Below, one piece after another: positions 1 to 61,749 of a DNA stretch of 61,749 nucleotides. The DNA comes from Acidobacteriota bacterium (lineage in GTDB: Bacteria > Acidobacteriota > Vicinamibacteria > Vicinamibacterales > UBA8438). The notes under the pieces were generated by a model. It was not told the origin of the DNA and did not search any database. It saw only the letters and a list, made by a program, of their open reading frames with translations. Within the stretch, counting starts at the first letter, position 1. Each line of letters opens with the position of its first letter. Location: NCBI GenBank assembly GCA_009838525.1, contig VXRJ01000027.1:90979-152727 (forward strand), in the 5' to 3' direction. The position numbers and the translations under genes were made by a program.

Positions 1-689
1 GCGGTGGGGGGGGGGGGCGGGGGGGGGGCTGGTGGGGGCGGCGCGCGCGTGGCCGTAATTCCGGCGGGCCGCCGCCCCCCGCCGGGGGGGGCGCCCCCCC
101 CCCGCGCCTCCTCGCGAATGCTGGCGATGGCGCGCTCGGCGTCCTCTAGCTCCACCCGCGCGTTCTCGAGCGCTTCGAGGGCGTCGTTCCGCTGCCGCTC
201 GATTACGCGTTGCCGTGCCGGGTCGTCGACCGCGGTGAACTGGGTCCAGAGGCCGTCCGCCCGGTTCTGAAGCGCCGCCGCCATCAGGGCGGCCCGAGCC
301 CGGGCCGCTTCGGCCTCGGCCATCCGGCCGCGCCAGTAAGCCTCGTCGCGGTCGCGCCCTCCGCCGTCGTCTGTTGGTGCGGCGGTGTTGCCGTCCACTT
401 CCGCGGGATCGCGTCCGGCTTCCGGCGCAGCGCGTCGCTGGCCCGTATCGGGCGGCGCCGCGGAGCCTGCCGGGGTCGCCGCCACGGTCAGGCTGCCGGT
501 GTCCCGCAGGTCGGCGTTCGTGTAGATCTTCGACCGTTCCGCTTCCGGGATCGCTGCCCGCCGAGCCCGTTCCTGTCGCGCGAGCTCGGCGAGCGGGAGC
601 GACTGGGCCATGGCGTCCGCCGCCACGCCCATCAGCAAAGCCCATCCGAGCAGAATGCGGCCACAGGAGTGAAACGTTGCGTGGCTCAT
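1..689 (-). CDS. Exported coiled-coil protein of unknown function, cut by the window edge
   Basis: An open frame runs from an ATG at 689 to base 1 without a stop, so the C-terminus is missing. The N-terminus is a clear signal peptide (about residues 1-29, ending AADAMA before QS). An Ala/Arg/Glu-rich stretch follows (LARQERARRAA, then KIYTNADL), then a Pro/Ala linker, and from about residue 115 a helical, coiled-coil-like segment rich in E, A and R. I recognise no enzyme domain. It diverges from bshA across 73 bases. The last part lies in G/C homopolymers at bases 1-110, where the Pro/Gly run may be a sequencing artefact. The gene is real by signal peptide and codon pattern; its function is unknown. 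Confidence 0.6.
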   Translation of the reverse strand, partial: MSHATFHSCGRILLGWALLMGVAADAMAQSLPLAELARQERARRAAIPEAERSKIYTNADLRDTGSLTVAATPAGSAAPPDTGQRRAAPEAGRDPAEVDGNTAAPTDDGGGRDRDEAYWRGRMAEAEAARARAALMAAALQNRADGLWTQFTAVDDPARQRVIERQRNDALEALENARVELEDAERAIASIREEARGGGAPPGGGRRPAGITATRAPPPPAPPPPPPPT

Positions 690-762
690 GGCGGTCTTTC
701 GAGTGTAATCCCGTGCGCGCACGGGCGTCCACGGGGGGCGTCCCGTGGTGGTAGCCTGAGTC

Positions 763-1941
763 ATGAACGTCGGCATAGTCTGTTACGCGTCGGTCGGAGG
801 TAGCGGCATCGTCGCGACCGAGCTCGCCAAGGCGCTGGCGCGGCGCGGCCACGAGGTGCGCCTCATCAGCAGCGAGCCGCCGGTTCGGTTGAGCGACTTT
901 CAGGCGGGACTGGCGTTCCATGCGGTGCGCACGCCAGGCTATCCGCTGTTTCGCGAGCCGCAGTACCTGTTGTCCCTCGCCAGCCGCATTGTCGAGGTGA
1001 CGCGCGAACACCGCCTCGACATCATTCACGCCCATTACGCGATCCCGCACGCCACCGCGGCGTATCTCGCGCGGGAGATTCTTGCCGGCGGTGGGGAAGC
1101 GTCGCCGTCGCCCAGAATCATCACGACCCTGCACGGCACCGATGTCACGCTGACCGGCAGCGATCCCTCATACCTCGAGACCGCCGCGTTCTCCATCGAT
1201 CAGTCGGACGGCGTCACGTCGGTGTCGGAGAGCCTGCGCGACGACACGTACCGCCAGCTTCCGGTTCGGGCCGAGATCGAGGTGATTCCGAATTTCCTCG
1301 ACTGCGAGCGACACCAACGGGTCGTTGACGAACGGCTGCTCGAGCGCTACCGAGGCGCCGATCCGGCAACCCGACTGGTGATCCATGTCTCCAACTTCCG
1401 TCCCGTGAAGCGCGCCGACGTGGTCGTCGAGCTGTTCCGGCGGATCCGCGACCGAATGCCCGCAAAGCTGCTGCTCGTCGGTGACGGTCCCGACCTGCCG
1501 ACCGCGTGCCGCCGGGCTCGCGAACTTGGTCTCGCCGCCGACGTGGAGGCACTGGGGGAGCAGGAGCTGGTGGTGCCGCTGCTGTCGATAGCGGACCTCT
1601 TTCTGCTGCCATCGTCGGAGGAGAGCTTCGGCGTCGCCGCGCTCGAGTCGATGGCATGCGGCACGCCGGTTGTTGCGTCGTGCGTCGGCGGCCTGCCGGA
1701 GGTTATTGTCGATGGCGAGTCCGGCATGCTCTGCGAACCGGACGATTTCGCCGGCATGGCGGCGGCGGCCATCCGCCTGCTGACCGAGCCGGCTCTCCAC
1801 CGGCGGATCGCGCGTCTCGGCACCGAGCGCGTTCGGGAGCGCTTTTGCTCGGAGGCGGTCGTTCCCCGGTACGAGGCGTTCTACGAAGCGGTTTTGGCCC
1901 GGCCGAGTGGAGCGGCGGTTCATTTCGGGGTCGGCGGCTGA
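763..1941 (+). CDS. bshA: BshA-type glycosyltransferase (GlcNAc-malate synthase)
   Basis: A GT4-family glycosyltransferase of 392 residues. In the BshA family it transfers GlcNAc from UDP-GlcNAc to L-malate, the first step of bacillithiol synthesis in the cytoplasm. The N-terminus MNVGIVCYASVGGSGIVATE closely matches the BshA signature with its GGSG glycine loop. The C-terminal Rossmann domain carries EESFGVAALE followed by SMACGTPVVA (about residues 283-303), the nucleotide-sugar E-x7-E motif. Length is normal for the family. Only 21 bases separate it from a PIG-L deacetylase, the family that supplies BshB, which supports the assignment. BshC is not in the window. The paralogous alternative is another GT4 enzyme, but the N-terminal signature argues for BshA. 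Confidence 0.85.
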   Translation: MNVGIVCYASVGGSGIVATELAKALARRGHEVRLISSEPPVRLSDFQAGLAFHAVRTPGYPLFREPQYLLSLASRIVEVTREHRLDIIHAHYAIPHATAAYLAREILAGGGEASPSPRIITTLHGTDVTLTGSDPSYLETAAFSIDQSDGVTSVSESLRDDTYRQLPVRAEIEVIPNFLDCERHQRVVDERLLERYRGADPATRLVIHVSNFRPVKRADVVVELFRRIRDRMPAKLLLVGDGPDLPTACRRARELGLAADVEALGEQELVVPLLSIADLFLLPSSEESFGVAALESMACGTPVVASCVGGLPEVIVDGESGMLCEPDDFAGMAAAAIRLLTEPALHRRIARLGTERVRERFCSEAVVPRYEAFYEAVLARPSGAAVHFGVGG

Positions 1942-1950
1942 CCCCACTTG

Positions 1951-1956
1951 TATACT
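1951..1956 (+). promoter_or_regulatory. -10-like hexamer TATACT next to the PIG-L start
   Basis: TATACT lies 6 bases before the ATG at 1963, with no Shine-Dalgarno sequence between them. That spacing fits a leaderless transcript. No good -35 is visible. One of several such gene heads in the window. Confidence 0.4.
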
Positions 1957-1962
1957 CAGCAC

Positions 1963-4671
1963 ATGCCAGCAACCTACCGGATCGCGCTCTTCTTTGTGTC
2001 GCTCGGGCTCGCGCTGGGCTTGACGGCGGTATCGGCCGTCACGCAGCCGCTGAGTGATCCGGCGGGGCAGGCCGACCTCGCCGTGGCGCTCCGGCAGCTC
2101 AACAGCACGGGCACGTTCCTGTCGGTCGTAGCCCATCCGGACGACGAGAACAACGCGCTGCTGGCGCGCCTCGCGAGGGGGGATGGACACCGAACGGTGC
2201 TGTTCTCGTTGACGCGGGGGGACGGCGGCCAGAACGAGATCGGTCCGGAACTGTTCGACGCGCTCGCCGTGCTCCGGACGGAAGAGCTTGCCGCGGCGCA
2301 CCGTCTGGACGGGGCCGAACAGTATTTTTCGCGCGCCGTGGACTTCGGGTATTCGTTCAGTGTCGAGGAGACGTTCGAGCGCTGGGGCCGCGAGGAAGCC
2401 CTCTCGGACATCGTCAGGATGATCCGGACGATCCGCCCCGACGTCATCTCGGCGATGAGTCCCGAAGGCCGGGGCGGTGGCCAGCACCACCAAGCCTCTG
2501 CGATCCTCGCCCAAGAGGCCTACCACGCTGCCGCCGATCCGGCGCGGTTCCCGGAACAGATCGCGGACGGCCTGCGCCCGTGGCAGGCCCGGAAGTTCTA
2601 CTTTCGAACCGGTTTCCCGTTCGGGATGGGCATCGGGCCGCCTGGGTTCGCCAACCGGCGCGGCGACCCCGATCCGGCCCTGACGACGATCGACCTGGCT
2701 GGCTACGACCCGTTGCTGGGCGCCACCTGGACCGAATTGGGCAGCCGCGCCCGCAGCATGCACAAGTGCCAGGGCATGTCCCAGTTTGTCGCGCTGCCGG
2801 CGGGGGCGGCCGGCGGTCGCTACCGTCTGGCGGAGACGGCTATTGCCGGGTACACCGGCGGTTCCGGTGAGTCTTCACTCTTCGACGGTGTTGATACCTC
2901 GATCGGCTCGCTCGCGCGGTTCGCCGGAACGTCGCCGCCCAGCCGGCTCGTCGACGATCTTGCCGCGCTGGCCATGGATGCGCGTGATGCGCTTGAGGGT
3001 TTCGAATCCGATGGAATGGCGGGTGCGCGCGAGCCGGTCCTCAGCGGCCTGCTGCGGACCCGGCTGATGCGTACTGCGCTCGAGACGGGGGTGTATGGCC
3101 TGTCCGACGAGGCCCGGGCCGCGATCGACTTCAGCCTCACGAGTAAGGAGCGCCAGTTCGAGCGGGCCGCGGTGCTGGCGCACGCGGTCCGGCTCGAGGT
3201 GCTGGCCGACGACGGCATCGTGGCGCCCGGGCAGCCGATCCGCCTGCGGGCGCTGGTGGCCAACCTTGGCGATGACCCAGTGACGGTGCAGGGCCTGCGG
3301 CTTGACGGTCTCGATGGGGTCACGGGTGTGGATGCGTGCGCCGCCGCCCTGGCGGCGGGCAATGTCCAGGAGTGCAGTCTCGAAGCACGGATTCCCCCTG
3401 ACGCGCGGATGACCGACATCCACTGGACGCACGTCGCGGGGGCGGACCGCTACGAACTGGACCCGGACGTACCTTTCGGGCTGCCGTTCCGGCCGACGCC
3501 GTTCCGCGCGACCGTGGACCTGAGACTTGGGTCGGCCTCGATTTCTGTTGAGCGTCGCGTCGAGTACCGCTACTACGGCGACGACCTCTTCACCGGCGAG
3601 AAGCGGATGGCGCTTCAGGTCGTCCCGCGTGTCGCGGTGTCGATGACGCCGGCGATTACCGTCGTGCCGGTTGCCGCCACCGGAGACGCGGCGGCCCGCG
3701 AGGTGCGCGTCACGGCGACGCACACGGGTCCGATAGCGCCGGGCCGGCCGGTGACGGGCACCGTACGCCTCGATCTGCCGAGCGGTTGGGTCTCCGAGCC
3801 GGCATCGGCCGCGGTCACTTTCGGCCGCGAAGACGAATCGCGGACGGTTCGGTTCCGGGTGTCGACCGGCGGCGCGCCGACGGGCGAGTACACGATGGGG
3901 GCGGCGGTCGATGTGGCCGGCGAGGCCTACGACCGGGGCTACCAGGTGATCGAATACCCTCACACCTCTCGCCGGCACATCGGCCGGCCTGCTATGGCGA
4001 CGGTGCACGTGCTTGACGTGGCGGTAGCGCCGGATCTGCTGGTCGGCTACATCGAGGGCGTGGGCGACGCAGTGCCGCCGGCCATCGAGCAACTGGGTGC
4101 GCGCGTCGAGTTCATCGACGCCGACGGGTTGGCATGGGGCGACCTGGAGCGATTCGATGTGATTGTGACCGGTGTCCGCGCCTACGAGCGCCGCGACGAC
4201 CTGCGGGCGAACAACAATCGGCTGCTGGAGTACGTCGAGGCGGGCGGCGCCGTCATCGTGCAGTACAACAAGTTCGAGTTCAACGAGGCGCAGTACGGAC
4301 CCTGGCCGGCCCAGGTGGGACGCGGCCGTGTCACCGACGAACGGGCACCGATCCGCGTTCTGGCAAACGACCATCCGGTGTTCGCCTGGCCGAACCGCGT
4401 GGGCGCGGCGACGTGGGAGAACTGGGTGCAGGAACGCGGTCTGTATTTCCTGGCCGACCGGGATGAGCGTTACGCCGATCTGGTGGAACTGGAGGACACG
4501 TTCGAGTACAACGCTGGCGTCAAGCGGGGCGCGCTCGTTGAAGCCCGGCCAGGGCAGGGCCGGTGGGTCTATCTCGGCTTGGGCCTCTGGCGCCAGCTTC
4601 CCGCCGGCACTCCCGGCGCCTACACGCTGCTCGCCAATCTCCTCAGTCTTGGCGAGGGAGACGTTCGGTAA
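1963..4671 (+). CDS. Exported PIG-L (LmbE) family deacetylase with C-terminal GATase-like domain
   Basis: A 902-residue protein. Residues 1-25 form a signal peptide. The N-terminal PIG-L domain carries the zinc/catalytic motif AHPDDE at residues 57-62, and this family removes N-acetyl groups from GlcNAc-type substrates. The middle (about 400-660) looks like tandem beta-sandwich domains of the NEW3 type. The last 220 residues resemble a glutamine-amidotransferase-like flavodoxin fold (VIVTGVRAYERRDDLR, then VEAGGAVIVQYN). I chose ATG 1963 over the TTG at 1948, which lies in front of the -10-like TATACT and adds only five residues. It follows bshA closely, suggesting a BshB role, but the signal peptide argues for an extracytoplasmic substrate. 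Family confident, role open. Confidence 0.8.
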   Translation: MPATYRIALFFVSLGLALGLTAVSAVTQPLSDPAGQADLAVALRQLNSTGTFLSVVAHPDDENNALLARLARGDGHRTVLFSLTRGDGGQNEIGPELFDALAVLRTEELAAAHRLDGAEQYFSRAVDFGYSFSVEETFERWGREEALSDIVRMIRTIRPDVISAMSPEGRGGGQHHQASAILAQEAYHAAADPARFPEQIADGLRPWQARKFYFRTGFPFGMGIGPPGFANRRGDPDPALTTIDLAGYDPLLGATWTELGSRARSMHKCQGMSQFVALPAGAAGGRYRLAETAIAGYTGGSGESSLFDGVDTSIGSLARFAGTSPPSRLVDDLAALAMDARDALEGFESDGMAGAREPVLSGLLRTRLMRTALETGVYGLSDEARAAIDFSLTSKERQFERAAVLAHAVRLEVLADDGIVAPGQPIRLRALVANLGDDPVTVQGLRLDGLDGVTGVDACAAALAAGNVQECSLEARIPPDARMTDIHWTHVAGADRYELDPDVPFGLPFRPTPFRATVDLRLGSASISVERRVEYRYYGDDLFTGEKRMALQVVPRVAVSMTPAITVVPVAATGDAAAREVRVTATHTGPIAPGRPVTGTVRLDLPSGWVSEPASAAVTFGREDESRTVRFRVSTGGAPTGEYTMGAAVDVAGEAYDRGYQVIEYPHTSRRHIGRPAMATVHVLDVAVAPDLLVGYIEGVGDAVPPAIEQLGARVEFIDADGLAWGDLERFDVIVTGVRAYERRDDLRANNNRLLEYVEAGGAVIVQYNKFEFNEAQYGPWPAQVGRGRVTDERAPIRVLANDHPVFAWPNRVGAATWENWVQERGLYFLADRDERYADLVELEDTFEYNAGVKRGALVEARPGQGRWVYLGLGLWRQLPAGTPGAYTLLANLLSLGEGDVR

Positions 4672-4708
4672 CCGTCGCGGCGAAGGCGCGGCATCCGGCT
4701 CGGCTTCG

Positions 4709-5650
4709 CTACGGCCTGCCCAGCAGGTACACCTCACCGGTCGGCGCAGCCACACCCTCTTCCGGCTCGAGGGTCACGGCCATGGCAACCAGCGGGATCC
4801 TGCCCGTGCCATTCTGGAGGGGGGGCGTCACCGAAGCCGCAATCCGCCCCGCATCGTCCACCGCCAGCGTACCCCCGCTGATGGGCGCGCCGTCCGAAAC
4901 GAACCAGAGTTGATAGGTGCGTCCTGGCGGCGGCGGCGGCAGCCCGGCCGCGGAGAACAGCGTTCCCGCGGTTTCACTCGTGATCCAGAGTGCTGACGCA
5001 CCAGGTGCGGCGGGCTGCCCCACGAGGTACAGCGTCTCGACATCCGTAGCGGCCAGGATCGCCACTTGCGCGCGCAAGGCGTTCACCGCCTCGAGCGCCT
5101 CGCCGGCTGCCTCCTCGGCCTGCATCGCCTGCAGATTCGCGGCGTCGAGGTTCTCCTGGAGCGCCTGCGAATAGGTCATCTGCTGCATCCATTGCCAGCC
5201 CATCCAGCCGGCCGCGCCGAGGCTGGCCACCGTGATCAGCCACAGAATCGCACGCCCCGCTCGCCCCATGCCGGGTTCGACCGCGCCAGCAGGTTCATCC
5301 CCTACGTCGGCGGGGATCGTCAGGTCGTCAGCGGTCGCTGGCGTCACCGGCGTTGCCATCGGGGCGTTACGGTTCTCGCTGCCGCCTGTCTGTTCGCCAG
5401 CCGCCGGCGGCGACTCTCTGGTAATCGCGCGAAGGACCCGCTCGCGCATCGCTGTGGGCGCTTCGCGCGGTGGCGCGGCCGCGGCCAATCCGTGGGTCAC
5501 CGGCAGCAGCGCGGTCACTTCCTCCACCGACGACGTGCACATTTCGATATGCGCTTCGAACTTAGCCCGGTCCGTGGCGTTCAGTGCGCCGAGCGCGTAG
5601 AGGCTCGCCAGGCTGTGCGCGTGCTTGCGGTGATGCTTGTCGGAACTCAT
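4709..5650 (-). CDS. Membrane anti-sigma factor, RskA type
   Basis: A 313-residue single-pass membrane protein. Residues 1-75 form a cytoplasmic anti-sigma domain (ALGALNATDRAKFEAHIEMC). A transmembrane helix lies near residues 135-155 (AILWLITVASLGAAGWMGW), followed by a short coiled coil and an RskA-type C-terminal domain (PPPPPGRTYQLWFV, then VTLEPEEGVAAP). It should bind the ECF sigma factor encoded just upstream and release it on an envelope signal. The zinc motif H-x3-C-x2-C is incomplete: His34 and Cys38 are present but Ser41 replaces the second Cys, as in non-zinc anti-sigma factors. The start codon overlaps the sigma stop (ATGA), so the two are translationally coupled. Confidence 0.85.
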   Translation of the reverse strand: MSSDKHHRKHAHSLASLYALGALNATDRAKFEAHIEMCTSSVEEVTALLPVTHGLAAAAPPREAPTAMRERVLRAITRESPPAAGEQTGGSENRNAPMATPVTPATADDLTIPADVGDEPAGAVEPGMGRAGRAILWLITVASLGAAGWMGWQWMQQMTYSQALQENLDAANLQAMQAEEAAGEALEAVNALRAQVAILAATDVETLYLVGQPAAPGASALWITSETAGTLFSAAGLPPPPPGRTYQLWFVSDGAPISGGTLAVDDAGRIAASVTPPLQNGTGRIPLVAMAVTLEPEEGVAAPTGEVYLLGRP

Positions 5651-6285
5651 CGATCATTCTCCCCGATGGTCGCCAGCAGTTCCGACAAACCGGACCGGAT
5701 TCGCTTATGCACGGCCTTTTCCGGCTGATCGAGCTGACGGGCGATCTGTTCGAGGGTCAGTCCGTCGAAGTATGCAAGCTCGATCGACAGTCGCGTAAGC
5801 AGCGGCAGACGGGCGAGCGCGTCGCGCAGGCGCGCGGCACTGGCTGGGTCTGCCAGGTCGTCGTTCAGGCCGAGGGCCGGTTGGGGCAGGCGAACCGTCG
5901 CCGCGTCGCCGGGGCTGCCTCTGTCGGTCGCCGGGTTCCGCCCACCCGCCCGCGCCTGCGCGATCGCCAGTTCCCGCGTCCGTTCGAGCAACAGCCGTGA
6001 GACGGCGACGTCATCATCCAGATACCGCGCGGCCTCGAACCAGATCTGCGAAAACACCTCCTGCACGACCCCCTCGGCTTCTGACGGTTCGTTGGTAATC
6101 CGGACTGCGAGGGAATAGACAGCGTCTGCATGGCGGTCATAGAGCGCCGCGAGCGCGGCGGTATCCTGCCGGGCGATCCGGGAGATCAGTGTCCGGTCGT
6201 CCTTCGTAATCGCGCCGACCGCCTCCGTCGGCGATGCCGGCGGCTGGCGCGGGTTGCTGTCCGGCTCCGGTCGTGCTGGCGTCAC
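5647..6285 (-). CDS. ECF-type RNA polymerase sigma factor (SigK-like)
   Basis: A 212-residue ECF sigma factor. Region 2 is visible (DTAALAALYDRHADAVYSLA, then AEGVVQEVFSQIW), and region 4 ends in a helix-turn-helix (GLTLEQIARQLDQPEKAVHKR, here cited by its parts LEQIARQLDQ and AVHKRI). It directs polymerase to a stress regulon that probably includes its own operon. The frame is open to 6618, but I place the start at GTG 6285, which gives a family-typical length and sits 7 bases after a -10-like TACAAT. It is cotranscribed with and overlaps the RskA-type anti-sigma factor, the usual ECF18/19-like arrangement. The target promoter motif is not identifiable here. Confidence 0.8.
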   Translation of the reverse strand: MTPARPEPDSNPRQPPASPTEAVGAITKDDRTLISRIARQDTAALAALYDRHADAVYSLAVRITNEPSEAEGVVQEVFSQIWFEAARYLDDDVAVSRLLLERTRELAIAQARAGGRNPATDRGSPGDAATVRLPQPALGLNDDLADPASAARLRDALARLPLLTRLSIELAYFDGLTLEQIARQLDQPEKAVHKRIRSGLSELLATIGENDR

Positions 6286-6292
6286 TGTCGAG

Positions 6293-6298
6293 ATTGTA
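6293..6298 (-). promoter_or_regulatory. -10-like TACAAT before the sigma factor start
   Basis: On the minus strand TACAAT (5 of 6 matches to TATAAT) lies 7 bases upstream of the GTG start at 6285. No convincing -35 is seen at 17 bases. It decides the start in favour of GTG 6285 if the message is leaderless. Confidence 0.35.
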
Positions 6299-6424
6299 CT
6301 CGCCGAGCCGTTCTCCGGCTTGACGGTTGCAGGATGGACAGGCCGTGCGCGGAGCGATACGCTGGGGGCGGTCAGCCGGCGCACGTCGACCGATGGAGCG
6401 CGCCCGCTGGAGGAGGATGCAACG

Positions 6425-7261
6425 ATGTCGAACAGCAGCAGCCGGCGGGCGTTCCTGACTGGCGGATCGGCAGCCATACTGGCTGCGGCATTTACTCGCA
6501 CCGCCGCCTGGGCGCCGAGAGGCAGCTTGGCCGGGCAGGAGTTGAGCGATCGCGTCCGAGACGTCCGGGCCATGACCTTCGATGTCTTCGGAACAGTGGT
6601 TGATTGGCGGACCAGCATTACGCGAGAGGGCGAAGCGGTCGGCCGGAAGAAGGGGATTCAGGCCGACTGGGCCGCGTTCGCCGACGACTGGCGCGCCGGC
6701 TACGGTCCGGCGATGGGCCGAGTGCGGCGGGGCGAGCTGGGCTGGACGAAGATCGACGATCTGCACCGGATGATTCTGGACGAGTTGGTGCCCAAGTACG
6801 GTCTGGAGAGCCTCACCGAGCCGGAGCTCGATGACCTGAACCGTGCCTGGCATCGGTTGACGCCCTGGCCGGATACGGTCGAGGGGCTGACCCGCCTGCG
6901 CCGGCGGTACGTCCTGGCGTCACTCTCGAACGGGAATGTCGCTCTCCTCGTGAACATGGCGAAGAACGCCGGCATTCCCTGGGACGCCGTGCTCTCGGCC
7001 GAACTGGCGCGGCACTACAAGCCGGATCCGCAAGCCTATCTCACCGCGGCCGACCTTCTGGGTGTGGAGCCGGAGCAGGTGATGATGGTGGCCGCGCACA
7101 AGGGCGACCTTCGCGCCGCCGGCGCTCTCGGATTCCGGACCGGTTACGTCCCGCGGCCGACGGAGTTCGGCCCGAACGACGATCGCGACCTGACCCCCGA
7201 TCCCGACTTCGACATCGTCGCCACCGACTTCAACGACATGGCGAGTCAGTTGGGTCTGTAG
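6425..7261 (+). CDS. HAD-superfamily haloacid dehalogenase type II with Tat-like signal
   Basis: A 278-residue HAD hydrolase of the L-2-haloacid dehalogenase (type II) group. Motif I is MTFDVFGTVVDWR with nucleophile Asp53, motif II is SLSNGNVALL, and motif III is AELARHYKPDPQAY. The family hydrolyses 2-haloalkanoates or related small acids, but the true substrate cannot be read from the sequence. The first 40 residues hold a twin-arginine-like signal (SSSRRAFLTGGSAAILAAA), unusual for this normally cytoplasmic family. The start at ATG 6425 has a strong GGAGGA ribosome site 8 bases upstream. It diverges from the ECF sigma gene across about 140 bases, so it could belong to that sigma factor's regulon, which is inference. 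Confidence 0.85.
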   Translation: MSNSSSRRAFLTGGSAAILAAAFTRTAAWAPRGSLAGQELSDRVRDVRAMTFDVFGTVVDWRTSITREGEAVGRKKGIQADWAAFADDWRAGYGPAMGRVRRGELGWTKIDDLHRMILDELVPKYGLESLTEPELDDLNRAWHRLTPWPDTVEGLTRLRRRYVLASLSNGNVALLVNMAKNAGIPWDAVLSAELARHYKPDPQAYLTAADLLGVEPEQVMMVAAHKGDLRAAGALGFRTGYVPRPTEFGPNDDRDLTPDPDFDIVATDFNDMASQLGL

Positions 7262-7262
7262 C

Positions 7263-7287
7263 CTACGCAGGGTTTCACCACGGACTG
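7263..7287 (+). repeat. Dispersed intergenic repeat, diverged copy
   Basis: Between two convergent genes the sequence CTACGCAGGGTTTCACCACG followed by GACTG resembles the repeat at 18284-18319. It is followed by a GC-rich GCGGCGCTTCG segment, as is the 18.3 kb copy. Confidence 0.5.
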
Positions 7288-7317
7288 GTTATCTACGCGG
7301 CGCTTCGACGCGCGGCG

Positions 7318-8682
7318 CTAGCCGCCCATCCAGCGGTGGAGCTCATCGAGCAGTTCCGCCAGCGCCGCACGTTCGCGGCGGAGCCACGCCCGCGCCTCCC
7401 TCGGCGTCTGGCGAAGGGCGAAGAACGCCCGTACAGCCCGAATGACCTGCGTCTCCCGTTCGATGGCGCGCATACCGAACAGGGCGAGCGCGATCATGCC
7501 CAGTACGGTTAGAGAACCGGCGACGGGTCCCAGCGACACGCCCGCCGCCACCGCGGCCAGGCCGATCCAGGCGGCGTAGATTACGCCTCCGCCCAGGACC
7601 TTCCACGTTGGACGCAATTGCGGATCGGGCGCCTGCCGCGCCAGCCATCCGGTGACCCAGTACGGCGCGGCAAAGAGTGCGAGGGTGGCTATCGCCAGCG
7701 CTCCGAAAGGAAGCGCCAACAACCCCTCGCGGACCACGAACCGCGCGGCGACGCGGAACGGGACCTCCCGGTCGATGTCGCGGTCGTGCAGACCGAACCG
7801 GCGCAGGCTGGCGTCGTACTGATCCACGCGCCCGATGATGTCGGCGAGCTTCTCCGGATTTCGCTCCCGAAGCGTTGCCATCCCCGCCGCGATCAGGCGG
7901 CGGCGCTCCACGCGTTCGCGCGGATCGGAGGGCGCCCCGCGCGCCGCGGCGTACAGCCGGTCCGCCCGCTCGACCAGCCGCAGGTCATGGCGCGGCTCCG
8001 CCTCCACCATCAATCGCCGCAGCTTCGTTTCAATGCGCCCGGTCAGCTCGCGAACGGCAGCGGTCGGGTCCGTCTCGTGGAGGGCGCGCAGGTCCTCAGC
8101 GTCGAACGGCCGTCCGAAGACCGCCTGCACGCGTGACCGGAATCGCGTGAAGCGTTCGAAGTTCAGTCCGACCGGAATGATCGTGACCGAAGTGCCACGG
8201 CCTCCGCTCTCCAGCACCATTCGGGCGGCCCCGGTCCGGAGAGGTTCGAGGCGACCTCTTGCATGGCTGATTCCCTCCGGAAAAAGGCAGACCGCCTCGC
8301 CATGCGCGAGCGCCGTCAGGACTGCCGCGAACATCTCGACGTTGCGCGACGTGTCAACGCCGGAATCGATTCGGCGGTAGACGGGGATGGCGCCGGCGCG
8401 GCGGACCAGGGGGCTGAGGAGATGCCCGGCGCAGAGAGTCGACTTCGCAAGAAACCGTACCTGGCGTCCGGCGGTCGCCTGAATGAGCGCAGGGTCGAGA
8501 AGGGAGTTCGGGTGGTTGGCAACCAGCAACAGCGGTCCCGCGGGCAGGGCGTCGCCTGTCCGATCGACGCGGTAGAAGATGTGCACCCCGAGGGTGCCGA
8601 GGCTCCAGACCCAGCGGCTGGGAGGCGTGAGCGGGACGTTGGGGACAGGTTCGACAGCGGCCGCCGGCGCGCTCATTGTCAC
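7318..8682 (-). CDS. PlsC-type 1-acyl-glycerol-3-phosphate acyltransferase
   Basis: A 454-residue lysophospholipid acyltransferase-family protein. The acceptor motif appears as NHPNSLLDPA (H-x4-D, about residues 55-64) and the third block as LFPEGISH. The C-terminal third holds two or three membrane helices (around GLLALPFGALAIATLALFAA and VIYAAWIGLAAVAAGVSLG), so it is an integral or peripheral inner-membrane protein. The family acylates lysophosphatidate in phospholipid synthesis; longer forms like this are often annotated generally as glycerol acyltransferases. Its ATG overlaps the hisA stop codon (ATGA), making it the last gene of the histidine operon, with no obvious metabolic link to histidine. 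Confidence 0.85.
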   Translation of the reverse strand: MTMSAPAAAVEPVPNVPLTPPSRWVWSLGTLGVHIFYRVDRTGDALPAGPLLLVANHPNSLLDPALIQATAGRQVRFLAKSTLCAGHLLSPLVRRAGAIPVYRRIDSGVDTSRNVEMFAAVLTALAHGEAVCLFPEGISHARGRLEPLRTGAARMVLESGGRGTSVTIIPVGLNFERFTRFRSRVQAVFGRPFDAEDLRALHETDPTAAVRELTGRIETKLRRLMVEAEPRHDLRLVERADRLYAAARGAPSDPRERVERRRLIAAGMATLRERNPEKLADIIGRVDQYDASLRRFGLHDRDIDREVPFRVAARFVVREGLLALPFGALAIATLALFAAPYWVTGWLARQAPDPQLRPTWKVLGGGVIYAAWIGLAAVAAGVSLGPVAGSLTVLGMIALALFGMRAIERETQVIRAVRAFFALRQTPREARAWLRRERAALAELLDELHRWMGG

Positions 8683-9386
8683 GGCGGCGCGGCCTCGGCC
8701 GGCGTCGGAGGTGTGACGTCGATCCGGCCCGTGTAGATTGCCATCCCGACTACCGCGTCGATCCCCTCGGCATCGAGTTGATCGATCTCGGCCTGCGTGG
8801 TGATTCCACCTGCCGCGGTCAGCCGCCGCGCTGTGGCGCGTCGGACCGCCAGGATCGCCTCCATGTCGGTCCCCTGCATCAGCCCCTCGCGATCCACGTG
8901 CGTATAGAGGAATTCAGCGCAATACGGCTCGAGTGCGCGCGCCGCCTCCACCGCTGTGAGCGGGGTTGCCTCAGTCCATCCCTTGATCACGACGCGGCCG
9001 TGCTTGCTGTCGATGGCCGCGATCACCTGTTCCGGTCCGACTGCGGCGGCGAGTGACTCGGCGAAGGCGACGTCCACCTGACCGTTGTCGAAGAGGGACG
9101 AGCCGACGATCACCGCACTCGCCCCGGCGTCGAGCATGTCCCGCGCCCGGTTGATCGTGCGGACCCCTCCGCCGACGCGGCAGCGCAGGCGCGGCGCTAT
9201 CCGTCGGATTATTGCCGCGTTCGACCCCGATCCCATCGCCGCGTCGAGATCGATCACCTGCACGCGCGGGAAACCCCGGAACTTCTCCACCCACCCGTCG
9301 ATGTCGTCCGAGGCGAGCGCTGGCCGCTTCCCCTGCACGAGCTGCACGACCTGCCCGCCTCTCAGATCGATTGATGGAATCAGCAT
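8679..9386 (-). CDS. hisA: HisA, ProFAR isomerase
   Basis: A 235-residue TIM-barrel enzyme that isomerises ProFAR to PRFAR, the fourth histidine step. The N-terminus MLIPSIDLRGGQVVQLVQGK carries the catalytic Asp7, and the second acid lies in the half-barrel repeat VIAAIDSKHGRVVIKG. The phosphate-binding loop GGITTQAEID is present near residue 190. Length matches the family. It follows hisF by four bases and overlaps the acyltransferase start, so it sits inside the operon. The product is cytoplasmic. Nothing unusual is seen in its key residues. Confidence 0.93.
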   Translation of the reverse strand: MLIPSIDLRGGQVVQLVQGKRPALASDDIDGWVEKFRGFPRVQVIDLDAAMGSGSNAAIIRRIAPRLRCRVGGGVRTINRARDMLDAGASAVIVGSSLFDNGQVDVAFAESLAAAVGPEQVIAAIDSKHGRVVIKGWTEATPLTAVEAARALEPYCAEFLYTHVDREGLMQGTDMEAILAVRRATARRLTAAGGITTQAEIDQLDAEGIDAVVGMAIYTGRIDVTPPTPAEAAPP

Positions 9387-9390
9387 CTCG

Positions 9391-10146
9391 TCACAACCGG
9401 ACCGGAACGCCGGATGCCCGCAGATGGGTCTTCAGGTCGGCCACGGCATGCTCCGCGTAGTGGAAGATCGACGCTGCCAGCGCCGCGTCGGCCCGCCCGA
9501 CGGTGAAGACGTCTACGAAATGGTCGAAGGTCCCTGCCCCACCCGACGCGATTACCGGGATCGGCACGGCCTCCGACACCGCCGCGGTCAGTTCGCAATC
9601 GAACCCCGACTTGGTCCCGTCACGATCGATCGACGTCAGGAGGATCTCGCCCGCTCCCCGGCCGGCCGCTTCGCGAGCCCACTCCACCGCGTCGCGGTCG
9701 GTTGCCTGCCGGCCGCTCCGCACATATATCCGGAATCCGTCGCCTTCGCGTTTCGCGTCGATCGCGACGATTACCGCCTGGCTGCCGTACCGGCGAGCGA
9801 GCGTTGTGAGCAAGTCGGGTTTCTCGATGGCCGCGGTGTTCAGGCTCACCTTGTCGGCGCCCGCCTCGATGGCCGCCTCCGCGTGCGCCTCGTCACGGAT
9901 CCCTCCACCGACACAGAGGGGCAGGAAGATCTCCCGCGCCACTTCATCGATTGTCCGGGCGAGCGCTTTCCGCTTCTCGATCGTTGCGGTGACGTCGAGA
10001 ATCACCACCTCGTCGATCCCTTCTACGTTGTAGCGACGGGCCAGCTCGGCCGGCGCGCCCGCATTGCGCAGTCCCTCGAAGTTGATTCCCTTGACCACCT
10101 GACCGTCGCGGACGTCGAGGCAGGCGATGATCCGTTTTGACAGCAT
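9391..10146 (-). CDS. hisF: HisF, imidazole glycerol phosphate synthase cyclase subunit
   Basis: A 251-residue TIM barrel that uses PRFAR and the ammonia delivered by HisH to make imidazole glycerol phosphate and AICAR. The N-terminus MLSKRIIACLDVRDGQVVKG holds catalytic Asp11, and the second catalytic acid is in VIVAIDAKREG. The frame is open upstream to 10308, but the ATG at 10146 gives the canonical N-terminus and standard length. It begins 7 bases after hisH ends and stops 4 bases before hisA, so the three are clearly cotranscribed. HisF pairs with HisH in the cytosol. Confidence 0.94.
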   Translation of the reverse strand: MLSKRIIACLDVRDGQVVKGINFEGLRNAGAPAELARRYNVEGIDEVVILDVTATIEKRKALARTIDEVAREIFLPLCVGGGIRDEAHAEAAIEAGADKVSLNTAAIEKPDLLTTLARRYGSQAVIVAIDAKREGDGFRIYVRSGRQATDRDAVEWAREAAGRGAGEILLTSIDRDGTKSGFDCELTAAVSEAVPIPVIASGGAGTFDHFVDVFTVGRADAALAASIFHYAEHAVADLKTHLRASGVPVRL

Positions 10147-10153
10147 CTGCCGG

Positions 10154-10828
10154 CTATCCGTTTCCGGCTTCCGCCATCCGGCCGAGGACGTTTCGGAAGA
10201 GCCGCAATCCGACGTCTCCCGACTTTTCCGGATGGAACTGCATCCCGACCAGCCGGTCACGCTCGACGAGACTGGCGAATTCGATGCCGTAAGTGGTGGA
10301 AGCGACACAGTCGCCGGTCACCGGTGCGGCGTAGGAATGCGTGAAATAGACCTGATCTCCTTCGGCAATCCCGTCCAGTACCCAGGAGTCGCGCGTTTGG
10401 TGCAGGCTGTTCCAGCCGACGTGCGGCACCTTCAGCGTCTGGCCGGCCCCCTGTGCGCCGGGGCGGTCCACGTCGGCTGGGCCGTCCCCGGCGCCGGGCG
10501 GTTCGATCAGCCGGCAACGTCCGGCCATGGCTCCGAAGCCGGCCAGCCCCGACGCCTCCGCGCTCCCCTCGAAGAGCCACTGCAGGCCGAGGCAGATCCC
10601 GAGCAGCAAGCCCCCGCGATCGATCACGTCCGCGATTGCCCGCCGCCACGCGTCGTCGAGGGCGGAAGTGGCGTCGAAGTTGCCGACACCGGGAACGATG
10701 ACGCCCCGGACCCGATCCAGGGCCGCGGGCGACGCCGGCGTGTCGTAGCGCGCCCCCAGGTGCGTGAGCGCTTTCCTCACCGACGTCAGGTTGCCCGCCC
10801 CATAGTCGATTAACGCGATGCTGCTCAC
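10154..10828 (-). CDS. hisH: HisH, glutamine amidotransferase subunit of IGP synthase
   Basis: A 224-residue class I glutamine amidotransferase that releases ammonia for HisF. The nucleophile Cys79 is in [17 protein letters not shown], and the His/Glu pair of the triad is in [11 protein letters not shown] near the C-terminus. The N-terminus [16 protein letters not shown] is typical. The coding start overlaps the hisB stop by four bases, which suggests coupled translation. All triad residues are present, so the protein should be active. Confidence 0.94.
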
Positions 10829-11493
10829 AGCAGTTCCTTCGTACTGGGCAGCATCCGGCCCAACTGCCGGTCGCGCGAGCAGGCGACCCGCAGCGCGCGT
10901 GCGAACGCCTTGAACACGGCCTCGACACGGTGGTGGCTCGATCGTCCGTAGAGCACCTTGACGTGCACGTTGGCGCGCGCGCCCTGTGCAAAGCCGTCGA
11001 AGAAGTCGGCGATCAGCTCTGCTTGCAGATCGCCCACGAGCCGAGCCCGCAGCTTGAGATCGGTCACCGCATGCACCCGCCCGCTCAGGTCGACCGCCGC
11101 CACACCCAGCGTCTCGTCCATCGGCATGACGAAATAGCCCGCCCGGTTGATTCCCCGCTTCGAGCCGAGTGCCGCCGCCACCGCCTCGCCAAGCACGATG
11201 CCGATGTCCTCCACCGTGTGATGTTGATCGACGTCGAGGTCGCCGGTCGCCTCGACGGTCAGGTCGAACGCGCCATGCCGGGCGAACAGCTCGAGCATGT
11301 GATCGAGGAAGCGGATGCCGGTCCGGACACTGTAGCGTCCCCGCCCATCGAGCGTCAGGCAGAGGGCGACCCGCGTCTCGGTCGTTTCACGGTCGATCCG
11401 CGCCGTGCGGGCGCCGCGCGCGGCGCGCGGGGCGACCGTCCGTTCCTTCGCGGCCTGGTTCGCGGCGGTTCGAGCCGTTCGGTTTCCGCTCAT
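10825..11493 (-). CDS. hisB: HisB, imidazoleglycerol-phosphate dehydratase
   Basis: A 222-residue monofunctional IGP dehydratase, step six of the pathway. The manganese-binding histidine motifs are [24 protein letters not shown] and, in the C-terminal half, [14 protein letters not shown]. About 30 residues precede the conserved core ([17 protein letters not shown]), an Ala/Arg-rich extension not needed for the fold. A start inside it cannot be excluded, but the ATG at 11493 overlaps the hisD stop (ATGA), which supports it. There is no phosphatase domain, unlike the bifunctional enterobacterial HisB, so histidinol phosphatase must be encoded elsewhere. Confidence 0.92.
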
Positions 11494-12794
11494 CCTCTGT
11501 CTGTTGCCTTGCGCGTCGACTGCGCGCGGCGCGCCGCACGCGCTCCCGGATCCGGCAGCACACGACGAGCCACGGAGGCCGCGTGCGCCCGAAGTCCCTC
11601 GGCGTTGGCGAGCGAGATGACGGCGGGCGCAATACGGCGGAGACCAGTTCGCGTCAGCCGTTGCACGCTGTTGACGCGGACGAAGTCGGCGCCGCTCAGC
11701 CCGCCCCGTGCGCGTGCCGCGCCACCGGTCGGGAGGACGTGGTTGGATCCGGTCGCGTAGTCGCCGGCCGCCTGCGCCCCGAACGGTCCGGCGAAAACGG
11801 TTCCCGCCTGCGTGATCCGACGCGCGTCGGCCATCGTATCGGTCACCGCGTGCTCGGGCGCGATCCGGTTCGCGAGATCGATCGCGTCGTCCAGCGTGGG
11901 GGTCACGACCGCGACGCCATGGGCGGCGATGGACGGCTCGGCCGCCGGGTGTTCGCGCACCTGCAGCCGCACCGCGGCCGCGACGGCTCGTGCGAGGGTC
12001 CGGTTCGGCGTCAGCAGGATTGCGCGTGCGTCCGGATCGTGTTCCGCCTGCGCCACGAGGTCGGCGGCAATCCAGTCGGGGTTGCCGTCAGACGAGACGA
12101 CGACGATTTCCGTCGGGCCGGCGTAGAAGTCGATGGGGCAGTCGCGTGCGACGAGCGCCTTTGCCGTGGCGACGTAGGCATTGCCGGGGCCGACGATCTT
12201 GTCTACCCGCGGGACGCTCGCCGTCCCATAAGCCAGCGCGGCTATTGCCTGGGCGCCGCCGATCCGGAAGAGCCGATCCACTTTCGCTTCAACCGCCGCG
12301 GCCAGCACGGCGGGCGCCGGGTTTGGGCAGACCGCAAACACCTCGCCGACCCCTGCCGCGCGCGCCGGAATCGCCGTCATCAGCAGCGAGGACGGGAGTG
12401 GGTGCCGTCCTCCGGGAACATAGCAGCCAACCCGGTCGAGCGGCGTCACCCGCTGTTCGATGGCCACACCGGGCGTCGGCTCGACCCGCCAACCCTTCGG
12501 CACCTGTTTCACCGCCACGCGCCGGATCCGGCGCGCAGACTCGGCGATCGCCGCGCGCACAGCCGGTGGGGTTGCGTCAACGCCGGCGGTCAGTTCGTTC
12601 GCCGGGATCTCGATCGGTCCCCGCATTCGATCCAGCGTCTTCGCGTAGTGACGTAGTGCCCGGTCGCCCCGTGCCCGGACGTCACTGACGATCTCGGCGA
12701 CCCGCTGCGCGACCTGGCCGTCGATCCCTTCCGCCGCGCCTCGATCGACGATGGACTGGACGGCCCGCCGGTTTGACGAGGTGACGATCTTCAC
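11490..12794 (-). CDS. hisD: HisD, histidinol dehydrogenase
   Basis: A 434-residue zinc-dependent NAD enzyme that oxidises histidinol to histidine in two steps. Recognisable blocks are [53 protein letters not shown] and the catalytic Glu/His region [12 protein letters not shown]. The open frame extends to 12875, where it would overlap hisG, so I chose GTG 12794, which gives the family length and leaves 25 bases after hisG. The C-terminal tail is basic and Ala-rich. Gene order after hisG is classical. Confidence 0.93.
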
Positions 12795-12819
12795 GCCTCG
12801 AGCCTCATGACGGCGAACC

Positions 12820-13707
12820 TCACAGCACGATCTTGTTGAGTGGGTACTCGACGATGCCGCGCCCACCTGCCGCACTCAGTTGCGGGATGAGTTCCCGGAC
12901 CGTCCGCTCTTCCAGAATGGTCGAGACCGCCACCCAGTCGTTGTCGCTCAGGGGCGAGACGGTGGGGCGTTGCAGCGCCGGCAGCAGTGCGAGGATCGCG
13001 TCGAGGTTGGGACGCTCCACGTTCAGCATCAGTCCGACACGTCCCTGCGCTTCCATCGCCGCTCTCAGCAGCACGGCGATGTTCTCTATCTTCGTCCGCT
13101 TCGTTTCGTCCTCCATCGCGCGCCGGTTGGCGATCAGTTGCGGATTCGACTCGAGCACGGTGTCGATGATTCGGAGGTGGTTCGCGCGAAGCGTCGATCC
13201 GGTCTCGGTAGCTTCGACGATGGCGTCCGCGAGGTCAGGCGGCTTCACTTCGGTCGCGCCCCACGAGAATTCGACGCTGACGTTAACGCCGAGCCGTGCG
13301 AAGTACGATTCCGTGACCCGCACCAGTTCGGTCGAGATGTGCCTTCCCTCAAGATCGGCTGCCTTCTGAAACCGCGAGTCCTCCGGCACCGCGAGCACCC
13401 AGCGCACCTTGCGGAAGCTCTGCTTCGAATACACGAGGTCCGCTACGCGCACGATACGGTCGCCGTTGCCGGTGGCGGCTTCGTGCTCGGCAATCCAGTC
13501 GATACCGGTCAAACCCGCGTCAACCGCCTCGTCGGCGACATAGCGCGCCATCTCCTGAGCACGGATCAGCGTGCAGGAGATCTCGGGGTCGTCGATTGTC
13601 GGGAAATACGAGCGCTCGCTGACGTAGATGCTGAATCCGGCGCGGGCAAAGAGTTGCACCGTGGAATCCTGCAGCGATCCCTTCGGGATTCCGAGGCGCA
13701 GGCTCAT
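12820..13707 (-). CDS. hisG: HisG, ATP phosphoribosyltransferase, long form
   Basis: A 295-residue enzyme catalysing the first committed step, joining ATP and PRPP. Its length and the C-terminal segment after about residue 215 ([20 protein letters not shown], then a final ACT-like region) place it in the long HisG_L class, which is feedback-inhibited by histidine and needs no HisZ. The PRPP-site region is present as [19 protein letters not shown]. The start overlaps the hisI stop (ATGA). With the attenuator upstream, the pathway would be controlled both at transcription and at enzyme level. Confidence 0.93.
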
Positions 13708-14066
13708 GACGTGCCCCCCGCCACAGTGCCTTCCACGTCTTCGGTGCCACCCGGCAGTTGCTTGAAGAAGCAGGTTCGTTCTCCGGTATGGCAGACGTTG
13801 CCTTCCCCGAGCCGCTCCACCCGGACGAGCAGCGTATCGTCGTCGCAGTCGGTGAGAATCCGACGCACCCTGAGTAGATTGCCGGAGGTCTCACCTTTCA
13901 TCCAGAGGGTGTTGCGCGTCCGACTGAAGAACGTGGCGAACCCGGATGACTGCGTTTTCTCGAGCGCCGTGGCGTTCATGAAGCCAACCATCAGCACCTC
14001 GTTGCTGGTGTCGTCCTGAATGACAGCGGGCACCAGACCACCCATCTTGTCGAAGTCAATTTCCAT
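13704..14066 (-). CDS. hisI: HisI, phosphoribosyl-AMP cyclohydrolase
   Basis: A 120-residue monofunctional PRA-CH, the third histidine step, requiring zinc and magnesium. Key motifs are [20 protein letters not shown] with the Asp/Cys metal cluster (DCDDD), and [12 protein letters not shown] with two zinc-binding cysteines. It lacks the HisE pyrophosphohydrolase half. I chose ATG 14066 because a GGGGAG ribosome site lies about 9 bases upstream, and the product begins with the canonical MEIDFDK. The in-frame ATG at 14102 lies immediately after the attenuator's T-run and has no ribosome site. It is the first structural gene after the leader. Confidence 0.92.
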
Positions 14067-14100
14067 CGTCCCTGTTCTCCCCGGCTCGAATTTCATGCAC

Positions 14101-14133
14101 AAAAAAAGCCCCGCCGCATCTGTTCGGCGAGGC
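14101..14133 (-). terminator. Rho-independent terminator of the his attenuator
   Basis: On the minus strand a 9-bp stem (GCCTCGCCG with CGGCGGGGC, one G-T wobble) encloses an 8-base loop and is followed directly by seven T residues at 14107-14101. It lies between the leader peptide and hisI, where it would stop transcription before the structural genes. Its upstream arm (14126-14133) can instead pair with GGCGGGGC at 14189-14196 inside the leader reading frame, again with one wobble, giving a candidate antiterminator. Confidence 0.85.
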
Positions 14134-14165
14134 CATCGTGTCGCGTGCGAGCGTTTGGTTGCTGG

Positions 14166-14261
14166 TCAGCCTACACGCACCGCCACGAGCCCCGCCCCCG
14201 GATGGGCGTGGTGATGATGACCACCGTTGTGGCGTCGCGCGCGGCTGACGTTCGCTCTCAT
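14166..14261 (-). CDS. hisL: HisL, histidine operon leader peptide
   Basis: A 31-codon frame from ATG 14261 to TGA 14166-14168. It contains six histidines: His11, His15-His18 in a row, and His20 (core GGHHHHAHPGAG). It sits between a good promoter and a rho-independent terminator, immediately upstream of hisI. Ribosome stalling on the His codons when charged tRNA-His is scarce is the known mechanism for his operons with such leaders. The presumed transcription start lies within a few bases of the ATG, so the leader itself may be translated from a leaderless message. The opposite strand has no competing conserved gene here. Function is inferred from architecture; the sequence is unambiguous. 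Confidence 0.85.
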   Translation of the reverse strand: MRANVSRARRHNGGHHHHAHPGAGLVAVRVG

Positions 14262-14270
14262 CGCGCGCGT

Positions 14271-14299
14271 ACCATACCCCACCCCTGTTCGACCGTCAA
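14271..14299 (-). promoter_or_regulatory. his operon promoter
   Basis: On the minus strand TTGACG (14299-14294) and TATGGT (14276-14271) are separated by exactly 17 bases. The -10 hexamer ends 9 bases before the HisL start codon. This is the best sigma-70-like promoter I saw in the window. Confidence 0.75.
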
Positions 14300-14330
14300 T
14301 CCGATGCCCCGCGCATATATGATTTCGGGG

Positions 14331-14834
14331 ATGGGAAGGCTAGGAGCCAGCGCCGGACGCGCCCGCACGGGCGCGCTAGCGCTGGCGATCTGCTTCACGG
14401 CCTGCCTGTTGGGGTCGGCTGCGCCGATCCTTGCCCAGGGCGAAGACGCGGCGTCGGCCGCCCGTGGCGCGCTCGACGAGTACATCCGCGCCTGGAACGA
14501 CGAAGACAACGATGCCATTGCGGCAATTACCAACTTTCCGCGGATCAGTATCGGCCTCAACGGCCAGATCGTTGTCCGCGACAACCCCGAGGAAATCGTT
14601 GTCGACTTCGATCTGCTCCGGGCCGCCGAGGGCTGGGATCACACGACCCTCGATCTGGTCGATGCCACCCAGGTGTCACCTGACAAGGTCCATTTCCGCG
14701 TCGTTACCAGCCGCCGGCGGGCGGACGGATCCCCGTACCGCACCACCCCGGCCCTTTACGTCGTCACGAATCAGGACGGCCAATGGGGCCTCCAGGTCCA
14801 GTCCGTTCTGCCTCCGACTTTTTCCGCCCGCTAG
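14331..14834 (+). CDS. Small exported protein of probable NTF2/SnoaL-like fold
   Basis: A 167-residue protein with a signal peptide (about residues 1-38, [18 protein letters not shown], then ILAQGED). The mature part starts with [20 protein letters not shown], and the helix plus the later beta-strands ([32 protein letters not shown]) resemble a SnoaL/DUF4440-type cone fold that often binds a small ligand. No catalytic residues can be assigned. The start is uncertain: ATG 14331 gives the best signal peptide, while ATG 14304 is an upstream alternative. It diverges from the his leader. Confidence 0.6.
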
Positions 14835-14846
14835 CTTCACAACGGT

Positions 14847-14868
14847 GCGCCGGCCTCCAGGCCGGCAC
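14847..14868. repeat. Short GC-rich inverted repeat
   Basis: GCCGGCCT at 14849-14856 and AGGCCGGC at 14859-14866 form a perfect inverted repeat separated by two bases. It lies 3' of the preceding gene but has no T-run, so it may be a weak terminator-like hairpin or a mobile intergenic palindrome. Confidence 0.4.
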
Positions 14869-14961
14869 AGTCATTTCGGCACGCTAGCAAGCCCGCGGGT
14901 GCAGCCGTCGCTTCATTCGAGCGGCGATACGGAGCGCTGGGGGATGGTGTATGTTAGGTGT

Positions 14962-15165
14962 ATGGCGCGCACCAATATTGACATTGACGAGGACGCCTGC
15001 GCCGCGGTGATGCGCCGGTTCGGGCTGGATACCAAACGGGAAGCGGTCAACTATGCGCTTCGAAGGCTTGCGGTTGAGCCCCTCAGCCTCGACGAGGCAC
15101 TGGGCATGCAGGGCTCCGGCTGGGACGGCGATCTCCGTGACCTGCGCCGCACCCGCGTACCGTGA
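14962..15165 (+). CDS. vapB: VapB-family antitoxin
   Basis: A 67-residue protein whose first half is a ribbon-helix-helix DNA-binding domain ([20 protein letters not shown], then [14 protein letters not shown]), the usual VapB arrangement. The C-terminal tail ([16 protein letters not shown]) is the type that neutralises VapC by filling its active site. The stop overlaps the toxin's GTG start by four bases. A TATGTT hexamer lies 6 bases before the ATG, suggesting a leaderless message. The system is chromosomal and intact; such pairs normally repress their own promoter. Confidence 0.88.
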
Positions 15166-15554
15166 TCCTCATCGACACCTCGGCGTGGATTGAGTTTCTG
15201 CGAGACACCGGCTCGACAACCGCCACCCGCGTAAGGGACTGCCTGATCAGAGAGGAAGTCGCCACCTGTGGAGCGGTGTACATGGAAGTGCTCGCGGGCG
15301 CGCGAAGCGAACGCCACCTGATGGAACTCCGGCGCCTGCTCGCTCGAGCCGCCATGATCGCGATCGAGGCCACTGACTACGATCAGGCGGCGTCACTTTA
15401 TCGACACTGCCGGCGGGGCGGGGAGACCATTCGCTCACTTGTCGACTGCCTGATCGCGGCGGCGGCGATTCGCGCCGGCGTGCCGGTCCTTCATCACGAT
15501 GCGGACTTCGACGCACTGGCGCGGCACTCGCCGCTCCTGATTGATCGGTCGTGA
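15162..15554 (+). CDS. vapC: VapC-family PIN-domain ribonuclease toxin
   Basis: A 130-residue PIN domain. The first acidic residue is in [14 protein letters not shown] (Asp5), the second in [11 protein letters not shown], and further acids in [15 protein letters not shown] and [11 protein letters not shown], so the four-acid metal site looks complete. VapC toxins cut tRNA or rRNA, but the target is unknown here. The start is GTG 15162 inside the vapB stop (GTGA), a coupled arrangement that keeps antitoxin in excess. Nothing looks damaged. Confidence 0.9.
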
Positions 15555-15588
15555 GAGATCACCAGGCGGTTCTGGCGGTTCGACGCGG

Positions 15589-16023
15589 TCAACTGTCCGG
15601 CGGCACGTCTTCCCGGCCGATCATCACTTCCGTCGCCTTGACGATCGCGGTAGCGTCGTCGCCCCGCTTGAGACGAACTTCGTCGATGGCGTCCCGCGTA
15701 ATGACGGCAGTGAGGGACTGGTCGCCGATGCGGAGGCGCACTTGGGCCAGAAGGCCTTCGCGGCGGACTTCTTCGACGACACCGCGGAGACGGTTGCGGC
15801 CGCTGAGGGAAACGAGGACGCCGCTGCCGCGCGGAGAGCGACGCCGGCGGTCAGGAGGCGCGCCGCGGCGTGCCAGGAGGCGAGCCACTTCCTCCTCCGC
15901 GATGCGGTGATGACCGCCATCGGTTCGAACGGACCGGACGGCGCCCTTGTAGATCCAGCGCTTCAGCGTCGAGTAGCTGATACCAAGACGGTCGGCTGCT
16001 TCGCGGACGGTCAGGAGGGGCAT
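15589..16023 (-). CDS. MerR/excisionase-type HTH fused to a TOBE domain, probable molybdate regulator
   Basis: A 144-residue protein. Residues 1-52 are a helix-turn-helix of the excisionase/MerR type (VREAADRLGISYSTLKRW, then GAVRSVRTDGGHHRI). Residues 75-140 form a single TOBE/Mop domain (SGRNRLRGVVEEVRREGLLA, then QSLTAVITRDAIDEVRLKRG), the fold that binds molybdate or tungstate in ModE and ModC. It diverges from modABC across 74 bases, so it probably senses intracellular molybdate and represses the transporter. This is not classical ModE, whose HTH is a LysR-like winged helix. The function is inferred from domains and context. Confidence 0.82.
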   Translation of the reverse strand: MPLLTVREAADRLGISYSTLKRWIYKGAVRSVRTDGGHHRIAEEEVARLLARRGAPPDRRRRSPRGSGVLVSLSGRNRLRGVVEEVRREGLLAQVRLRIGDQSLTAVITRDAIDEVRLKRGDDATAIVKATEVMIGREDVPPDS

Positions 16024-16060
16024 GATTCCCAGGGTGACGAACTAAATCGTCTTAATCCGT

Positions 16061-16107
16061 TTGCCTGATATGACTGAAATCATACTATATTGTTCGAATG
16101 TTCGAAC
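16061..16107 (+). promoter_or_regulatory. modA promoter and palindromic operator over the start codon
   Basis: TTGCCT (16061-16066) and TACTAT (16083-16088) are 16 bases apart, and the -10 ends 9 bases before the modA ATG. A 7-2-7 perfect inverted repeat, GTTCGAA-TG-TTCGAAC, covers 16092-16107 and includes the ATG at 16098. The span is noticeably AT-rich for this genome. A bound repressor here would block transcription initiation and early elongation; the divergent HTH-TOBE protein is the likely ligand. Confidence 0.55.
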
Positions 16108-16889
16108 GGAGGGCCGTTCTGGCGGGCCTGCTGGGGCTGTTTGCGGCCTGTGCAGGCTCCGGCGGCGGGGACGGTGACACGTCCCGGGTCGGCGATGCGG
16201 CGCCGGTCCTGGTGTCGGCGGCGGCCAGTCTCTCCGAGGTGATGGCCGTGATTGCCGACCGATTCGAAGGGGCGACAGGCAGCGCGATCCGGTTGAACGT
16301 CGCCGGATCGCAGATGCTGGCGTCGCAGATTATCGAAGGCGCCCCGGTCGATCTCTTCGTCAGCGCCGATGAGTTGCAGATGGAGCGCGTGGCGGAGGCG
16401 GGGAGGATAGACGCCGGGAGTCGGATCGATCTGTTGACGAATCAGCTCGTCGTCGTCGTACCGTCGGACCGGCCGGGAACCGTTGCGGCACCCCGGGATC
16501 TGGCCCGCGCATCCATCGAACGCCTCGCCCTGGGCGACCCCGACGCGGTTCCGGCGGGCGTGTACGCGCGTGACTGGCTCCGCGCGGCCGGTCTATGGGG
16601 CGCTGTGGCGACGAAGGTCGTTCCGGCGAGCAACGTCCGTGCTGCACTTCGCGCCGTCGAATCGGGCGCGGCCGACGCAGGTATCGTCTACCGGACGGAC
16701 GTGCGGACGGCCACCGGCGCGATTGTTGCCTTCGAGGTGCCCATTGGGGATGGACCCGCCATCGTATATCCCGCGGCCGTTGCGACCGGCGCTCCGAATC
16801 GCTCCGGTGCCGTGCGCTTCCTCGACTATCTGCAGACATCCGCCGTCCGCCCGCTGTTCGAAGCGGCGGGCTTCGTCACGCTGCGATGA
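16098..16889 (+). CDS. modA: ModA, molybdate-binding lipoprotein
   Basis: A 263-residue periplasmic solute-binding lipoprotein of the molybdate ABC importer. The signal sequence ends in LFAAC with lipidation at Cys18. The mature protein starts with VSAAASLSEVMAVIADRFE and includes GSQMLASQIIEGAPVDLFVS, both standard ModA blocks, then PAGVYARDWLRAAGLW. The ATG at 16098 lies inside the palindrome and near the -10 hexamer, with no ribosome site, so the message may be leaderless. The stop overlaps the modB start (ATGA). Oxyanion-binding serines and backbone contacts match the family, but molybdate versus tungstate preference cannot be read. Confidence 0.92.
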   Translation: MFERRAVLAGLLGLFAACAGSGGGDGDTSRVGDAAPVLVSAAASLSEVMAVIADRFEGATGSAIRLNVAGSQMLASQIIEGAPVDLFVSADELQMERVAEAGRIDAGSRIDLLTNQLVVVVPSDRPGTVAAPRDLARASIERLALGDPDAVPAGVYARDWLRAAGLWGAVATKVVPASNVRAALRAVESGAADAGIVYRTDVRTATGAIVAFEVPIGDGPAIVYPAAVATGAPNRSGAVRFLDYLQTSAVRPLFEAAGFVTLR

Positions 16890-17542
16890 TTGCCGAGCTG
16901 ATCGAGGTGACGGGGTTCACGCTGCTGATGGCGGCGGTGGCGACGCTTCTGATGTTGCCGCCGGGCATTGCAATCGCATGGGTGCTTGCCCGGCGGCGGT
17001 TCTGGGGACGCTCGGTCCTCGAGACGCTCGTCTCGCTGCCCCTGGTCGTCCCGCCGGTCGCCACCGGCCTGCTCCTGCTGAAATTGTTCGGGCGACGGGG
17101 GCCGATCGGCGCGTTGCTCGAGCCGCTCGGTCTCGAGATCGTCTTCACATGGCGCGGAGTCGTCATCGCGATGGCGGTAATGGGGCTCCCCCTCCTGATC
17201 CGCGCGGCGCGCGCCGGATTCGAACAGGCGGACCGCCGGTACGAGGAAGTGGCGGCGACGCTGGGCGCGAAGCCCTGGCGCGTGTTCCGCACCATCAGCC
17301 TGCCGCTGGCTCGCCGCGCCCTGCTCGCCGGCACGGTACTCGGTTTCTCGCGCGCCATCGGCGAATTCGGCGCGACCATCATGCTGGCCGGCGCGCTGCC
17401 GGGCGCGCGCACGCTTTCGGTTGCGATCTACCGCAACGCGGAACTGGGCCGCGACACGGCCGCAATGGTGCTGATTGGCGCTGCCGTCGCGATTGGCTTC
17501 GCCGCGGTTCACCTGTCGAACCGCCTCGGGGCGGCATCGTGA
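16886..17542 (+). CDS. modB: ModB, molybdate ABC transporter permease
   Basis: A 218-residue inner-membrane permease with about five transmembrane helices (for example FTLLMAAVATLLMLPPGIAI and VVIAMAVMGLPLLIRAA). The EAA loop that contacts ModC is visible as YEEVAATLGAKPWRVFRTIS followed by LPLARRAL. The start ATG 16886 overlaps the modA stop, and its stop overlaps the modC GTG (GTGA), so all three are translationally coupled. The open frame upstream belongs to another reading frame of modA. Length is normal for ModB. Confidence 0.93.
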   Translation: MIAELIEVTGFTLLMAAVATLLMLPPGIAIAWVLARRRFWGRSVLETLVSLPLVVPPVATGLLLLKLFGRRGPIGALLEPLGLEIVFTWRGVVIAMAVMGLPLLIRAARAGFEQADRRYEEVAATLGAKPWRVFRTISLPLARRALLAGTVLGFSRAIGEFGATIMLAGALPGARTLSVAIYRNAELGRDTAAMVLIGAAVAIGFAAVHLSNRLGAAS

Positions 17543-18318
17543 CGGCGCCAGTGCCGAACCACGCGGACGCCGCCGCCACGCCGGTCGTGATTGACATACG
17601 ACTGCGCCAGGGATCGTTCTCGCTTGCGTTGCATGAAACGATCGAAGCCCGCACGGTGGCCCTGTTCGGCCCGTCCGGCTCCGGCAAGACTACGACCCTT
17701 GCGGCGGTCGCGGGTCTTCGCCGCCCGGACGATGGAGTCATCCGTATGGGCGACCGCGTCCTCTTCGACCACGCGCGACGGATCGACGTCCCGCCGCACG
17801 ACCGCCGCGTCGGCTACGTTCCCCAGGATCTCGCGCTCTTCCCGCACCTCGACGTTCGCGGCAACGTGATGTACGGCGCGCGCGAGGACCGCCGTCCCGA
17901 CGGAGACGACACTGGCTCCCTCGTGACCCACGCGTCAATCCTCGAGCTCCTCGAGATCGACATGCTCCTCGACCGCCCGGTCGACAGCCTCTCCGGTGGT
18001 GAGCGCCAGCGTGTCGCGTTGGCCCGCGCCCTGATGACGGCACCGGATCTGCTGCTGCTCGACGAGCCGCTCGCTGCACTCGACGCCAGCCTGCGCGGCC
18101 GCATCCTGCCGTATCTGGAGCGGGTGCGTGATGAACTTGGCACACCGATGCTCTACGTCTCGCACTCCGCAGAGGAAGTACGCCGCGTGGCCGAGCGGGT
18201 AATCGTGCTCGATCAGGGACGGACCCTCCGTGCCGGCGTACCGGCCGACGTCCTGCCCACGGTTCGCGCCGACGCAGCGCCGCTCGAATGTAGCGGGGGT
18301 TTCACCACGGGCTGCTAG
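17539..18318 (+). CDS. modC: ModC, molybdate importer ATPase lacking the TOBE domain
   Basis: A 259-residue ABC ATPase. Walker A is GPSGSGKTTT with Lys50, the signature is LSGGERQRVALARAL, Walker B is LLLLDEPLAALD, and the switch His is in YVSHSAEEV. Standard ModC is about 350 residues with a C-terminal TOBE domain. Here the ATPase core ends at about residue 245 and no TOBE follows. The last dozen codons, ECSGGFTTGC, and the stop codon come from the dispersed repeat at 18284-18319, so the native terminus has been replaced. The ATPase core is intact, so transport should still work, but molybdate sensing by ModC itself is lost. Confidence 0.9.
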   Translation: MTAPVPNHADAAATPVVIDIRLRQGSFSLALHETIEARTVALFGPSGSGKTTTLAAVAGLRRPDDGVIRMGDRVLFDHARRIDVPPHDRRVGYVPQDLALFPHLDVRGNVMYGAREDRRPDGDDTGSLVTHASILELLEIDMLLDRPVDSLSGGERQRVALARALMTAPDLLLLDEPLAALDASLRGRILPYLERVRDELGTPMLYVSHSAEEVRRVAERVIVLDQGRTLRAGVPADVLPTVRADAAPLECSGGFTTGC

Positions 18319-18319
18319 A
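18284..18319 (+). repeat. Dispersed intergenic repeat, full copy at the 3' end of modC
   Basis: A 36-base element made of TCGAATG, TAGCGGGGG and TTTCACCACGGGCTGCTAGA in order. It matches 52814-52848 (opposite orientation) base for base apart from one extra G. It contributes the last codons and the TAG stop of modC. A perfect hairpin, TGCGGCG-CTT-CGCCGCA at 18322-18338, follows directly and could act as a terminator stem, though no T-run is present. Confidence 0.8.
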
Positions 18320-18385
18320 CTTGCGGCGCTTCGCCGCACCTTGGGCAGACACTTGTGAAAGCGTCCGGATCCGTTTGGAGGAGAC

Positions 18386-19510
18386 ATGATGAGGGGCGTA
18401 CGGGTGCTGGTCGGAACGCGCAAGGGAGCATTCGTTCTGACCTCGGACGGGTTACGGACTGAATGGACGGTCGACGGTCCCCACGCGGCCGGCTGGGAAG
18501 TCTTCCACGTTGCCGGTTCGCCCGCCGACCCGAACCGCATCTATGCCGTGCAGCACACCGACTGGTTCGGTCAGGTGGTTCAGCGGTCGAACGACGGTGG
18601 CCGGTCGTGGCAGACGGTCGGCAATGAGTTCGCCTACGAAGGCGACGTCGGTACGCACCTCTACTACGACGGGACGCCCCACCCGTTCGAGTTCAAGCGC
18701 ATATGGCACCTGGAACCGTCACCCACCGACCCGGACCATGTCTACGCCGGCGTGGAGGATGCCGCGTTGTTCCATAGCACTGACGGCGGGCAGTCGTGGC
18801 GCGAGTTGCCCGGTCTGCGCCAGCATCCAAGTTCGCCGAAATGGCAGCCAGGCGCCGGCGGCATGTGCCTCCACACCATCCTGCTGGATCCATCCGGCAG
18901 CGGCCGGATCTACGTTGCCATCTCCGCCGCGGGTGCCTTCCGGAGCGACGACGCCGGCGCGACGTGGCGTCCGATCAACCGCGGCCTTCGGTCGCCGGAC
19001 ATGATTCCGGACGACCCCGAGGGAGAGGTCGGTCACTGTGTCCATCGCCTCGCGATGCATCCGTCGCGGCCGGACGTCCTTTACATGCAGAAGCACTGGG
19101 ATGTGATGCGCAGCGACGACGCCGGCGACTCCTGGCGCGAGGTGAGCGGCAACCTGCCGTCCGACTTCGGATTTCCGATCGCGGTCCACGCGCACGAACC
19201 GGAAACGATCTACGTCGTACCGATCAAGAGCGACTCGGAACACTATCCGCCCGACGGTCGCCTTCGCGTCTACCGGAGCCGGAACGGCGGCGGCGAGTGG
19301 GAGGCGCTGACGGAAGGCCTGCCGCAGGAGCACTGCTACGTCAATGTTCTGCGCGACGCGCTGGCGGTCGATACGATCGATCCGTGCGGCGTCTACGTCG
19401 GCACGACGGGCGGCCAGGTGTACGTTTCGAACGACGGCGGTGACGGTTGGGCGTCCATTGTCCACGACCTGCCACCGGTCCTTTCCGTAGAGGTCCAGAC
19501 GCTGGAATGA
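18386..19510 (+). CDS. BNR/sialidase-like beta-propeller protein
   Basis: A 374-residue predicted beta-propeller. Asp-box (BNR) motifs recur: [48 protein letters not shown] and VSNDGGDGW. There is no signal peptide and no sialidase active-site arrangement that I can identify, so it is more likely a binding or scaffolding propeller (YCF48/VPS10-like) than a glycosidase. ATG 18386 has a strong GGAGGA ribosome site. Its stop overlaps the start of the next gene, which encodes a MoaD-like protein, so the pair should be made together. The function is unknown. Confidence 0.85.
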
Positions 19511-19878
19511 CCGCGCCGGCATCTGCGCCGACTCCACCGCCCTTCCGGGACGACACCCGCGCCGTCCGGCGCATCGTGACCGTCATTCTCCCCGCCCAAC
19601 TCTGCACGTTGGCCCGGGTGGATCGCGAAGTTCGGATTCCGGTTTCCGTCGGGGATGCGAACCTGACCCAGCGTGTCCTTCTGGACGCTCTCGAATTGGC
19701 CTATCCGATGCTCCGCGGCACCATTCGGGACCGTGTTACGCGCCTCCGCCGCCCCTACCTCCGTTTCTTCGCCTGCGGGGAGGACGTCTCCCACGAGTCT
19801 CCAGACGCGCCCCTTCCGCGGGAGGTCGCCGCCGGCACCGAACCGTTCCTCGTCATCGGATCCGTGGCCGGCGGGTAG
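19507..19878 (+). CDS. MoaD/ThiS-like ubiquitin-fold protein
   Basis: A 123-residue protein with a beta-grasp core ([20 protein letters not shown], then [14 protein letters not shown]-like helix and [17 protein letters not shown]). It ends in VIGSVAGG, and a C-terminal Gly-Gly is the hallmark of sulfur carriers and ubiquitin-like modifiers (MoaD, ThiS, SAMPs), activated by an E1-like adenylyltransferase. No E1-like gene is nearby. An extra N-terminal 25 residues and a long internal insertion make it larger than typical MoaD (about 80). The start ATG overlaps the stop of the propeller gene. Sulfur carriage is inference. Confidence 0.75.
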
Positions 19879-19938
19879 CCCGGCAGATTCTCGCCGTTGC
19901 CTTTGGTGTAGCGTACGCAGGGGACTGGATCCGTTGCG

Positions 19939-20439
19939 ATGAAGCGCCACGCGAGCCTCGTGCCGTTGTCGCGCGACCATCACCATGGGCTGGTGATGGC
20001 GGAGCGGTTGATCCTGGGGCGGTCGACCAATCCAAACGCCGACTGGCCCGAGGATCGCACCGAGCAGGTGGCGCGGCTCCTTGCCTTCTTCGAGAACGAC
20101 CTGCGGCCGCACTTCGACGCGGAAGAGGCGTATGTCTTTCCCGTCGCGGCGAGGGAGATGGAGGGAGGCGGGCGTGAGGTGGCGGCGCTGGCAGCCGACC
20201 ACGAGGCGATGCGGGCGCTGATTCGCGGCTTCGAGGCGGATGCGGTCAGCCGCCTGGACGATCGCCTGACGGCGTTCGGTCTTCTTCTCCGTGGGCACAT
20301 CCGTCGCGAGGAAAACGATCTGTTCGAGGGGATGCAGGTGGCGTGCGAGCCTGCGATCCTGGCAACGGTCGGCGCGGCGCTTGAAGCCGCTCCGCTGGGC
20401 CGCGGCGCCGCCTGCGCGGTACCGCCCAGGACAGAGTAA
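19939..20439 (+). CDS. Hemerythrin-domain protein
   Basis: A 166-residue four-helix bundle of the hemerythrin HHE type. Candidate iron ligands are in SRDHHHGLVMAERLI, RPHFDAEEAYVFPVA, LAADHEAMRALIR and RGHIRREENDLFEG, matching the spaced His/Glu pattern of di-iron binding proteins. The family binds oxygen or nitric oxide or acts in iron and redox sensing. No partner domain is attached. It stands as a single gene between the propeller/MoaD pair and a minus-strand operon. The ligand residues look complete. Confidence 0.85.
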   Translation: MKRHASLVPLSRDHHHGLVMAERLILGRSTNPNADWPEDRTEQVARLLAFFENDLRPHFDAEEAYVFPVAAREMEGGGREVAALAADHEAMRALIRGFEADAVSRLDDRLTAFGLLLRGHIRREENDLFEGMQVACEPAILATVGAALEAAPLGRGAACAVPPRTE

Positions 20440-20560
20440 CTGAGCGATGGAGGTTCCGGGGGCTGCGCGCTACCGGACCGCCGGCAAGGGGATCACCCGT
20501 CCGGAGCCGGGGCGTGTTGGGAGTTCTGCTTGCGCGGGAACGTCGGCCACCCGGGCAAGG
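20440..20560. other. Short intergenic spacer between converging genes
   Basis: About 120 bases between the hemerythrin stop and the 3' end of the DUF3604 gene. It contains a 40-codon open frame on the plus strand starting at 20446, with no recognisable domain, and I do not treat it as a gene. No clear terminator with a T-run is seen. Confidence 0.4.
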
Positions 20561-23131
20561 CTAACGTGACGGATAGCCGCCCACCCAGACCGGGCTGGAC
20601 CACGCCATCGCGTCGTTCACCTGGACGACGCGGACGTAGTAGTAGTCCCCCTGTCGGGGTTCATCCTCGTCGGTGTAGCTGAATGTCACGTCACGCGGAC
20701 CGTTGCGGATGAGCCGGCGCAGCATGATCCGATCGTCGGGGTAGCCTTCCGCCGGCAGCGTGCGCGTGATGCCGCTCGTGTGCAGCGGCAACCGCACCTC
20801 CTCGGCTTCGATGTCGGCGGGAGGGCGGAAGAAGGGGGGCGCCGATCCGGTTTCGCGCGCGGCGTCGAGGTTGATCAGGAGCGACGCGTCGGGACGGATG
20901 TCGGTCAGCGTCAGCCGGATCGAGCTGGCGTCCCCTCGGGTGTGGGTCGCAAACCGGGCTCCGTTCCCCTCCGGCTCGAGCGCCTGCGTGGTCGGATTGA
21001 CGAAATCGGTCGCCGTCACCTCCGCCAGCGCGGCTCCCTGGACCCGGAGGTCGCCGCGCCAGTGCCGCCAGCCGCGGGGCGCGTCACCGGGATGGCGCGG
21101 CGTGGCGTCGGAGGTGAACGAGAGCAGCCACTCCTCGACGTCGGCCGGCCGGCCGCCCCCCGCGTCGAGCCCGTAGGTCTCGCTCCAGATCGGTTCGTCA
21201 TTCTTCAGGAGCGTGATCGAGGCGATCGGCGCCGTGCCGATCACGCGACCCGACACGGCGCGCGTCTCGGCGTACTCCGCCCGCTGTCCCATCGGGGTGT
21301 CGTTCACCGTCACGTCGAGGATGATCCGGTCGCCCGTCGTGGCGTACGTCCGCCGCTCCCGCATCGCGTCGAAGATCGCGTCGCGTGAGCGCTCGGGAGC
21401 GAGCACCGCCCCCAGTCCGCCCCGCTGTGCCAGCGTGTTCCGGTTCGGCGCCGAATACCCCGGATGCGAGAGGTGGTCGTCGGAAGCGGCGACCAGTCCT
21501 ACCTGGTGGCCGTGGGAGAGGTACTGCCGTGCGAACCACTCGAAGGTTCCGTGCATCGACATCATCTCGATCAGCGGTTCGAGCTGCGCGTCGGACTGTC
21601 GGTAATCCCCCGGATTGTGGGCGTGGGGAATCACCACGACGTCGGTCGGGTCGTAGCGGGCGTGCAGTTCGCGATAGAGGTCCGAAAGCGTCGGATGTTC
21701 CAGCGCCGACACGCGTTCGCGGCCCTCCGCGGTTCGAAGCAGCACGTTGTGATGGCCGCCGAAACGGGCGTGCCGCGTCCACTCCCAGCCGAGATACGGA
21801 ATGAACCGACCGGGTTCATCGAACGACAGCACCGCCTGCCGGGATATTTCCCACTCGGCGTCGTCCATCCACGTGTCGTGGTCCGAGTGCGTCACGAAGT
21901 CGAGCCGCGCGTCGTCCCGCGCGAACGTCATGAAGAACTCCACCGTGCCGATCCCCTCGGCATAACCGGAGTGGCCATGCGTGTCGCCCCAATAGATGCG
22001 CCGCTGGGGATTCTCCGCAACCAGGATCGGGTTGGCGTCACCGGTGATCGCGCCGTCCGCCGAGCGGATCTCGACCCAGTGCGGCCCCGTTTCCTCGAGC
22101 GTCAACTCCACGATGCTGACGGGATCCGTGCCGGCCGGCGTCGTCGCGCGCACGTCCCCGTCTATCAGGACGTCGAAGGCCGGGATGGGACCGGTCGCCC
22201 GGTTGAAGAAGGCATCCTCGGCGCGGACCGAGAGTTCGAAGATCTCGCCCGGCGCTACGACACTCGGCGCGAAGCCGTGGACACCCGCTACCGTCGTGCC
22301 GCTGACGACGAACGGCAGGATCGGCAGGGGCCGCCATTCCCCGGAGCCGTCCAGATCGACGTAGAGCGGCAACGGCATGCGCGCGCTCGACGTGCTGGTC
22401 ATCAGCATCCCCGGCCCGCCGCCGGTCGTATCGCCGTAGGTGATGGTCACCGTCTCGCCCGGGTCGAGCGTGCCCGAAGCGAGACGGAACACCAGCGCCG
22501 GCTCCGGCGAACGAAACCCGCCGTGGGCACCACTCGCCATGTAGACGTCGGTAGTGAAGCGGGCGTCGTCGTCGCTCGTCAGGATGGTGGCGTAGCCGTC
22601 GGCAGAGGGATCGTCGGTCTGGTAGGGCCCGTTGTTCACGCTGAAATGGCGCGCCACCCAGAAGCCGCCGCCCGCCGCCACCGGCTCGCTCCCCACCGTC
22701 CAGGTCTGGCGGATCGTCTGGTAGCTGCGCGCCGGGAAGGGACCGAGCGACTCCGCGGTCAGCGCCCCGAGCGATCCCTGGACGTCGTGCAGGGAGAACA
22801 GCCGCACCAGCCGATCGATGTTCGCTCCCTGCCGGCGGGCGGCGGCGCCGGTTGGCGGCAGCGTCGCCTGCAACCGGACATTCGGACCGCCTAGTCCGAC
22901 TTCGTTACCCGCCAGCGCGTAGGCGTCCACCCAGTCGGCCAGGATGCGGGCTCGCTCCGCGATCGTCTCCGCGTCGGTCGGTTGCGCAGCGACGGACGCC
23001 TTGAGCTGCTCCACCTCGGCGCGCAGCGCCGGAGAAAGGTAGTCGTCGCCCGGTCCGGGTTCGGTCGGCGCGTTGCACATGGCGGCTCCCGCCCCGAGCA
23101 CGACCACTGCCGCCGGCATCCACCGCCGCAT
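20561..23131 (-). CDS. DUF3604 exported protein
   Basis: An 856-residue protein. The N-terminus (MRRWMPAAVVVLGAGAAMC) is a signal peptide, perhaps lipid-modified at Cys19, although the lipobox is imperfect. The conserved DUF3604 blocks are RRIYWGDTHGHSGYAEGIG, VTHSDHDTWMDDAEW, VVIPHAHNPGDYRQ and VAASDDHLSHPG. The HxH and paired His/Asp pattern resembles the PHP/amidohydrolase metal site, so a metal-dependent hydrolase is plausible but unproven. A beta-rich C-terminal half follows. It is cotranscribed with the phosphotriesterase-like gene, whose stop lies only three bases upstream. Confidence 0.85.
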   Translation of the reverse strand: MRRWMPAAVVVLGAGAAMCNAPTEPGPGDDYLSPALRAEVEQLKASVAAQPTDAETIAERARILADWVDAYALAGNEVGLGGPNVRLQATLPPTGAAARRQGANIDRLVRLFSLHDVQGSLGALTAESLGPFPARSYQTIRQTWTVGSEPVAAGGGFWVARHFSVNNGPYQTDDPSADGYATILTSDDDARFTTDVYMASGAHGGFRSPEPALVFRLASGTLDPGETVTITYGDTTGGGPGMLMTSTSSARMPLPLYVDLDGSGEWRPLPILPFVVSGTTVAGVHGFAPSVVAPGEIFELSVRAEDAFFNRATGPIPAFDVLIDGDVRATTPAGTDPVSIVELTLEETGPHWVEIRSADGAITGDANPILVAENPQRRIYWGDTHGHSGYAEGIGTVEFFMTFARDDARLDFVTHSDHDTWMDDAEWEISRQAVLSFDEPGRFIPYLGWEWTRHARFGGHHNVLLRTAEGRERVSALEHPTLSDLYRELHARYDPTDVVVIPHAHNPGDYRQSDAQLEPLIEMMSMHGTFEWFARQYLSHGHQVGLVAASDDHLSHPGYSAPNRNTLAQRGGLGAVLAPERSRDAIFDAMRERRTYATTGDRIILDVTVNDTPMGQRAEYAETRAVSGRVIGTAPIASITLLKNDEPIWSETYGLDAGGGRPADVEEWLLSFTSDATPRHPGDAPRGWRHWRGDLRVQGAALAEVTATDFVNPTTQALEPEGNGARFATHTRGDASSIRLTLTDIRPDASLLINLDAARETGSAPPFFRPPADIEAEEVRLPLHTSGITRTLPAEGYPDDRIMLRRLIRNGPRDVTFSYTDEDEPRQGDYYYVRVVQVNDAMAWSSPVWVGGYPSR

Positions 23132-23134
23132 GGA

Positions 23135-24196
23135 TCAGACCGGCACGAAGGCGAGGAAGCGCCGCGGGTTGTCGACGAGTATCTTGCGTATCGTCTCTTC
23201 CGGAACCCCGGCGAAGCGCAGCTTCGGGACGAACTGCATCAGCACGGATGCCCAGCCGTGGCCGTAGAAACGCTTGAACTGGCGGACGTTGCCCATGTCG
23301 GACGAAAGAAGGATGTGGTCCTCAAGGCCGGCGTCGAGCAGATCCTGCACCATCCGGACCTTGTCGGCGGCCGGAATGTCGGAACGTCCCATCTCGTGCC
23401 CCAGCGTGTCGAGGCCGACGAACGCTCCCCGTTCCGCCACCACGCGGTGAGTGCCGAGCGGATCGTGCTCCGGCTTGATGGTTGCCATGTGGCCGATGAC
23501 CACGTGTGACAGGTCGACGCCCACCCCTTCGATCACGTCCATCTGCTCCATCGCGCAGCTCGGGCAGCTCTCGTGCGGCGTGTGCGTGAAGATCGGCAGC
23601 CCCGTGCGCAGGTGCGCGCGCGCCACGGCGCGGTGTACTTTCCGCTCGTCCGGCCGCATCTCCAACGACGACGCGATCTCGCCGAACGCGCCCCAGCGTT
23701 GCGCCGCCGCGTCGGCAACCAGCTCCTCGACGAGGTCGTCCTCCGACATCTCGGCGACGCGGACCGGATAGACGGCAAAACCGATGTCCTGAAAATAGCT
23801 GCCGGCAGCGACAATCCGCACCTCGCTCCGATCGGCGATGGCTTGCAGGTTACGGACCTCCTCGCCGGTCCGCCGCCCCGTGGCCGCGTCCACGATGCAG
23901 CCGAGGCCGTCGAACGCGCAGGCGCTCAGCTCCTCCACCGCCAGGTCGATGTCGGCCCGCCCCACATGCTCATGGAAGAGGGTCGCCCCTTCGGCCAGCT
24001 CAGCCGGGTCGACGTCTCCCTGCAGAGTGCGGATGATGGCGCCATTGGGGAAGTCCGGCGGCTCCGCACTGCTGAACCGCTGCTGCGCCGCGAGCGGCGC
24101 GGGCCCCCCGGCGGCCACCGCGCCCGCCCCGACCGCCATCGCTCCGCGTCCGATGAGGCTCAGCGCTTCACGCCGGGTGAGTCTCGCGTCGATCAT
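23135..24196 (-). CDS. Phosphotriesterase-family metallohydrolase with Tat-like signal
   Basis: A 353-residue amidohydrolase-superfamily protein. The N-terminus has a twin-arginine-type signal (DARLTRREALSLIGRGAMAV). The binuclear-metal HxH is FHEHVGRADID, later ligands lie in PIFTHTPHESC, DLSHVVIGHMATI and LLSSDMGNVR. In this family the bridging lysine after strand four is usually carboxylated; here I read GEIASSLEM at that place, so a Glu may bridge instead, as in some lactonase-like members. The substrate could be a lactone, phosphotriester or another ester. I chose ATG 24196; an upstream start would overlap the divergent E1 gene region. It is the first gene of a two-gene operon with DUF3604. 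Confidence 0.8.
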   Translation of the reverse strand: MIDARLTRREALSLIGRGAMAVGAGAVAAGGPAPLAAQQRFSSAEPPDFPNGAIIRTLQGDVDPAELAEGATLFHEHVGRADIDLAVEELSACAFDGLGCIVDAATGRRTGEEVRNLQAIADRSEVRIVAAGSYFQDIGFAVYPVRVAEMSEDDLVEELVADAAAQRWGAFGEIASSLEMRPDERKVHRAVARAHLRTGLPIFTHTPHESCPSCAMEQMDVIEGVGVDLSHVVIGHMATIKPEHDPLGTHRVVAERGAFVGLDTLGHEMGRSDIPAADKVRMVQDLLDAGLEDHILLSSDMGNVRQFKRFYGHGWASVLMQFVPKLRFAGVPEETIRKILVDNPRRFLAFVPV

Positions 24197-24254
24197 GGTG
24201 TGCCTCGCAGTCGCGCTTGTCGGCGTCGGCGTGTTGGGGCATCCTACTACTCTT

Positions 24255-26654
24255 ATGGCGATCCAGGCGACCGCCCAGCAACCCGCGCCCGACCCGCACG
24301 GCCCCGACGCGGCCGCCGGCGACATTCGCTATCTGCACGCGCTCGAGCAGAAGGTTCTCTGGCTGTCGGTCTGGATGATCCACCATGCCAACCACCTTCG
24401 TCCGTCGCGCGACGGACTGAAGGTGGGTGGGCATCAGGCATCGTGCGCGTCGGTCACGACGCTGATGACGGCCCTGTACTTTGACGCGCTCCGCCCCGCC
24501 GACAGGGTCGCCGTCAAGCCGCACGCGAGCCCCGTCTTCCACGCCATCCAGTACCTGCTGGGCAACCAGACACGCGATCAGCTCGAGCGCTTCAGGGGCT
24601 TCGGAGGCGCGCAGTCGTACCCGTCGCGCACGAAGGACCGGGACGACGTCGACTTTTCGACCGGCTCGGTCGGCCTGGGCGTAGCGATGACCAGCTTCGC
24701 CGCGCTGGTGCAGGACTACCTGCGCTTGCGCGGCCTCGGAACAGACGAACCACCCGGCCGGATGATTGCCGTCGCCGGTGACGCCGAGTTCGACGAGGGG
24801 AACATCTTCGAGGCGCTGGTCGAGTCGTGGAAGCAGGAGGTCCGGAACGTCTGGTGGGTGGTCGACTACAACCGCCAGAGCCTCGACGCGGTGATGGCGG
24901 AGCGCTTTTCCGATCGCATCGCGACGATCGTTCGCGATCTCGACTGGCGGGTCGAGGTCCTCAAGTATGGCAGCTTGCTGACCGAGGCGTTCCGCAAGCC
25001 GGGCGGCGATGCGCTCCGACAGTGGATCGACTCGTCCGACAACGCCTTGTACTCGGCCCTCGCCTACAAGGGAGGTGCGGCATGGCGCAGGGAACTGATC
25101 CGCGACCTGGGCGACACGCACGGCATCCGGACCCTGCTCGACGAGCATGACGACGAGGCGCTCGGACGGCTCATGACCAACCTGGGCGGCCATGACCTGA
25201 TAACCGTCCGCGACGCGTTCCGCGCCGTCAAGGACGATCGGCCGACCTGCTTCATTGCCTACACGATCAAGGGCTACGGTCTGCCGCTCGCCGGTCACAA
25301 GGACAATCACGCCGGTCTGATCACACCCGATCAGATGACGACGTTCCGCCAGCGCATGGGAATCGGCGACGGCGAGGAGTGGGAGCGGTTCGCCGGTCTG
25401 GACGTTCCGCCGGACGCCCTTGAAGCGTTCCTCCGCCGTGCGCCGTTCGCGCAGGCGCCGCCTGGATCGCGACGCCGCCAGGCGGCCCGGGTTGCCGTGC
25501 CGGAGCGGTTCGAGCCGCCCGCGGCGCTCTCCGACGGACGGCTGTCGACGCAGGAAGCGTTCGGCCGGTTCCTCTCCGACCTGGCCCGCCGGCACCCCGA
25601 GCTGGCCGACCGGGTCGTCACCTCGTCGCCTGACGTCACGGTATCGACTAATCTCGGGTCCTGGCTGAACCGGCGCCAGATCTTTGGCCGGCGCGATCGG
25701 GGTGACCTTTTCAAGGACGAACGGATCCTTTCCGCTCTCAACTGGCAGGTTTCCACCCGGGGGCAGCACATCGAGCTGGGCATCGCCGAAAACAACCTGT
25801 TCATCCTGCTCGCCGCGCTCGGCCTGAGCGCACCGCTCTTCGGCGAGCGCCTCCTGCCGATCGGGACCGTCTACGATCCGTTCATCAGCCGCGGTCTGGA
25901 CGCGTTCAACTACGCCTGCTATCAGGACGCGCGATTCATTATCGTCGGCACGCCGTCGGGTATCTCCCTGGCCGCCGAAGGAGGCGCGCACCAGTCGATC
26001 TACGAACCGTTGATCGGAATGGGACAGCCCGGACTCACGTCGTTCGAGCCGGCGTACGGCGACGAACTGTGCGAGCTCCTGCGCTGGAGTTTCGAGCACC
26101 TGCAGGCCGACGACGGGGGCGCGGTGTACCTGCGGCTGTCAACCCGTCCGATTCCGCAGCCGGAACGGGAATTCACGCCCGAGCTGGCTGCGGATGTGAC
26201 GGCGGGCGGCTACTGGCGTGTCCCGCCCGGGCCGCGTGCGGTGCTCGCCATAGTGGCCTCCGGCGCGGTGCTGCCGGAAGCGATCGAGGCCCACCGGCAG
26301 ATTCGCGAGGACGATCCGGATGCCGGTCTGCTGGTCGTCACTTCCGTTGACCGCCTCTACCGCGGATGGATGGCGGGGCACCGCACACCACCCGGGGTGG
26401 TCCGTTCCAAGGCGCAGATCGAGCGGCTGCTCGATCCGGTTCCCGCGACGACCGGTCTGGTCACCGTAATCGACGCCCACCCGGCCTCGCTGAGCTGGCT
26501 CGCAGGCGTCAACCGCCATCTGGTAGCTCCCCTCGGCGTGGACCGCTTCGGCCAATCCGGCGACGTACCCGATCTCTATCGCGAATACGGTCTGGACACC
26601 GAGGCCATCATCGACGCGGCGGCCAGGTTGCTGATCGCGGGCCGATCCGGGTGA
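24255..26654 (+). CDS. Transketolase-like homodimeric 2-oxoacid dehydrogenase E1 (AceE-like)
   Basis: A 799-residue thiamine diphosphate enzyme. The N-terminal half holds the cofactor motif GDAEFDEGN running to VVDYNRQS. The central pyrimidine-domain region has IELGIAENNLFILLAALGLS and the C-terminal domain lies at about 640-790. The fused layout (E1 alpha and beta in one chain) is that of AceE and transketolase. I place it with the 2-oxoacid dehydrogenases because an E2 gene follows seven bases downstream. The substrate may be pyruvate or another 2-oxoacid. ATG 24255 gives a soluble N-terminus; the in-frame ATG at 24195 would add a hydrophobic helix not expected for E1. No E3 gene is visible. 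Confidence 0.82.
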   Translation: MAIQATAQQPAPDPHGPDAAAGDIRYLHALEQKVLWLSVWMIHHANHLRPSRDGLKVGGHQASCASVTTLMTALYFDALRPADRVAVKPHASPVFHAIQYLLGNQTRDQLERFRGFGGAQSYPSRTKDRDDVDFSTGSVGLGVAMTSFAALVQDYLRLRGLGTDEPPGRMIAVAGDAEFDEGNIFEALVESWKQEVRNVWWVVDYNRQSLDAVMAERFSDRIATIVRDLDWRVEVLKYGSLLTEAFRKPGGDALRQWIDSSDNALYSALAYKGGAAWRRELIRDLGDTHGIRTLLDEHDDEALGRLMTNLGGHDLITVRDAFRAVKDDRPTCFIAYTIKGYGLPLAGHKDNHAGLITPDQMTTFRQRMGIGDGEEWERFAGLDVPPDALEAFLRRAPFAQAPPGSRRRQAARVAVPERFEPPAALSDGRLSTQEAFGRFLSDLARRHPELADRVVTSSPDVTVSTNLGSWLNRRQIFGRRDRGDLFKDERILSALNWQVSTRGQHIELGIAENNLFILLAALGLSAPLFGERLLPIGTVYDPFISRGLDAFNYACYQDARFIIVGTPSGISLAAEGGAHQSIYEPLIGMGQPGLTSFEPAYGDELCELLRWSFEHLQADDGGAVYLRLSTRPIPQPEREFTPELAADVTAGGYWRVPPGPRAVLAIVASGAVLPEAIEAHRQIREDDPDAGLLVVTSVDRLYRGWMAGHRTPPGVVRSKAQIERLLDPVPATTGLVTVIDAHPASLSWLAGVNRHLVAPLGVDRFGQSGDVPDLYREYGLDTEAIIDAAARLLIAGRSG

Positions 26655-26661
26655 GCCGAAG

Positions 26662-27966
26662 ATGACGACCGAAGCCGTCGAAGTCCTGATGCCCGAAGTC
26701 GCGGCATCCATGACGTCCGCGACGCTGGCCGCGTGGCTGAAGCAACCGGGCGATAGCGTGAAGGCGGGTGAACCGATTGCCGAGGTCGAAACCGACAAGA
26801 CCACCGTCGAGCTCGAGGCGCCGGCCGACGGGATTCTCGACCGGATCCGCGTCGACGCGGGCACTGAGGGAGTGGAGGTAGGCACGCTGCTCGGCCTGAT
26901 TCGTCCACCGACCGCCGATGAGAGCCTTGTGGAGCCGCCGCCCGCCGAGCCGCCGCCCGCGGATCCGCCCATGCCTGTCGCGCCACCGCCAACTGCGCCG
27001 GGGTTCCCTGCCGGGGGGACCGAGCCTTCGCCCGAGCCCGCCTCGCCGCCCTCGGCCAGTAACGAGGCCCCCTCCGTCACGCCCCTTGCCGCCCGCATGG
27101 CCGCTCATGCCGGTATCGACGTCGCCGCCGTGACGCTTGACCCGGACGCCGGCAGGGTGACGATGCGTGACATCGAACAGACGCTCGGCGCGGGTCCGCC
27201 CGCCGGCGCGTCGGCGCCGGACGCGGCGCCGGAGCTTCCGCCGACTCGCCTGGAGTCACTGCACGATTCGTCGTCGGACACTCCGTACCGCGACGAAGCG
27301 CTTACCGCCGTGCGCCGCGTCACGGCGGAGCGGATGACGTACGCCAAGCAGACCGCGCCCCATTTCTATCTGTCGATGGATTGTGCCGTCGACAGGATGC
27401 TGAAGCGCCGCGCGAGAGCGAACGCCGCCGCCGCAATGAACGAGGCGCTGACGCTGAACGACATCATTGTTCGCGCCGCCGCGTTGGCCCTCGCCGCCGT
27501 CCCCGAAGCGAATGTCGCCTGGACCGGCGCCGGTATCCGGCGTTTCGGACGCGTCGACCTCGCCGTCGCGGTGGCGACCGACAGCGGCCTCGTCACGCCG
27601 ATTGTCCGCAGCGCAGACACGAAGTGCGTCACGACGATCGCGGCGGAGCTCCGCGACCTGACGGACCGGGCCCGTGACGGCAAGCTCGCCCCGGAGGAAT
27701 ACGCGGGCGGTACGTGCACGGTATCCAACCTGGGCATGTTCGGCATTTCCAGCCTGTATCCGATTCTCAATCCACCGCAGGGATGCATCTTCGGCATCGG
27801 CGCGCTGGAGGAGCGCCCCGTGGTCCGGAAGAAGAAGGTGCGGGTTGCGACGATGCTGACGGTGACGCTCGCGGCGGACCACCGGGCTCTCGACGGTGCG
27901 ACCGGCGCCGATCTGCTTCGGACGTTCCGCGCGCTGCTGGAGGATCCCCGCCTGCTGTTCGCGTAA
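26662..27966 (+). CDS. 2-oxoacid dehydrogenase complex E2 dihydrolipoamide acyltransferase
   Basis: A 434-residue E2. Residues 1-80 are a lipoyl domain, with the lipoylated lysine at Lys46 in EVETDKTTVELEAP. A Pro/Glu-rich linker follows (PPPAEPPPADPP region). The peripheral-subunit-binding domain is at about 134-170 (VTPLAARMAAHAGIDVAAV, then GRVTMRDIEQ). The catalytic domain ends in DHRALDGATGADLL, with catalytic His407 and Asp411. It forms the core of the complex and accepts the acyl group from the E1 upstream. One lipoyl domain is the simplest architecture. The spacing of seven bases to the E1 implies coupled translation. Confidence 0.92.
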   Translation: MTTEAVEVLMPEVAASMTSATLAAWLKQPGDSVKAGEPIAEVETDKTTVELEAPADGILDRIRVDAGTEGVEVGTLLGLIRPPTADESLVEPPPAEPPPADPPMPVAPPPTAPGFPAGGTEPSPEPASPPSASNEAPSVTPLAARMAAHAGIDVAAVTLDPDAGRVTMRDIEQTLGAGPPAGASAPDAAPELPPTRLESLHDSSSDTPYRDEALTAVRRVTAERMTYAKQTAPHFYLSMDCAVDRMLKRRARANAAAAMNEALTLNDIIVRAAALALAAVPEANVAWTGAGIRRFGRVDLAVAVATDSGLVTPIVRSADTKCVTTIAAELRDLTDRARDGKLAPEEYAGGTCTVSNLGMFGISSLYPILNPPQGCIFGIGALEERPVVRKKKVRVATMLTVTLAADHRALDGATGADLLRTFRALLEDPRLLFA

Positions 27967-27984
27967 GATCGCCCGCGCTGCTAG

Positions 27985-29250
27985 ATGGCCGCCAGCTTCT
28001 CCACCTTCGCCTCCACCGTACAGGGGGAGACTGCGTTCACGGTCCTCGCCGTCGCCAAACGGCTGATCGCCGCCGGCAAGGACGTGATCGAGCTGGAGAT
28101 CGGCGATAGTCCCTTTCCGACATCGCCGTCCGCCCTGGACGCGGGAATAGCGGCAATCCGGGCGGGAGAGACGCGATACGGTCCATCGCTCGGCCTTCCG
28201 GAATTCCGCGCCGCCGCCGCGGCCTACGTCAACCGGGAGTACGGCCTATCGGCGGCGGCCGAGAACGTCGTTGCCGGACCGGGCGCCAAGATCTTCGAGC
28301 AGTTCTTCTGCGAGGCCTTCGTCAACCCGAACGACGGTGTCCTCGTATTCAGTCCGCACTTTCCGACCTATCCGGCGAACGTGCAACGGCGGGGCGGGCG
28401 GGTCGTCATCTCGAGGCTGCGCTCGTCGCATGACTTTCGTCCCGATCTGGACGATGTCGAACGCTTCCTGGCGGAGGATCCGAGCCCCAAGGCCATCATC
28501 CTGAACTCCCCGCACAATCCGACCGGCGGCATCGCCACGCTGGACGATCTCCAGCAGCTGGGACAACTGGTTCGGGGCCGCGACGTAGCGGTCTTCAGCG
28601 ACGAGCCGTACGACGCAATGGTATGGACGGGTCGGCACCACTCGTTGCTGGCACAGCCGGGCATGTTCGATCAGTGTGTCGCTGCCTACACGTTCAGCAA
28701 GTCGTTCAGCATGAGCGGCTGGCGGCTTGGCTTCGCAGTGGGAAGCGCACCGGCAATCGAGAAGTTCGGCCTCTTCGCCAATACGTCGCTCTCGTGCGTC
28801 CCGCCGTTCGTGCAGCGGGCGGGGATGGCGGCGATGGCGGGAGATCTCGCGTTACGCGACGAACGGATGGCCGACTTCCGGCGAAAGGTCGCGTTGTTGG
28901 TCGACGGCCTCAATACGATTGAAGGCGTATCGTGCCTGTCGCCGGGAGGGACGTTCTATGTCTTTCCGTCCGTCAAGGCGATCTGCAACCGGCACGGCAT
29001 CACGTCACACGGGCTGGCGCTGTTCCTGCTTGAAGGAGCGGACGACATGCGAGGCGTCGCCTGCCTTGGCGGCGAGTGCTTCGGCAGCGCGGGCGCCGGC
29101 TTCCTCAGGCTGAGTTGCGCCGAACCGGATGAGCGATTGTCGGACGCCGTCGCGTTCGTCGCCGAGGCGGTGACGCGCGGCGAGCGAATGGCGGCGTGGC
29201 TGGAGTCGCACCCGGAGTACCGACTCCGTGATTCCTATACCGACGACTAA
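27985..29250 (+). CDS. Class I/II pyridoxal phosphate aminotransferase
   Basis: A 421-residue PLP enzyme of fold type I. The cofactor lysine is in AYTFSKSFSMSGWRLGFA, the asparagine region is LNSPHNPTGGIATL, and the acid that contacts the PLP ring is in AVFSDEPYDAM. It resembles aspartate or aromatic aminotransferases, but I cannot fix the substrate. It lies downstream of the E2 gene with 18 bases between, so it could be cotranscribed. The C-terminal tail SHPEYRLRDSYTDD is polar and unusual in length. Confidence is high for the family, low for the substrate. Confidence 0.82.
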   Translation: MAASFSTFASTVQGETAFTVLAVAKRLIAAGKDVIELEIGDSPFPTSPSALDAGIAAIRAGETRYGPSLGLPEFRAAAAAYVNREYGLSAAAENVVAGPGAKIFEQFFCEAFVNPNDGVLVFSPHFPTYPANVQRRGGRVVISRLRSSHDFRPDLDDVERFLAEDPSPKAIILNSPHNPTGGIATLDDLQQLGQLVRGRDVAVFSDEPYDAMVWTGRHHSLLAQPGMFDQCVAAYTFSKSFSMSGWRLGFAVGSAPAIEKFGLFANTSLSCVPPFVQRAGMAAMAGDLALRDERMADFRRKVALLVDGLNTIEGVSCLSPGGTFYVFPSVKAICNRHGITSHGLALFLLEGADDMRGVACLGGECFGSAGAGFLRLSCAEPDERLSDAVAFVAEAVTRGERMAAWLESHPEYRLRDSYTDD

Positions 29251-29299
29251 AGTCCGCCCGCGGCAAGTCCCACGGACGGACACCGTGCCGCTGCCTCTG

Positions 29300-29947
29300 C
29301 TACAGCCCTTCCGCGTTCTTCATCAGGTTCAGATGCGTCTCGGCGGTCTCGAGGCCACCCTCGCCTTCCTGCCAGCCGGTCCGACCGTCGTTGTTGGCGT
29401 CGACGCCGGCGAGCAGCGCCTGCGCGAGGTCGTTCAGCTCCGTCACCAGTCCGGCTGCGTCGCCGGCTGACGTGGCGGCATCGATCTTCTGTGCCAGCAT
29501 GACGATCTCGTCAGCCCGGGCCACGGTATTCCGGGCCGATGTCGCGACATGCTCGGCGTGCGTCTTCACCGCGCCCGACGCATCATCGGAATTTGCGGCC
29601 GCCATGATGTGCTTCGCCGCTCCCTCGGCCGCCTGCTTGACGCCGTAGCCGGCGCCGGGGCCGTTCTCGATCTGCGTCGGATCGACGGCGTGCAGCACAT
29701 GCGCCGTATGCCGCTTCATGGAGTCGAGGTCGCTGGTATCGCTCGCCGCCAGGCCGGCGTGCTGCGCCGCGACGCGAGCCTCGGCGATCGCCGCCGGCAG
29801 CAATCCAACCATCTCGGGTGTGTCGTTCCATTTGTCGGCGACATGGCCGATGTGGTTGTGGGCCTGCGCTGCCGCTTCCTGTATGCCTGCAAACGCGACG
29901 AGGGCGAGCGCTACAGTGATGATGCCGATGCGGGTTGTGCGTGTCAT
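29300..29947 (-). CDS. Secreted helical protein with a C-terminal EF-hand-like loop
   Basis: A 215-residue protein with a signal peptide (residues 1-27, IGIITVALALVAFAGIQEAA). The mature chain is helical and His/Ala-rich (AQAHNHIGHVADKWNDTPE, KRHTAHVLHAVDP). Near the C-terminus DANNDGRTGWQE matches a canonical 12-residue calcium-binding EF-hand loop, also found in dockerin-type repeats. I recognise no enzyme family. ATG 29947 has a strong AAGGAGG ribosome site 6 bases upstream, and a good promoter lies at 30014-30042. It stands alone on the minus strand. Function unknown. Confidence 0.75.
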   Translation of the reverse strand: MTRTTRIGIITVALALVAFAGIQEAAAQAHNHIGHVADKWNDTPEMVGLLPAAIAEARVAAQHAGLAASDTSDLDSMKRHTAHVLHAVDPTQIENGPGAGYGVKQAAEGAAKHIMAAANSDDASGAVKTHAEHVATSARNTVARADEIVMLAQKIDAATSAGDAAGLVTELNDLAQALLAGVDANNDGRTGWQEGEGGLETAETHLNLMKNAEGL

Positions 29948-30013
29948 CTGCTGCCTCCTTCGTTCGGGGCCGCCTTCTGGGCCGGCGCCCGGAAATAGCC
30001 GCTGGAAAGGTTT

Positions 30014-30042
30014 CTTATATACCGCGGAGGGACGTCCGACAA
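30014..30042 (-). promoter_or_regulatory. Promoter of the EF-hand-like secreted protein
   Basis: On the minus strand TTGTCG (30042-30037) and TATAAG (30019-30014) are 17 bases apart. The leader then runs about 60 bases to a well-placed Shine-Dalgarno sequence, so this gene has the ordinary layout in contrast to the leaderless-type heads elsewhere. Confidence 0.65.
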
Positions 30043-30163
30043 GCGGCGCGCGCGGGACGGGTGGACGCGCCGGGACGCACCGCGCAAGTGTGGACGATCG
30101 CATTTCGAGGCGGCGACAAGCCGGTTGCGCGGAGGTGGATTCCCGGAGCCGTCGCCGGCGTAC

Positions 30164-30373
30164 TCAATCCGCGGGATCGACGAGGTTCCTCACCGCGCCG
30201 AATGCGCCGGTGAGGTTCCGGATGACAGCTGGCGCCTGCTCGCTTACGAGCCGCGATATCTGAGCGCGCAGTTCCTGGCCGGGAGGCGCGAGCAGCAGGA
30301 CGGCGACGAGGCCGAGGAAGCCGACGAGCAGCGCGGCGACGAGGGTGACAGTTCTCCGCAGGAGCTTCAACAT
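30164..30373 (-). CDS. Small single-pass membrane protein, unknown
   Basis: A 69-residue frame. Residues 1-28 form a hydrophobic helix (VTLVAALLVGFLGLVAVLLL) after a basic start, followed by an amphipathic stretch (LRAQISRLVSEQAPAVIRNL). No ribosome site is evident, and I recognise no family. It could encode a small membrane-associated regulator. The frame is compact and its composition is protein-like, so I list it at modest confidence. Confidence 0.45.
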   Translation of the reverse strand: MLKLLRRTVTLVAALLVGFLGLVAVLLLAPPGQELRAQISRLVSEQAPAVIRNLTGAFGAVRNLVDPAD

Positions 30374-30442
30374 GCGCGAACCCGCATGCTTGTTATCGGC
30401 CCCTATCCGCTATGCTGTAACTGAGCGCCCGGCCCGACTCTC

Positions 30443-30949
30443 ATGATGCGCCACCGGATCCGTTCACTCGTTCTGCTTCTCTGCGCCGCGCTGGCGTCGC
30501 TCGCCACGGAATGTGGACAGCGCGGGCCGCGCGGGTTGGAGCCGACTCAGATCGCCACGGTGCGGTTGCTTTTCGTGAGCCGACCGGCCGCCGCGCCGCC
30601 GATGCAGACCGGGGAATACGAGGCCTGTCTCGAGAGGATGGGTCAGGTGACGAACGTCGCACCGAGCTGGCGGAACTTCCAGAACATTCCGCTGGTCGAG
30701 ACGATGCCCAACAACTTCGAGGTTTCTTTCAACGACGTTCCGGTCGGCGTGACGAACTCGATGGCCGTGCGCGATCGAAACGAGTGTCGGCGCGATCCGC
30801 GTGGAAATGGCCGCGTCACCACCGGCGTCAGCATCAACGGGACGCCGATCGAAACGGTGGATCCGGCCACCGGCGGCCTGTTCTTCACTATCGACGCCAC
30901 CGGCACGGTGTCGTCCCCGAACGCGACGACCGGTTCGCCGGGCGGATAG
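30443..30949 (+). CDS. Exported hypothetical protein
   Basis: A 168-residue protein. The N-terminus MMRHRIRSLVLLLCAALASL is a signal peptide and a cysteine follows in ATEC, but the lipobox is poor. The mature part has a beta-strand and loop appearance (FSVSFNDVPVGVTNSMAV-like segment, then TGGLFFTIDATGTVSS). I recognise no family. It precedes the M28 peptidase by only five bases, so it is probably cotranscribed with that gene. Function unknown. Confidence 0.6.
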   Translation: MMRHRIRSLVLLLCAALASLATECGQRGPRGLEPTQIATVRLLFVSRPAAAPPMQTGEYEACLERMGQVTNVAPSWRNFQNIPLVETMPNNFEVSFNDVPVGVTNSMAVRDRNECRRDPRGNGRVTTGVSINGTPIETVDPATGGLFFTIDATGTVSSPNATTGSPGG

Positions 30950-30954
30950 CGCCC

Positions 30955-32574
30955 GTGCCGCGGACAGCACGGCTCGCGGGATGGGTGCGTCGCCGCTCTC
31001 GGCGCCGCGCGGGATCCTGCCGGGGGCTTCCAGCGCTCATCGCCACCGTTTCACTCATCGCGCCGGCGCTCCAGGGGCAGTCTCCGGGCGGCGATGACGC
31101 CGACGTCATCCGTGCGATTCGCACGGAAAGTGTCGAGCGGTCGGATGCCATGACCATCGTCCGGTGGTTGAGCGACGTCTACGGCCCACGTGTCACCGGC
31201 ACCCCAGCGATCGAGGCGGCCGGCGCCTGGGCTGCCGACCGGATGCGCTCATGGGGATTGGAGGTCCACGAGGAACGCTTTGCGTACGGCCGCGGCTGGT
31301 CGCTCGACAGGTTCCACGCCCACATGACTGAGCCCCAGGTGATGCCGATCATTGGCTATCCGCGAGCCTGGACGTCGAGCACGGACGGGACGGTAGCGGC
31401 GGAAGCGGTGCGCGTCGATCTCGATTCGCGGGCCGGACGCGGCCGCGCCCGCGGCACGCTCCGGGGCAAGGTGGTTCTCCTGCAGCCGGAGCGTGAGGTT
31501 TCCATGCTGGAGGGAGACATCGTTCTCCGCATGGACGACGATCTGCTCGCGCGGGCATCAAGACCCGGAAGGGAGGAAGCTCTGAGCAGCGGCGGCTCCG
31601 GCCCGCGCCACGACCCTGCGCTGCATGCCTACCTGATCGAGGAGGGAGTGGTGGCCGTGCTCGACCGGGGTAGCGATGCCGCGCACCTCGTCGGCGGGGG
31701 GCCGCTTGGCGGTGATCTCGCCTGGCCCACACAGCGGACCGACGGTGGAACCATCTTCGTAGGACCGGGCGGTTCGCGTGAAGCGAACGCGCCGCCGGTG
31801 GTGCCGACGGCGACGATTGCGGTCGAACACTACAACCGGATGGCGCGACTCATCGAGATGGGCATCCCGGTAACGGTCGAGCTGAACATCACGACCCGCT
31901 TCCATGATGAAACCCGGCCGAACGGATTCAACCTGATCGGTGAAATACGAGGGAGCGACCTCGCCGACCAGGTAGTGATCCTGGGCGCGCACTTCGATTC
32001 GACGCATGCCGCGACCGGCGCGACCGACAACGCGGCGGGCGTGGCGGCGATGATGGAGGCGGCGCGTATCCTGCAGGCGATAGGGGCGCGCCCGCGCCGG
32101 ACCATCCGGATTGCGCTCTGGGGAGGCGAGGAGGAAGGCCTCCTCGGGTCGCGCGCCTACGTCGACCGCCACTACGGCGGGGGCAACGCCGGCCCGCGAC
32201 GGCCGCGGCATTCCGAGCTTTCCGCCTACTACAACCTCGACAATGGCGCCGGGCGGATTCGGGGAATCTGGCTTCAGGGCCATGACGACGCGGCGCCCAT
32301 CTTCCGCGACTGGATGCGGGACCTTGCCGACTTGGGCGTCACGACAGTCGGGCGCCGATCGACCCGCGGGACGGACCACCTGCCGTTCGATCGTGCCGGT
32401 CTGCCCGGCTTCCAGTTCATCCAGGACCGGCTCGAGTACAACTCGCGGACGCACCACTCCAACATGGATGTGACGGACCGCGTCCAACCGGATGACCTCC
32501 GCCAGATGGCGGTTGTCGCCGCGGTGTTTGCCTACCGAACGGCGATGGCCGAGGACAGGCTGCCCCGTCGCTGA
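30955..32574 (+). CDS. Exported M28-family zinc aminopeptidase
   Basis: A 539-residue metallopeptidase with a basic signal sequence (RRRSRRRAGSC then PALIATVSLIAPALQG). Zinc ligands and catalytic residues of M28 are visible: His in VVILGAHFDSTHA, Asp in GATDNAAGVAAMMEA, Glu-Glu in ALWGGEEEGLLGS, Asp in GTDHLPFDRAG and the last His in RTHHSNMDVTD. A PA-like insert may lie between residues 130 and 260. I chose GTG 30955, which makes the shortest frame with a complete signal peptide; the longer upstream frame overlaps the previous gene. It should release amino acids from peptides outside the cytoplasm. Confidence 0.88.
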   Translation: MPRTARLAGWVRRRSRRRAGSCRGLPALIATVSLIAPALQGQSPGGDDADVIRAIRTESVERSDAMTIVRWLSDVYGPRVTGTPAIEAAGAWAADRMRSWGLEVHEERFAYGRGWSLDRFHAHMTEPQVMPIIGYPRAWTSSTDGTVAAEAVRVDLDSRAGRGRARGTLRGKVVLLQPEREVSMLEGDIVLRMDDDLLARASRPGREEALSSGGSGPRHDPALHAYLIEEGVVAVLDRGSDAAHLVGGGPLGGDLAWPTQRTDGGTIFVGPGGSREANAPPVVPTATIAVEHYNRMARLIEMGIPVTVELNITTRFHDETRPNGFNLIGEIRGSDLADQVVILGAHFDSTHAATGATDNAAGVAAMMEAARILQAIGARPRRTIRIALWGGEEEGLLGSRAYVDRHYGGGNAGPRRPRHSELSAYYNLDNGAGRIRGIWLQGHDDAAPIFRDWMRDLADLGVTTVGRRSTRGTDHLPFDRAGLPGFQFIQDRLEYNSRTHHSNMDVTDRVQPDDLRQMAVVAAVFAYRTAMAEDRLPRR

Positions 32575-32658
32575 GCAGGCCGTCAACGAGATGGCCGCCG
32601 GCCGCAATCCCGTGCGCGCGGGACGGGGTAGACTGCACCGGTCGGAAAGGAGCGATCG

Positions 32659-33249
32659 ATGACGAAGCGAGTGGCAATCGCGATGGGATTGGCGGCGGCA
32701 CTGGCCGCATGCGGCGGCGGTGGCTCGCAGGGCGGCGGCGCCGTGGCGGGTGGCGATTCAGTCGGCGCGGATCTGCCCATTCTCCCGCTCGACGACGTCA
32801 AGCCGAGTCAGAGCGGATCGGTGTGGCAGCAGGTGGCGAACACCGAGATTACGGTTACCTACGACCGCCCTGTCGCGCGCGGCCGCGAGCTCTTCGGCGG
32901 CATCGTGCCGTTCGGCGAGATCTGGAATCCGGGTGCGAACGACGCCACCGCGATCGCCTTCAGCCGCGACGTCACCATTAACGGCAACCCACTACCGGCC
33001 GGGAAATACAGCCTTTGGGCAATCCCCGACCCGAACCGGTGGACGATCATCTTCAGCCGCGCCGCGGATGTCTACCACACCCCGTACCCTGGCGAGGAGC
33101 AGGACGCCCTACGCTTCATGGCAACGCCCAGCTTCGGTGCACACATGGAGACGCTCGCCTTCTACTTCGCCGAGGTCGAGAAAAAGGACGCCGAGCTGCG
33201 ACTGCACTGGGGAGAGACCTACATCCCGTTGAGCATCGCGGTGCCGTAA
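32659..33249 (+). CDS. DUF2911 lipoprotein
   Basis: A 196-residue protein with a lipoprotein signal (MGLAAALAACGGGGSQGGG, Cys18 the likely lipidated residue). The DUF2911 core runs from about residue 60 (VTYDRPVARGRELFGGIVPF, then GKYSLWAIPDPNRWTIIFS) and is a beta-sandwich of unknown function. A ribosome site AAAGGAG lies 8 bases before the ATG. It is followed by an amidase gene 33 bases downstream. Nothing in its residues suggests an enzyme. Confidence 0.85.
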   Translation: MTKRVAIAMGLAAALAACGGGGSQGGGAVAGGDSVGADLPILPLDDVKPSQSGSVWQQVANTEITVTYDRPVARGRELFGGIVPFGEIWNPGANDATAIAFSRDVTINGNPLPAGKYSLWAIPDPNRWTIIFSRAADVYHTPYPGEEQDALRFMATPSFGAHMETLAFYFAEVEKKDAELRLHWGETYIPLSIAVP

Positions 33250-33282
33250 CGACCATGATGCTCTACGGACACTAGGCGAGCG

Positions 33283-34950
33283 ATGGCGATCGATCGACGG
33301 GCGTTCCTCCGTTCCGGCGCCATGGCGGGCGGAGCCGTGGTAGCGGGTACGGCGGCGTGCGGTGAGACGGCCACGCCCAATGCGGCTTCGCAAGGCAGCG
33401 ACCGCCCTCGGGGGGGCTTTCGCGAACCCGACGCGCCTGGACCGGTTTCGTTCGAACTGGACGAGGCCACCATTGACACGCTCACCTCGGCGATGGCGTC
33501 CGGCGACAGAACGTCACGCAGCATCACCGAGGCATACCTCGCCCGCATCGCCGCGCTTGACCGCCAGGGGCCTACGCTCCGGAGCGTGATTGAAACCAAC
33601 CCCGACGCGCTCGCCGACGCCGAGGCCCTGGACCGCGAGCGGAGCACGTCCGGTCAGCGGTCGTCGCTCCACGGCATCCCGATCCTGCTGAAGGACAACG
33701 TCGGGACCGCCGACGGTACGACCACTACGGCCGGCTCACTCGCGCTGGAGGGCTCGCGACCCGCGGAGGATGCACCGGTCGCGCGCCGCCTCCGGGATGC
33801 GGGCGCCGTGCTGCTCGGCAAGGCGAACCTGAGCGAGTGGGCCAACTACCGCTCTACGCGGTCATCGAGCGGCTGGAGCGCGAGGGGCGGCCAGTGCGGC
33901 AACCCGTTCGCGCTCGACCGCAACCCGTGCGGATCGAGTTCAGGGTCGGGCGCGGCCGTTTCCGCCAACTTCGTGACCGTAGCGATTGGCACCGAGACGG
34001 ATGGGTCGATCGTCTGTCCGTCGAATGCCAACGGCATTGTCGGCATCAAGCCGACCGTCGGCCTGGTGAGCCGTGCGGGCATCATCCCGATTGCGGACTC
34101 GCAGGACACCGCCGGTCCCATGGCGCGCACCGTGCGTGACGCCGTCCACGTGCTTGGCGTTATTGCAGGAACGGACCCGCGTGATCCGGCGACGGCCGAG
34201 GCGGACACGCGCGGGCTGACCGACTACACGCCCTTCCTCGACGAGGACGGGCTCGAAGGTTCCCGCATAGGCGTGATGCGCAGCGCCTTCGGTTTCCATC
34301 CCCTCGTGGATCGACTCATCGAAGCGGCGCTCGATGCGATGCGTGCGCGGGGTGCGGTCATTGTCGACCCGGTCGATCTTCGGCCTACCACCGCGATGCG
34401 CCGCGCCGAGACCACGGTGCTGGGCTACGAGTTCAAGGCGGGGCTCCGCGCCTACCTCGAGACGCTCCCGGACCCGCCGATCCGCACGCTTGCCGAGCTG
34501 ATCGCCTTCAATCGGGCGAACGCCGCGGAAGAGATGCCGTACTTCGGGCAGGAGCGCCTGCTCGCGGCCGAAGCCAGAGGGCCGTTGACGGATCCGGAAT
34601 ACCTCGACGCACGCGCCGGGGCGCAACGGCTGTCACGCACGGAGGGGATCGACAGGGTGATGGACGCGGACAATCTTGACGCCATCATCGCCCCCACGGG
34701 CGGCCCCGCCTGGGTGACGGACCTGGTGAACGGCGATCACTTCGGCGGCAGCAGCTCGGCATTCGCTGCCGTGTCCGGTTACCCGAACATCACCGTGCCG
34801 GCCGGTTTCATTCACGGCCTTCCGGTCGGCTGTTCTTTCTTCGGTCGCGCCTGGAGCGAACCGACGCTCATCCGTATCGCCTACGCTTTCGAGCAGGCCA
34901 CCCGGCACCGCCGAGCGCCCGGGTTTCTTCCAACCGTTTCCGCCGCCTGA
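33283..34950 (+). CDS. Amidase-signature hydrolase with Tat-like signal
   Basis: A 555-residue amidase of the AS family. A twin-arginine-like start (MAIDRRAFLRSGAMAGGAVV) is followed by the AS core. The Ser-cisSer-Lys triad is placed in HGIPILLKDNVGTADGT (Lys), NPCGSSSGSGAAVSAN (cis-Ser) and GTETDGSIVCPSNANGIVG (nucleophile Ser). The family hydrolyses amide bonds in a wide range of substrates, so the target is unknown; it is not GatA given its exported signal and solo gene context. The gene follows DUF2911 closely and precedes a DinB protein. Confidence 0.88.
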   Translation: MAIDRRAFLRSGAMAGGAVVAGTAACGETATPNAASQGSDRPRGGFREPDAPGPVSFELDEATIDTLTSAMASGDRTSRSITEAYLARIAALDRQGPTLRSVIETNPDALADAEALDRERSTSGQRSSLHGIPILLKDNVGTADGTTTTAGSLALEGSRPAEDAPVARRLRDAGAVLLGKANLSEWANYRSTRSSSGWSARGGQCGNPFALDRNPCGSSSGSGAAVSANFVTVAIGTETDGSIVCPSNANGIVGIKPTVGLVSRAGIIPIADSQDTAGPMARTVRDAVHVLGVIAGTDPRDPATAEADTRGLTDYTPFLDEDGLEGSRIGVMRSAFGFHPLVDRLIEAALDAMRARGAVIVDPVDLRPTTAMRRAETTVLGYEFKAGLRAYLETLPDPPIRTLAELIAFNRANAAEEMPYFGQERLLAAEARGPLTDPEYLDARAGAQRLSRTEGIDRVMDADNLDAIIAPTGGPAWVTDLVNGDHFGGSSSAFAAVSGYPNITVPAGFIHGLPVGCSFFGRAWSEPTLIRIAYAFEQATRHRRAPGFLPTVSAA

Positions 34951-34988
34951 GTGCGGCGGGGGTTCACCTCGGGCCGATTGCATCACTC

Positions 34989-35519
34989 ATGCCACCAACC
35001 AGCACGCTCCTTGAAGAGGCTCTCGACTCTTGGACTGACGCCCGCCGGGGAGTCATTGCCGAATTGCAACGCGTTCCGCCGAACCGGATCGACTTCCGTC
35101 CCGAACCGGGCGCGCGCTCGGTTTCCGAAATTGCGCAGCACATCGTTGACACGGCGGCCATGTGGGCGGGGGAACTCACCAACCCGCGCGGGGACTTCAC
35201 ACGCAAGGGCTTTCCCGGGTTCATTCGCCAGTACGGCACACCGGCGACCGAGCGCCCGACAACCCGCGCCGGACTCGTCCGCCTGCTACGGACGTCGCAT
35301 GCAGCAGGCGCGAAAACGATTCGCCGGGCGGGCGAAGTCGGCATGTTGCAGAAGATCCGCCGCTTCGACGGCGAAGAATGGACCCGCCTTACATGGATGC
35401 ATCACGGTATCGCGCACGAGGAATACCATCGCGCGCAACTTGCCCTCTACGTCCGACTGCTCGGGCGTACCCCCGCCTTGACGCAACTGATCGAGAAGAT
35501 GAGTGGCAGCGGGTCGTGA
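34989..35519 (+). CDS. DinB-family protein
   Basis: A 176-residue four-helix protein of the DinB/DUF664 superfamily. The metal-binding histidines are in SVSEIAQHIVDTAAMWAGEL and MHHGIAHEEYHRAQLALYVR, matching the family's three-His nickel/zinc site. Members range from DNA-damage-inducible proteins to thiol-dependent enzymes such as mycothiol or bacillithiol transferases. Since bshA lies in the same window, a bacillithiol S-transferase role is possible but unsupported by direct evidence. The gene starts 38 bases after the amidase. Confidence 0.8.
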   Translation: MPPTSTLLEEALDSWTDARRGVIAELQRVPPNRIDFRPEPGARSVSEIAQHIVDTAAMWAGELTNPRGDFTRKGFPGFIRQYGTPATERPTTRAGLVRLLRTSHAAGAKTIRRAGEVGMLQKIRRFDGEEWTRLTWMHHGIAHEEYHRAQLALYVRLLGRTPALTQLIEKMSGSGS

Positions 35520-35578
35520 CCAGCGCGCCGGAGTCCTGCCGGCCCACGACCCCGCTACCTGCCCCCGGTCGGGTCCGA

Positions 35579-35911
35579 TCAGGCCTGAACGTGCTTGTCG
35601 AGGAGCGCTTGCAGCGTTTCCTTGTCGGTGAGACCCACCACCTGCTCGACCACCTCTCCCCCCTTGAAGATGAGGAGCGTCGGAATCGAACGGACGCCGT
35701 ACTGCATCGGCGTTTCCGGATTGCTGTCGATGTTCAGTTTGCCGATGGTCGCCTTGCCGGCAAAGTCCTCGGCGAGGGCTTCGATGGTCGGCGCGATCAT
35801 GCGGCACGGTCCGCACCACTCTGCCCAGAAGTCCACGAGCACCGGCTGATCCGAACCGAGCACCGATTCCTGGAAGTTACCGTCGGTCACTTCGTGCGTG
35901 TTTGCTGACAT
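35579..35911 (-). CDS. trxA: Thioredoxin
   Basis: A 110-residue thioredoxin with the active site DFWAEWCGPCRMIAPTIEAL, Cys33 and Cys36. The cis-Pro loop is RSIPTLLIFKGGEV. It reduces protein disulfides in the cytosol using thioredoxin reductase. The frame continues upstream, but ATG 35911 gives the standard N-terminus and length. It is convergent with the DinB gene and divergent from pyruvate kinase. Confidence 0.95.
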   Translation of the reverse strand: MSANTHEVTDGNFQESVLGSDQPVLVDFWAEWCGPCRMIAPTIEALAEDFAGKATIGKLNIDSNPETPMQYGVRSIPTLLIFKGGEVVEQVVGLTDKETLQALLDKHVQA

Positions 35912-36064
35912 GCCTTCGTCCTGTCGTCGTGCAATGCTCGCGCGGCCCCTCCGCGCGTGTATCTCCTGATGAGATTGTAGTCCGTCGCGCGTTGACGCGC
36001 CGCGCTGACGCCACACCGTGCAGCGACGCTCCGTGGCGCATCGCTGCCCATGACAACGTCCCTC

Positions 36065-36070
36065 TATACT
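36065..36070 (+). promoter_or_regulatory. -10-like TATACT before the pyruvate kinase start
   Basis: TATACT ends 8 bases before the ATG at 36079. No good -35 at 17 bases was seen and no ribosome site intervenes, matching the leaderless pattern of other gene heads here. Confidence 0.4.
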
Positions 36071-36078
36071 CCAGCCGC

Positions 36079-37509
36079 ATGCAGCGCCGCACCAAGATCG
36101 TCGCTACGGTCGGTCCCGCGACCCAGACCCAGCCCCGGTTGACCGCGTTGATAGAGGCTGGTGTCGATGTCTTCCGGATCAATTCGTCCCACGGAACGCC
36201 GCGGAGCCGCCAGGCGGCGGCAGAGCGAATCCGCCACGCATCGGACGCCGCGGGCCGGATGGTGGCCATCCTCCAGGATCTGGCCGGTCCGAAGATCCGG
36301 ATCGGCGACGTGGCGTCTGGCGCGCGGCTCGAGGCAGGAGCCCGCTTCCGCATCGCGACGGGCGACTTCGCTGGTAGCGCCGAGCGGGTCGCGACCTCGT
36401 ACGCGCCGCTCGCGCAACTGGTCCAACCGGGCAACCGGCTGCTGCTGGACGATGGCCGCCTGGCCGTCCGCGTGCTCAAGACCGACGGCAGCGAGATTGT
36501 CACCGAAGTGGAACAAGGCGGTCCGCTCGCGTCCCGCAAGGGGATCAACGCGCCGGAGGTCGACTTCCCCCTTTCCGCGATCACGTCGGCGGATATCGAG
36601 AACCTCGAACGGGCGCTCCTGGCCGGCGTGGATTTCATCGGCGTCAGCTTCGTGCAGTGCGCGGACGACATGCGGCGGGCACGCGAGGCGGCGGAGCGGA
36701 TCGGCCGCCCCGCCGCGCTCGTTGCCAAGATCGAACGGCCGCGGGCCGTGGACCGCTTCGACGAGATTCTGGCGGAGTCGGACGCGGTGATGGTGGCGCG
36801 CGGTGACCTCGGCATCGAGGTGCCGCTCGAGCGGGTGCCGCGGGTCCAGAAATCGATGACACGCCGCGCGCGCGCCGCCGGGGTGCCGGTGATTGTCGCG
36901 ACGCAGGTGCTCGAGACCATGACGCACCAGCCGCGTCCGACGCGCGCCGAGGTAAGCGACGCGGCGAACGCGGTTGATGACGGCGTGGATGCGATCATGC
37001 TGTCGGGCGAGACGGCGGTCGGCGCGCATCCCGAACGCGTGGTCCGGACGCTCGATGCGATCATCCGTGACGCGGAGGCGTCGCACGACGACGCGGCGGT
37101 TCGTGCGGCGGCCGGCTTCGATGTCCACTTCCTCGATCGCATGCTCGCCGACGACACGCGCTACGGCGACGAAGTGTGTGCCGCGGCGGTGATGCTGGCC
37201 GAGACCTCAGGGGCGAAGGCAGTGGTCGCGGTGACGCGCAGCGGCCGCACCGTGCGCGATCTCTCCGCCATCCGTCCGCGCGTGCCGGTTCATGCGGTTA
37301 CCGGCGACCTGACCCTGAGCCGGCGGCTCGGGCTCGCCTGGGGCGTGGCGCCGCACACGGTCGCCCCCGGACCCGGTTCACCCGGTGTCATCCGGGAGGA
37401 ACTGCTCCGTGAGGGGATCGTCAGAAGCGGTGACGTGGTCGTGTTCGTCCGCGTCAACGACGACCTGTCACTCCCGGCCGGCAACTTCATCGAGCTGCTG
37501 CGCTGCTGA
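36079..37509 (+). CDS. pyk: Pyruvate kinase
   Basis: A 476-residue glycolytic enzyme that converts phosphoenolpyruvate and ADP to pyruvate and ATP. Motifs: RRTKIVATVGPATQTQPRLT, VDVFRINSSHGTPRSR, VAILQDLAGPKIRIGD, the signature block SDAVMVARGDLGIEVPLERV, and SGETAVGAHPERVVRT. The C-terminal domain from about residue 350 is the usual effector-binding region. I chose ATG 36079 because it matches the family N-terminus and sits next to a -10-like TATACT; a longer frame upstream has no support. Metal-binding Glu and Asp (in the GDLG and E block) are present. Confidence 0.95.
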   Translation: MQRRTKIVATVGPATQTQPRLTALIEAGVDVFRINSSHGTPRSRQAAAERIRHASDAAGRMVAILQDLAGPKIRIGDVASGARLEAGARFRIATGDFAGSAERVATSYAPLAQLVQPGNRLLLDDGRLAVRVLKTDGSEIVTEVEQGGPLASRKGINAPEVDFPLSAITSADIENLERALLAGVDFIGVSFVQCADDMRRAREAAERIGRPAALVAKIERPRAVDRFDEILAESDAVMVARGDLGIEVPLERVPRVQKSMTRRARAAGVPVIVATQVLETMTHQPRPTRAEVSDAANAVDDGVDAIMLSGETAVGAHPERVVRTLDAIIRDAEASHDDAAVRAAAGFDVHFLDRMLADDTRYGDEVCAAAVMLAETSGAKAVVAVTRSGRTVRDLSAIRPRVPVHAVTGDLTLSRRLGLAWGVAPHTVAPGPGSPGVIREELLREGIVRSGDVVVFVRVNDDLSLPAGNFIELLRC

Positions 37510-37547
37510 CTGTGGCGAGCGGCCAGAGCCGAACCGCGCCGCCGGGA

Positions 37548-38021
37548 TCAGCCCGCCGCACGCAGGTCGCGCAGTCTCTGGGCGACGTGACCGGCGTGGC
37601 CCGCCGCACGGACTTTCTTCCAGTGATGCGCGACTCTACCGCTCGGATCGATGAGGACGGTCGACCTGATCACGCCGACTGATCTCCTGCCGTAGAGGAC
37701 CTTCTCCCCCCACGCGCCGTACTCCGTCATCGTCTCGTGCGAGGGATCGGACAGTAGTCGGATCTCCAGCTTGTGCTTCGCAATGAACTTCCGGTGAACC
37801 TCCGCCCCGTCCGGACTGCAGCCAAGCACCACTGCGTCGAGCTCCCGAAAGTCGCCCAACGTCGACGTGAACTCGCATGCCTCAGTCGTACAACCGGGCG
37901 TGTCATCACGCGGATAGAAGTACAGAACAACCCATTGGCCCTTCAACTCCGCAAGTGCAACCTGCTCCCCATCCTGGTCCGGCAACCGAAACGCCGGCGC
38001 CTGCTTGCCTGTCTCCACCAT
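37548..38021 (-). CDS. bcp: Bcp/PrxQ-type peroxiredoxin
   Basis: A 157-residue thiol peroxidase. The peroxidatic Cys44 is in PRDDTPGCTTEACEFTSTL and the likely resolving Cys49 is five residues away, the classical alpha2-type PrxQ arrangement. The arginine partner and the loop LLSDPSHETMTEYGAWGEK are conserved. It reduces hydroperoxides using thioredoxin, which is encoded about 2 kb away. It lies downstream of the selD fusion on the same strand, with about 87 bases in between. Confidence 0.95.
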   Translation of the reverse strand: MVETGKQAPAFRLPDQDGEQVALAELKGQWVVLYFYPRDDTPGCTTEACEFTSTLGDFRELDAVVLGCSPDGAEVHRKFIAKHKLEIRLLSDPSHETMTEYGAWGEKVLYGRRSVGVIRSTVLIDPSGRVAHHWKKVRAAGHAGHVAQRLRDLRAAG

Positions 38022-38108
38022 GCCGAACTAGACCTCCTCTCCGGAACACGCCATACGGCACGCAAGTCTACCCTGCTCCATGCGTTCGCAATCGCGATTT
38101 CCGACGGC

Positions 38109-40436
38109 TCAGGCGATCTCGATCAGGCTGGCGCCGTCGAGGGGAACCGGAACGGCTTCGCCGATATCGGCCGCATGGTCGTAGCCGGCCGCCTGCAGCA
38201 TGGCTACGTACATGTCGGCACGGTCGGCCGGGACAGCGGCCAGCAGTCCGCCGGAGGTCTGTGGATCGAAGAGGATGGGATAGCCGCCTTTCCCGGCGGC
38301 GGCCTCCGGGTTGGCGACGGCGCGGCGGAGCCGCAGGTTCTCTGGCTGCAACGAGCTCACGATGCCGGCGGCAACCGTCTCCTCCGCCCCGCCGAGGAGC
38401 TGGATCGCATCGAGATGGATGCGCGCCCCGACGCCGGACGCGCGCGCCATCTCGACCAGGTGGCCCAACAGGCCGAACCCGGTAACGTCCGTGCAGGCAT
38501 GAGCGCCATGCTGCCGGAATACGCCGGCGGCGGCACGGTTCGATTGCAACATGGTCCGGATGGCGCCCGCGACCCAGCGCGCCTTTGCCTTGCCGCGCAT
38601 GTCCGCCGCGAGCAGCGTCCCGGTGCCGAGCGGCTTTGTCACGATGAAGCGGTCGCCGGGTCGCGCGCCACCCTTGCGGAGCATGCGATCACGCTGAACG
38701 GTACCGGTCACGCTCAAGCCGAACGTCAGCTCGGCTCCCTCACTCGTGTGCCCGCCGGTCAGCGCAACGCCCGCGTCATTCAGCACGGCGAGGGCGCCGG
38801 CCAGGAGATCGAACAGAAGCGTTTCCATCTTCTCCTCGATGCCGTGAGGAATCGTGACAACAGCGAGCGCCGACCGCGGGTCCGCGCCCATCGCGTAGAG
38901 ATCTCCCAGCGAGTGCGTCGCCGTTATGCGGCCGAAGACCCACGGATCGTCCACCATGGCGCGGAATGCGTCGACGGACTGCACGAGCAGCGCGCCGGGG
39001 GGAAGCTGCTCGACCGCGGCATCGTCCGGCGCGTCGAGGCCGATCAGGACATCGTCGCGGCGGAAGGGGTGAAGTCGCGCGAGTACGCGGTCCAGCAGCG
39101 TCGCACCGATCTTCGAACCGCAACCGCCACAGAGCATCGCCGGCCTGGTCAGCTGCTCGACCGCTTCCGGCGTCACCAGGCCGGGGGCGGGCGGCGCCGG
39201 GCGCCTTGCCGCCTCCACCGGCTCACCATCCATCTGCGGCAGATCGGAAAAACGCTGCATGAAGTGGCGGTCAATCCGGTCCTTCCAGCGCCACACCCAG
39301 GCGCCTTCCAGCGACAAGCGGCCGCGTGACGCGACGGCGTAGCGGTTACCGGTGCTGATCAGGCTGAGGAACTTCCGTTGGGGATGGAACTCGCGGATGG
39401 GATCGCCCTCGAGCGCGCGGCGGAGGTTGGCTTCGAGCGGAGGACCCTGACGGACGGCGAAGACACCCGCTTTCTCGCGCCGGTGACCGGCGACGGAAGC
39501 GACGTCGCCGGCAGCGAAGACTTGGGGATGGGACGTGGACCGGAGCGTCGCGTCCACCTCGATGAAGCCTCGGCCGTCGACGGCAAGGCCGGCGCGTGCC
39601 GGCCATGCGGGCGGCGCCGCCTCTGTGGCCCAAATGACTTCGTGCGCCTCGAACGCCCCACCGTCTTCCGTGTGAAGCCGCACCGCGCCGGGGGTGGCGG
39701 CGGCGACGCGGATAACCCGGGAGCCGACGTGCAACTCTACGCCCCGCTTCGCGAGGACGCGCTCGAACCGGCGTCTTGCCCACGCGCCATGGGTGGGCAG
39801 GATTACCGGCTCGGCGCCAAAAAGATGAAACGACGCCTCGCTCGGCGTTGGCGCCCCGGCTGACGCACCGGTGGCCGCGCCAGTCTCCCTTTCCCCGTTC
39901 GAGAGCGCGTGCTGTATCGCCAAGGTCAGTTCGACGCCTGCGGCGCCCGCACCCACCACGGCGATCCGCAGCGGCCCCTCACTCGCCCGCACGCGCGCCG
40001 CCAACCGCTCCCAACGGGCGACCAGACCGCCGATCGGCTTGACGGGCACGGCATGATCCGCCACCCCCTCCACGTTGACCGACGGCGTGATCCCGACGTC
40101 GATCGAGAGCAGGTCGTACGGCACCGGTGGACGGTCACGGCAGATTACGGCCCGGGCGTCGAGGTCCAGCCCGACCGCTTCATCGTGAAAGAGCCGCGCA
40201 TTGGCAAAGCGGGCAAGCGGCGCCAGGTCGATGTGCGCGTCGTCGAACGTGTAGTGCCCGGCGATCAGGCCCGGCAGCATGCCGGAGTACGGCGCGTGAA
40301 GGTCGCGCGCGATCAAGGTTATGCGCACGCCCGGGATCGGCCGCATCCCGAACCGTCGAAGAACAATCACGTGGGTGTGACCGCCGCCGACGAGGACCAG
40401 GTCCTTCAGCACCGGCGAGCCGTGGTCTCCCGTCAT
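38109..40436 (-). CDS. selD: FAD-dependent oxidoreductase fused to selenide, water dikinase (SelD)
   Basis: A 775-residue fusion. Residues 1-400 are a two-dinucleotide-binding flavoprotein (LVLVGGGHTHVIVLRRFG, IAVVGAGAAGVELTLAIQHA, then VFAAGDVASVAGHRREKAG) of the NADH dehydrogenase/sulfide-quinone type. From about residue 433 comes SelD: MLCGGCGSKIGATLLDRVLA with the catalytic Cys and Lys (GGC-GSK), VDAFRAMVDDPWVFGRITAT and LGDLYAMGADPRSALAVV. SelD makes selenophosphate from selenide and ATP. I chose ATG 40436; a GTG at 40496 overlapping the previous gene's stop would add 20 residues. The flavoprotein may reduce a selenium species for SelD, which is inference. Confidence 0.88.
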   Translation of the reverse strand: MTGDHGSPVLKDLVLVGGGHTHVIVLRRFGMRPIPGVRITLIARDLHAPYSGMLPGLIAGHYTFDDAHIDLAPLARFANARLFHDEAVGLDLDARAVICRDRPPVPYDLLSIDVGITPSVNVEGVADHAVPVKPIGGLVARWERLAARVRASEGPLRIAVVGAGAAGVELTLAIQHALSNGERETGAATGASAGAPTPSEASFHLFGAEPVILPTHGAWARRRFERVLAKRGVELHVGSRVIRVAAATPGAVRLHTEDGGAFEAHEVIWATEAAPPAWPARAGLAVDGRGFIEVDATLRSTSHPQVFAAGDVASVAGHRREKAGVFAVRQGPPLEANLRRALEGDPIREFHPQRKFLSLISTGNRYAVASRGRLSLEGAWVWRWKDRIDRHFMQRFSDLPQMDGEPVEAARRPAPPAPGLVTPEAVEQLTRPAMLCGGCGSKIGATLLDRVLARLHPFRRDDVLIGLDAPDDAAVEQLPPGALLVQSVDAFRAMVDDPWVFGRITATHSLGDLYAMGADPRSALAVVTIPHGIEEKMETLLFDLLAGALAVLNDAGVALTGGHTSEGAELTFGLSVTGTVQRDRMLRKGGARPGDRFIVTKPLGTGTLLAADMRGKAKARWVAGAIRTMLQSNRAAAGVFRQHGAHACTDVTGFGLLGHLVEMARASGVGARIHLDAIQLLGGAEETVAAGIVSSLQPENLRLRRAVANPEAAAGKGGYPILFDPQTSGGLLAAVPADRADMYVAMLQAAGYDHAADIGEAVPVPLDGASLIEIA

Positions 40437-40492
40437 CGGTGCATGTCGGCTGTCACTTCCGTCACTCAGGATTACACAACTGTCGCTCGCCG

Positions 40493-41734
40493 TCACCCTC
40501 CCGCCCGCGCCAGCAGGCGGCGCACGCCGGCCCGGAAGCGCGCGGGGGGCGGGAGCAGGCTGATCACGATATGCGACCCGTCCGCGAAGTCGAAGAAGTA
40601 GCCGGGGTGCACGAGGACGCAGCCATCGTCGACCCGGTTTTCCTCGAGGAGGTCGATCGCCAGCGCTTCCTCAAGGTCGGGACCCGAGGGAGCCGCGAGC
40701 CGGATGACGGCAGACCAACCCCCTTCCGCGCGCAGAACCTGGACCGCCGGGGCTGCGGCCGCGCGGTCGACAAGCCAGGTGTAGTTGGCGCTCACGCGTG
40801 TCCGAATCCGCGACGTGACCGCGGCCCCGGCAGCAAGCAGATGCGGCGCGGCCAGTTGAGCCGGCGTGGAGACCGAGAGGTAGGTGTCGGTCAGCAGGTC
40901 GAGCGCGTCCATCAGTTCCGCTACGTCGTCGGCCGGGCCGTCGATCGCGATCCAGGCGAGCTTGACCTGCGGGAGGCCAACCGCCTTGGACAGGCCGCCC
41001 AGCACGAACTTCACGATGCCGTCTACCCCGCCGGCGGCCGCCGAAGCGCCCTGGAGGATGGTCCGCTCAACGCCGGGGCGCGGATCGATCGCGTACCCGC
41101 TGAACACCTCGTCGACGATCAGTGGAATCGCATGCTCGCGGCAGAGCGCGGCGAGCGCGTCCCGGTCGGGTTCGGCCAGGTAGGAGCCGGTTGGGTTGTT
41201 CGGGTTGACCGCGACGGCGGCGCGGGTGCGTGGTCCGGCCGCCAGCGGGAGCGCGCCGGCGTCGATCCGCCAGACACGTCCGTCGCATACCAGCGGATAC
41301 GGCGACAGGTTGACGCCCTCGAACCCGGCGAGATGTTCGAAGAGCGGGTAGCTCGGCTGCGGCACGAGGATGTCGTCGCCCGGATCGCAGAGCAGCTTGA
41401 ACAGCAGCGCGTACGCTTCGCTCGTGCTGGCCGTCAGGACGATCCGGTCGGGCACGACGGCGCCGTTCAGCCACCCCGCTACGGCTCGGCGGGCAGAGAG
41501 GAGGCCGCGCGGCTGCGGATCGTACCGGAGGCCGCTGGCGGATCCGAGAGGTGCGAGCAGGTCGGCCGGGTACTCGATGGCAACCCGCGTGGGATTCGAC
41601 TCCGTCAGGTCGTTGACCTCGACCCCCGCCGCGCGCAGGTGCTCGAGCCGGCGGGCAAGCCGATTGGTGGCGCGGTTCGCGGGAATGCGCGAGGAATGCA
41701 AGGCCGTTTCCGTTCGGGCTCCGGCCTGTACCAT
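40493..41734 (-). CDS. Class I/II aminotransferase
   Basis: A 413-residue fold type I PLP enzyme. The cofactor lysine is in VLGGLSKAVGLPQVKLAWIA, the asparagine loop is VNPNNPTGSYLAEPD, and the ring-contacting acid is in PLIVDEVFSGYA. It could be an aspartate, alanine or other amino-acid transaminase; the sequence does not pin the substrate. Its stop lies at the start of the SelD fusion, so the two probably share a transcript. HisC is missing from the his operon, but this protein is longer than usual HisC and I do not propose it as HisC. Confidence 0.82.
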   Translation of the reverse strand: MVQAGARTETALHSSRIPANRATNRLARRLEHLRAAGVEVNDLTESNPTRVAIEYPADLLAPLGSASGLRYDPQPRGLLSARRAVAGWLNGAVVPDRIVLTASTSEAYALLFKLLCDPGDDILVPQPSYPLFEHLAGFEGVNLSPYPLVCDGRVWRIDAGALPLAAGPRTRAAVAVNPNNPTGSYLAEPDRDALAALCREHAIPLIVDEVFSGYAIDPRPGVERTILQGASAAAGGVDGIVKFVLGGLSKAVGLPQVKLAWIAIDGPADDVAELMDALDLLTDTYLSVSTPAQLAAPHLLAAGAAVTSRIRTRVSANYTWLVDRAAAAPAVQVLRAEGGWSAVIRLAAPSGPDLEEALAIDLLEENRVDDGCVLVHPGYFFDFADGSHIVISLLPPPARFRAGVRRLLARAGG

Positions 41735-41809
41735 GCCACGCTAGCAGCCCCGGAGCCAGCGGAACTTCCACGGCGCAAGCTTCTGGCCTGAAGTAGGATG
41801 GTTCGCATC

Positions 41810-44326
41810 ATGACCAACACGATTCGCGCGGCCAATACGACTCGTGCGGCAGGGGCGGCGGCGGTGCTCGCGGTGACGGCCCTGCTGGTCGGCGCGTCGG
41901 CCCAGCAGCCGTCTTCGAGCGCCGGCAGCTATCTGGTTCCGCCGGACGCAATCGTGGCGATTCTGGACGCGCCGCCCACTCCGGGCATCCTGGTCGGCCC
42001 GCGGCAAGACGTGGTCGTTCTGGTCGAGTCGCGCTCGATGCCGCCTATCGCGTGGCTGGCCCGACCGATGCATCGGCTGGCGGGGTACCGGATCGACCCG
42101 CGCAACAGCGGGCCCTGGTCGGCGCCGACGATCATGGCGATGACGATTCGGCCCCTGGACTCGGCGCGTGCAACCAACGGCAACGGAAATGGAAGTGGAA
42201 GCGCCAACACCGATGACAACGGCGGCTTTCGCATCGTCGCTCCCGCCGGAACGACGCTTGGTTGGCCCGCTTTCGCTCCCGACGGATCACACCTGTCGTA
42301 CGCCGTGCTGCGCGATACAGGCATAGAACTCTGGGTCGCCGACCTCGTGGCGCAGCAGCCCAGACCCCTCACCTCGGCCGCACTGAACGCCACCTGGGGC
42401 AACCCGTGCGAGTGGCTCGGCGACTCGTCGGGCGTGCTCTGCCGTTTCCGCCAATCGGCGCGCGGCTCACCGCCCAATCCGCCTCGCGCGCCGAACGGGC
42501 CGAACATCCAGGCGAACGACGGGCGACAGTCACCGGTCCGAACCTACCAGGACCTGCTGGCCAGCGCGCACGACGAGGCGCTCTTCCGGTACCACTTCAC
42601 GTCGCAGATCGCGACCGTCGAGCTCGCCACCGGGTCGCGGACCGACATCGGCGCACCGGGGCTCTACGCTTCCGTCAGAGGCGCGCCGGACAGCAGGCAC
42701 ATGCTCGTCGAACGGATCGTGCCGCCTTTCTCCCGTCTCTTGCCGGCCCGCCGGTTCGCGCGCACGGTCGAGGTGTGGTCGCGGGATGGCGGCGGCGAGG
42801 ATGCTGCCGCGGGAACGGCCGACCCCTTCGTGCTGGCCGAGCTGCCGCTTGCCGACCAAGTGCCGATCGGCGGTGTGCCCACCGGGCCGCGCGCTCACCG
42901 CTGGGACGCCACCGAGGCCGCTACCGTGCACTGGGCGGAAGCGCAGGACGGCGGCGATCCCAACACCGCGGCGCGGAACCGGGACATCGTGTACTCGCTC
43001 GATGCGCCGTTCGACATGGAACCCCGGGAGCTGGCGCGAACCGAGCATCGCTTTTCCTCTATCGCCTGGACCGCCGACGGGACGGCGCTCGTCACGGAGA
43101 CCGACCGGCCGACACGGTGGACGCGCACGTCGATCATCTATCCGGGCGGTGGCGACACGCGCCGCCTGTTCGACCGGAGCGCCGAGGATGTCTACGGCGA
43201 CCCGGGCCGTTTTCTCTTCGGCCCCGGCGGCGGCATCGCGAACCGTACCGTCCTGCAGGACGGCGACTTCATTTACCTCGCCGGCAGCGGCGCATCGCCC
43301 GGCGGTGATCTGCCCTTCCTTGACCGGCTCAACCTGGCGACGCTGGAGACCACCCGGCTGTTCCGCGCCGAGCCGGGAACCTACGAGACCGTTGTCGCCG
43401 CCCTGTCCGACGATGGCCGTACGCTGTTGACACGACGCGAAAGCCCGACGGAGCCCCCCAACTACCAGGTTCGCGACACGGGGACGGGCACGGTGCGAGC
43501 GCTCACCGACTACACCGACCCGGCGCCAGTCCTCCGCGGCGTCGAAAAGCGCCTGCTCACCTACGAGCGCGCGGACGGCGTCGGTCTGTCGGCGACCCTC
43601 TACCTGCCACCCGGTTACCAGGAGGGTGACCGTCCGCCGATGCTCATGTGGGCCTATCCGCGCGAGTACGTCGATCCGGCCGCGGCAAGCCAGGTGCGGG
43701 GATCACCGTATCGCTTCACGGCGTTGCGGGGCGCATCGCACCTGCTCCTGCTCGCGGAGGGCTACGCAATCCTCGACGGCCCGGCGATGCCGATCGTTGG
43801 CGAGGGCCACACGGCGAATGACACTTACGTCGAGCAACTGGTGGCCAGCGCGCAGGCGGCGATCGATGAAGTGGTCGCGATGGGAGTCGCCGACCGCGAC
43901 CGCATCGCCATCGGCGGCCACAGCTACGGCGCGTTCATGACCGCCAACCTCCTCGCCCACTCCGACCTGTTTCGCGCCGGGATCGCCCGGAGCGGCGCCT
44001 ACAACCGGACGCTGACCCCGTTCGGTTTCCAGAATGAACAGCGTACGTTCTGGGAAGCCCGCGACATCTACGCGGCCATGTCGCCCTTCTTCCACGCCGA
44101 GAAGGTGAACGAGCCGATCCTGCTGACGCACGGCGAGATTGACAACAACTCCGGCACCTTCCCGATTCAGTCGGAGCGCTACTACCACGCCTTGAAGGGA
44201 CATGGCGCGACCGTCCGGTACGTCACGCTCCCGTACGAGTCGCACGGCTACGTGGCACGCGAGTCGGTGCTCCATGTCGTGGCCGAGATGCTCAACTGGT
44301 GCAACGAGCACCTAGCTCCCCGCTAG
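41810..44326 (+). CDS. Exported S9-family prolyl oligopeptidase-like peptidase
   Basis: An 838-residue serine peptidase. A signal peptide (about 1-32, AAGAAAVLAVTALLVGASAQ) leads into a WD/beta-propeller region and then the alpha/beta-hydrolase catalytic domain from about residue 570. The triad is Ser in IGGHSYGAFMTANLLAHS (about 705), Asp in LLTHGEIDNNSGTFPIQ (about 778) and His in LPYESHGYVARES (about 810). Two starts are in frame: ATG 41798 overlaps a -10-like TAGGAT, so I chose ATG 41810, 10 bases after that hexamer. It should degrade peptides in the periplasm or outside. Confidence 0.88.
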   Translation: MTNTIRAANTTRAAGAAAVLAVTALLVGASAQQPSSSAGSYLVPPDAIVAILDAPPTPGILVGPRQDVVVLVESRSMPPIAWLARPMHRLAGYRIDPRNSGPWSAPTIMAMTIRPLDSARATNGNGNGSGSANTDDNGGFRIVAPAGTTLGWPAFAPDGSHLSYAVLRDTGIELWVADLVAQQPRPLTSAALNATWGNPCEWLGDSSGVLCRFRQSARGSPPNPPRAPNGPNIQANDGRQSPVRTYQDLLASAHDEALFRYHFTSQIATVELATGSRTDIGAPGLYASVRGAPDSRHMLVERIVPPFSRLLPARRFARTVEVWSRDGGGEDAAAGTADPFVLAELPLADQVPIGGVPTGPRAHRWDATEAATVHWAEAQDGGDPNTAARNRDIVYSLDAPFDMEPRELARTEHRFSSIAWTADGTALVTETDRPTRWTRTSIIYPGGGDTRRLFDRSAEDVYGDPGRFLFGPGGGIANRTVLQDGDFIYLAGSGASPGGDLPFLDRLNLATLETTRLFRAEPGTYETVVAALSDDGRTLLTRRESPTEPPNYQVRDTGTGTVRALTDYTDPAPVLRGVEKRLLTYERADGVGLSATLYLPPGYQEGDRPPMLMWAYPREYVDPAAASQVRGSPYRFTALRGASHLLLLAEGYAILDGPAMPIVGEGHTANDTYVEQLVASAQAAIDEVVAMGVADRDRIAIGGHSYGAFMTANLLAHSDLFRAGIARSGAYNRTLTPFGFQNEQRTFWEARDIYAAMSPFFHAEKVNEPILLTHGEIDNNSGTFPIQSERYYHALKGHGATVRYVTLPYESHGYVARESVLHVVAEMLNWCNEHLAPR

Positions 44327-44350
44327 ACGAATAGTCTCCGAAGGAAGTCC

Positions 44351-44379
44351 TTGAGGAAAGACGTCGGGACGTCTATACA
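44351..44379 (+). promoter_or_regulatory. Promoter of the methyltransferase gene with a palindrome in the spacer
   Basis: TTGAGG (44351-44356) and TATACA (44374-44379) are exactly 17 bases apart. The spacer holds GACGTC-GG-GACGTC (44360-44373), an inverted repeat where a repressor would block polymerase. The -10 ends 7 bases before the ATG at 44387, again suggesting a leaderless transcript. The methyltransferase's own N-terminal winged-helix region is a candidate autorepressor. Confidence 0.65.
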
Positions 44380-44386
44380 TGCCAAC

Positions 44387-45574
44387 ATGTCTGCCGTCGG
44401 ACCCCGACGAGCGCCAGGGATGGTGCGAGACGCGATCTTGGCCGTGCTTGAGACGCGTCCGGCTGGCGCCTCGGTAGCAGAAATCATCGACGAAGCGCGC
44501 GACATTGTCGGCGACGTTCCCGCCTCGAGTGTTCGTTCGTACCTGCGACTCAACACGCCACGGCTCTTCGTCCGTGACGTGCGGGGCGTCTACCGGCTGC
44601 CCGGGTTGGAAGGAGAAACCGGCCGTACGAGCGTCGACGGCAAGGTCGCGGGTCCTCCGTTTCGTACAGCTCAATACCGGAACACGACCCTGGTGCAGGC
44701 CGACTGCCTCGACTGGCTCGGAAACCAAGAGCCGAATTCCATTCACGCGGTTGTCACCGACCCCCCGTACGGTCTGGTCGAGTACTCGCCGAAGGAACAG
44801 AAAAAGCTGCGCGCTCGTAGGGGTGGAATCTGGCGCATTCCTCCGGCCTTTGATGGGGCACAACGGTCACCGTTGCCCCGCTTTACGGTCCTTTCTTCCC
44901 AGGACCTGCGTGTTCTGGATGAGTTCTTCTCCCACTGGGCAAGTCGCCTTGCGCCCGTTCTCGTGCCCGGAGCCAATGTCGTGGTCGCCACGAACCCGCT
45001 GCTTTCGTACATCGTGTCCGGCGCGCTGGCAAAGGCCGGTCTGGAGAGGCGCGGCGAGATCGTCAGGTTGGTGATGACCATGCGCGGTGGTGACCGACCC
45101 AAGGGGGCTCACGACGAGTTTTCGGAAGTGAGCGTGATGCCACGTTCAATGTGGGAACCGTGGCTTCTGTTCCGGAGACCGCTAGACGGGCGCGTCCAGG
45201 ACAATCTCCGTCGCTGGCGGGTGGGCGGTTTTCGGCGGCCGTCTGCCACCTCGCCATTCGGGGACGTAATCCGCTCCGCTCCCACGCGCAGGGGAGAGCG
45301 CCAGTTGGCGCCACATCCGAGCCTTAAACCACAGGAGTTCCTGCGGCAATTGGTCCGCGGCGTCTTGCCGTTGGGCGAAGGAGTCGTCCTCGATCCGTTC
45401 TGCGGCGCTGGTTCGACATTGGCGGCTGCTGAGTGTGTCGGCTACAGAAGTATCGGCATCGAGAACGATCCCAAGTATTTCGAGATGGCTCGCCAAGCAG
45501 TTCCGCAGTTGGTGCTCTATCAACGGGACTCAGCTACGGTTTCTTGTAGATCCCGTGCTCGCGAAGCTTCCTGA
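44387..45574 (+). CDS. Beta-class DNA methyltransferase (N6-adenine or N4-cytosine)
   Basis: A 395-residue DNA amino-methyltransferase. Residues 1-70 form a winged-helix-like domain (MVRDAILAVLETRPAGASVA, then SVRSYLRLNTPRLFV). The catalytic motif IV is VVTDPPYGLVE with DPPY at 125-128, and the SAM-binding motif I is VVLDPFCGAGSTLAAAE (336-342). The order IV before I makes it beta-class, and DPPY favours adenine methylation. The C-terminus RDSATVSCRSRAREAS overlaps a converging nuclease remnant by about 40 bases. The recognition sequence is unknown. With a broken nuclease next to it, it is now probably an orphan enzyme. Confidence 0.88.
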   Translation: MSAVGPRRAPGMVRDAILAVLETRPAGASVAEIIDEARDIVGDVPASSVRSYLRLNTPRLFVRDVRGVYRLPGLEGETGRTSVDGKVAGPPFRTAQYRNTTLVQADCLDWLGNQEPNSIHAVVTDPPYGLVEYSPKEQKKLRARRGGIWRIPPAFDGAQRSPLPRFTVLSSQDLRVLDEFFSHWASRLAPVLVPGANVVVATNPLLSYIVSGALAKAGLERRGEIVRLVMTMRGGDRPKGAHDEFSEVSVMPRSMWEPWLLFRRPLDGRVQDNLRRWRVGGFRRPSATSPFGDVIRSAPTRRGERQLAPHPSLKPQEFLRQLVRGVLPLGEGVVLDPFCGAGSTLAAAECVGYRSIGIENDPKYFEMARQAVPQLVLYQRDSATVSCRSRAREAS

Positions 45575-45905
45575 CACCCTCCTTGTGGAGCGTTGCGGTC
45601 CTTGTGCCGAGTTCCCCGCGGGGGTTCTTCCTGAAGTCGGCGACTTCAACATGCGCCAGATAGACCTCCGTGAACGTCATCGGACGACGGTCACGAGCCG
45701 GCTCCGTCTCTGTGTCCACTTCATAGACGAACACACACATCCATTGTTTACGCGCCCCAGGGTATCGACTGCACCACCCTTCTTGCGCGTTGACTTGATC
45801 TCGACTCCGTCCTCGCCCGCCTTGATGCTGTCGTGCCGGTACATGCCGGAAACGACGAGATCCGGATGGGCGCGGTTCGGCGGGGCGATCCGGGGCGCGT
45901 GGTAG
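45534..45905 (-). pseudogene. Broken restriction-endonuclease-like gene (PD-(D/E)XK remnant)
   Basis: On the minus strand, coding sense runs from about 45905 to the TAG at 45534-45536. The upstream part reads APPNRAHPDLVVSGMYRHDS followed by IKAGEDGVEIKSTRKKGGAV, that is PD then E-x-K with a spacing typical of PD-(D/E)XK nucleases (PDLVV near 45857-45868, EIK near 45794-45802). At the GGGG run 45755-45758 the reading frame shifts; the downstream part reads ARKQWMCVFVYEVDTETEPA, then MTFTEVYLAHVEVADFRKNP, ending HGIYKKP. One missing G would rejoin them. The N-terminal region is absent, replaced by the M23 gene on the other strand. It faces the methyltransferase, so the pair was probably a restriction-modification system. 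Confidence 0.7.
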
Positions 45906-45908
45906 ACT
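45903..45908 (+). promoter_or_regulatory. -10-like TAGACT before the M23 start
   Basis: TAGACT lies 9 bases before the ATG at 45918, with no ribosome site in between. It overlaps the 5' edge of the nuclease remnant on the other strand. Confidence 0.35.
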
Positions 45909-45917
45909 GACGCCCAG

Positions 45918-47324
45918 ATGAGGGCGGCGAAGTGGGAAGACGCAAGCGCGTTGGCGTCGGTGGTTGTGGTGGCGTTGGCGCTTGGTTTTGGGGGCGCCGC
46001 CTTCGTTGTTCACGGTGCTCCGTCGGTTGGGGCGCCGGTTCCGTCGCCAAGTGATCCGGCAGCGATTGCGTCTTTCGGCCTCACCGGTGGAAGCGGAGTT
46101 CCCCTCGCTGTCGGCGGTCGTGATGCGGACATTTTTCTGGTTCCCCCGGTTCGCACGATTCGTGACACCATCGGTCGAGGAGCGACGCTCGCCAGTCTTC
46201 TCGACGCGCACGACGTTGGACGCGAGTCGGTCCAGTTGATCGACACGGTCCGCGCCGTTTTCAATCCCCGGCGTTTCAGGGTGGGCAACCCGTACCGCCT
46301 GCAGCTCGACCGCGACCAGGACTTCGTTCGGCGCTTTGAGTATCACGTCGATGACGAGTCCTTCCTCCGCGTAACGCGTGCGGTGTCCGACCCGGACGGC
46401 CCGGGTGGCGGTCGGTTCACGGCGGCTCTCGTTCCCTACAAGACCGAGCGGGAAGAGGCGATCGTGCGCGGCACGATCGACGCCTCCAACAACTCGCTTG
46501 TCGCCGCCATCGGCGCGGGAGGGGAAACCGTGGAGCTGGCGATTGCGCTGGCGGAGGTTCTCAGCGGTGAAATCGACTTCAACAACGATCTCCGGCGGGG
46601 CGACCGCTTCGCACTGCTTTTCGAGCGGACACGGCGCGAAGGCGCGTTCGGCGAGGGAGATACGGTATTCGCTGGCTACGGGGACATCCTGGCGGCGGAG
46701 TTCGTCAACGACGGACGCGAGTTGCACGCCTACCGCTTCCGGGTGCGGGGTGAGCCGGAGCCGCAGTACTTCGACCGGGAAGGCCGCTCGATGAAGCGGC
46801 TCTTCCTCCGTTCCCCGTTCCGCTTCGAGCCACGCGTCACGTCTCGTTTCTCGTACCGGCGGCTGCACCCGGTGCATGGCAATATCCGGCCCCATCTGGG
46901 TGTCGACTACGGCGCTCCGATCGGCACGCCGGTCATTGCCGTCGCCACCGGCTCGGTCGTTTCCGTGGGTCGAAGCGGCGCCTCCGGCAACATGGTCCGC
47001 CTGCGCCACACCAACGGTTACGAGACGTACTACCTGCATCTCTCCGCGTTCGCGGACGGGATCCGGCCCGGCGTCCGGGTCATGCAGGGGCAGATGATCG
47101 GCCGCGTCGGCGCGACGGGCGTGGTTACCGGACCCCACCTCGACTACCGCATGCGGAAGAACGGCGTATTTGTCAACCCGTTGCTGGAGCACCGGAACCT
47201 GCCGCCCGGCGATCCGGTGCCAGTCGAACAGATGGCCGCATTCGACGAGCTTCGTGACGCGGCCGGGCAGAGGCTGCGCGCCGGCGTCGAGAACGGGTAC
47301 GGCGGCGGAAGAGCGGCGCCGTAG
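45918..47324 (+). CDS. Membrane-anchored M23 metallopeptidase
   Basis: A 468-residue envelope peptidase. A basic start and one hydrophobic segment (ALASVVVVALALGFGGAAFVV) anchor it. The central region (LASLLDAHDVGRESVQLIDT, then RVGNPYRLQLDRDQDF) resembles LysM/OapA-like domains of cell-wall peptidases. The C-terminal M23 domain begins near residue 310: RPHLGVDYGAPIGTPVIAVA with zinc His and Asp, YYLHLSAFADGIRPG, and GPHLDYRMRKNGVF with the last His. It should cut peptidoglycan cross-bridges, or act as a divisome activator if degenerate; its zinc residues look intact. It is separate from the DUF1015 gene by eight bases. Confidence 0.9.
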   Translation: MRAAKWEDASALASVVVVALALGFGGAAFVVHGAPSVGAPVPSPSDPAAIASFGLTGGSGVPLAVGGRDADIFLVPPVRTIRDTIGRGATLASLLDAHDVGRESVQLIDTVRAVFNPRRFRVGNPYRLQLDRDQDFVRRFEYHVDDESFLRVTRAVSDPDGPGGGRFTAALVPYKTEREEAIVRGTIDASNNSLVAAIGAGGETVELAIALAEVLSGEIDFNNDLRRGDRFALLFERTRREGAFGEGDTVFAGYGDILAAEFVNDGRELHAYRFRVRGEPEPQYFDREGRSMKRLFLRSPFRFEPRVTSRFSYRRLHPVHGNIRPHLGVDYGAPIGTPVIAVATGSVVSVGRSGASGNMVRLRHTNGYETYYLHLSAFADGIRPGVRVMQGQMIGRVGATGVVTGPHLDYRMRKNGVFVNPLLEHRNLPPGDPVPVEQMAAFDELRDAAGQRLRAGVENGYGGGRAAP

Positions 47325-47332
47325 CCGCCGGA

Positions 47333-48562
47333 ATGGCAACCATCCGTCCGTTTCGTGCTTTGCGGCCGACACCGGAGGCCGCGCCGAGAGTGGCGGCGGT
47401 TCCGTACGACGTGGTCACGACCGCCGAAGCGCGTGCCCTCGCGGCCGGGAACCCACTGAGCTTTCTGCACGTCTCGCGCGCCGAGATCGACCTTCCCGAC
47501 GGCACCGATCCCTACGGCGGCGCCGTGTACTCGCGCGCGGCCGAGAACCTTGGGTCGCTCGCCTTGTCGGCGCCGTTTGTGCTTGAGAACGAACCCTCGC
47601 TCTACCTCTACCGGATGCGTACCGCCGATGGCCACGAGCAGACCGGCATTGCCGGCTGTTTCTCACTCGACGAGTACGACCGCGGCGTAGTGAAGAGGCA
47701 CGAGGGGACGCGGCGCGACAAAGAGGATGATCGGACGCGCCATATGGTTGCGTTGCGCGCGCAGACTGGGATCGTCTTCCTGATGTACCGCTCGGATCCC
47801 GCGATCGACTCGCTGATCGCGAAGGGCGCCGCGGACGCGCCTTTGCTGGAGGCGCCCGCGCCGGACGGCGTGACGCACACGGTTTGGCGGCTGCCGGCGG
47901 ACGATGCCGCTGCGGCGGTCCAGGCGTTCCGTGCGTTGCCGGCGATCTACATTGCCGACGGGCACCACCGGATCGCCAGCGCGGCGCGCGCCCGTACTGA
48001 GTTGGCCGAGGCCGATCCGATGGCCGCCGCTCACTTCTTTCTGGGCGTGGCGTTTCCCGACACCGCGACGCGCATCCTCCACTACAACCGCACCGTCGCC
48101 GATCTGGCCGGCTACACGCCGGCGCGTTTCGTGGAAGCCATCGCGGCACGCTTGCCGGTAGCTGACGGCGGCCCCGCGACGCCGGTCAAGCGGCACTGCG
48201 CAATGTACGTCGGGGGAGCCTGGCGGACGATCGATCTGGGCGCGGCGGTTCCCGCGTCGGGACCGGAGGCCGCCGCGCCTCGCCTCGACGCGGGCCTGCT
48301 GGAGACCGAGGTGTTCGCCGGCGTAATGGGGATCACGGACATTCGGAACGACGCGCGTGTCACGTTCGCCGGTGGGAGGAAGGGCATTCCCGAGGCGCTT
48401 GCCCGGGCCGTCGATGCCGGTCATGCGGCCGTCGCCTTTTCGCTCGCTCCGGTCACGCCGGATGAGCTCGTGGCCGTCTCCGACTACGGCGGCGTCATGC
48501 CTCCCAAGTCGACCTGGTTCGACCCCAAACTCCGCGACGGACTGTTGATCCACCGGATATAG
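47333..48562 (+). CDS. DUF1015-family protein
   Basis: A 409-residue conserved cytoplasmic protein. DUF1015 blocks are visible: IRPFRALRPTPEAAPRVAAV, PYDVVTTAEARAL, YLYRMRTADGHEQTGIAGCF, VKRHEGTRRDKEDDRTRHMV and YIADGHHRIASAARARTEL. The biochemical role is not known. These proteins are often encoded next to serine-pathway genes, and here serC follows with 23 bases between. The coupling suggests a link to serine metabolism, as inference only. Confidence 0.9.
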   Translation: MATIRPFRALRPTPEAAPRVAAVPYDVVTTAEARALAAGNPLSFLHVSRAEIDLPDGTDPYGGAVYSRAAENLGSLALSAPFVLENEPSLYLYRMRTADGHEQTGIAGCFSLDEYDRGVVKRHEGTRRDKEDDRTRHMVALRAQTGIVFLMYRSDPAIDSLIAKGAADAPLLEAPAPDGVTHTVWRLPADDAAAAVQAFRALPAIYIADGHHRIASAARARTELAEADPMAAAHFFLGVAFPDTATRILHYNRTVADLAGYTPARFVEAIAARLPVADGGPATPVKRHCAMYVGGAWRTIDLGAAVPASGPEAAAPRLDAGLLETEVFAGVMGITDIRNDARVTFAGGRKGIPEALARAVDAGHAAVAFSLAPVTPDELVAVSDYGGVMPPKSTWFDPKLRDGLLIHRI

Positions 48563-48585
48563 TCTGCGTCCGTAGCCGTAGTCCA

Positions 48586-49677
48586 GTGACCAACCGCATC
48601 CACAACTTCGGCGCCGGCCCGGCCGTCCTGCCGGAAGCGGTCCTCGAGCGGGCGCGTGCTCACCTTCTTGCTCTTCCCGGCGTCGGCATGTCGGTTCTGG
48701 AGATCAGCCACCGCTCGAAGGCGTTCGACGAGATCCTGGCTGTGGCGGAAGCGAACATCCGCGCCCTGGCCGGGGTCTCGGACGACTACCATGTCCTCTT
48801 CCTTCAGGGCGGAGCGACACTACAGTTCTCGATGGTGCCGATGAATCTCCTTCCCCGGGGAGAGAGCGCCGTGGCGGACTACGTTCTTACCGGTTCCTGG
48901 GCGCAGCAGGCGGCAGCGGAAGCGGAGAAGTTCGGCACCGTGCGCATCGCCGGGACCACGCAGCCCGACGGCTACCGCCGTGTTCCGGCGCAGGACGAGT
49001 TGACGCTCTCCGGCAAAGCCTCGTACGTCCACCTCACGACAAACAACACCATCGTCGGCACGCAGTGGCGCGCCATCCCGGAGACGGGTGACGTGCCGTT
49101 GGTCGTCGATGCGTCGTCCGATATCTTCAGCCGGCCTCTCGAGATTGACAGGCACGGACTTATTTACGCTGGCGCCCAGAAGAACCTCGGACCGGCCGGT
49201 GTAACCGTGGTGATTATTCGCCGGGACCTGGCTGAACGAGGGCCGGCGTCACTGCCCAAGCTGCTTCGGTACGCGACTCACGTCAAGGGGGGATCACGCG
49301 CCAACACGCCCCCGGTCTTCTCGATCTACCTGGTGTCGCTCGTTACCGCCTGGCTACGGGAGCAGGGGGGGCTCGACGCGATGGCGGAACGGAATGCGCG
49401 AAAGGCGGACATGCTGTACGCCGCGATCGACCGGACCGGGTTCTACCGCGGCGTGGCCGAACCTGGGCACCGCTCGCTGATGAACGCCACGTTCCGTCTC
49501 GCCGACGGGGGGCTCGAGTCGCGTTTCGCCGCCGAGGCGGATGCGGCCGGACTGGCGGGGCTCCAGGGTCACCGCTCCGTCGGCGGTCTCCGGGCGTCGC
49601 TCTACAACGCCTGCCCGGCGGAGTCGGTGAGCGCACTCGTCGAGTTCATGGCAGAGTTCGAGCGCCGTCACGGTTAG
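48586..49677 (+). CDS. serC: Phosphoserine aminotransferase
   Basis: A 363-residue PLP enzyme that makes 3-phosphoserine from 3-phosphohydroxypyruvate and glutamate. The N-terminus RIHNFGAGPAVLPEAVLERA and the motif SVLEISHRSKAFDEIL are typical, and the cofactor lysine lies in LIYAGAQKNLGPAGVTVVII. The GTG start at 48586 gives a near-standard length. It follows DUF1015 closely. A -10-like TATAGT overlaps the end of the DUF1015 gene (48558-48563), so serC may also have its own promoter. Confidence 0.93.
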   Translation: MTNRIHNFGAGPAVLPEAVLERARAHLLALPGVGMSVLEISHRSKAFDEILAVAEANIRALAGVSDDYHVLFLQGGATLQFSMVPMNLLPRGESAVADYVLTGSWAQQAAAEAEKFGTVRIAGTTQPDGYRRVPAQDELTLSGKASYVHLTTNNTIVGTQWRAIPETGDVPLVVDASSDIFSRPLEIDRHGLIYAGAQKNLGPAGVTVVIIRRDLAERGPASLPKLLRYATHVKGGSRANTPPVFSIYLVSLVTAWLREQGGLDAMAERNARKADMLYAAIDRTGFYRGVAEPGHRSLMNATFRLADGGLESRFAAEADAAGLAGLQGHRSVGGLRASLYNACPAESVSALVEFMAEFERRHG

Positions 49678-49689
49678 CAGCTTGCGGTG

Positions 49690-49718
49690 CTACGCGGGGT
49701 TGCACCACGGGCTACTGG
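49690..49718 (+). repeat. Dispersed intergenic repeat, diverged copy
   Basis: CTACGCGGGGTTGCACCACG followed by GGCTACTGG matches the 18.3 kb and 52.8 kb copies with a few changes. It lies directly after serC. Confidence 0.6.
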
Positions 49719-49847
49719 GAATCGAGGCGTGCGCCAGCGCCCCCATCATGTTACGCTACGGCGTTTCCGCACAGCGTCGATCCGGCTGGAACGGACGGTG
49801 TCGCGGCGGTGGAATCCACCGGGGCCTCGGACTACGGGAGGGCTCAA

Positions 49848-50630
49848 TTGCTCATATCACTGCTGATCTCGTTGGGTATCGCCATGGTGCTGCTGCAGGT
49901 CGCGGTCTTTTCGACGACGATCTACCTGCACCGGGCAGCAACCCACCGTGCGCTCGTGCTGCACCCGGCGGTCGCCTGGGTGTTTCGCGCAGCGCTCTGG
50001 ATCACGACCGGAATAAACGTCCGGCAGTGGGTGGCCGTACACCGCAAGCACCACGCCTTCACCGACGAGGAGGGCGATCCGCACAGCCCGCACCTCGAGG
50101 GATTCTGGTCCGTGCAGCTCGGCAACGTATTTCACTACGTCCGTGAAGCGCGGGACCAGCAGGTGCTCGACAAGTACGCCCGGGACATCAAGGACGACTG
50201 GTGGGAGCGGTACCTGTTCGGTTACGGTTCCGCGGGTCCGGTGTTCGGGACGACGGCGCTCTGCGTCGTCTGCGCGTCGGCCGGCCTGGGGGTCGGCTGG
50301 GCGCTCCTGGCCGCCGGGTTGCACGGATTCCTGTACGTTTTCGTGCTATCGCCGTCGATCAACGGCCTCTGCCACTACCTCGGATACCGCAACTTCAAGA
50401 ACACGGCGACGAACATCCGCCTGATTGCGCTCATCACGGGCGGCGAGGGGCTGCACAACAACCACCACGGCTTCCCGCGCAGCCCGAGATTCAGCGTGCG
50501 GCGCAAATGGTCGGAGATCGATCCGGCCTGGCCCGTCATCTGGTGTCTTACGAAACTCGGTCTGGCTACCCCCTACCGCACCATCGAAGAGCATCAGGCT
50601 CACCCGGACGCGCGCCCGCAGGAAACATAG
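49848..50630 (+). CDS. Acyl-CoA/fatty-acid desaturase
   Basis: A 260-residue membrane desaturase with the three histidine boxes of the delta-9 type: HRAATHR, HRKHH and HNNHHG. Four transmembrane helices are expected, with the boxes facing the cytoplasm, and two iron ions form the active centre. It introduces a double bond into fatty acyl chains. Two starts are possible: GTG 49809 with no ribosome site, or TTG 49848 with GGAGG six bases upstream. I chose TTG 49848; the family function is unaffected. No electron donor gene is adjacent. Confidence 0.88.
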   Translation: MLISLLISLGIAMVLLQVAVFSTTIYLHRAATHRALVLHPAVAWVFRAALWITTGINVRQWVAVHRKHHAFTDEEGDPHSPHLEGFWSVQLGNVFHYVREARDQQVLDKYARDIKDDWWERYLFGYGSAGPVFGTTALCVVCASAGLGVGWALLAAGLHGFLYVFVLSPSINGLCHYLGYRNFKNTATNIRLIALITGGEGLHNNHHGFPRSPRFSVRRKWSEIDPAWPVIWCLTKLGLATPYRTIEEHQAHPDARPQET

Positions 50631-50645
50631 GACGCGCGCCGCTCG

Positions 50646-50651
50646 TAATAC
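50646..50651 (+). promoter_or_regulatory. -10-like TAATAC before the rhomboid start
   Basis: TAATAC ends 6 bases before the GTG at 50658, without a ribosome site. It lies 15 bases after the desaturase stop. Confidence 0.3.
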
Positions 50652-50657
50652 GCTGAC

Positions 50658-51488
50658 GTGCGGCAAGTCGACGGGTCGGTCGTCTGCGCCAACTGCAACC
50701 GCCTGGTTGGCATCAATGAGGAGCACTGTCCCTACTGTGGGGCATGGCGTCCCGGCCTCTTCGGCTGGGCTCCGGCGCTCCGGATGATCGTCGGCGCACG
50801 CGTCGACCTGATCGTCCTCATAGTCGGCACGTGCGTGACCCTGTACGCGGTAGCGCTGCTGCTGCAGCCCGACGCGATCTTCTCCGGGGCCGGCTTCCTG
50901 TCGCTGCTCTCGCCCGGCCGGCGCGCCCTGTATCAGCTCGGCATGACCGGCGGCGTCGCCTGGCAGCTCGGGTGGTGGTGGACGTTGCTCACCGCCATCT
51001 ACCTGCATGGCGGTCTGCTGCACATCTTCTTCAACGTCATGTGGATTCGTAACCTCGGTCCCGCGGCTACCGAGGCGTTCGGGCCCGCCCGGACGTTCGT
51101 CCTGTTCAACTTCTCGGGTGCGGCCGGCTTTCTGCTCTCGAACGTGATGTCCGGAGCAACCACGATCGGTGCGTCGGGCGCCATCTTCGGCCTGCTTGCC
51201 GCCCTGATCGTCTATGGCCGGAAGCGGGGCAGCTCGGTTCTGACGCAGCAACTCTGGCAGTGGGCGATCATCCTGGGCATATTCGGCTTCATTCTTCCTG
51301 GAGTGAACAACTGGGCGCACGGCGGAGGCTTCGCGGGCGGCTGGATTGCGGCCAACATGATGGGTTTCAGCGACGAACAGCGCGAGAGCGCCGCGGTCAT
51401 GCTGACCGCACTCGGCCTGATTCTCCTCACCGTCGTCGGCATCGCCCTGTCGTTCTACAACGTTCACAATCTGTTGCTGACGGGTTAG
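50658..51488 (+). CDS. Rhomboid intramembrane protease with N-terminal zinc ribbon
   Basis: A 276-residue protease. Residues 10-30 carry two CxxC pairs (VCANCNRLVG, then EHCPYCGAWR), a zinc-ribbon-like motif not usual in rhomboids. Six or seven transmembrane helices follow. The catalytic serine is in TIGASGAIFGLLAAL, the histidine in NNWAHGGGFAGGWIAANM, and the first-helix motif WWWTLLTAIYLHGGLLHIFFN (cited in part) is conserved. It cleaves substrates within the membrane. The start is GTG 50658, close to a -10-like hexamer. Confidence 0.88.
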   Translation: MRQVDGSVVCANCNRLVGINEEHCPYCGAWRPGLFGWAPALRMIVGARVDLIVLIVGTCVTLYAVALLLQPDAIFSGAGFLSLLSPGRRALYQLGMTGGVAWQLGWWWTLLTAIYLHGGLLHIFFNVMWIRNLGPAATEAFGPARTFVLFNFSGAAGFLLSNVMSGATTIGASGAIFGLLAALIVYGRKRGSSVLTQQLWQWAIILGIFGFILPGVNNWAHGGGFAGGWIAANMMGFSDEQRESAAVMLTALGLILLTVVGIALSFYNVHNLLLTG

Positions 51489-51540
51489 GCGCTTGCGCCG
51501 TAGAGGCTTCGCGCCAGCGGAACTCCAACGCGCCGGGCAC

Positions 51541-51556
51541 GGCGCGCTAGCGCGCC
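51541..51556. repeat. Perfect 16-base palindrome between convergent genes
   Basis: GGCGCGCTAGCGCGCC is a perfect palindrome between the rhomboid stop and the 3' end of pcnB, which ends at 51557. It may serve as a shared terminator stem, but there is no T-run on either side. Confidence 0.45.
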
Positions 51557-52801
51557 CTACGAATCCGTCGTCGTGGCCGGCCGGCGCCGCCGTCTCGGCC
51601 TTCGACGCCGCCGGTGCGCACGCGGCGGCGGGCCCTGCTCCAGTTGATCCCGCCACCGCTCCAGGGCGTTCGGCGTCTGGCCGTGAATCTCCAGCCAGGT
51701 AAGCGCCTCGGGAAAGCTGGGATTGGCGAGGATGCTTCGGACCGCGCCGGGCGGCGGGTCGGGCTGGGTCAGCCGCGGCAGCATTACCAGCAGTCGGCGC
51801 AGGTATTCCGCATCGCGCCGGGGCACACTCAGATCGCCCAGCGCGACGCGCACCGTTCGGTCGTCGCGGGCCGGGGGCGTCAGGTCGATCCGAATCACCG
51901 GTGTCGCCAGGCTGCCGAGCAGCACCGCGTTCGTGAGCGTCTCGGGAGCCGAGCCGTGACGGTTGCGATAGGCGTCGAGCCGGTCGAGTGATTGCCAGAG
52001 CGGCGCCTTTGGGCGCAGGCGATCCACTTCGGGGGCGAGCTGCCGGAGCAGGCCGGTGCGCGACAGCAGCCGGAACGTCCTCGTCGCGGCGCCGCTCCTG
52101 AGCAGTTTGTACATCTCTTCCATCAGGCGTGCCGGTGCGGCGTGGGCGATCTCGCCGGCGTGTTCCCGGATGGCTTCCCGCACCGGCGGATCCAGGCGAA
52201 AGCCGAGGCGCGCCGCGAACGCGACCGCGCGGATCATCCTGACCGGGTCCTCGATGAACCGCTCGTTCGGATCGCCAATGCACCGGATCAGCCTGCGGCG
52301 CAGATCCCTCATCCCGCCGACGTAGTCGATCACGGCAAACGTGGAGATGTCGTAGAAAAGCGCGTTGATGGTGAAGTCGCGACGGAACGCGTCCTCCTCC
52401 GGTGTTCCGAAGGTGTTGTCACGCCGGATGGGACGCCGGTCCGGCGCGGCGCTCTCGTCCGGTGCATCGCCGTCGGTCGCGGCTCCGTGATCGGGAACCT
52501 GCCGCCGGAACGTTGCAACCTCGATCGTCTTGTTCCCGAACCTGACGTGGGCCAGCCGGAACCGCCGTCCGACGATCCAGCAGCGCCGGAAGATCCGCTT
52601 TACTTCGTTCGGATGCGCTGACGTTCCGATGTCGAAGTCCTTCGGGGTTCGCCCCAGCAGCAGGTCGCGTACGCCGCCCCCGACGAGGTAAGCGGTGTGG
52701 TTTCGCTTCCGGAGTTGTCGCAGGACGGAGAGGGCGTCGGGATCGATGTTCGCGCGCGAAATCGGGTGGTCCGCCCGGGAAATGATGGTGGGCGCTGTCA
52801 C
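51557..52801 (-). CDS. pcnB: Poly(A) polymerase/CCA tRNA nucleotidyltransferase family protein (PcnB-like)
   Basis: A 414-residue class II nucleotidyltransferase. The head motif is YLVGGGVRDLLLGRTPKDFD with the metal Asp pair DFDIG, followed by EDAFRRDFTINALFYD and the B motif RMIRAVAFAARLGFRLDP. The C-terminal tail is extremely basic (RRRRRPRRRRRPATTTDS), typical of poly(A) polymerase I type proteins that bind RNA. Poly(A) polymerase and CCA-adding forms cannot be separated with certainty from sequence. It is the last gene of the minus-strand run, 58 bases after polA, and a dispersed repeat lies in that gap. Confidence 0.82.
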   Translation of the reverse strand: MTAPTIISRADHPISRANIDPDALSVLRQLRKRNHTAYLVGGGVRDLLLGRTPKDFDIGTSAHPNEVKRIFRRCWIVGRRFRLAHVRFGNKTIEVATFRRQVPDHGAATDGDAPDESAAPDRRPIRRDNTFGTPEEDAFRRDFTINALFYDISTFAVIDYVGGMRDLRRRLIRCIGDPNERFIEDPVRMIRAVAFAARLGFRLDPPVREAIREHAGEIAHAAPARLMEEMYKLLRSGAATRTFRLLSRTGLLRQLAPEVDRLRPKAPLWQSLDRLDAYRNRHGSAPETLTNAVLLGSLATPVIRIDLTPPARDDRTVRVALGDLSVPRRDAEYLRRLLVMLPRLTQPDPPPGAVRSILANPSFPEALTWLEIHGQTPNALERWRDQLEQGPPPRAHRRRRRPRRRRRPATTTDS

Positions 52802-52813
52802 AGCCGACGCTAC

Positions 52814-52848
52814 TCTAGCAGCCCGTGGTGAAACCCCGCTACATTCGA
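52814..52848 (-). repeat. Dispersed intergenic repeat, full copy in the polA-pcnB gap
   Basis: On the minus strand this is TCGAATG, TAGCGGGG and TTTCACCACGGGCTGCTAGA in order, matching 18284-18319 except for one G. Being inside the spacer of an operon, it is probably tolerated rather than a terminator. Confidence 0.8.
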
Positions 52849-52859
52849 GGGCGGGCGCG

Positions 52860-55529
52860 TTAGCCTTTGGCTTGCTTCCAGTCGCCGCCGATGCCGAGGT
52901 CTACCGTCAATGGCACGTCGAGCGTTGCGGCCGATTCCATCTTCTCCCGGACCAGGGCGGCGACCTGCTTCGCTGATCCTTCAGGGCATTCGAAGAGGAG
53001 TTCGTCGTGGACCGTCAGGATCATCCTGGTATCGCCCGGAAGAACGCGGTGGACATCAAGCATGGCGCGTTTCAGGATGTCCGCTGCGGTTCCCTGGATC
53101 GGCATGTTGACGGCGATGCGTTCGGAGGCATGCCGCGCCATCGCGTTCCGGCTCGTGATGTCCGGGACGCGGCGGCGCCGGGCGAAGAGCGTGGTCACTT
53201 CGCCGGTAGCCCGCGCCTGATCCAGAGTGCGGTCGATGAAGTCGCGCACCCTGGGGAAGCCGTCGAAGTAGGCATCGACGAAACGCTGTGCCGCCTTCGG
53301 GGGAACGCCGATGTCCTTGGACAGCGTGAACGCGGTCTTTCCGTAGAGCAGGGCATAGTTGATGATCTTCGCGCGACGCCGGATCTCGTGGGGATCGAGG
53401 CCGCTGTCGTCGCCGAAGACCTGGTGCGCGGTCCGGTCGTGGATGTCCTCGCCACGCTGGAACGCGCCGATCAGGTTCGGGTCGGCCGAGAGGTGGGCCA
53501 GGACGCGCAGCTCGATCTGGGAGTAGTCCGCGGAGATCAGCACGAAGCCATCCGGCGCGGTGAACGCCGAGCGGATCTCACGGCCGACCGCGGTTCGAAT
53601 CGGGATGTTCTGCAGATTCGGATCGCTGCTGCTGAGTCGGCCGGTGGCGGCGACCGCTTGATTGAAACTGGTGTGGACGCGACCGGTTTCGGGATTGACG
53701 AGTTGAGGCAACGCGTCGATGTAGGTTCCCTTGAGCTTGGCGAGGCTGCGCCACTCCAGCACCAGGCGCGGCAGGTCGTGTACGTTTGCCAGTTCCTCCA
53801 GTACCGCCACCGAGGTGGACGCCGCTCGGGTCTTGCCGGTCCGCTTCAGTAACGGCAACTGCAGCTTGTCGAACAGGATTGTTGAGAGCTGCTTGGGCGA
53901 GGCGATGTTGAACCTCTCTCCCGCGAGCGCGTGGATCTCACGCTCGTAGTCGGCCAGTTGGCTTTCCATCGCGGCGGACTGCCTTGCCAGTGCCCGCGTG
54001 TCGACGAGAACGCCAGCGCGCTCGATATCCGCGAGCACGGGTACGAGCGGCAGTTCCATCTCCCGGTAGAGCGATTCCAGCCCGTCCGCCCGCAGTTGAA
54101 CCGCGAGTTGTCCGGCAACCTGCTGGGCAAGATCGCACCGCTCGTTCGCCCACGGCGCGGCGGCGTCCGCCGGTACGTCGGCAAAGCTCACGGCCTTGGC
54201 CCCTTTGCCGACGATGTCCGTGGCTGGCACCGGCTTCCGGCCCAGCAGTTCGAGCGCGATCTGGTCCAGTTCGTGATTGGGGCGATTCGCCTCGAGCAGA
54301 TAGCTCGCGATCATCGTGTCGAGGTCGAGGCCGTCGAGCGGGACTTCCTGACGGACCAGAACGACCAGAGCCCGCTTCAGGTCATGGCCGGTGACGGGCA
54401 GGTTCGGGTCCGCCAGCAGCTTCCCGAGAGCGGCGAGCGCGGGGACGCGATCGATCGCGGCGCCGTCCTCCAGCGTCCGATGTCCGAGCGGGACGTAACG
54501 CGCATGACCCGCGCCGGCGGAAAGCGAGAGGCCAACCAGGTCCCCTTCCATCGGGTTCGACCCGTCCGTCACTACCGCCAGCCCCAGGCGCCCGGCCCCG
54601 GCTATGGCGTCGATCAACCCGTCCAGTTCGGCGTTGGTGCGCACAATGCCGTAGTCCGTCGCGATGGTCGCGGGGGGCGGGGCGTAGTCGGCGATCAGCG
54701 TCCTGAAGCCAAGGTCCGAGAAGAGCGCGTAGCAACGCTCATTCGACGGTCCCTGGTAGCGGAGCGCATCGGTGTCGACGGCAACCGGGACGTCGGTTCG
54801 GATGGTGACCAGCTCCCGGCTGTGGCGGGCGTCGCCGGCATGTTGCTCGAGCGCGTTGCGGTAGCGCTTCGATTGCACTTCTTCGGTACGGTCGAGCAGC
54901 GCGTCGAGAGATCCGAATTGGTCGATCAGCTCTCGTGCGCCCTTTTCCCCGATTCCGGGCACGCCCTTGACGTTGTCGACGGCATCCCCCATGAGCGAGA
55001 GAACGTCGATTACCTGCCCCGGCATCACCCCGAACTTGGCCTTCACGCCTGCTGCGTCGTACCACGTGCCGGGGTCGCGGGGATTGAAAACGCGGATGCC
55101 GTCGCGCACGAGTTGATAGAAATCCTTGTCGCCGGTCACGATTCCTACGTTGTAGCCGGCCGCCACGGCGCGTGCGGCCACCGTGCCGATCACGTCGTCG
55201 GCTTCGACCCCCTGATGGGTCAGGATCGGGACCCCGAGCGCCTCGCACGCCTCGTGGACCATGGGCGCCTGGGCGCGGAGGTCGTCCGGCATGGGGCTGC
55301 GGTTCGCCTTGTAGTCGGCATCCATTTCGGTTCGGAACGTGGGGCCACGGAGATCGAACGCGGCGGCGATCAGTGTCGGCTGGTGGTCCGCGATGAGCTT
55401 GCGGAGCATCGTGACGAAGCCGTACACGGCGTTCGTCGGGCGGCCGTCGGGAGCCGTGAGGCCCCGCACGCCGTGGTAGGCGCGGTACATCTGCGAGCTG
55501 CCGTCTATGAGAAAGAGCTTGTCGGCCAC
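52860..55529 (-). CDS. polA: DNA polymerase I
   Basis: An 889-residue family A polymerase. The N-terminal 5'-3' exonuclease domain begins KLFLIDGSSQMYRAYHGV and holds EADDVIGTVAARA and TGDKDFYQLV. The middle domain replaces the 3'-5' exonuclease; its first DxE motif is absent (LGLAVVTDGSNPMEGDLVGL), so proofreading is probably lost, as in Taq. Polymerase motif A is LISADYSQIELRVLAHLSAD, motif B RRRAKIINYALLYGKTAF and motif C LTVHDELLFECPEG. The start is GTG 55529. It lies in an operon with the VWA protein and pcnB. Confidence 0.95.
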   Translation of the reverse strand: MADKLFLIDGSSQMYRAYHGVRGLTAPDGRPTNAVYGFVTMLRKLIADHQPTLIAAAFDLRGPTFRTEMDADYKANRSPMPDDLRAQAPMVHEACEALGVPILTHQGVEADDVIGTVAARAVAAGYNVGIVTGDKDFYQLVRDGIRVFNPRDPGTWYDAAGVKAKFGVMPGQVIDVLSLMGDAVDNVKGVPGIGEKGARELIDQFGSLDALLDRTEEVQSKRYRNALEQHAGDARHSRELVTIRTDVPVAVDTDALRYQGPSNERCYALFSDLGFRTLIADYAPPPATIATDYGIVRTNAELDGLIDAIAGAGRLGLAVVTDGSNPMEGDLVGLSLSAGAGHARYVPLGHRTLEDGAAIDRVPALAALGKLLADPNLPVTGHDLKRALVVLVRQEVPLDGLDLDTMIASYLLEANRPNHELDQIALELLGRKPVPATDIVGKGAKAVSFADVPADAAAPWANERCDLAQQVAGQLAVQLRADGLESLYREMELPLVPVLADIERAGVLVDTRALARQSAAMESQLADYEREIHALAGERFNIASPKQLSTILFDKLQLPLLKRTGKTRAASTSVAVLEELANVHDLPRLVLEWRSLAKLKGTYIDALPQLVNPETGRVHTSFNQAVAATGRLSSSDPNLQNIPIRTAVGREIRSAFTAPDGFVLISADYSQIELRVLAHLSADPNLIGAFQRGEDIHDRTAHQVFGDDSGLDPHEIRRRAKIINYALLYGKTAFTLSKDIGVPPKAAQRFVDAYFDGFPRVRDFIDRTLDQARATGEVTTLFARRRRVPDITSRNAMARHASERIAVNMPIQGTAADILKRAMLDVHRVLPGDTRMILTVHDELLFECPEGSAKQVAALVREKMESAATLDVPLTVDLGIGGDWKQAKG

Positions 55530-55558
55530 GGAGGTAGCGGGAGTATTCGGTACGGCGG

Positions 55559-56683
55559 TCAGGGGATCGCGATATAGCCTCGCCGGGCGCGGACGTTGTA
55601 GGCCTCGGAGCGTTCGTTGCGTACGTGGACTTCGATGTCGTGCCAGGCGCCGTCCGCGTGCCCCGGAGCGGGGTAGCCGAGGTAGTACTGACGACTCAGC
55701 TCGTCGGCGATGCCGGCCGTGGCGGGATCGAGGTCGCCCGGTGCATTGATGATCTCCGTCCGGCCTCCGCTGTCGTCGGTTATGTCGCGCAGCGCGCCGG
55801 CGTTCACCCGTTCGCCGCGGCCGAAGGCCCCTCCCGGAAACCGGCCCTGGCCCGGGATCGGGGGAGACGGCGCGCGGTTGCCTCCCGGGATCGGGAACGG
55901 GATCCGCGGCGGACGCGTCCGCGGGATCGGCCGGCGCGGAACCGGTCGCCCGCCGAAGACGGAGACGGGGCCATCGATGCCGATAGCGTACACCAGCACC
56001 TCGGTCTGGCGGATCAGCCGCTGCAGCGCCCGGTCGTCGGTCTCGCTGTTGGTGTCGTTTCCGTCCGAGATGACGACCACCGCCTTCTTGCGGTGCCGAC
56101 CCGTATCCGCCAGCCGCACTGCTTCGGCGACCGCGTCGTAGAGGGCGGTGCCGCCGGTCGGGCGAATCCCGCCGAGGGCGCGGCTGACCCGTGCCGGATC
56201 GGTAGTCCAGTCGTGCACCAGCCGGGGCTGATAGCTGAAGCGATAAAGGAAGATCTCGTCGTCCGGACCGAGCAGGTCGAAGAGAAAACGATCGAGCGCG
56301 GCTCGCGCCGCGGCTATCCGTTCGCCTTCCATGCTACCGGAGGTGTCGAGCACGATGCCGAGGCTGACCGGTACCCGCTCCCGGCTGAAATGTGTGATCC
56401 TCTGCGGCTCGCCGTCGTCGTACACGAGGAAGTCGTCCTGATCGAGAGTCGTGACGAAGCGGCCGCGATAATCGGTCACGGTGACCGAGACGTTGATCAG
56501 CTCGATGCCGGAACGGAAGCGGAACGCGGCCGGCGCATCGTCGTCCTGCGTGGCGGCTTGCGCCGCGGCGTGTGAGGCGAGCGGAAAGTGGAAGAGGACG
56601 AGGAGTGTGACCCCCATCATGGGTGACCGCCGCGTCGCAGCCCGGGGTCCGGGGGCATTCCGGCGCACCACGGTTTCCTTCAA
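55559..56683 (-). CDS. VWFA-related acidobacterial-type protein
   Basis: A 374-residue exported protein with a signal peptide (ending SHAAAQAATQ). The region GIELINVSVTVTDYRGRFVT followed by TLDQDDFLVYDDGEPQRITH is the hallmark of the VWFA-related domain abundant in Acidobacteriota. The MIDAS motif DTSGSMEGE (DxSxS) and a later T/D pair (PTGGTALYDAVAEAVRLA, then VVISDGNDTNSE) are complete, so it should bind metal and a protein ligand. A Pro/Gly-rich loop interrupts the C-terminal half. The start overlaps the stop of the preceding membrane protein gene (ATGA). Confidence 0.88.
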   Translation of the reverse strand: MKETVVRRNAPGPRAATRRSPMMGVTLLVLFHFPLASHAAAQAATQDDDAPAAFRFRSGIELINVSVTVTDYRGRFVTTLDQDDFLVYDDGEPQRITHFSRERVPVSLGIVLDTSGSMEGERIAAARAALDRFLFDLLGPDDEIFLYRFSYQPRLVHDWTTDPARVSRALGGIRPTGGTALYDAVAEAVRLADTGRHRKKAVVVISDGNDTNSETDDRALQRLIRQTEVLVYAIGIDGPVSVFGGRPVPRRPIPRTRPPRIPFPIPGGNRAPSPPIPGQGRFPGGAFGRGERVNAGALRDITDDSGGRTEIINAPGDLDPATAGIADELSRQYYLGYPAPGHADGAWHDIEVHVRNERSEAYNVRARRGYIAIP

Positions 56684-57375
56684 GAGTCGGTTCCTTCCAG
56701 TTCGGCGGGCGCTGGCGGGCGGAGATCGACGTGCGGTACCGTCGCGTCATCGATCAGGAAGCTGATTCGGTAGCGGCTGACGTCCTCGGCGGGAATCTCG
56801 ACCACGAAGGGAGACGCGGCGCCCGGCATGAGGGCCGGCGCCGCGATCGCCGTCCGGCGGCTCGCGATCATCGCTCCGGCTTCGTCGAAGGCCATTGCGA
56901 CGACAAACAGCTCCGCCAACGTAGGGGCGTCGGACGGGTTGCGGACGGAGCCGCTGATCGCCAGAAGCGGGCCGACGGTGTCGTGCTCGAGGGCAAGCAG
57001 CTCGACGGGCGCGTGTGGATCGCCCGGTGCGCGTTCGGCGCCGTCGCGCGAAAGGCCGAGGAAGCCGACCGCAAGGACTGCCGCGACGGCAACGGCGGCC
57101 GCGCCGAGGGCGGTCAGGCGGTTGCCCAGCGTTGACGGGGACTCGGGAGGCGGATCGAAGAGCGGCGGGTCCGTCGGTCCCCCGGGCTCGGCCGGCGCCT
57201 CCAGCTCCGCAGCTGGTCGGCCAGCCCGGGACCGACCGCGAAGTTCTTCGGCCAGCGCCGCAACGCGGGCGTCGGAGCGGCGGCGCTCTTCGCGGACGAG
57301 GCGGTACGTCACGGCGCCCATCGCCACGGCAATCAGCAGCGACAGGATCGTGACGGCGCTCAATGTCAGGGCCAC
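56680..57375 (-). CDS. Membrane protein with an FxLYD-like extracytoplasmic domain
   Basis: A 231-residue protein with two hydrophobic segments (ILSLLIAVAMGAVTYRLV and LTALGAAAVAVAAVLAVGFL) and a charged stretch between. The C-terminal 110 residues look like a beta-sandwich (LLAISGSVRNPSDAPTLAEL, then VVAMAFDEAGAMIASRRTAI) of the FxLYD or DUF3426 kind, in which the strand order is typical of extracellular binding modules. The function is unknown. It lies between tonB and the VWA gene and overlaps the latter's start. Confidence 0.7.
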   Translation of the reverse strand: MALTLSAVTILSLLIAVAMGAVTYRLVREERRRSDARVAALAEELRGRSRAGRPAAELEAPAEPGGPTDPPLFDPPPESPSTLGNRLTALGAAAVAVAAVLAVGFLGLSRDGAERAPGDPHAPVELLALEHDTVGPLLAISGSVRNPSDAPTLAELFVVAMAFDEAGAMIASRRTAIAAPALMPGAASPFVVEIPAEDVSRYRISFLIDDATVPHVDLRPPAPAELEGTDS

Positions 57376-57390
57376 GTCTACCTCGGCTGC

Positions 57391-58476
57391 CTACCTCAGC
57401 CGGAACTCCATGGCAACCTCGACGAATACCGCGACGGGAACATCCTGCCGGCGGGCCGGGACGAATCGCCAGTCGCGCATGGCACCTACCGCGGCCTCGT
57501 CCAGTCCGTAGCCGAGGCTCCGGAGGATCCGGATGTCGCCCACCGATCCGTCGGCGAGCACGATCACCTCGAGCACCACTTCACCTTCGATTCGGCGCCG
57601 CCGCGCCTCCTCGGTGTAGCCGGGCTGCACTTCGTGACGAATTGCGGGTGGGGTAATCCCGGCCCCGGGCCGGTAGGGGCCACCGCCGGTGCCGGCCCCG
57701 GTCCCCGGACCGAAGCCCGCGCCCTGGCCTTCGCCAACGCCACGGCCTGCGCCGTCGCCGACGCCCCCGTTGGCGCCCGGGCCTTGGGTCGGAGAGGCGC
57801 GGCGGCTGCTCAGTTCGTCGATGAGACCCAGCCTGTCCTGCTGGTCGGCCCGCGCTTCCATCAACGGCGCGACAATCCGCGGCATGTCCTTCGACTCGAT
57901 CAGCTCCGGTTCCGTTTCCTCCACCGGCTCTACCACAGCCGGTTCTTCGCGAGGCGGAATCGGGCTGCTGACGCGGCTCGTCCCTTCACGCTCGGCGGGA
58001 GGCGGCGGCAATGGTTGCCGCAGTCCACCGCCTCCGCCCCCGCCGCCCGGGCCCGGGTGGGAGAAGCACACAACCCGCGTGAGGTCTCTCCCGTTCGGGT
58101 CGACGATGCGGCCGGTAGGGGCCGGCGTAGCCATCGCCAGCACGATCGCGACGATCAGAACGACCGCATGGAGGGCGGCGGTCAGCGCCGTGGCGCGACT
58201 CTGCGTCGGCGGAGCGTCGAGGGTGCGGTCGAGTTGGGATGCACCGAACGGGATCCGCAGCGGCCGGTGCTGGTTGCGGCTGAGCCAGCGGGCAGCGCGC
58301 GCCGCTTCCGACTGCGCGAGGTGCGTGCCGTCGACTGTGGCGACTTCACCGGAGGCGATGAGGCGGGTGACAGCGTGGGGTGGAACCCGGGCTACCGTGG
58401 CCACTTCCTCCGCGCTGTACACCTCGGGGGCGCAGGGGACGGTCGAGGCGTCCTCGGAGCTTCCCTTGGTCGTCAT
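57391..58476 (-). CDS. TonB-type energy transducer with N-terminal HTH-like domain
   Basis: A 361-residue protein. The N-terminal 70 residues (EVYSAEEVATVARVPPHAVT, then RLIASGEVATVDG) resemble a MerR/excisionase helix-turn-helix. A single transmembrane helix follows (TAALHAVVLIVAIVLAMA), then a long Pro/Gly/Glu linker and a C-terminal TonB domain (PGYTEEARRRRIEGEVVLEV, then WRFVPARRQDVPVAVFVEVA). It should span the inner membrane and contact outer-membrane receptors; the DNA-binding-like front is unusual. Start and stop are coupled: its ATG overlaps the methyltransferase stop (TGATG). Confidence 0.82.
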   Translation of the reverse strand: MTTKGSSEDASTVPCAPEVYSAEEVATVARVPPHAVTRLIASGEVATVDGTHLAQSEAARAARWLSRNQHRPLRIPFGASQLDRTLDAPPTQSRATALTAALHAVVLIVAIVLAMATPAPTGRIVDPNGRDLTRVVCFSHPGPGGGGGGGGLRQPLPPPPAEREGTSRVSSPIPPREEPAVVEPVEETEPELIESKDMPRIVAPLMEARADQQDRLGLIDELSSRRASPTQGPGANGGVGDGAGRGVGEGQGAGFGPGTGAGTGGGPYRPGAGITPPAIRHEVQPGYTEEARRRRIEGEVVLEVIVLADGSVGDIRILRSLGYGLDEAAVGAMRDWRFVPARRQDVPVAVFVEVAMEFRLR

Positions 58477-59048
58477 CAGGGACGGGCCGCTTCGAAGAAC
58501 TGCTTTCCTTCGCGTTCGGCCAGAAGGCGGACGGCGCGGAAGCCTTCAGCATCGAGCGCGCCCTTCGCGCCACCGTTCATGACGAACGTCCGGTCGAGCG
58601 TGCGTTGCGAGAAGATCGCGCCAAGGCCGCCGCGCGGCGCCGTTTCGACCACGATAATTCGCCCCCCGGGGCGGAGAACGCGAAGCGCTTGCTGCAGGCA
58701 GAGGACCCGCTGGTTCATTCGGAGCGTGCCCAGCAGGGAGGGAACGACGACGATGTCGACCGACTCCGGGTCGCACGGCAATGCGGAGAGGCTGGCGGTT
58801 CGGATGTCGATCAGGACGCCCGTCTGCTCGGCGGCGTGCTGGATCGCACCGGCTTCCTCCTCTGTCTCGACGACGGCGATCGCGGTTCCGCTGATGCCCG
58901 CCACGCGGGCGAGCTCGGCGATCAGGACGGGATCCCGTCCTCCCAACTGCAGCACGGAGCCGCCCAGCTTCAGCCCGACCATCGACACTTCGAGGTCGCG
59001 GGGACCGGCGCGTACCTGGCGCAGGAACGGCAGTCTGAACGACTTCAT
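58476..59048 (-). CDS. Class I SAM-dependent methyltransferase-like protein
   Basis: A 190-residue Rossmann-fold protein. The SAM-binding motif I is LKLGGSVLQLGGRDPVLIAE, a weak version of the usual hhD/ExGxGxG, and the later block PESVDIVVVPSLLGTLR, then ALRVLRPGGRIIVVET matches the Methyltransf_11 type. It lacks an obvious catalytic insert, so substrate and even activity are uncertain. It begins the operon that runs through tonB to pcnB and diverges from the inositol-3-phosphate synthase gene across 30 bases. Confidence 0.75.
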   Translation of the reverse strand: MKSFRLPFLRQVRAGPRDLEVSMVGLKLGGSVLQLGGRDPVLIAELARVAGISGTAIAVVETEEEAGAIQHAAEQTGVLIDIRTASLSALPCDPESVDIVVVPSLLGTLRMNQRVLCLQQALRVLRPGGRIIVVETAPRGGLGAIFSQRTLDRTFVMNGGAKGALDAEGFRAVRLLAEREGKQFFEAARP

Positions 59049-59064
59049 GCGACTACCCCCATGA

Positions 59065-59070
59065 TATAGT
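59065..59070 (+). promoter_or_regulatory. -10-like TATAGT before the inositol-3-phosphate synthase start
   Basis: TATAGT ends 8 bases before the GTG at 59079 and no ribosome site is seen. It sits in the short divergent spacer, so the opposite promoter must overlap it. Confidence 0.4.
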
Positions 59071-59078
59071 CTCCGCCC

Positions 59079-60392
59079 GTGCCGCTCTCAGGTGATATCG
59101 CCCCGGCCACGGGGCGGTTGGGCATTCTCCTCGCTGGCCTCGGCGCCGTCAGCACCACGCTCATCGCGGGCGTTCACGCAATCCGCAAGGGTCTCGCCGC
59201 GCCCACCGGATCGCTTACCCAGATGGGGACGATACGGCTCGGCAAGCGGACCGATAACCGGTCGCCGCTGATAAGGGACTTTGTTCCACTCGCCGGGCTC
59301 GATGACCTGATCTTCGGCGGCTGGGACATCTTCGAGGACAACTGTTACGAGGCGGCGTGCAAGGCGGAGGTGCTCCGCCGGCCACTGCTGGATCAGGTGC
59401 GGCCTGAACTCGAAGCAGTTGCTCCATGGCCCGCGGTCTTCGACCAGCACTACGTCAAGAAGCTCGAGGGTTCCCACGTCAAGACCGGCACGAACAAGAA
59501 GGAACTGGCGGAGCAGGTAATCGCGGACATCCAGCGGTTCCGGAGGGAACATCAGGTCGACCGGCTCGTCTTGATCTGGTGCGGCAGCACCGAGATCTAC
59601 ATGGAAGAGGCGCCGGTTCACCAGTCGCTGGATGCGTTCGAGGCGGGTCTTGAGGCGTCGGACCCGGCGATTCCCTCTTCGATGGTCTATGCCTACGCCG
59701 CGATCCGGGAGGGAATCCCGTACGCCAATGCGGCGCCGAACCTGAGCGCCGACATTCCGGCCCTGGAGGAGCTGGCGCTGCAGACCGGCTCGCCGCTTGC
59801 CGGGAAGGACCTGAAGACCGGACAGACATTGATGAAGACGATGATCGCGCCCGGGCTCAAGGCTCGCCTGCTGGGCGTCTCCGGCTGGTATTCGACCAAT
59901 ATTCTGGGAAACCGGGATGGCGAGGTGCTCGACGATCCGGAGTCGTTCAGGACCAAGGAAGAAAGCAAGAAATCGGTTCTCGACCACATCCTGCAGCCGG
60001 AGCTCTATCCGACGTTGTACGATGACCTGCACCACGTCGTCCGCATCAACTACTACCCCCCGCGCGGCGACAACAAGGAGGGCTGGGACAACATCGATCT
60101 GGTCGGATGGCTCGACTATCCGATGCAGCTCAAGATCAACTTCCTTTGCCGCGACAGCATACTGGCGGCGCCGATCGTCCTCGACGTGGCGCTGCTTCTC
60201 GATCTGGCGCGGCGGTCCGGCATGCGCGGCATCCAGGAGTGGCTGTCCTTCTATTTCAAGAGTCCGATCCATGCACGCGGTCTCTACCCTGAACATGATC
60301 TGTTCATTCAGTTGATGAAGCTGAAGAACACGCTCCGCCACCTCAGGGGGGAGGAATTGATCACGCATCTCGGGCTCGAGTACTACGACTGA
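59079..60392 (+). CDS. Inositol-3-phosphate synthase
   Basis: A 437-residue enzyme that cyclises glucose-6-phosphate to inositol-3-phosphate using NAD. The N-terminal Rossmann motif is RLGILLAGLGAVSTTLIAGV, and further blocks are FGGWDIFEDNCYEAACKAEV, LIWCGSTEIYMEEAPVH, LAGKDLKTGQTLMKTMIAPG and GWYSTNILGNRDGEVLDDPE. It is a prokaryotic MIPS. Inositol would feed phosphatidylinositol or other inositol compounds. The start is GTG 59079, next to a -10-like TATAGT. A membrane protein gene follows nine bases downstream. Confidence 0.92.
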   Translation: MPLSGDIAPATGRLGILLAGLGAVSTTLIAGVHAIRKGLAAPTGSLTQMGTIRLGKRTDNRSPLIRDFVPLAGLDDLIFGGWDIFEDNCYEAACKAEVLRRPLLDQVRPELEAVAPWPAVFDQHYVKKLEGSHVKTGTNKKELAEQVIADIQRFRREHQVDRLVLIWCGSTEIYMEEAPVHQSLDAFEAGLEASDPAIPSSMVYAYAAIREGIPYANAAPNLSADIPALEELALQTGSPLAGKDLKTGQTLMKTMIAPGLKARLLGVSGWYSTNILGNRDGEVLDDPESFRTKEESKKSVLDHILQPELYPTLYDDLHHVVRINYYPPRGDNKEGWDNIDLVGWLDYPMQLKINFLCRDSILAAPIVLDVALLLDLARRSGMRGIQEWLSFYFKSPIHARGLYPEHDLFIQLMKLKNTLRHLRGEELITHLGLEYYD

Positions 60393-60401
60393 CGAGGAGC
60401 C

Positions 60402-60929
60402 ATGACCTACGGTCGAACCCAGGCGGTACTCATCGGCGGCGCGTTCAACGGAATCCTGTCGGCGCTGCCGATTGTCGGCGCCGCCAACGTCTGCTGCTGC
60501 CTCTGGGTGATGGGTGGTGGTGCGATCACCGCATGGCTCATGCAGCAGGGCCGGACGGTCGCGATGAAGGTATCCGACGGCGCGATCGGCGGAGCGCTGG
60601 CCGGTCTGGCTGGCGCGTTCTTCTATACGGTGGTTTCCACGCCGATCAGCCTCATGATGGGACCGGAGGCGGAGGCGCTGGCCGAGCTGATGTCGGGAGG
60701 CGGCGTTCCGCCGGAGGTGATTCAGTTCTACGAGGCGGTGTCGGGCAACGTCTTGCTGATGGCCACCCTCAATTTCGGTCTGTGGTTGTTCATCGGCATC
60801 GTCTTCTCCACGGTCGGAGGCCTGCTCGGTGCGCTCTTCGCAGCTCGCACCGTCTCATCGCCCCCGACTGAGGGTCCGTCATCCGGCGCGCCGGTCGTGC
60901 CGCCGCCGCCGATCAATCCGGGCTCGTAA
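60402..60929 (+). CDS. Small multi-pass membrane protein, unknown
   Basis: A 175-residue protein with about four hydrophobic segments (SALPIVGAANVCCCLWVMGG, GGALAGLAGAFFYTVVSTPI, LLMATLNFGLWLFIGIVFST) separated by short loops, and a Pro-rich tail (PVVPPPPINPGS). A cluster of three cysteines (CCC at about 31-33) lies at the edge of the first pair of helices. I recognise no family. It starts nine bases after the inositol-3-phosphate synthase stop, and its start codon follows a GAGGAG ribosome site. Confidence 0.65.
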   Translation: MTYGRTQAVLIGGAFNGILSALPIVGAANVCCCLWVMGGGAITAWLMQQGRTVAMKVSDGAIGGALAGLAGAFFYTVVSTPISLMMGPEAEALAELMSGGGVPPEVIQFYEAVSGNVLLMATLNFGLWLFIGIVFSTVGGLLGALFAARTVSSPPTEGPSSGAPVVPPPPINPGS

Positions 60930-60983
60930 GGGAACTCCCAGCCGCCCGTCCGCGTCTATGTCACCACGGGCTCCGAGAGATCC

Positions 60984-61749
60984 ATGCCGTTGATCCACAC
61001 GCGCGACCTCTGGAAGAGCTACCCGATGGGAACCGAAACGGTCCACGCTCTGCGTGGCGTTTCGCTTGACATCGAGCGTGGCGAATTCGTCGCGATCATG
61101 GGACCGTCGGGTTCCGGCAAGTCGACCCTCATGAACCTGATCGGCTGTCTCGATACGCCGACGAAGGGGCACTACGCCCTGAACGACAGGGATGTCAGCC
61201 GGATGAACGACGACGAGTTGGCGCGGATCCGGAATCAGGAGATCGGCTTCGTCTTCCAGACCTTCAACCTGATGCCGCGCGCGACCGCCCTGCACAACGT
61301 CGAGCTGCCGTTGATCTACGGCGGTGTTCCAGCGGCTCGGCGGCACCAGCGGGCGGTCGCGGCGATGGAGATGGTGGAACTGGAAGAACGGATGAACCAC
61401 CGGCCGAACGAACTCTCGGGCGGCCAGCGGCAGCGGGTCGCGATTGCGCGCGCGCTGGTGAACGAGCCGTCCATCCTGCTGGCGGACGAACCGACCGGGA
61501 ATCTGGACTCGAAGACCGGTATCGAGATCATGGCGATCTTCGAAGGGCTGCACCGTGCGGGCAACACGATTGTGTTGATCACGCACGAGGCGGAGGTGGC
61601 GAACCACGCGCACCGCGTGATTCAGATTCTGGACGGCGTTATCCACTCCGACGGACCTGGCGTCGGCCTCGGCGCACAGCCCGCCCCGGCGTTACCGCCC
61701 GCCCCCCCCGACACCCGCGTGGCCCCCAGGGTGCTCTCGCCGGGTGGGG
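60984..61749 (+). CDS. ABC transporter ATP-binding protein (LolD/MacB type), cut by window edge
   Basis: A 255-codon open frame with no stop before the window end. The ATPase core is complete: Walker [10 protein letters not shown] (Lys about 42), Q-loop [12 protein letters not shown], signature [20 protein letters not shown], Walker [13 protein letters not shown] and switch His [14 protein letters not shown]. The arrangement and length are those of LolD, MacB or FtsE-like exporters, which work with a separate MacB-type permease. The final 30 codons are Pro/Ala-rich ([15 protein letters not shown]) in a C-rich tract, so the C-terminus and frame there are unsafe. The start ATG 60984 follows a diverged repeat. 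Confidence 0.85.

Follow-up and report, generated by a model that had tools for sequence, protein, structure and literature searches.

A probable ribosome-mediated histidine attenuator, with a putatively leaderless leader peptide, before the hisIGDBHFA operon of an acidobacterium

What is a short, histidine-rich reading frame doing between the promoter and the first gene of a histidine operon in an Acidobacteriota bacterium? Histidine attenuators have been described in Proteobacteria, and a preliminary description of this locus, in the 61,749-nt stretch of DNA that we analysed (hereafter the window), had proposed one here. We conclude, with a probability of roughly 93%, that the element controls the hisIGDBHFA operon by ribosome-mediated transcription attenuation, its leader peptide probably being made from a leaderless mRNA. 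The mechanism is that of the classical leader-peptide attenuator and was already known; the novelty lies in the phylum, and in a conserved design with a probably leaderless start.

All parts lie on the minus strand. The -35 hexamer TTGACG (14294-14299; TTGACA or TTGACG is kept upstream of the leaders in relatives) is followed after 17 nt by the -10 hexamer TATGGT (14271-14276), which ends exactly 9 nt before the ATG at 14261. This is the only sigma-70-like site within 13600-14800, where 0.1 would be expected in shuffled sequence. The leader frame, MRANVSRARRHNGGHHHHAHPGAGLVAVRVG, occupies 14166-14261, with 31 codons and a TGA stop; it is predicted to be leaderless, its counterparts with His runs are kept in relatives, and no Pfam or NCBIfam model matches the peptide. 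Direct reading and the ribosome-position profile described below place the histidine sensor at 14202-14231, with six His codons: His11 (14231-14229), His15-18 (14219-14208) and His20 (14204-14202). Four short segments make up the pairing scheme: region 1 (CGCCC, 14204-14208), which in the minimum-energy fold with no ribosome stalled pairs with the 5' part of region 2; region 2 (GGGCGGGGC, 14189-14197), the antiterminator 5' arm within the leader frame; region 3 (GCCTCGCCG, 14125-14133), which is both the terminator 5' arm and the antiterminator 3' arm; and region 4 (CGGCGGGGC, 14108-14116), the terminator 3' arm. The intrinsic terminator, between the leader frame and hisI, has a stem of 10 pairs (14134-14107) and a run of 7 T (14101-14107), and its 5' arm (14133-14125) can also pair with GGCGGGGC (14196-14189) in the leader frame. 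The operon's first gene, hisI (phosphoribosyl-AMP cyclohydrolase, 13704-14066, ATG at 14066), comes next, and the remainder, hisG, hisD, hisB, hisH, hisF and hisA (8679-13707), was named from NCBIfam matches, hisA by a best match that scores below the curated cut-off. The promoter, the six-histidine frame, the seven-T terminator before hisI and the spacing of about 9 bases from the -10 to the start codon had all been read correctly in the preliminary description, down to the coordinates.

From these parts we infer how transcription start, ribosome stalling, termination and the response to histidine would fit together. From its sigma-70-type promoter, the message would begin with the leader ATG or only a few bases away from it. 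A shortage of charged tRNA-His would stall the ribosome at His15-17, where it would cover region 1; region 2 would then pair with region 3, the terminator (3:4) would be blocked and RNA polymerase would enter hisI. With ample histidine, translation would proceed beyond the His codons, leaving region 2 either covered or paired with region 1, so that region 3 would be free for region 4 and transcription would end before hisI.

Folding in silico makes the antiterminator and the terminator mutually exclusive, with the position of the ribosome decisive. For the window, antiterminator probability is 0.98 with a simulated ribosome at His11 and 0.95-1.00 at His15-17, and it is 0 at codon 19 and at every later position up to the stop, as it is with no ribosome at all; at codons 17-18 the outcome varies with the assumed ribosome footprint. 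Across 64 leaders the mean probability is 0.96 with the footprint at the first His codon and 0.31 with it at the stop codon. No leader reverses this trend (stop above His stall) by more than 0.2, and in a few the 2:3 pairing is still predicted with the ribosome at the stop. Shuffling the intervening sequence lowered the two values to 0.51 (His stall) and 0.19 (stop); GC-rich sequence retains good pairing after shuffling, and taken singly just 14 of the 64 leaders reach p ≤ 0.05. When leaders are considered together, the partners are specific to one another: among dereplicated leaders, duplexes of each region 2 with its own region 3 average -16.49 kcal/mol, versus -14.48 kcal/mol for swapped partners, a difference matched in 0 of 10,000 permutations, and the swap test also holds within the window's order alone (z of -3.2 to -5.0 at three similarity cut-offs). 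The mutually exclusive antiterminator that had been raised as a possibility is thus supported from two sides, by simulated-ribosome folding and by partner swapping.

One family from another class of the phylum (f23, 14 leaders) allowed the helices to be examined in alignment. In its antiterminator helix 95.5% of cells are paired, whereas no slid version of the helix exceeds 54.6%. The terminator covaries (10 double changes, reached in 0 of 500 shuffles); covariation in the antiterminator did not exceed that of column shuffles, perhaps owing to the additional coding constraint on region 2 and a tolerance of G-U pairs.

How widely the design is kept was judged from relatives found through HisI, which are Acidobacteriota, several of them named Vicinamibacteria. 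A leader frame with a His run is present at 52 of the 53 same-order his loci around hisI, nearly always followed by a terminator, and at 46 of the 53 a recognisable promoter precedes the start codon by 7-11 nt (mode 9). Outside the order, three families that belong to the phylum but not to the window's class carry His-run leaders as well: f23 at 14/14 loci, f37 at all five that reach the operon start, and f73 at one locus. This is the reverse of the picture that the preliminary description had set down as refuting, namely close relatives lacking His-codon runs and terminators. Among other families of the phylum, 15 further loci (most covering about 10 kb upstream of hisI) gave no convincing leader, and the sister family gave one at 0/2 loci; such absence weighs little, because the his genes may be scattered there.

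The gene that follows the leader varies. It is mostly hisI, but hisG in L016 and L271, and hisZ (identified from its protein sequence) in f37. In one genus (L016, L026, L030) the His leader lies between hisI and hisG and a separate promoter-like sequence is found at hisI, so that hisI there appears to have moved out of the attenuated operon. The f37 leaders (L146, L261-L264) are shorter, about 14-19 codons, with the His block close to the frame end; what is probably their region 2 (such as GGAAGGGGCGC) lies 3' of the stop codon, before hisZ. These are likely to be the same idea wired differently, in a form that the folding rule used here does not catch.

Could the frame simply encode a small stable protein, for instance a metal-binding His-rich peptide, that ends at its own terminator while hisI is expressed by leakage or from another promoter? 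Poly-His peptides do bind metals, and the frame has both a promoter and a terminator to itself. Outside the His block, however, the peptide is little conserved and leader length ranges from 15 to 35; such low conservation is what a sensor, as opposed to a working protein, would show. The frame also stays with the leading gene of the his operon whichever gene that is, each leader's region 2 is matched to its own region 3, and 13600-14800 offers no other promoter-like site. We regard a stable protein as very improbable.

The attenuator reading requires, further, that the His run be more than an accident of composition in front of a fixed, unregulated terminator. Codon choice bears on this directly: sensor blocks across the leaders contain CAT 190 times, CAC 188 times and CAG three times, and this equal use of the two His codons with almost no CAA or CAG argues for selection on the amino acid, that is, for constraint at the protein level. 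A fixed terminator would gain something from the ease with which hairpins form in GC-rich DNA, and from the one same-order exception, L019, which has a promoter and a terminator and no leader frame. It does not account for the codon usage or for in-frame His runs at dozens of loci in several families, nor for the lack of comparable leaders before other amino acid operons: the same scan of trpE, leuA and ilvB upstream regions in about 30 relatives found leaders in 0/75, with the proviso that it requires the promoter geometry of the his leader and that other designs could escape it. We give the accidental His run hardly any credence. In L019 itself (1880-2010, plus strand) the promoter nearly abuts the terminator before hisG, and the frame may have been lost naturally, or its absence may be an artefact of the assembly.

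Controls within the genome point the same way. A rule for a His-rich short frame followed by a terminator has a single match on both strands of the 61.7-kb window, which is the his leader. The pattern of promoter plus ATG occurs at 11 places in the organism's own genome versus 2 in a reversed control, and only at the his leader is it joined to a homocodon leader and a terminator. Together with the conservation in relatives, these results make the element more than a chance occurrence.

The start of the leader peptide deserves separate treatment. The gap from the -10 to the start codon is short throughout (7-11 nt, mode 9, and 9 nt in the window), and a 9-nt gap would place transcription initiation no more than about three bases from the ATG. 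Because so short a conserved gap gives no room for a Shine-Dalgarno site, the leader peptide is probably made from a leaderless mRNA, a reading based on promoter geometry that agrees with what had been suggested for this locus. Attenuation could also operate as proposed from a longer 5' end, with the peptide not made from a leaderless message; the start is deduced from that same geometry, and at some loci the frame can be extended upstream through GTG or TTG codons. We consider this unlikely, given a start codon 7-11 nt past a good -10 at 46 of 53 loci of the order, the same arrangement in other families, and the missing room for ribosome binding.

Leaderless leader peptides are not themselves novel. 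They are established for trpL in Sinorhizobium meliloti (PMC7298713) and for leuL, trpL and ilvL in Streptomyces lividans (PMC8079986), where, as predicted here, the start codon is at or near the transcription start, and several are followed by a terminator; those leaders respond to Trp, Leu or branched-chain amino acids, whereas the present one would sense His, and its start is placed from the promoter.

Among the closest known systems is hisL of E. coli and Salmonella (RF00514, His_leader), with which the element shares a short frame with a His run, alternative antiterminator and terminator hairpins, and a his operon downstream. It differs in its simpler layout of regions 1-4, in a message that apparently opens with the start codon, and in phylum. 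The RF00514 model matched neither the window nor 18 related loci, with nothing at E ≤ 10 in 13900-14500; the T-box covariance model found no match upstream of the operon (13900-14500), in the whole window or in the 18 loci; and no other Rfam family matched the element in the window or those loci. Weak Rfam matches such as sX13 (21.5 bits against a cut-off of 50) were set aside as chance.

The claim of novelty needs some refinement. We found no description of a His attenuator in Acidobacteria in the open-access literature, in line with the preliminary description; outside Proteobacteria, though, such elements have already been predicted in Firmicutes, in the Bacillus cereus group, Peptostreptococcaceae and Erysipelotrichales (PMC9413887), and before hisS and hisZ genes (PMC2965389). 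Those predictions likewise come from comparative genomics and join a His leader to a terminator and antiterminator. The present case differs in being from another phylum, in being carried by almost all members sampled from one order as well as by several further families, and in the conserved promoter-to-start spacing. A survey had predicted attenuators in phyla such as Acidobacteria, almost none with an assigned function (PMC2965389).

We lean, with some reserve, towards a broader proposal: that Acidobacteriota have a his attenuator family of their own, with a leaderless sensor peptide, in which initiation at the 5' end would set the coupling of ribosome and RNA polymerase; that in the window's order this family serves his and not trp, leu or ilv; and that it moves with whichever gene comes first (hisI, hisG or hisZ). 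Our main reading would assign a clear function to an Acidobacteria attenuator that is conserved across families. It also predicts a readable marker of histidine sufficiency in abundant, hard-to-grow bacteria, namely a transcript that ends after the His-rich leader, and the conserved leaderless start would provide a natural set of sequences for studying how leaderless initiation couples translation with transcription.

We finally note some features elsewhere in the genome and window. (i) The genomic places with the -35/-10/ATG pattern (L152-L162) have 8-10 nt from the -10 to the ATG; because they exceed the reversed control and often open long frames, they suggest leaderless genes elsewhere in the organism. 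(ii) At 14962-15554 on the plus strand, a VapB-like antitoxin gene is followed by one for a PIN-domain (VapC-like) protein. (iii) At 15589-18318, a gene for a helix-turn-helix/TOBE protein is divergent from one for a solute-binding protein, which is followed by permease-like and ABC ATPase-like frames, a set resembling a molybdate transporter (modABC).
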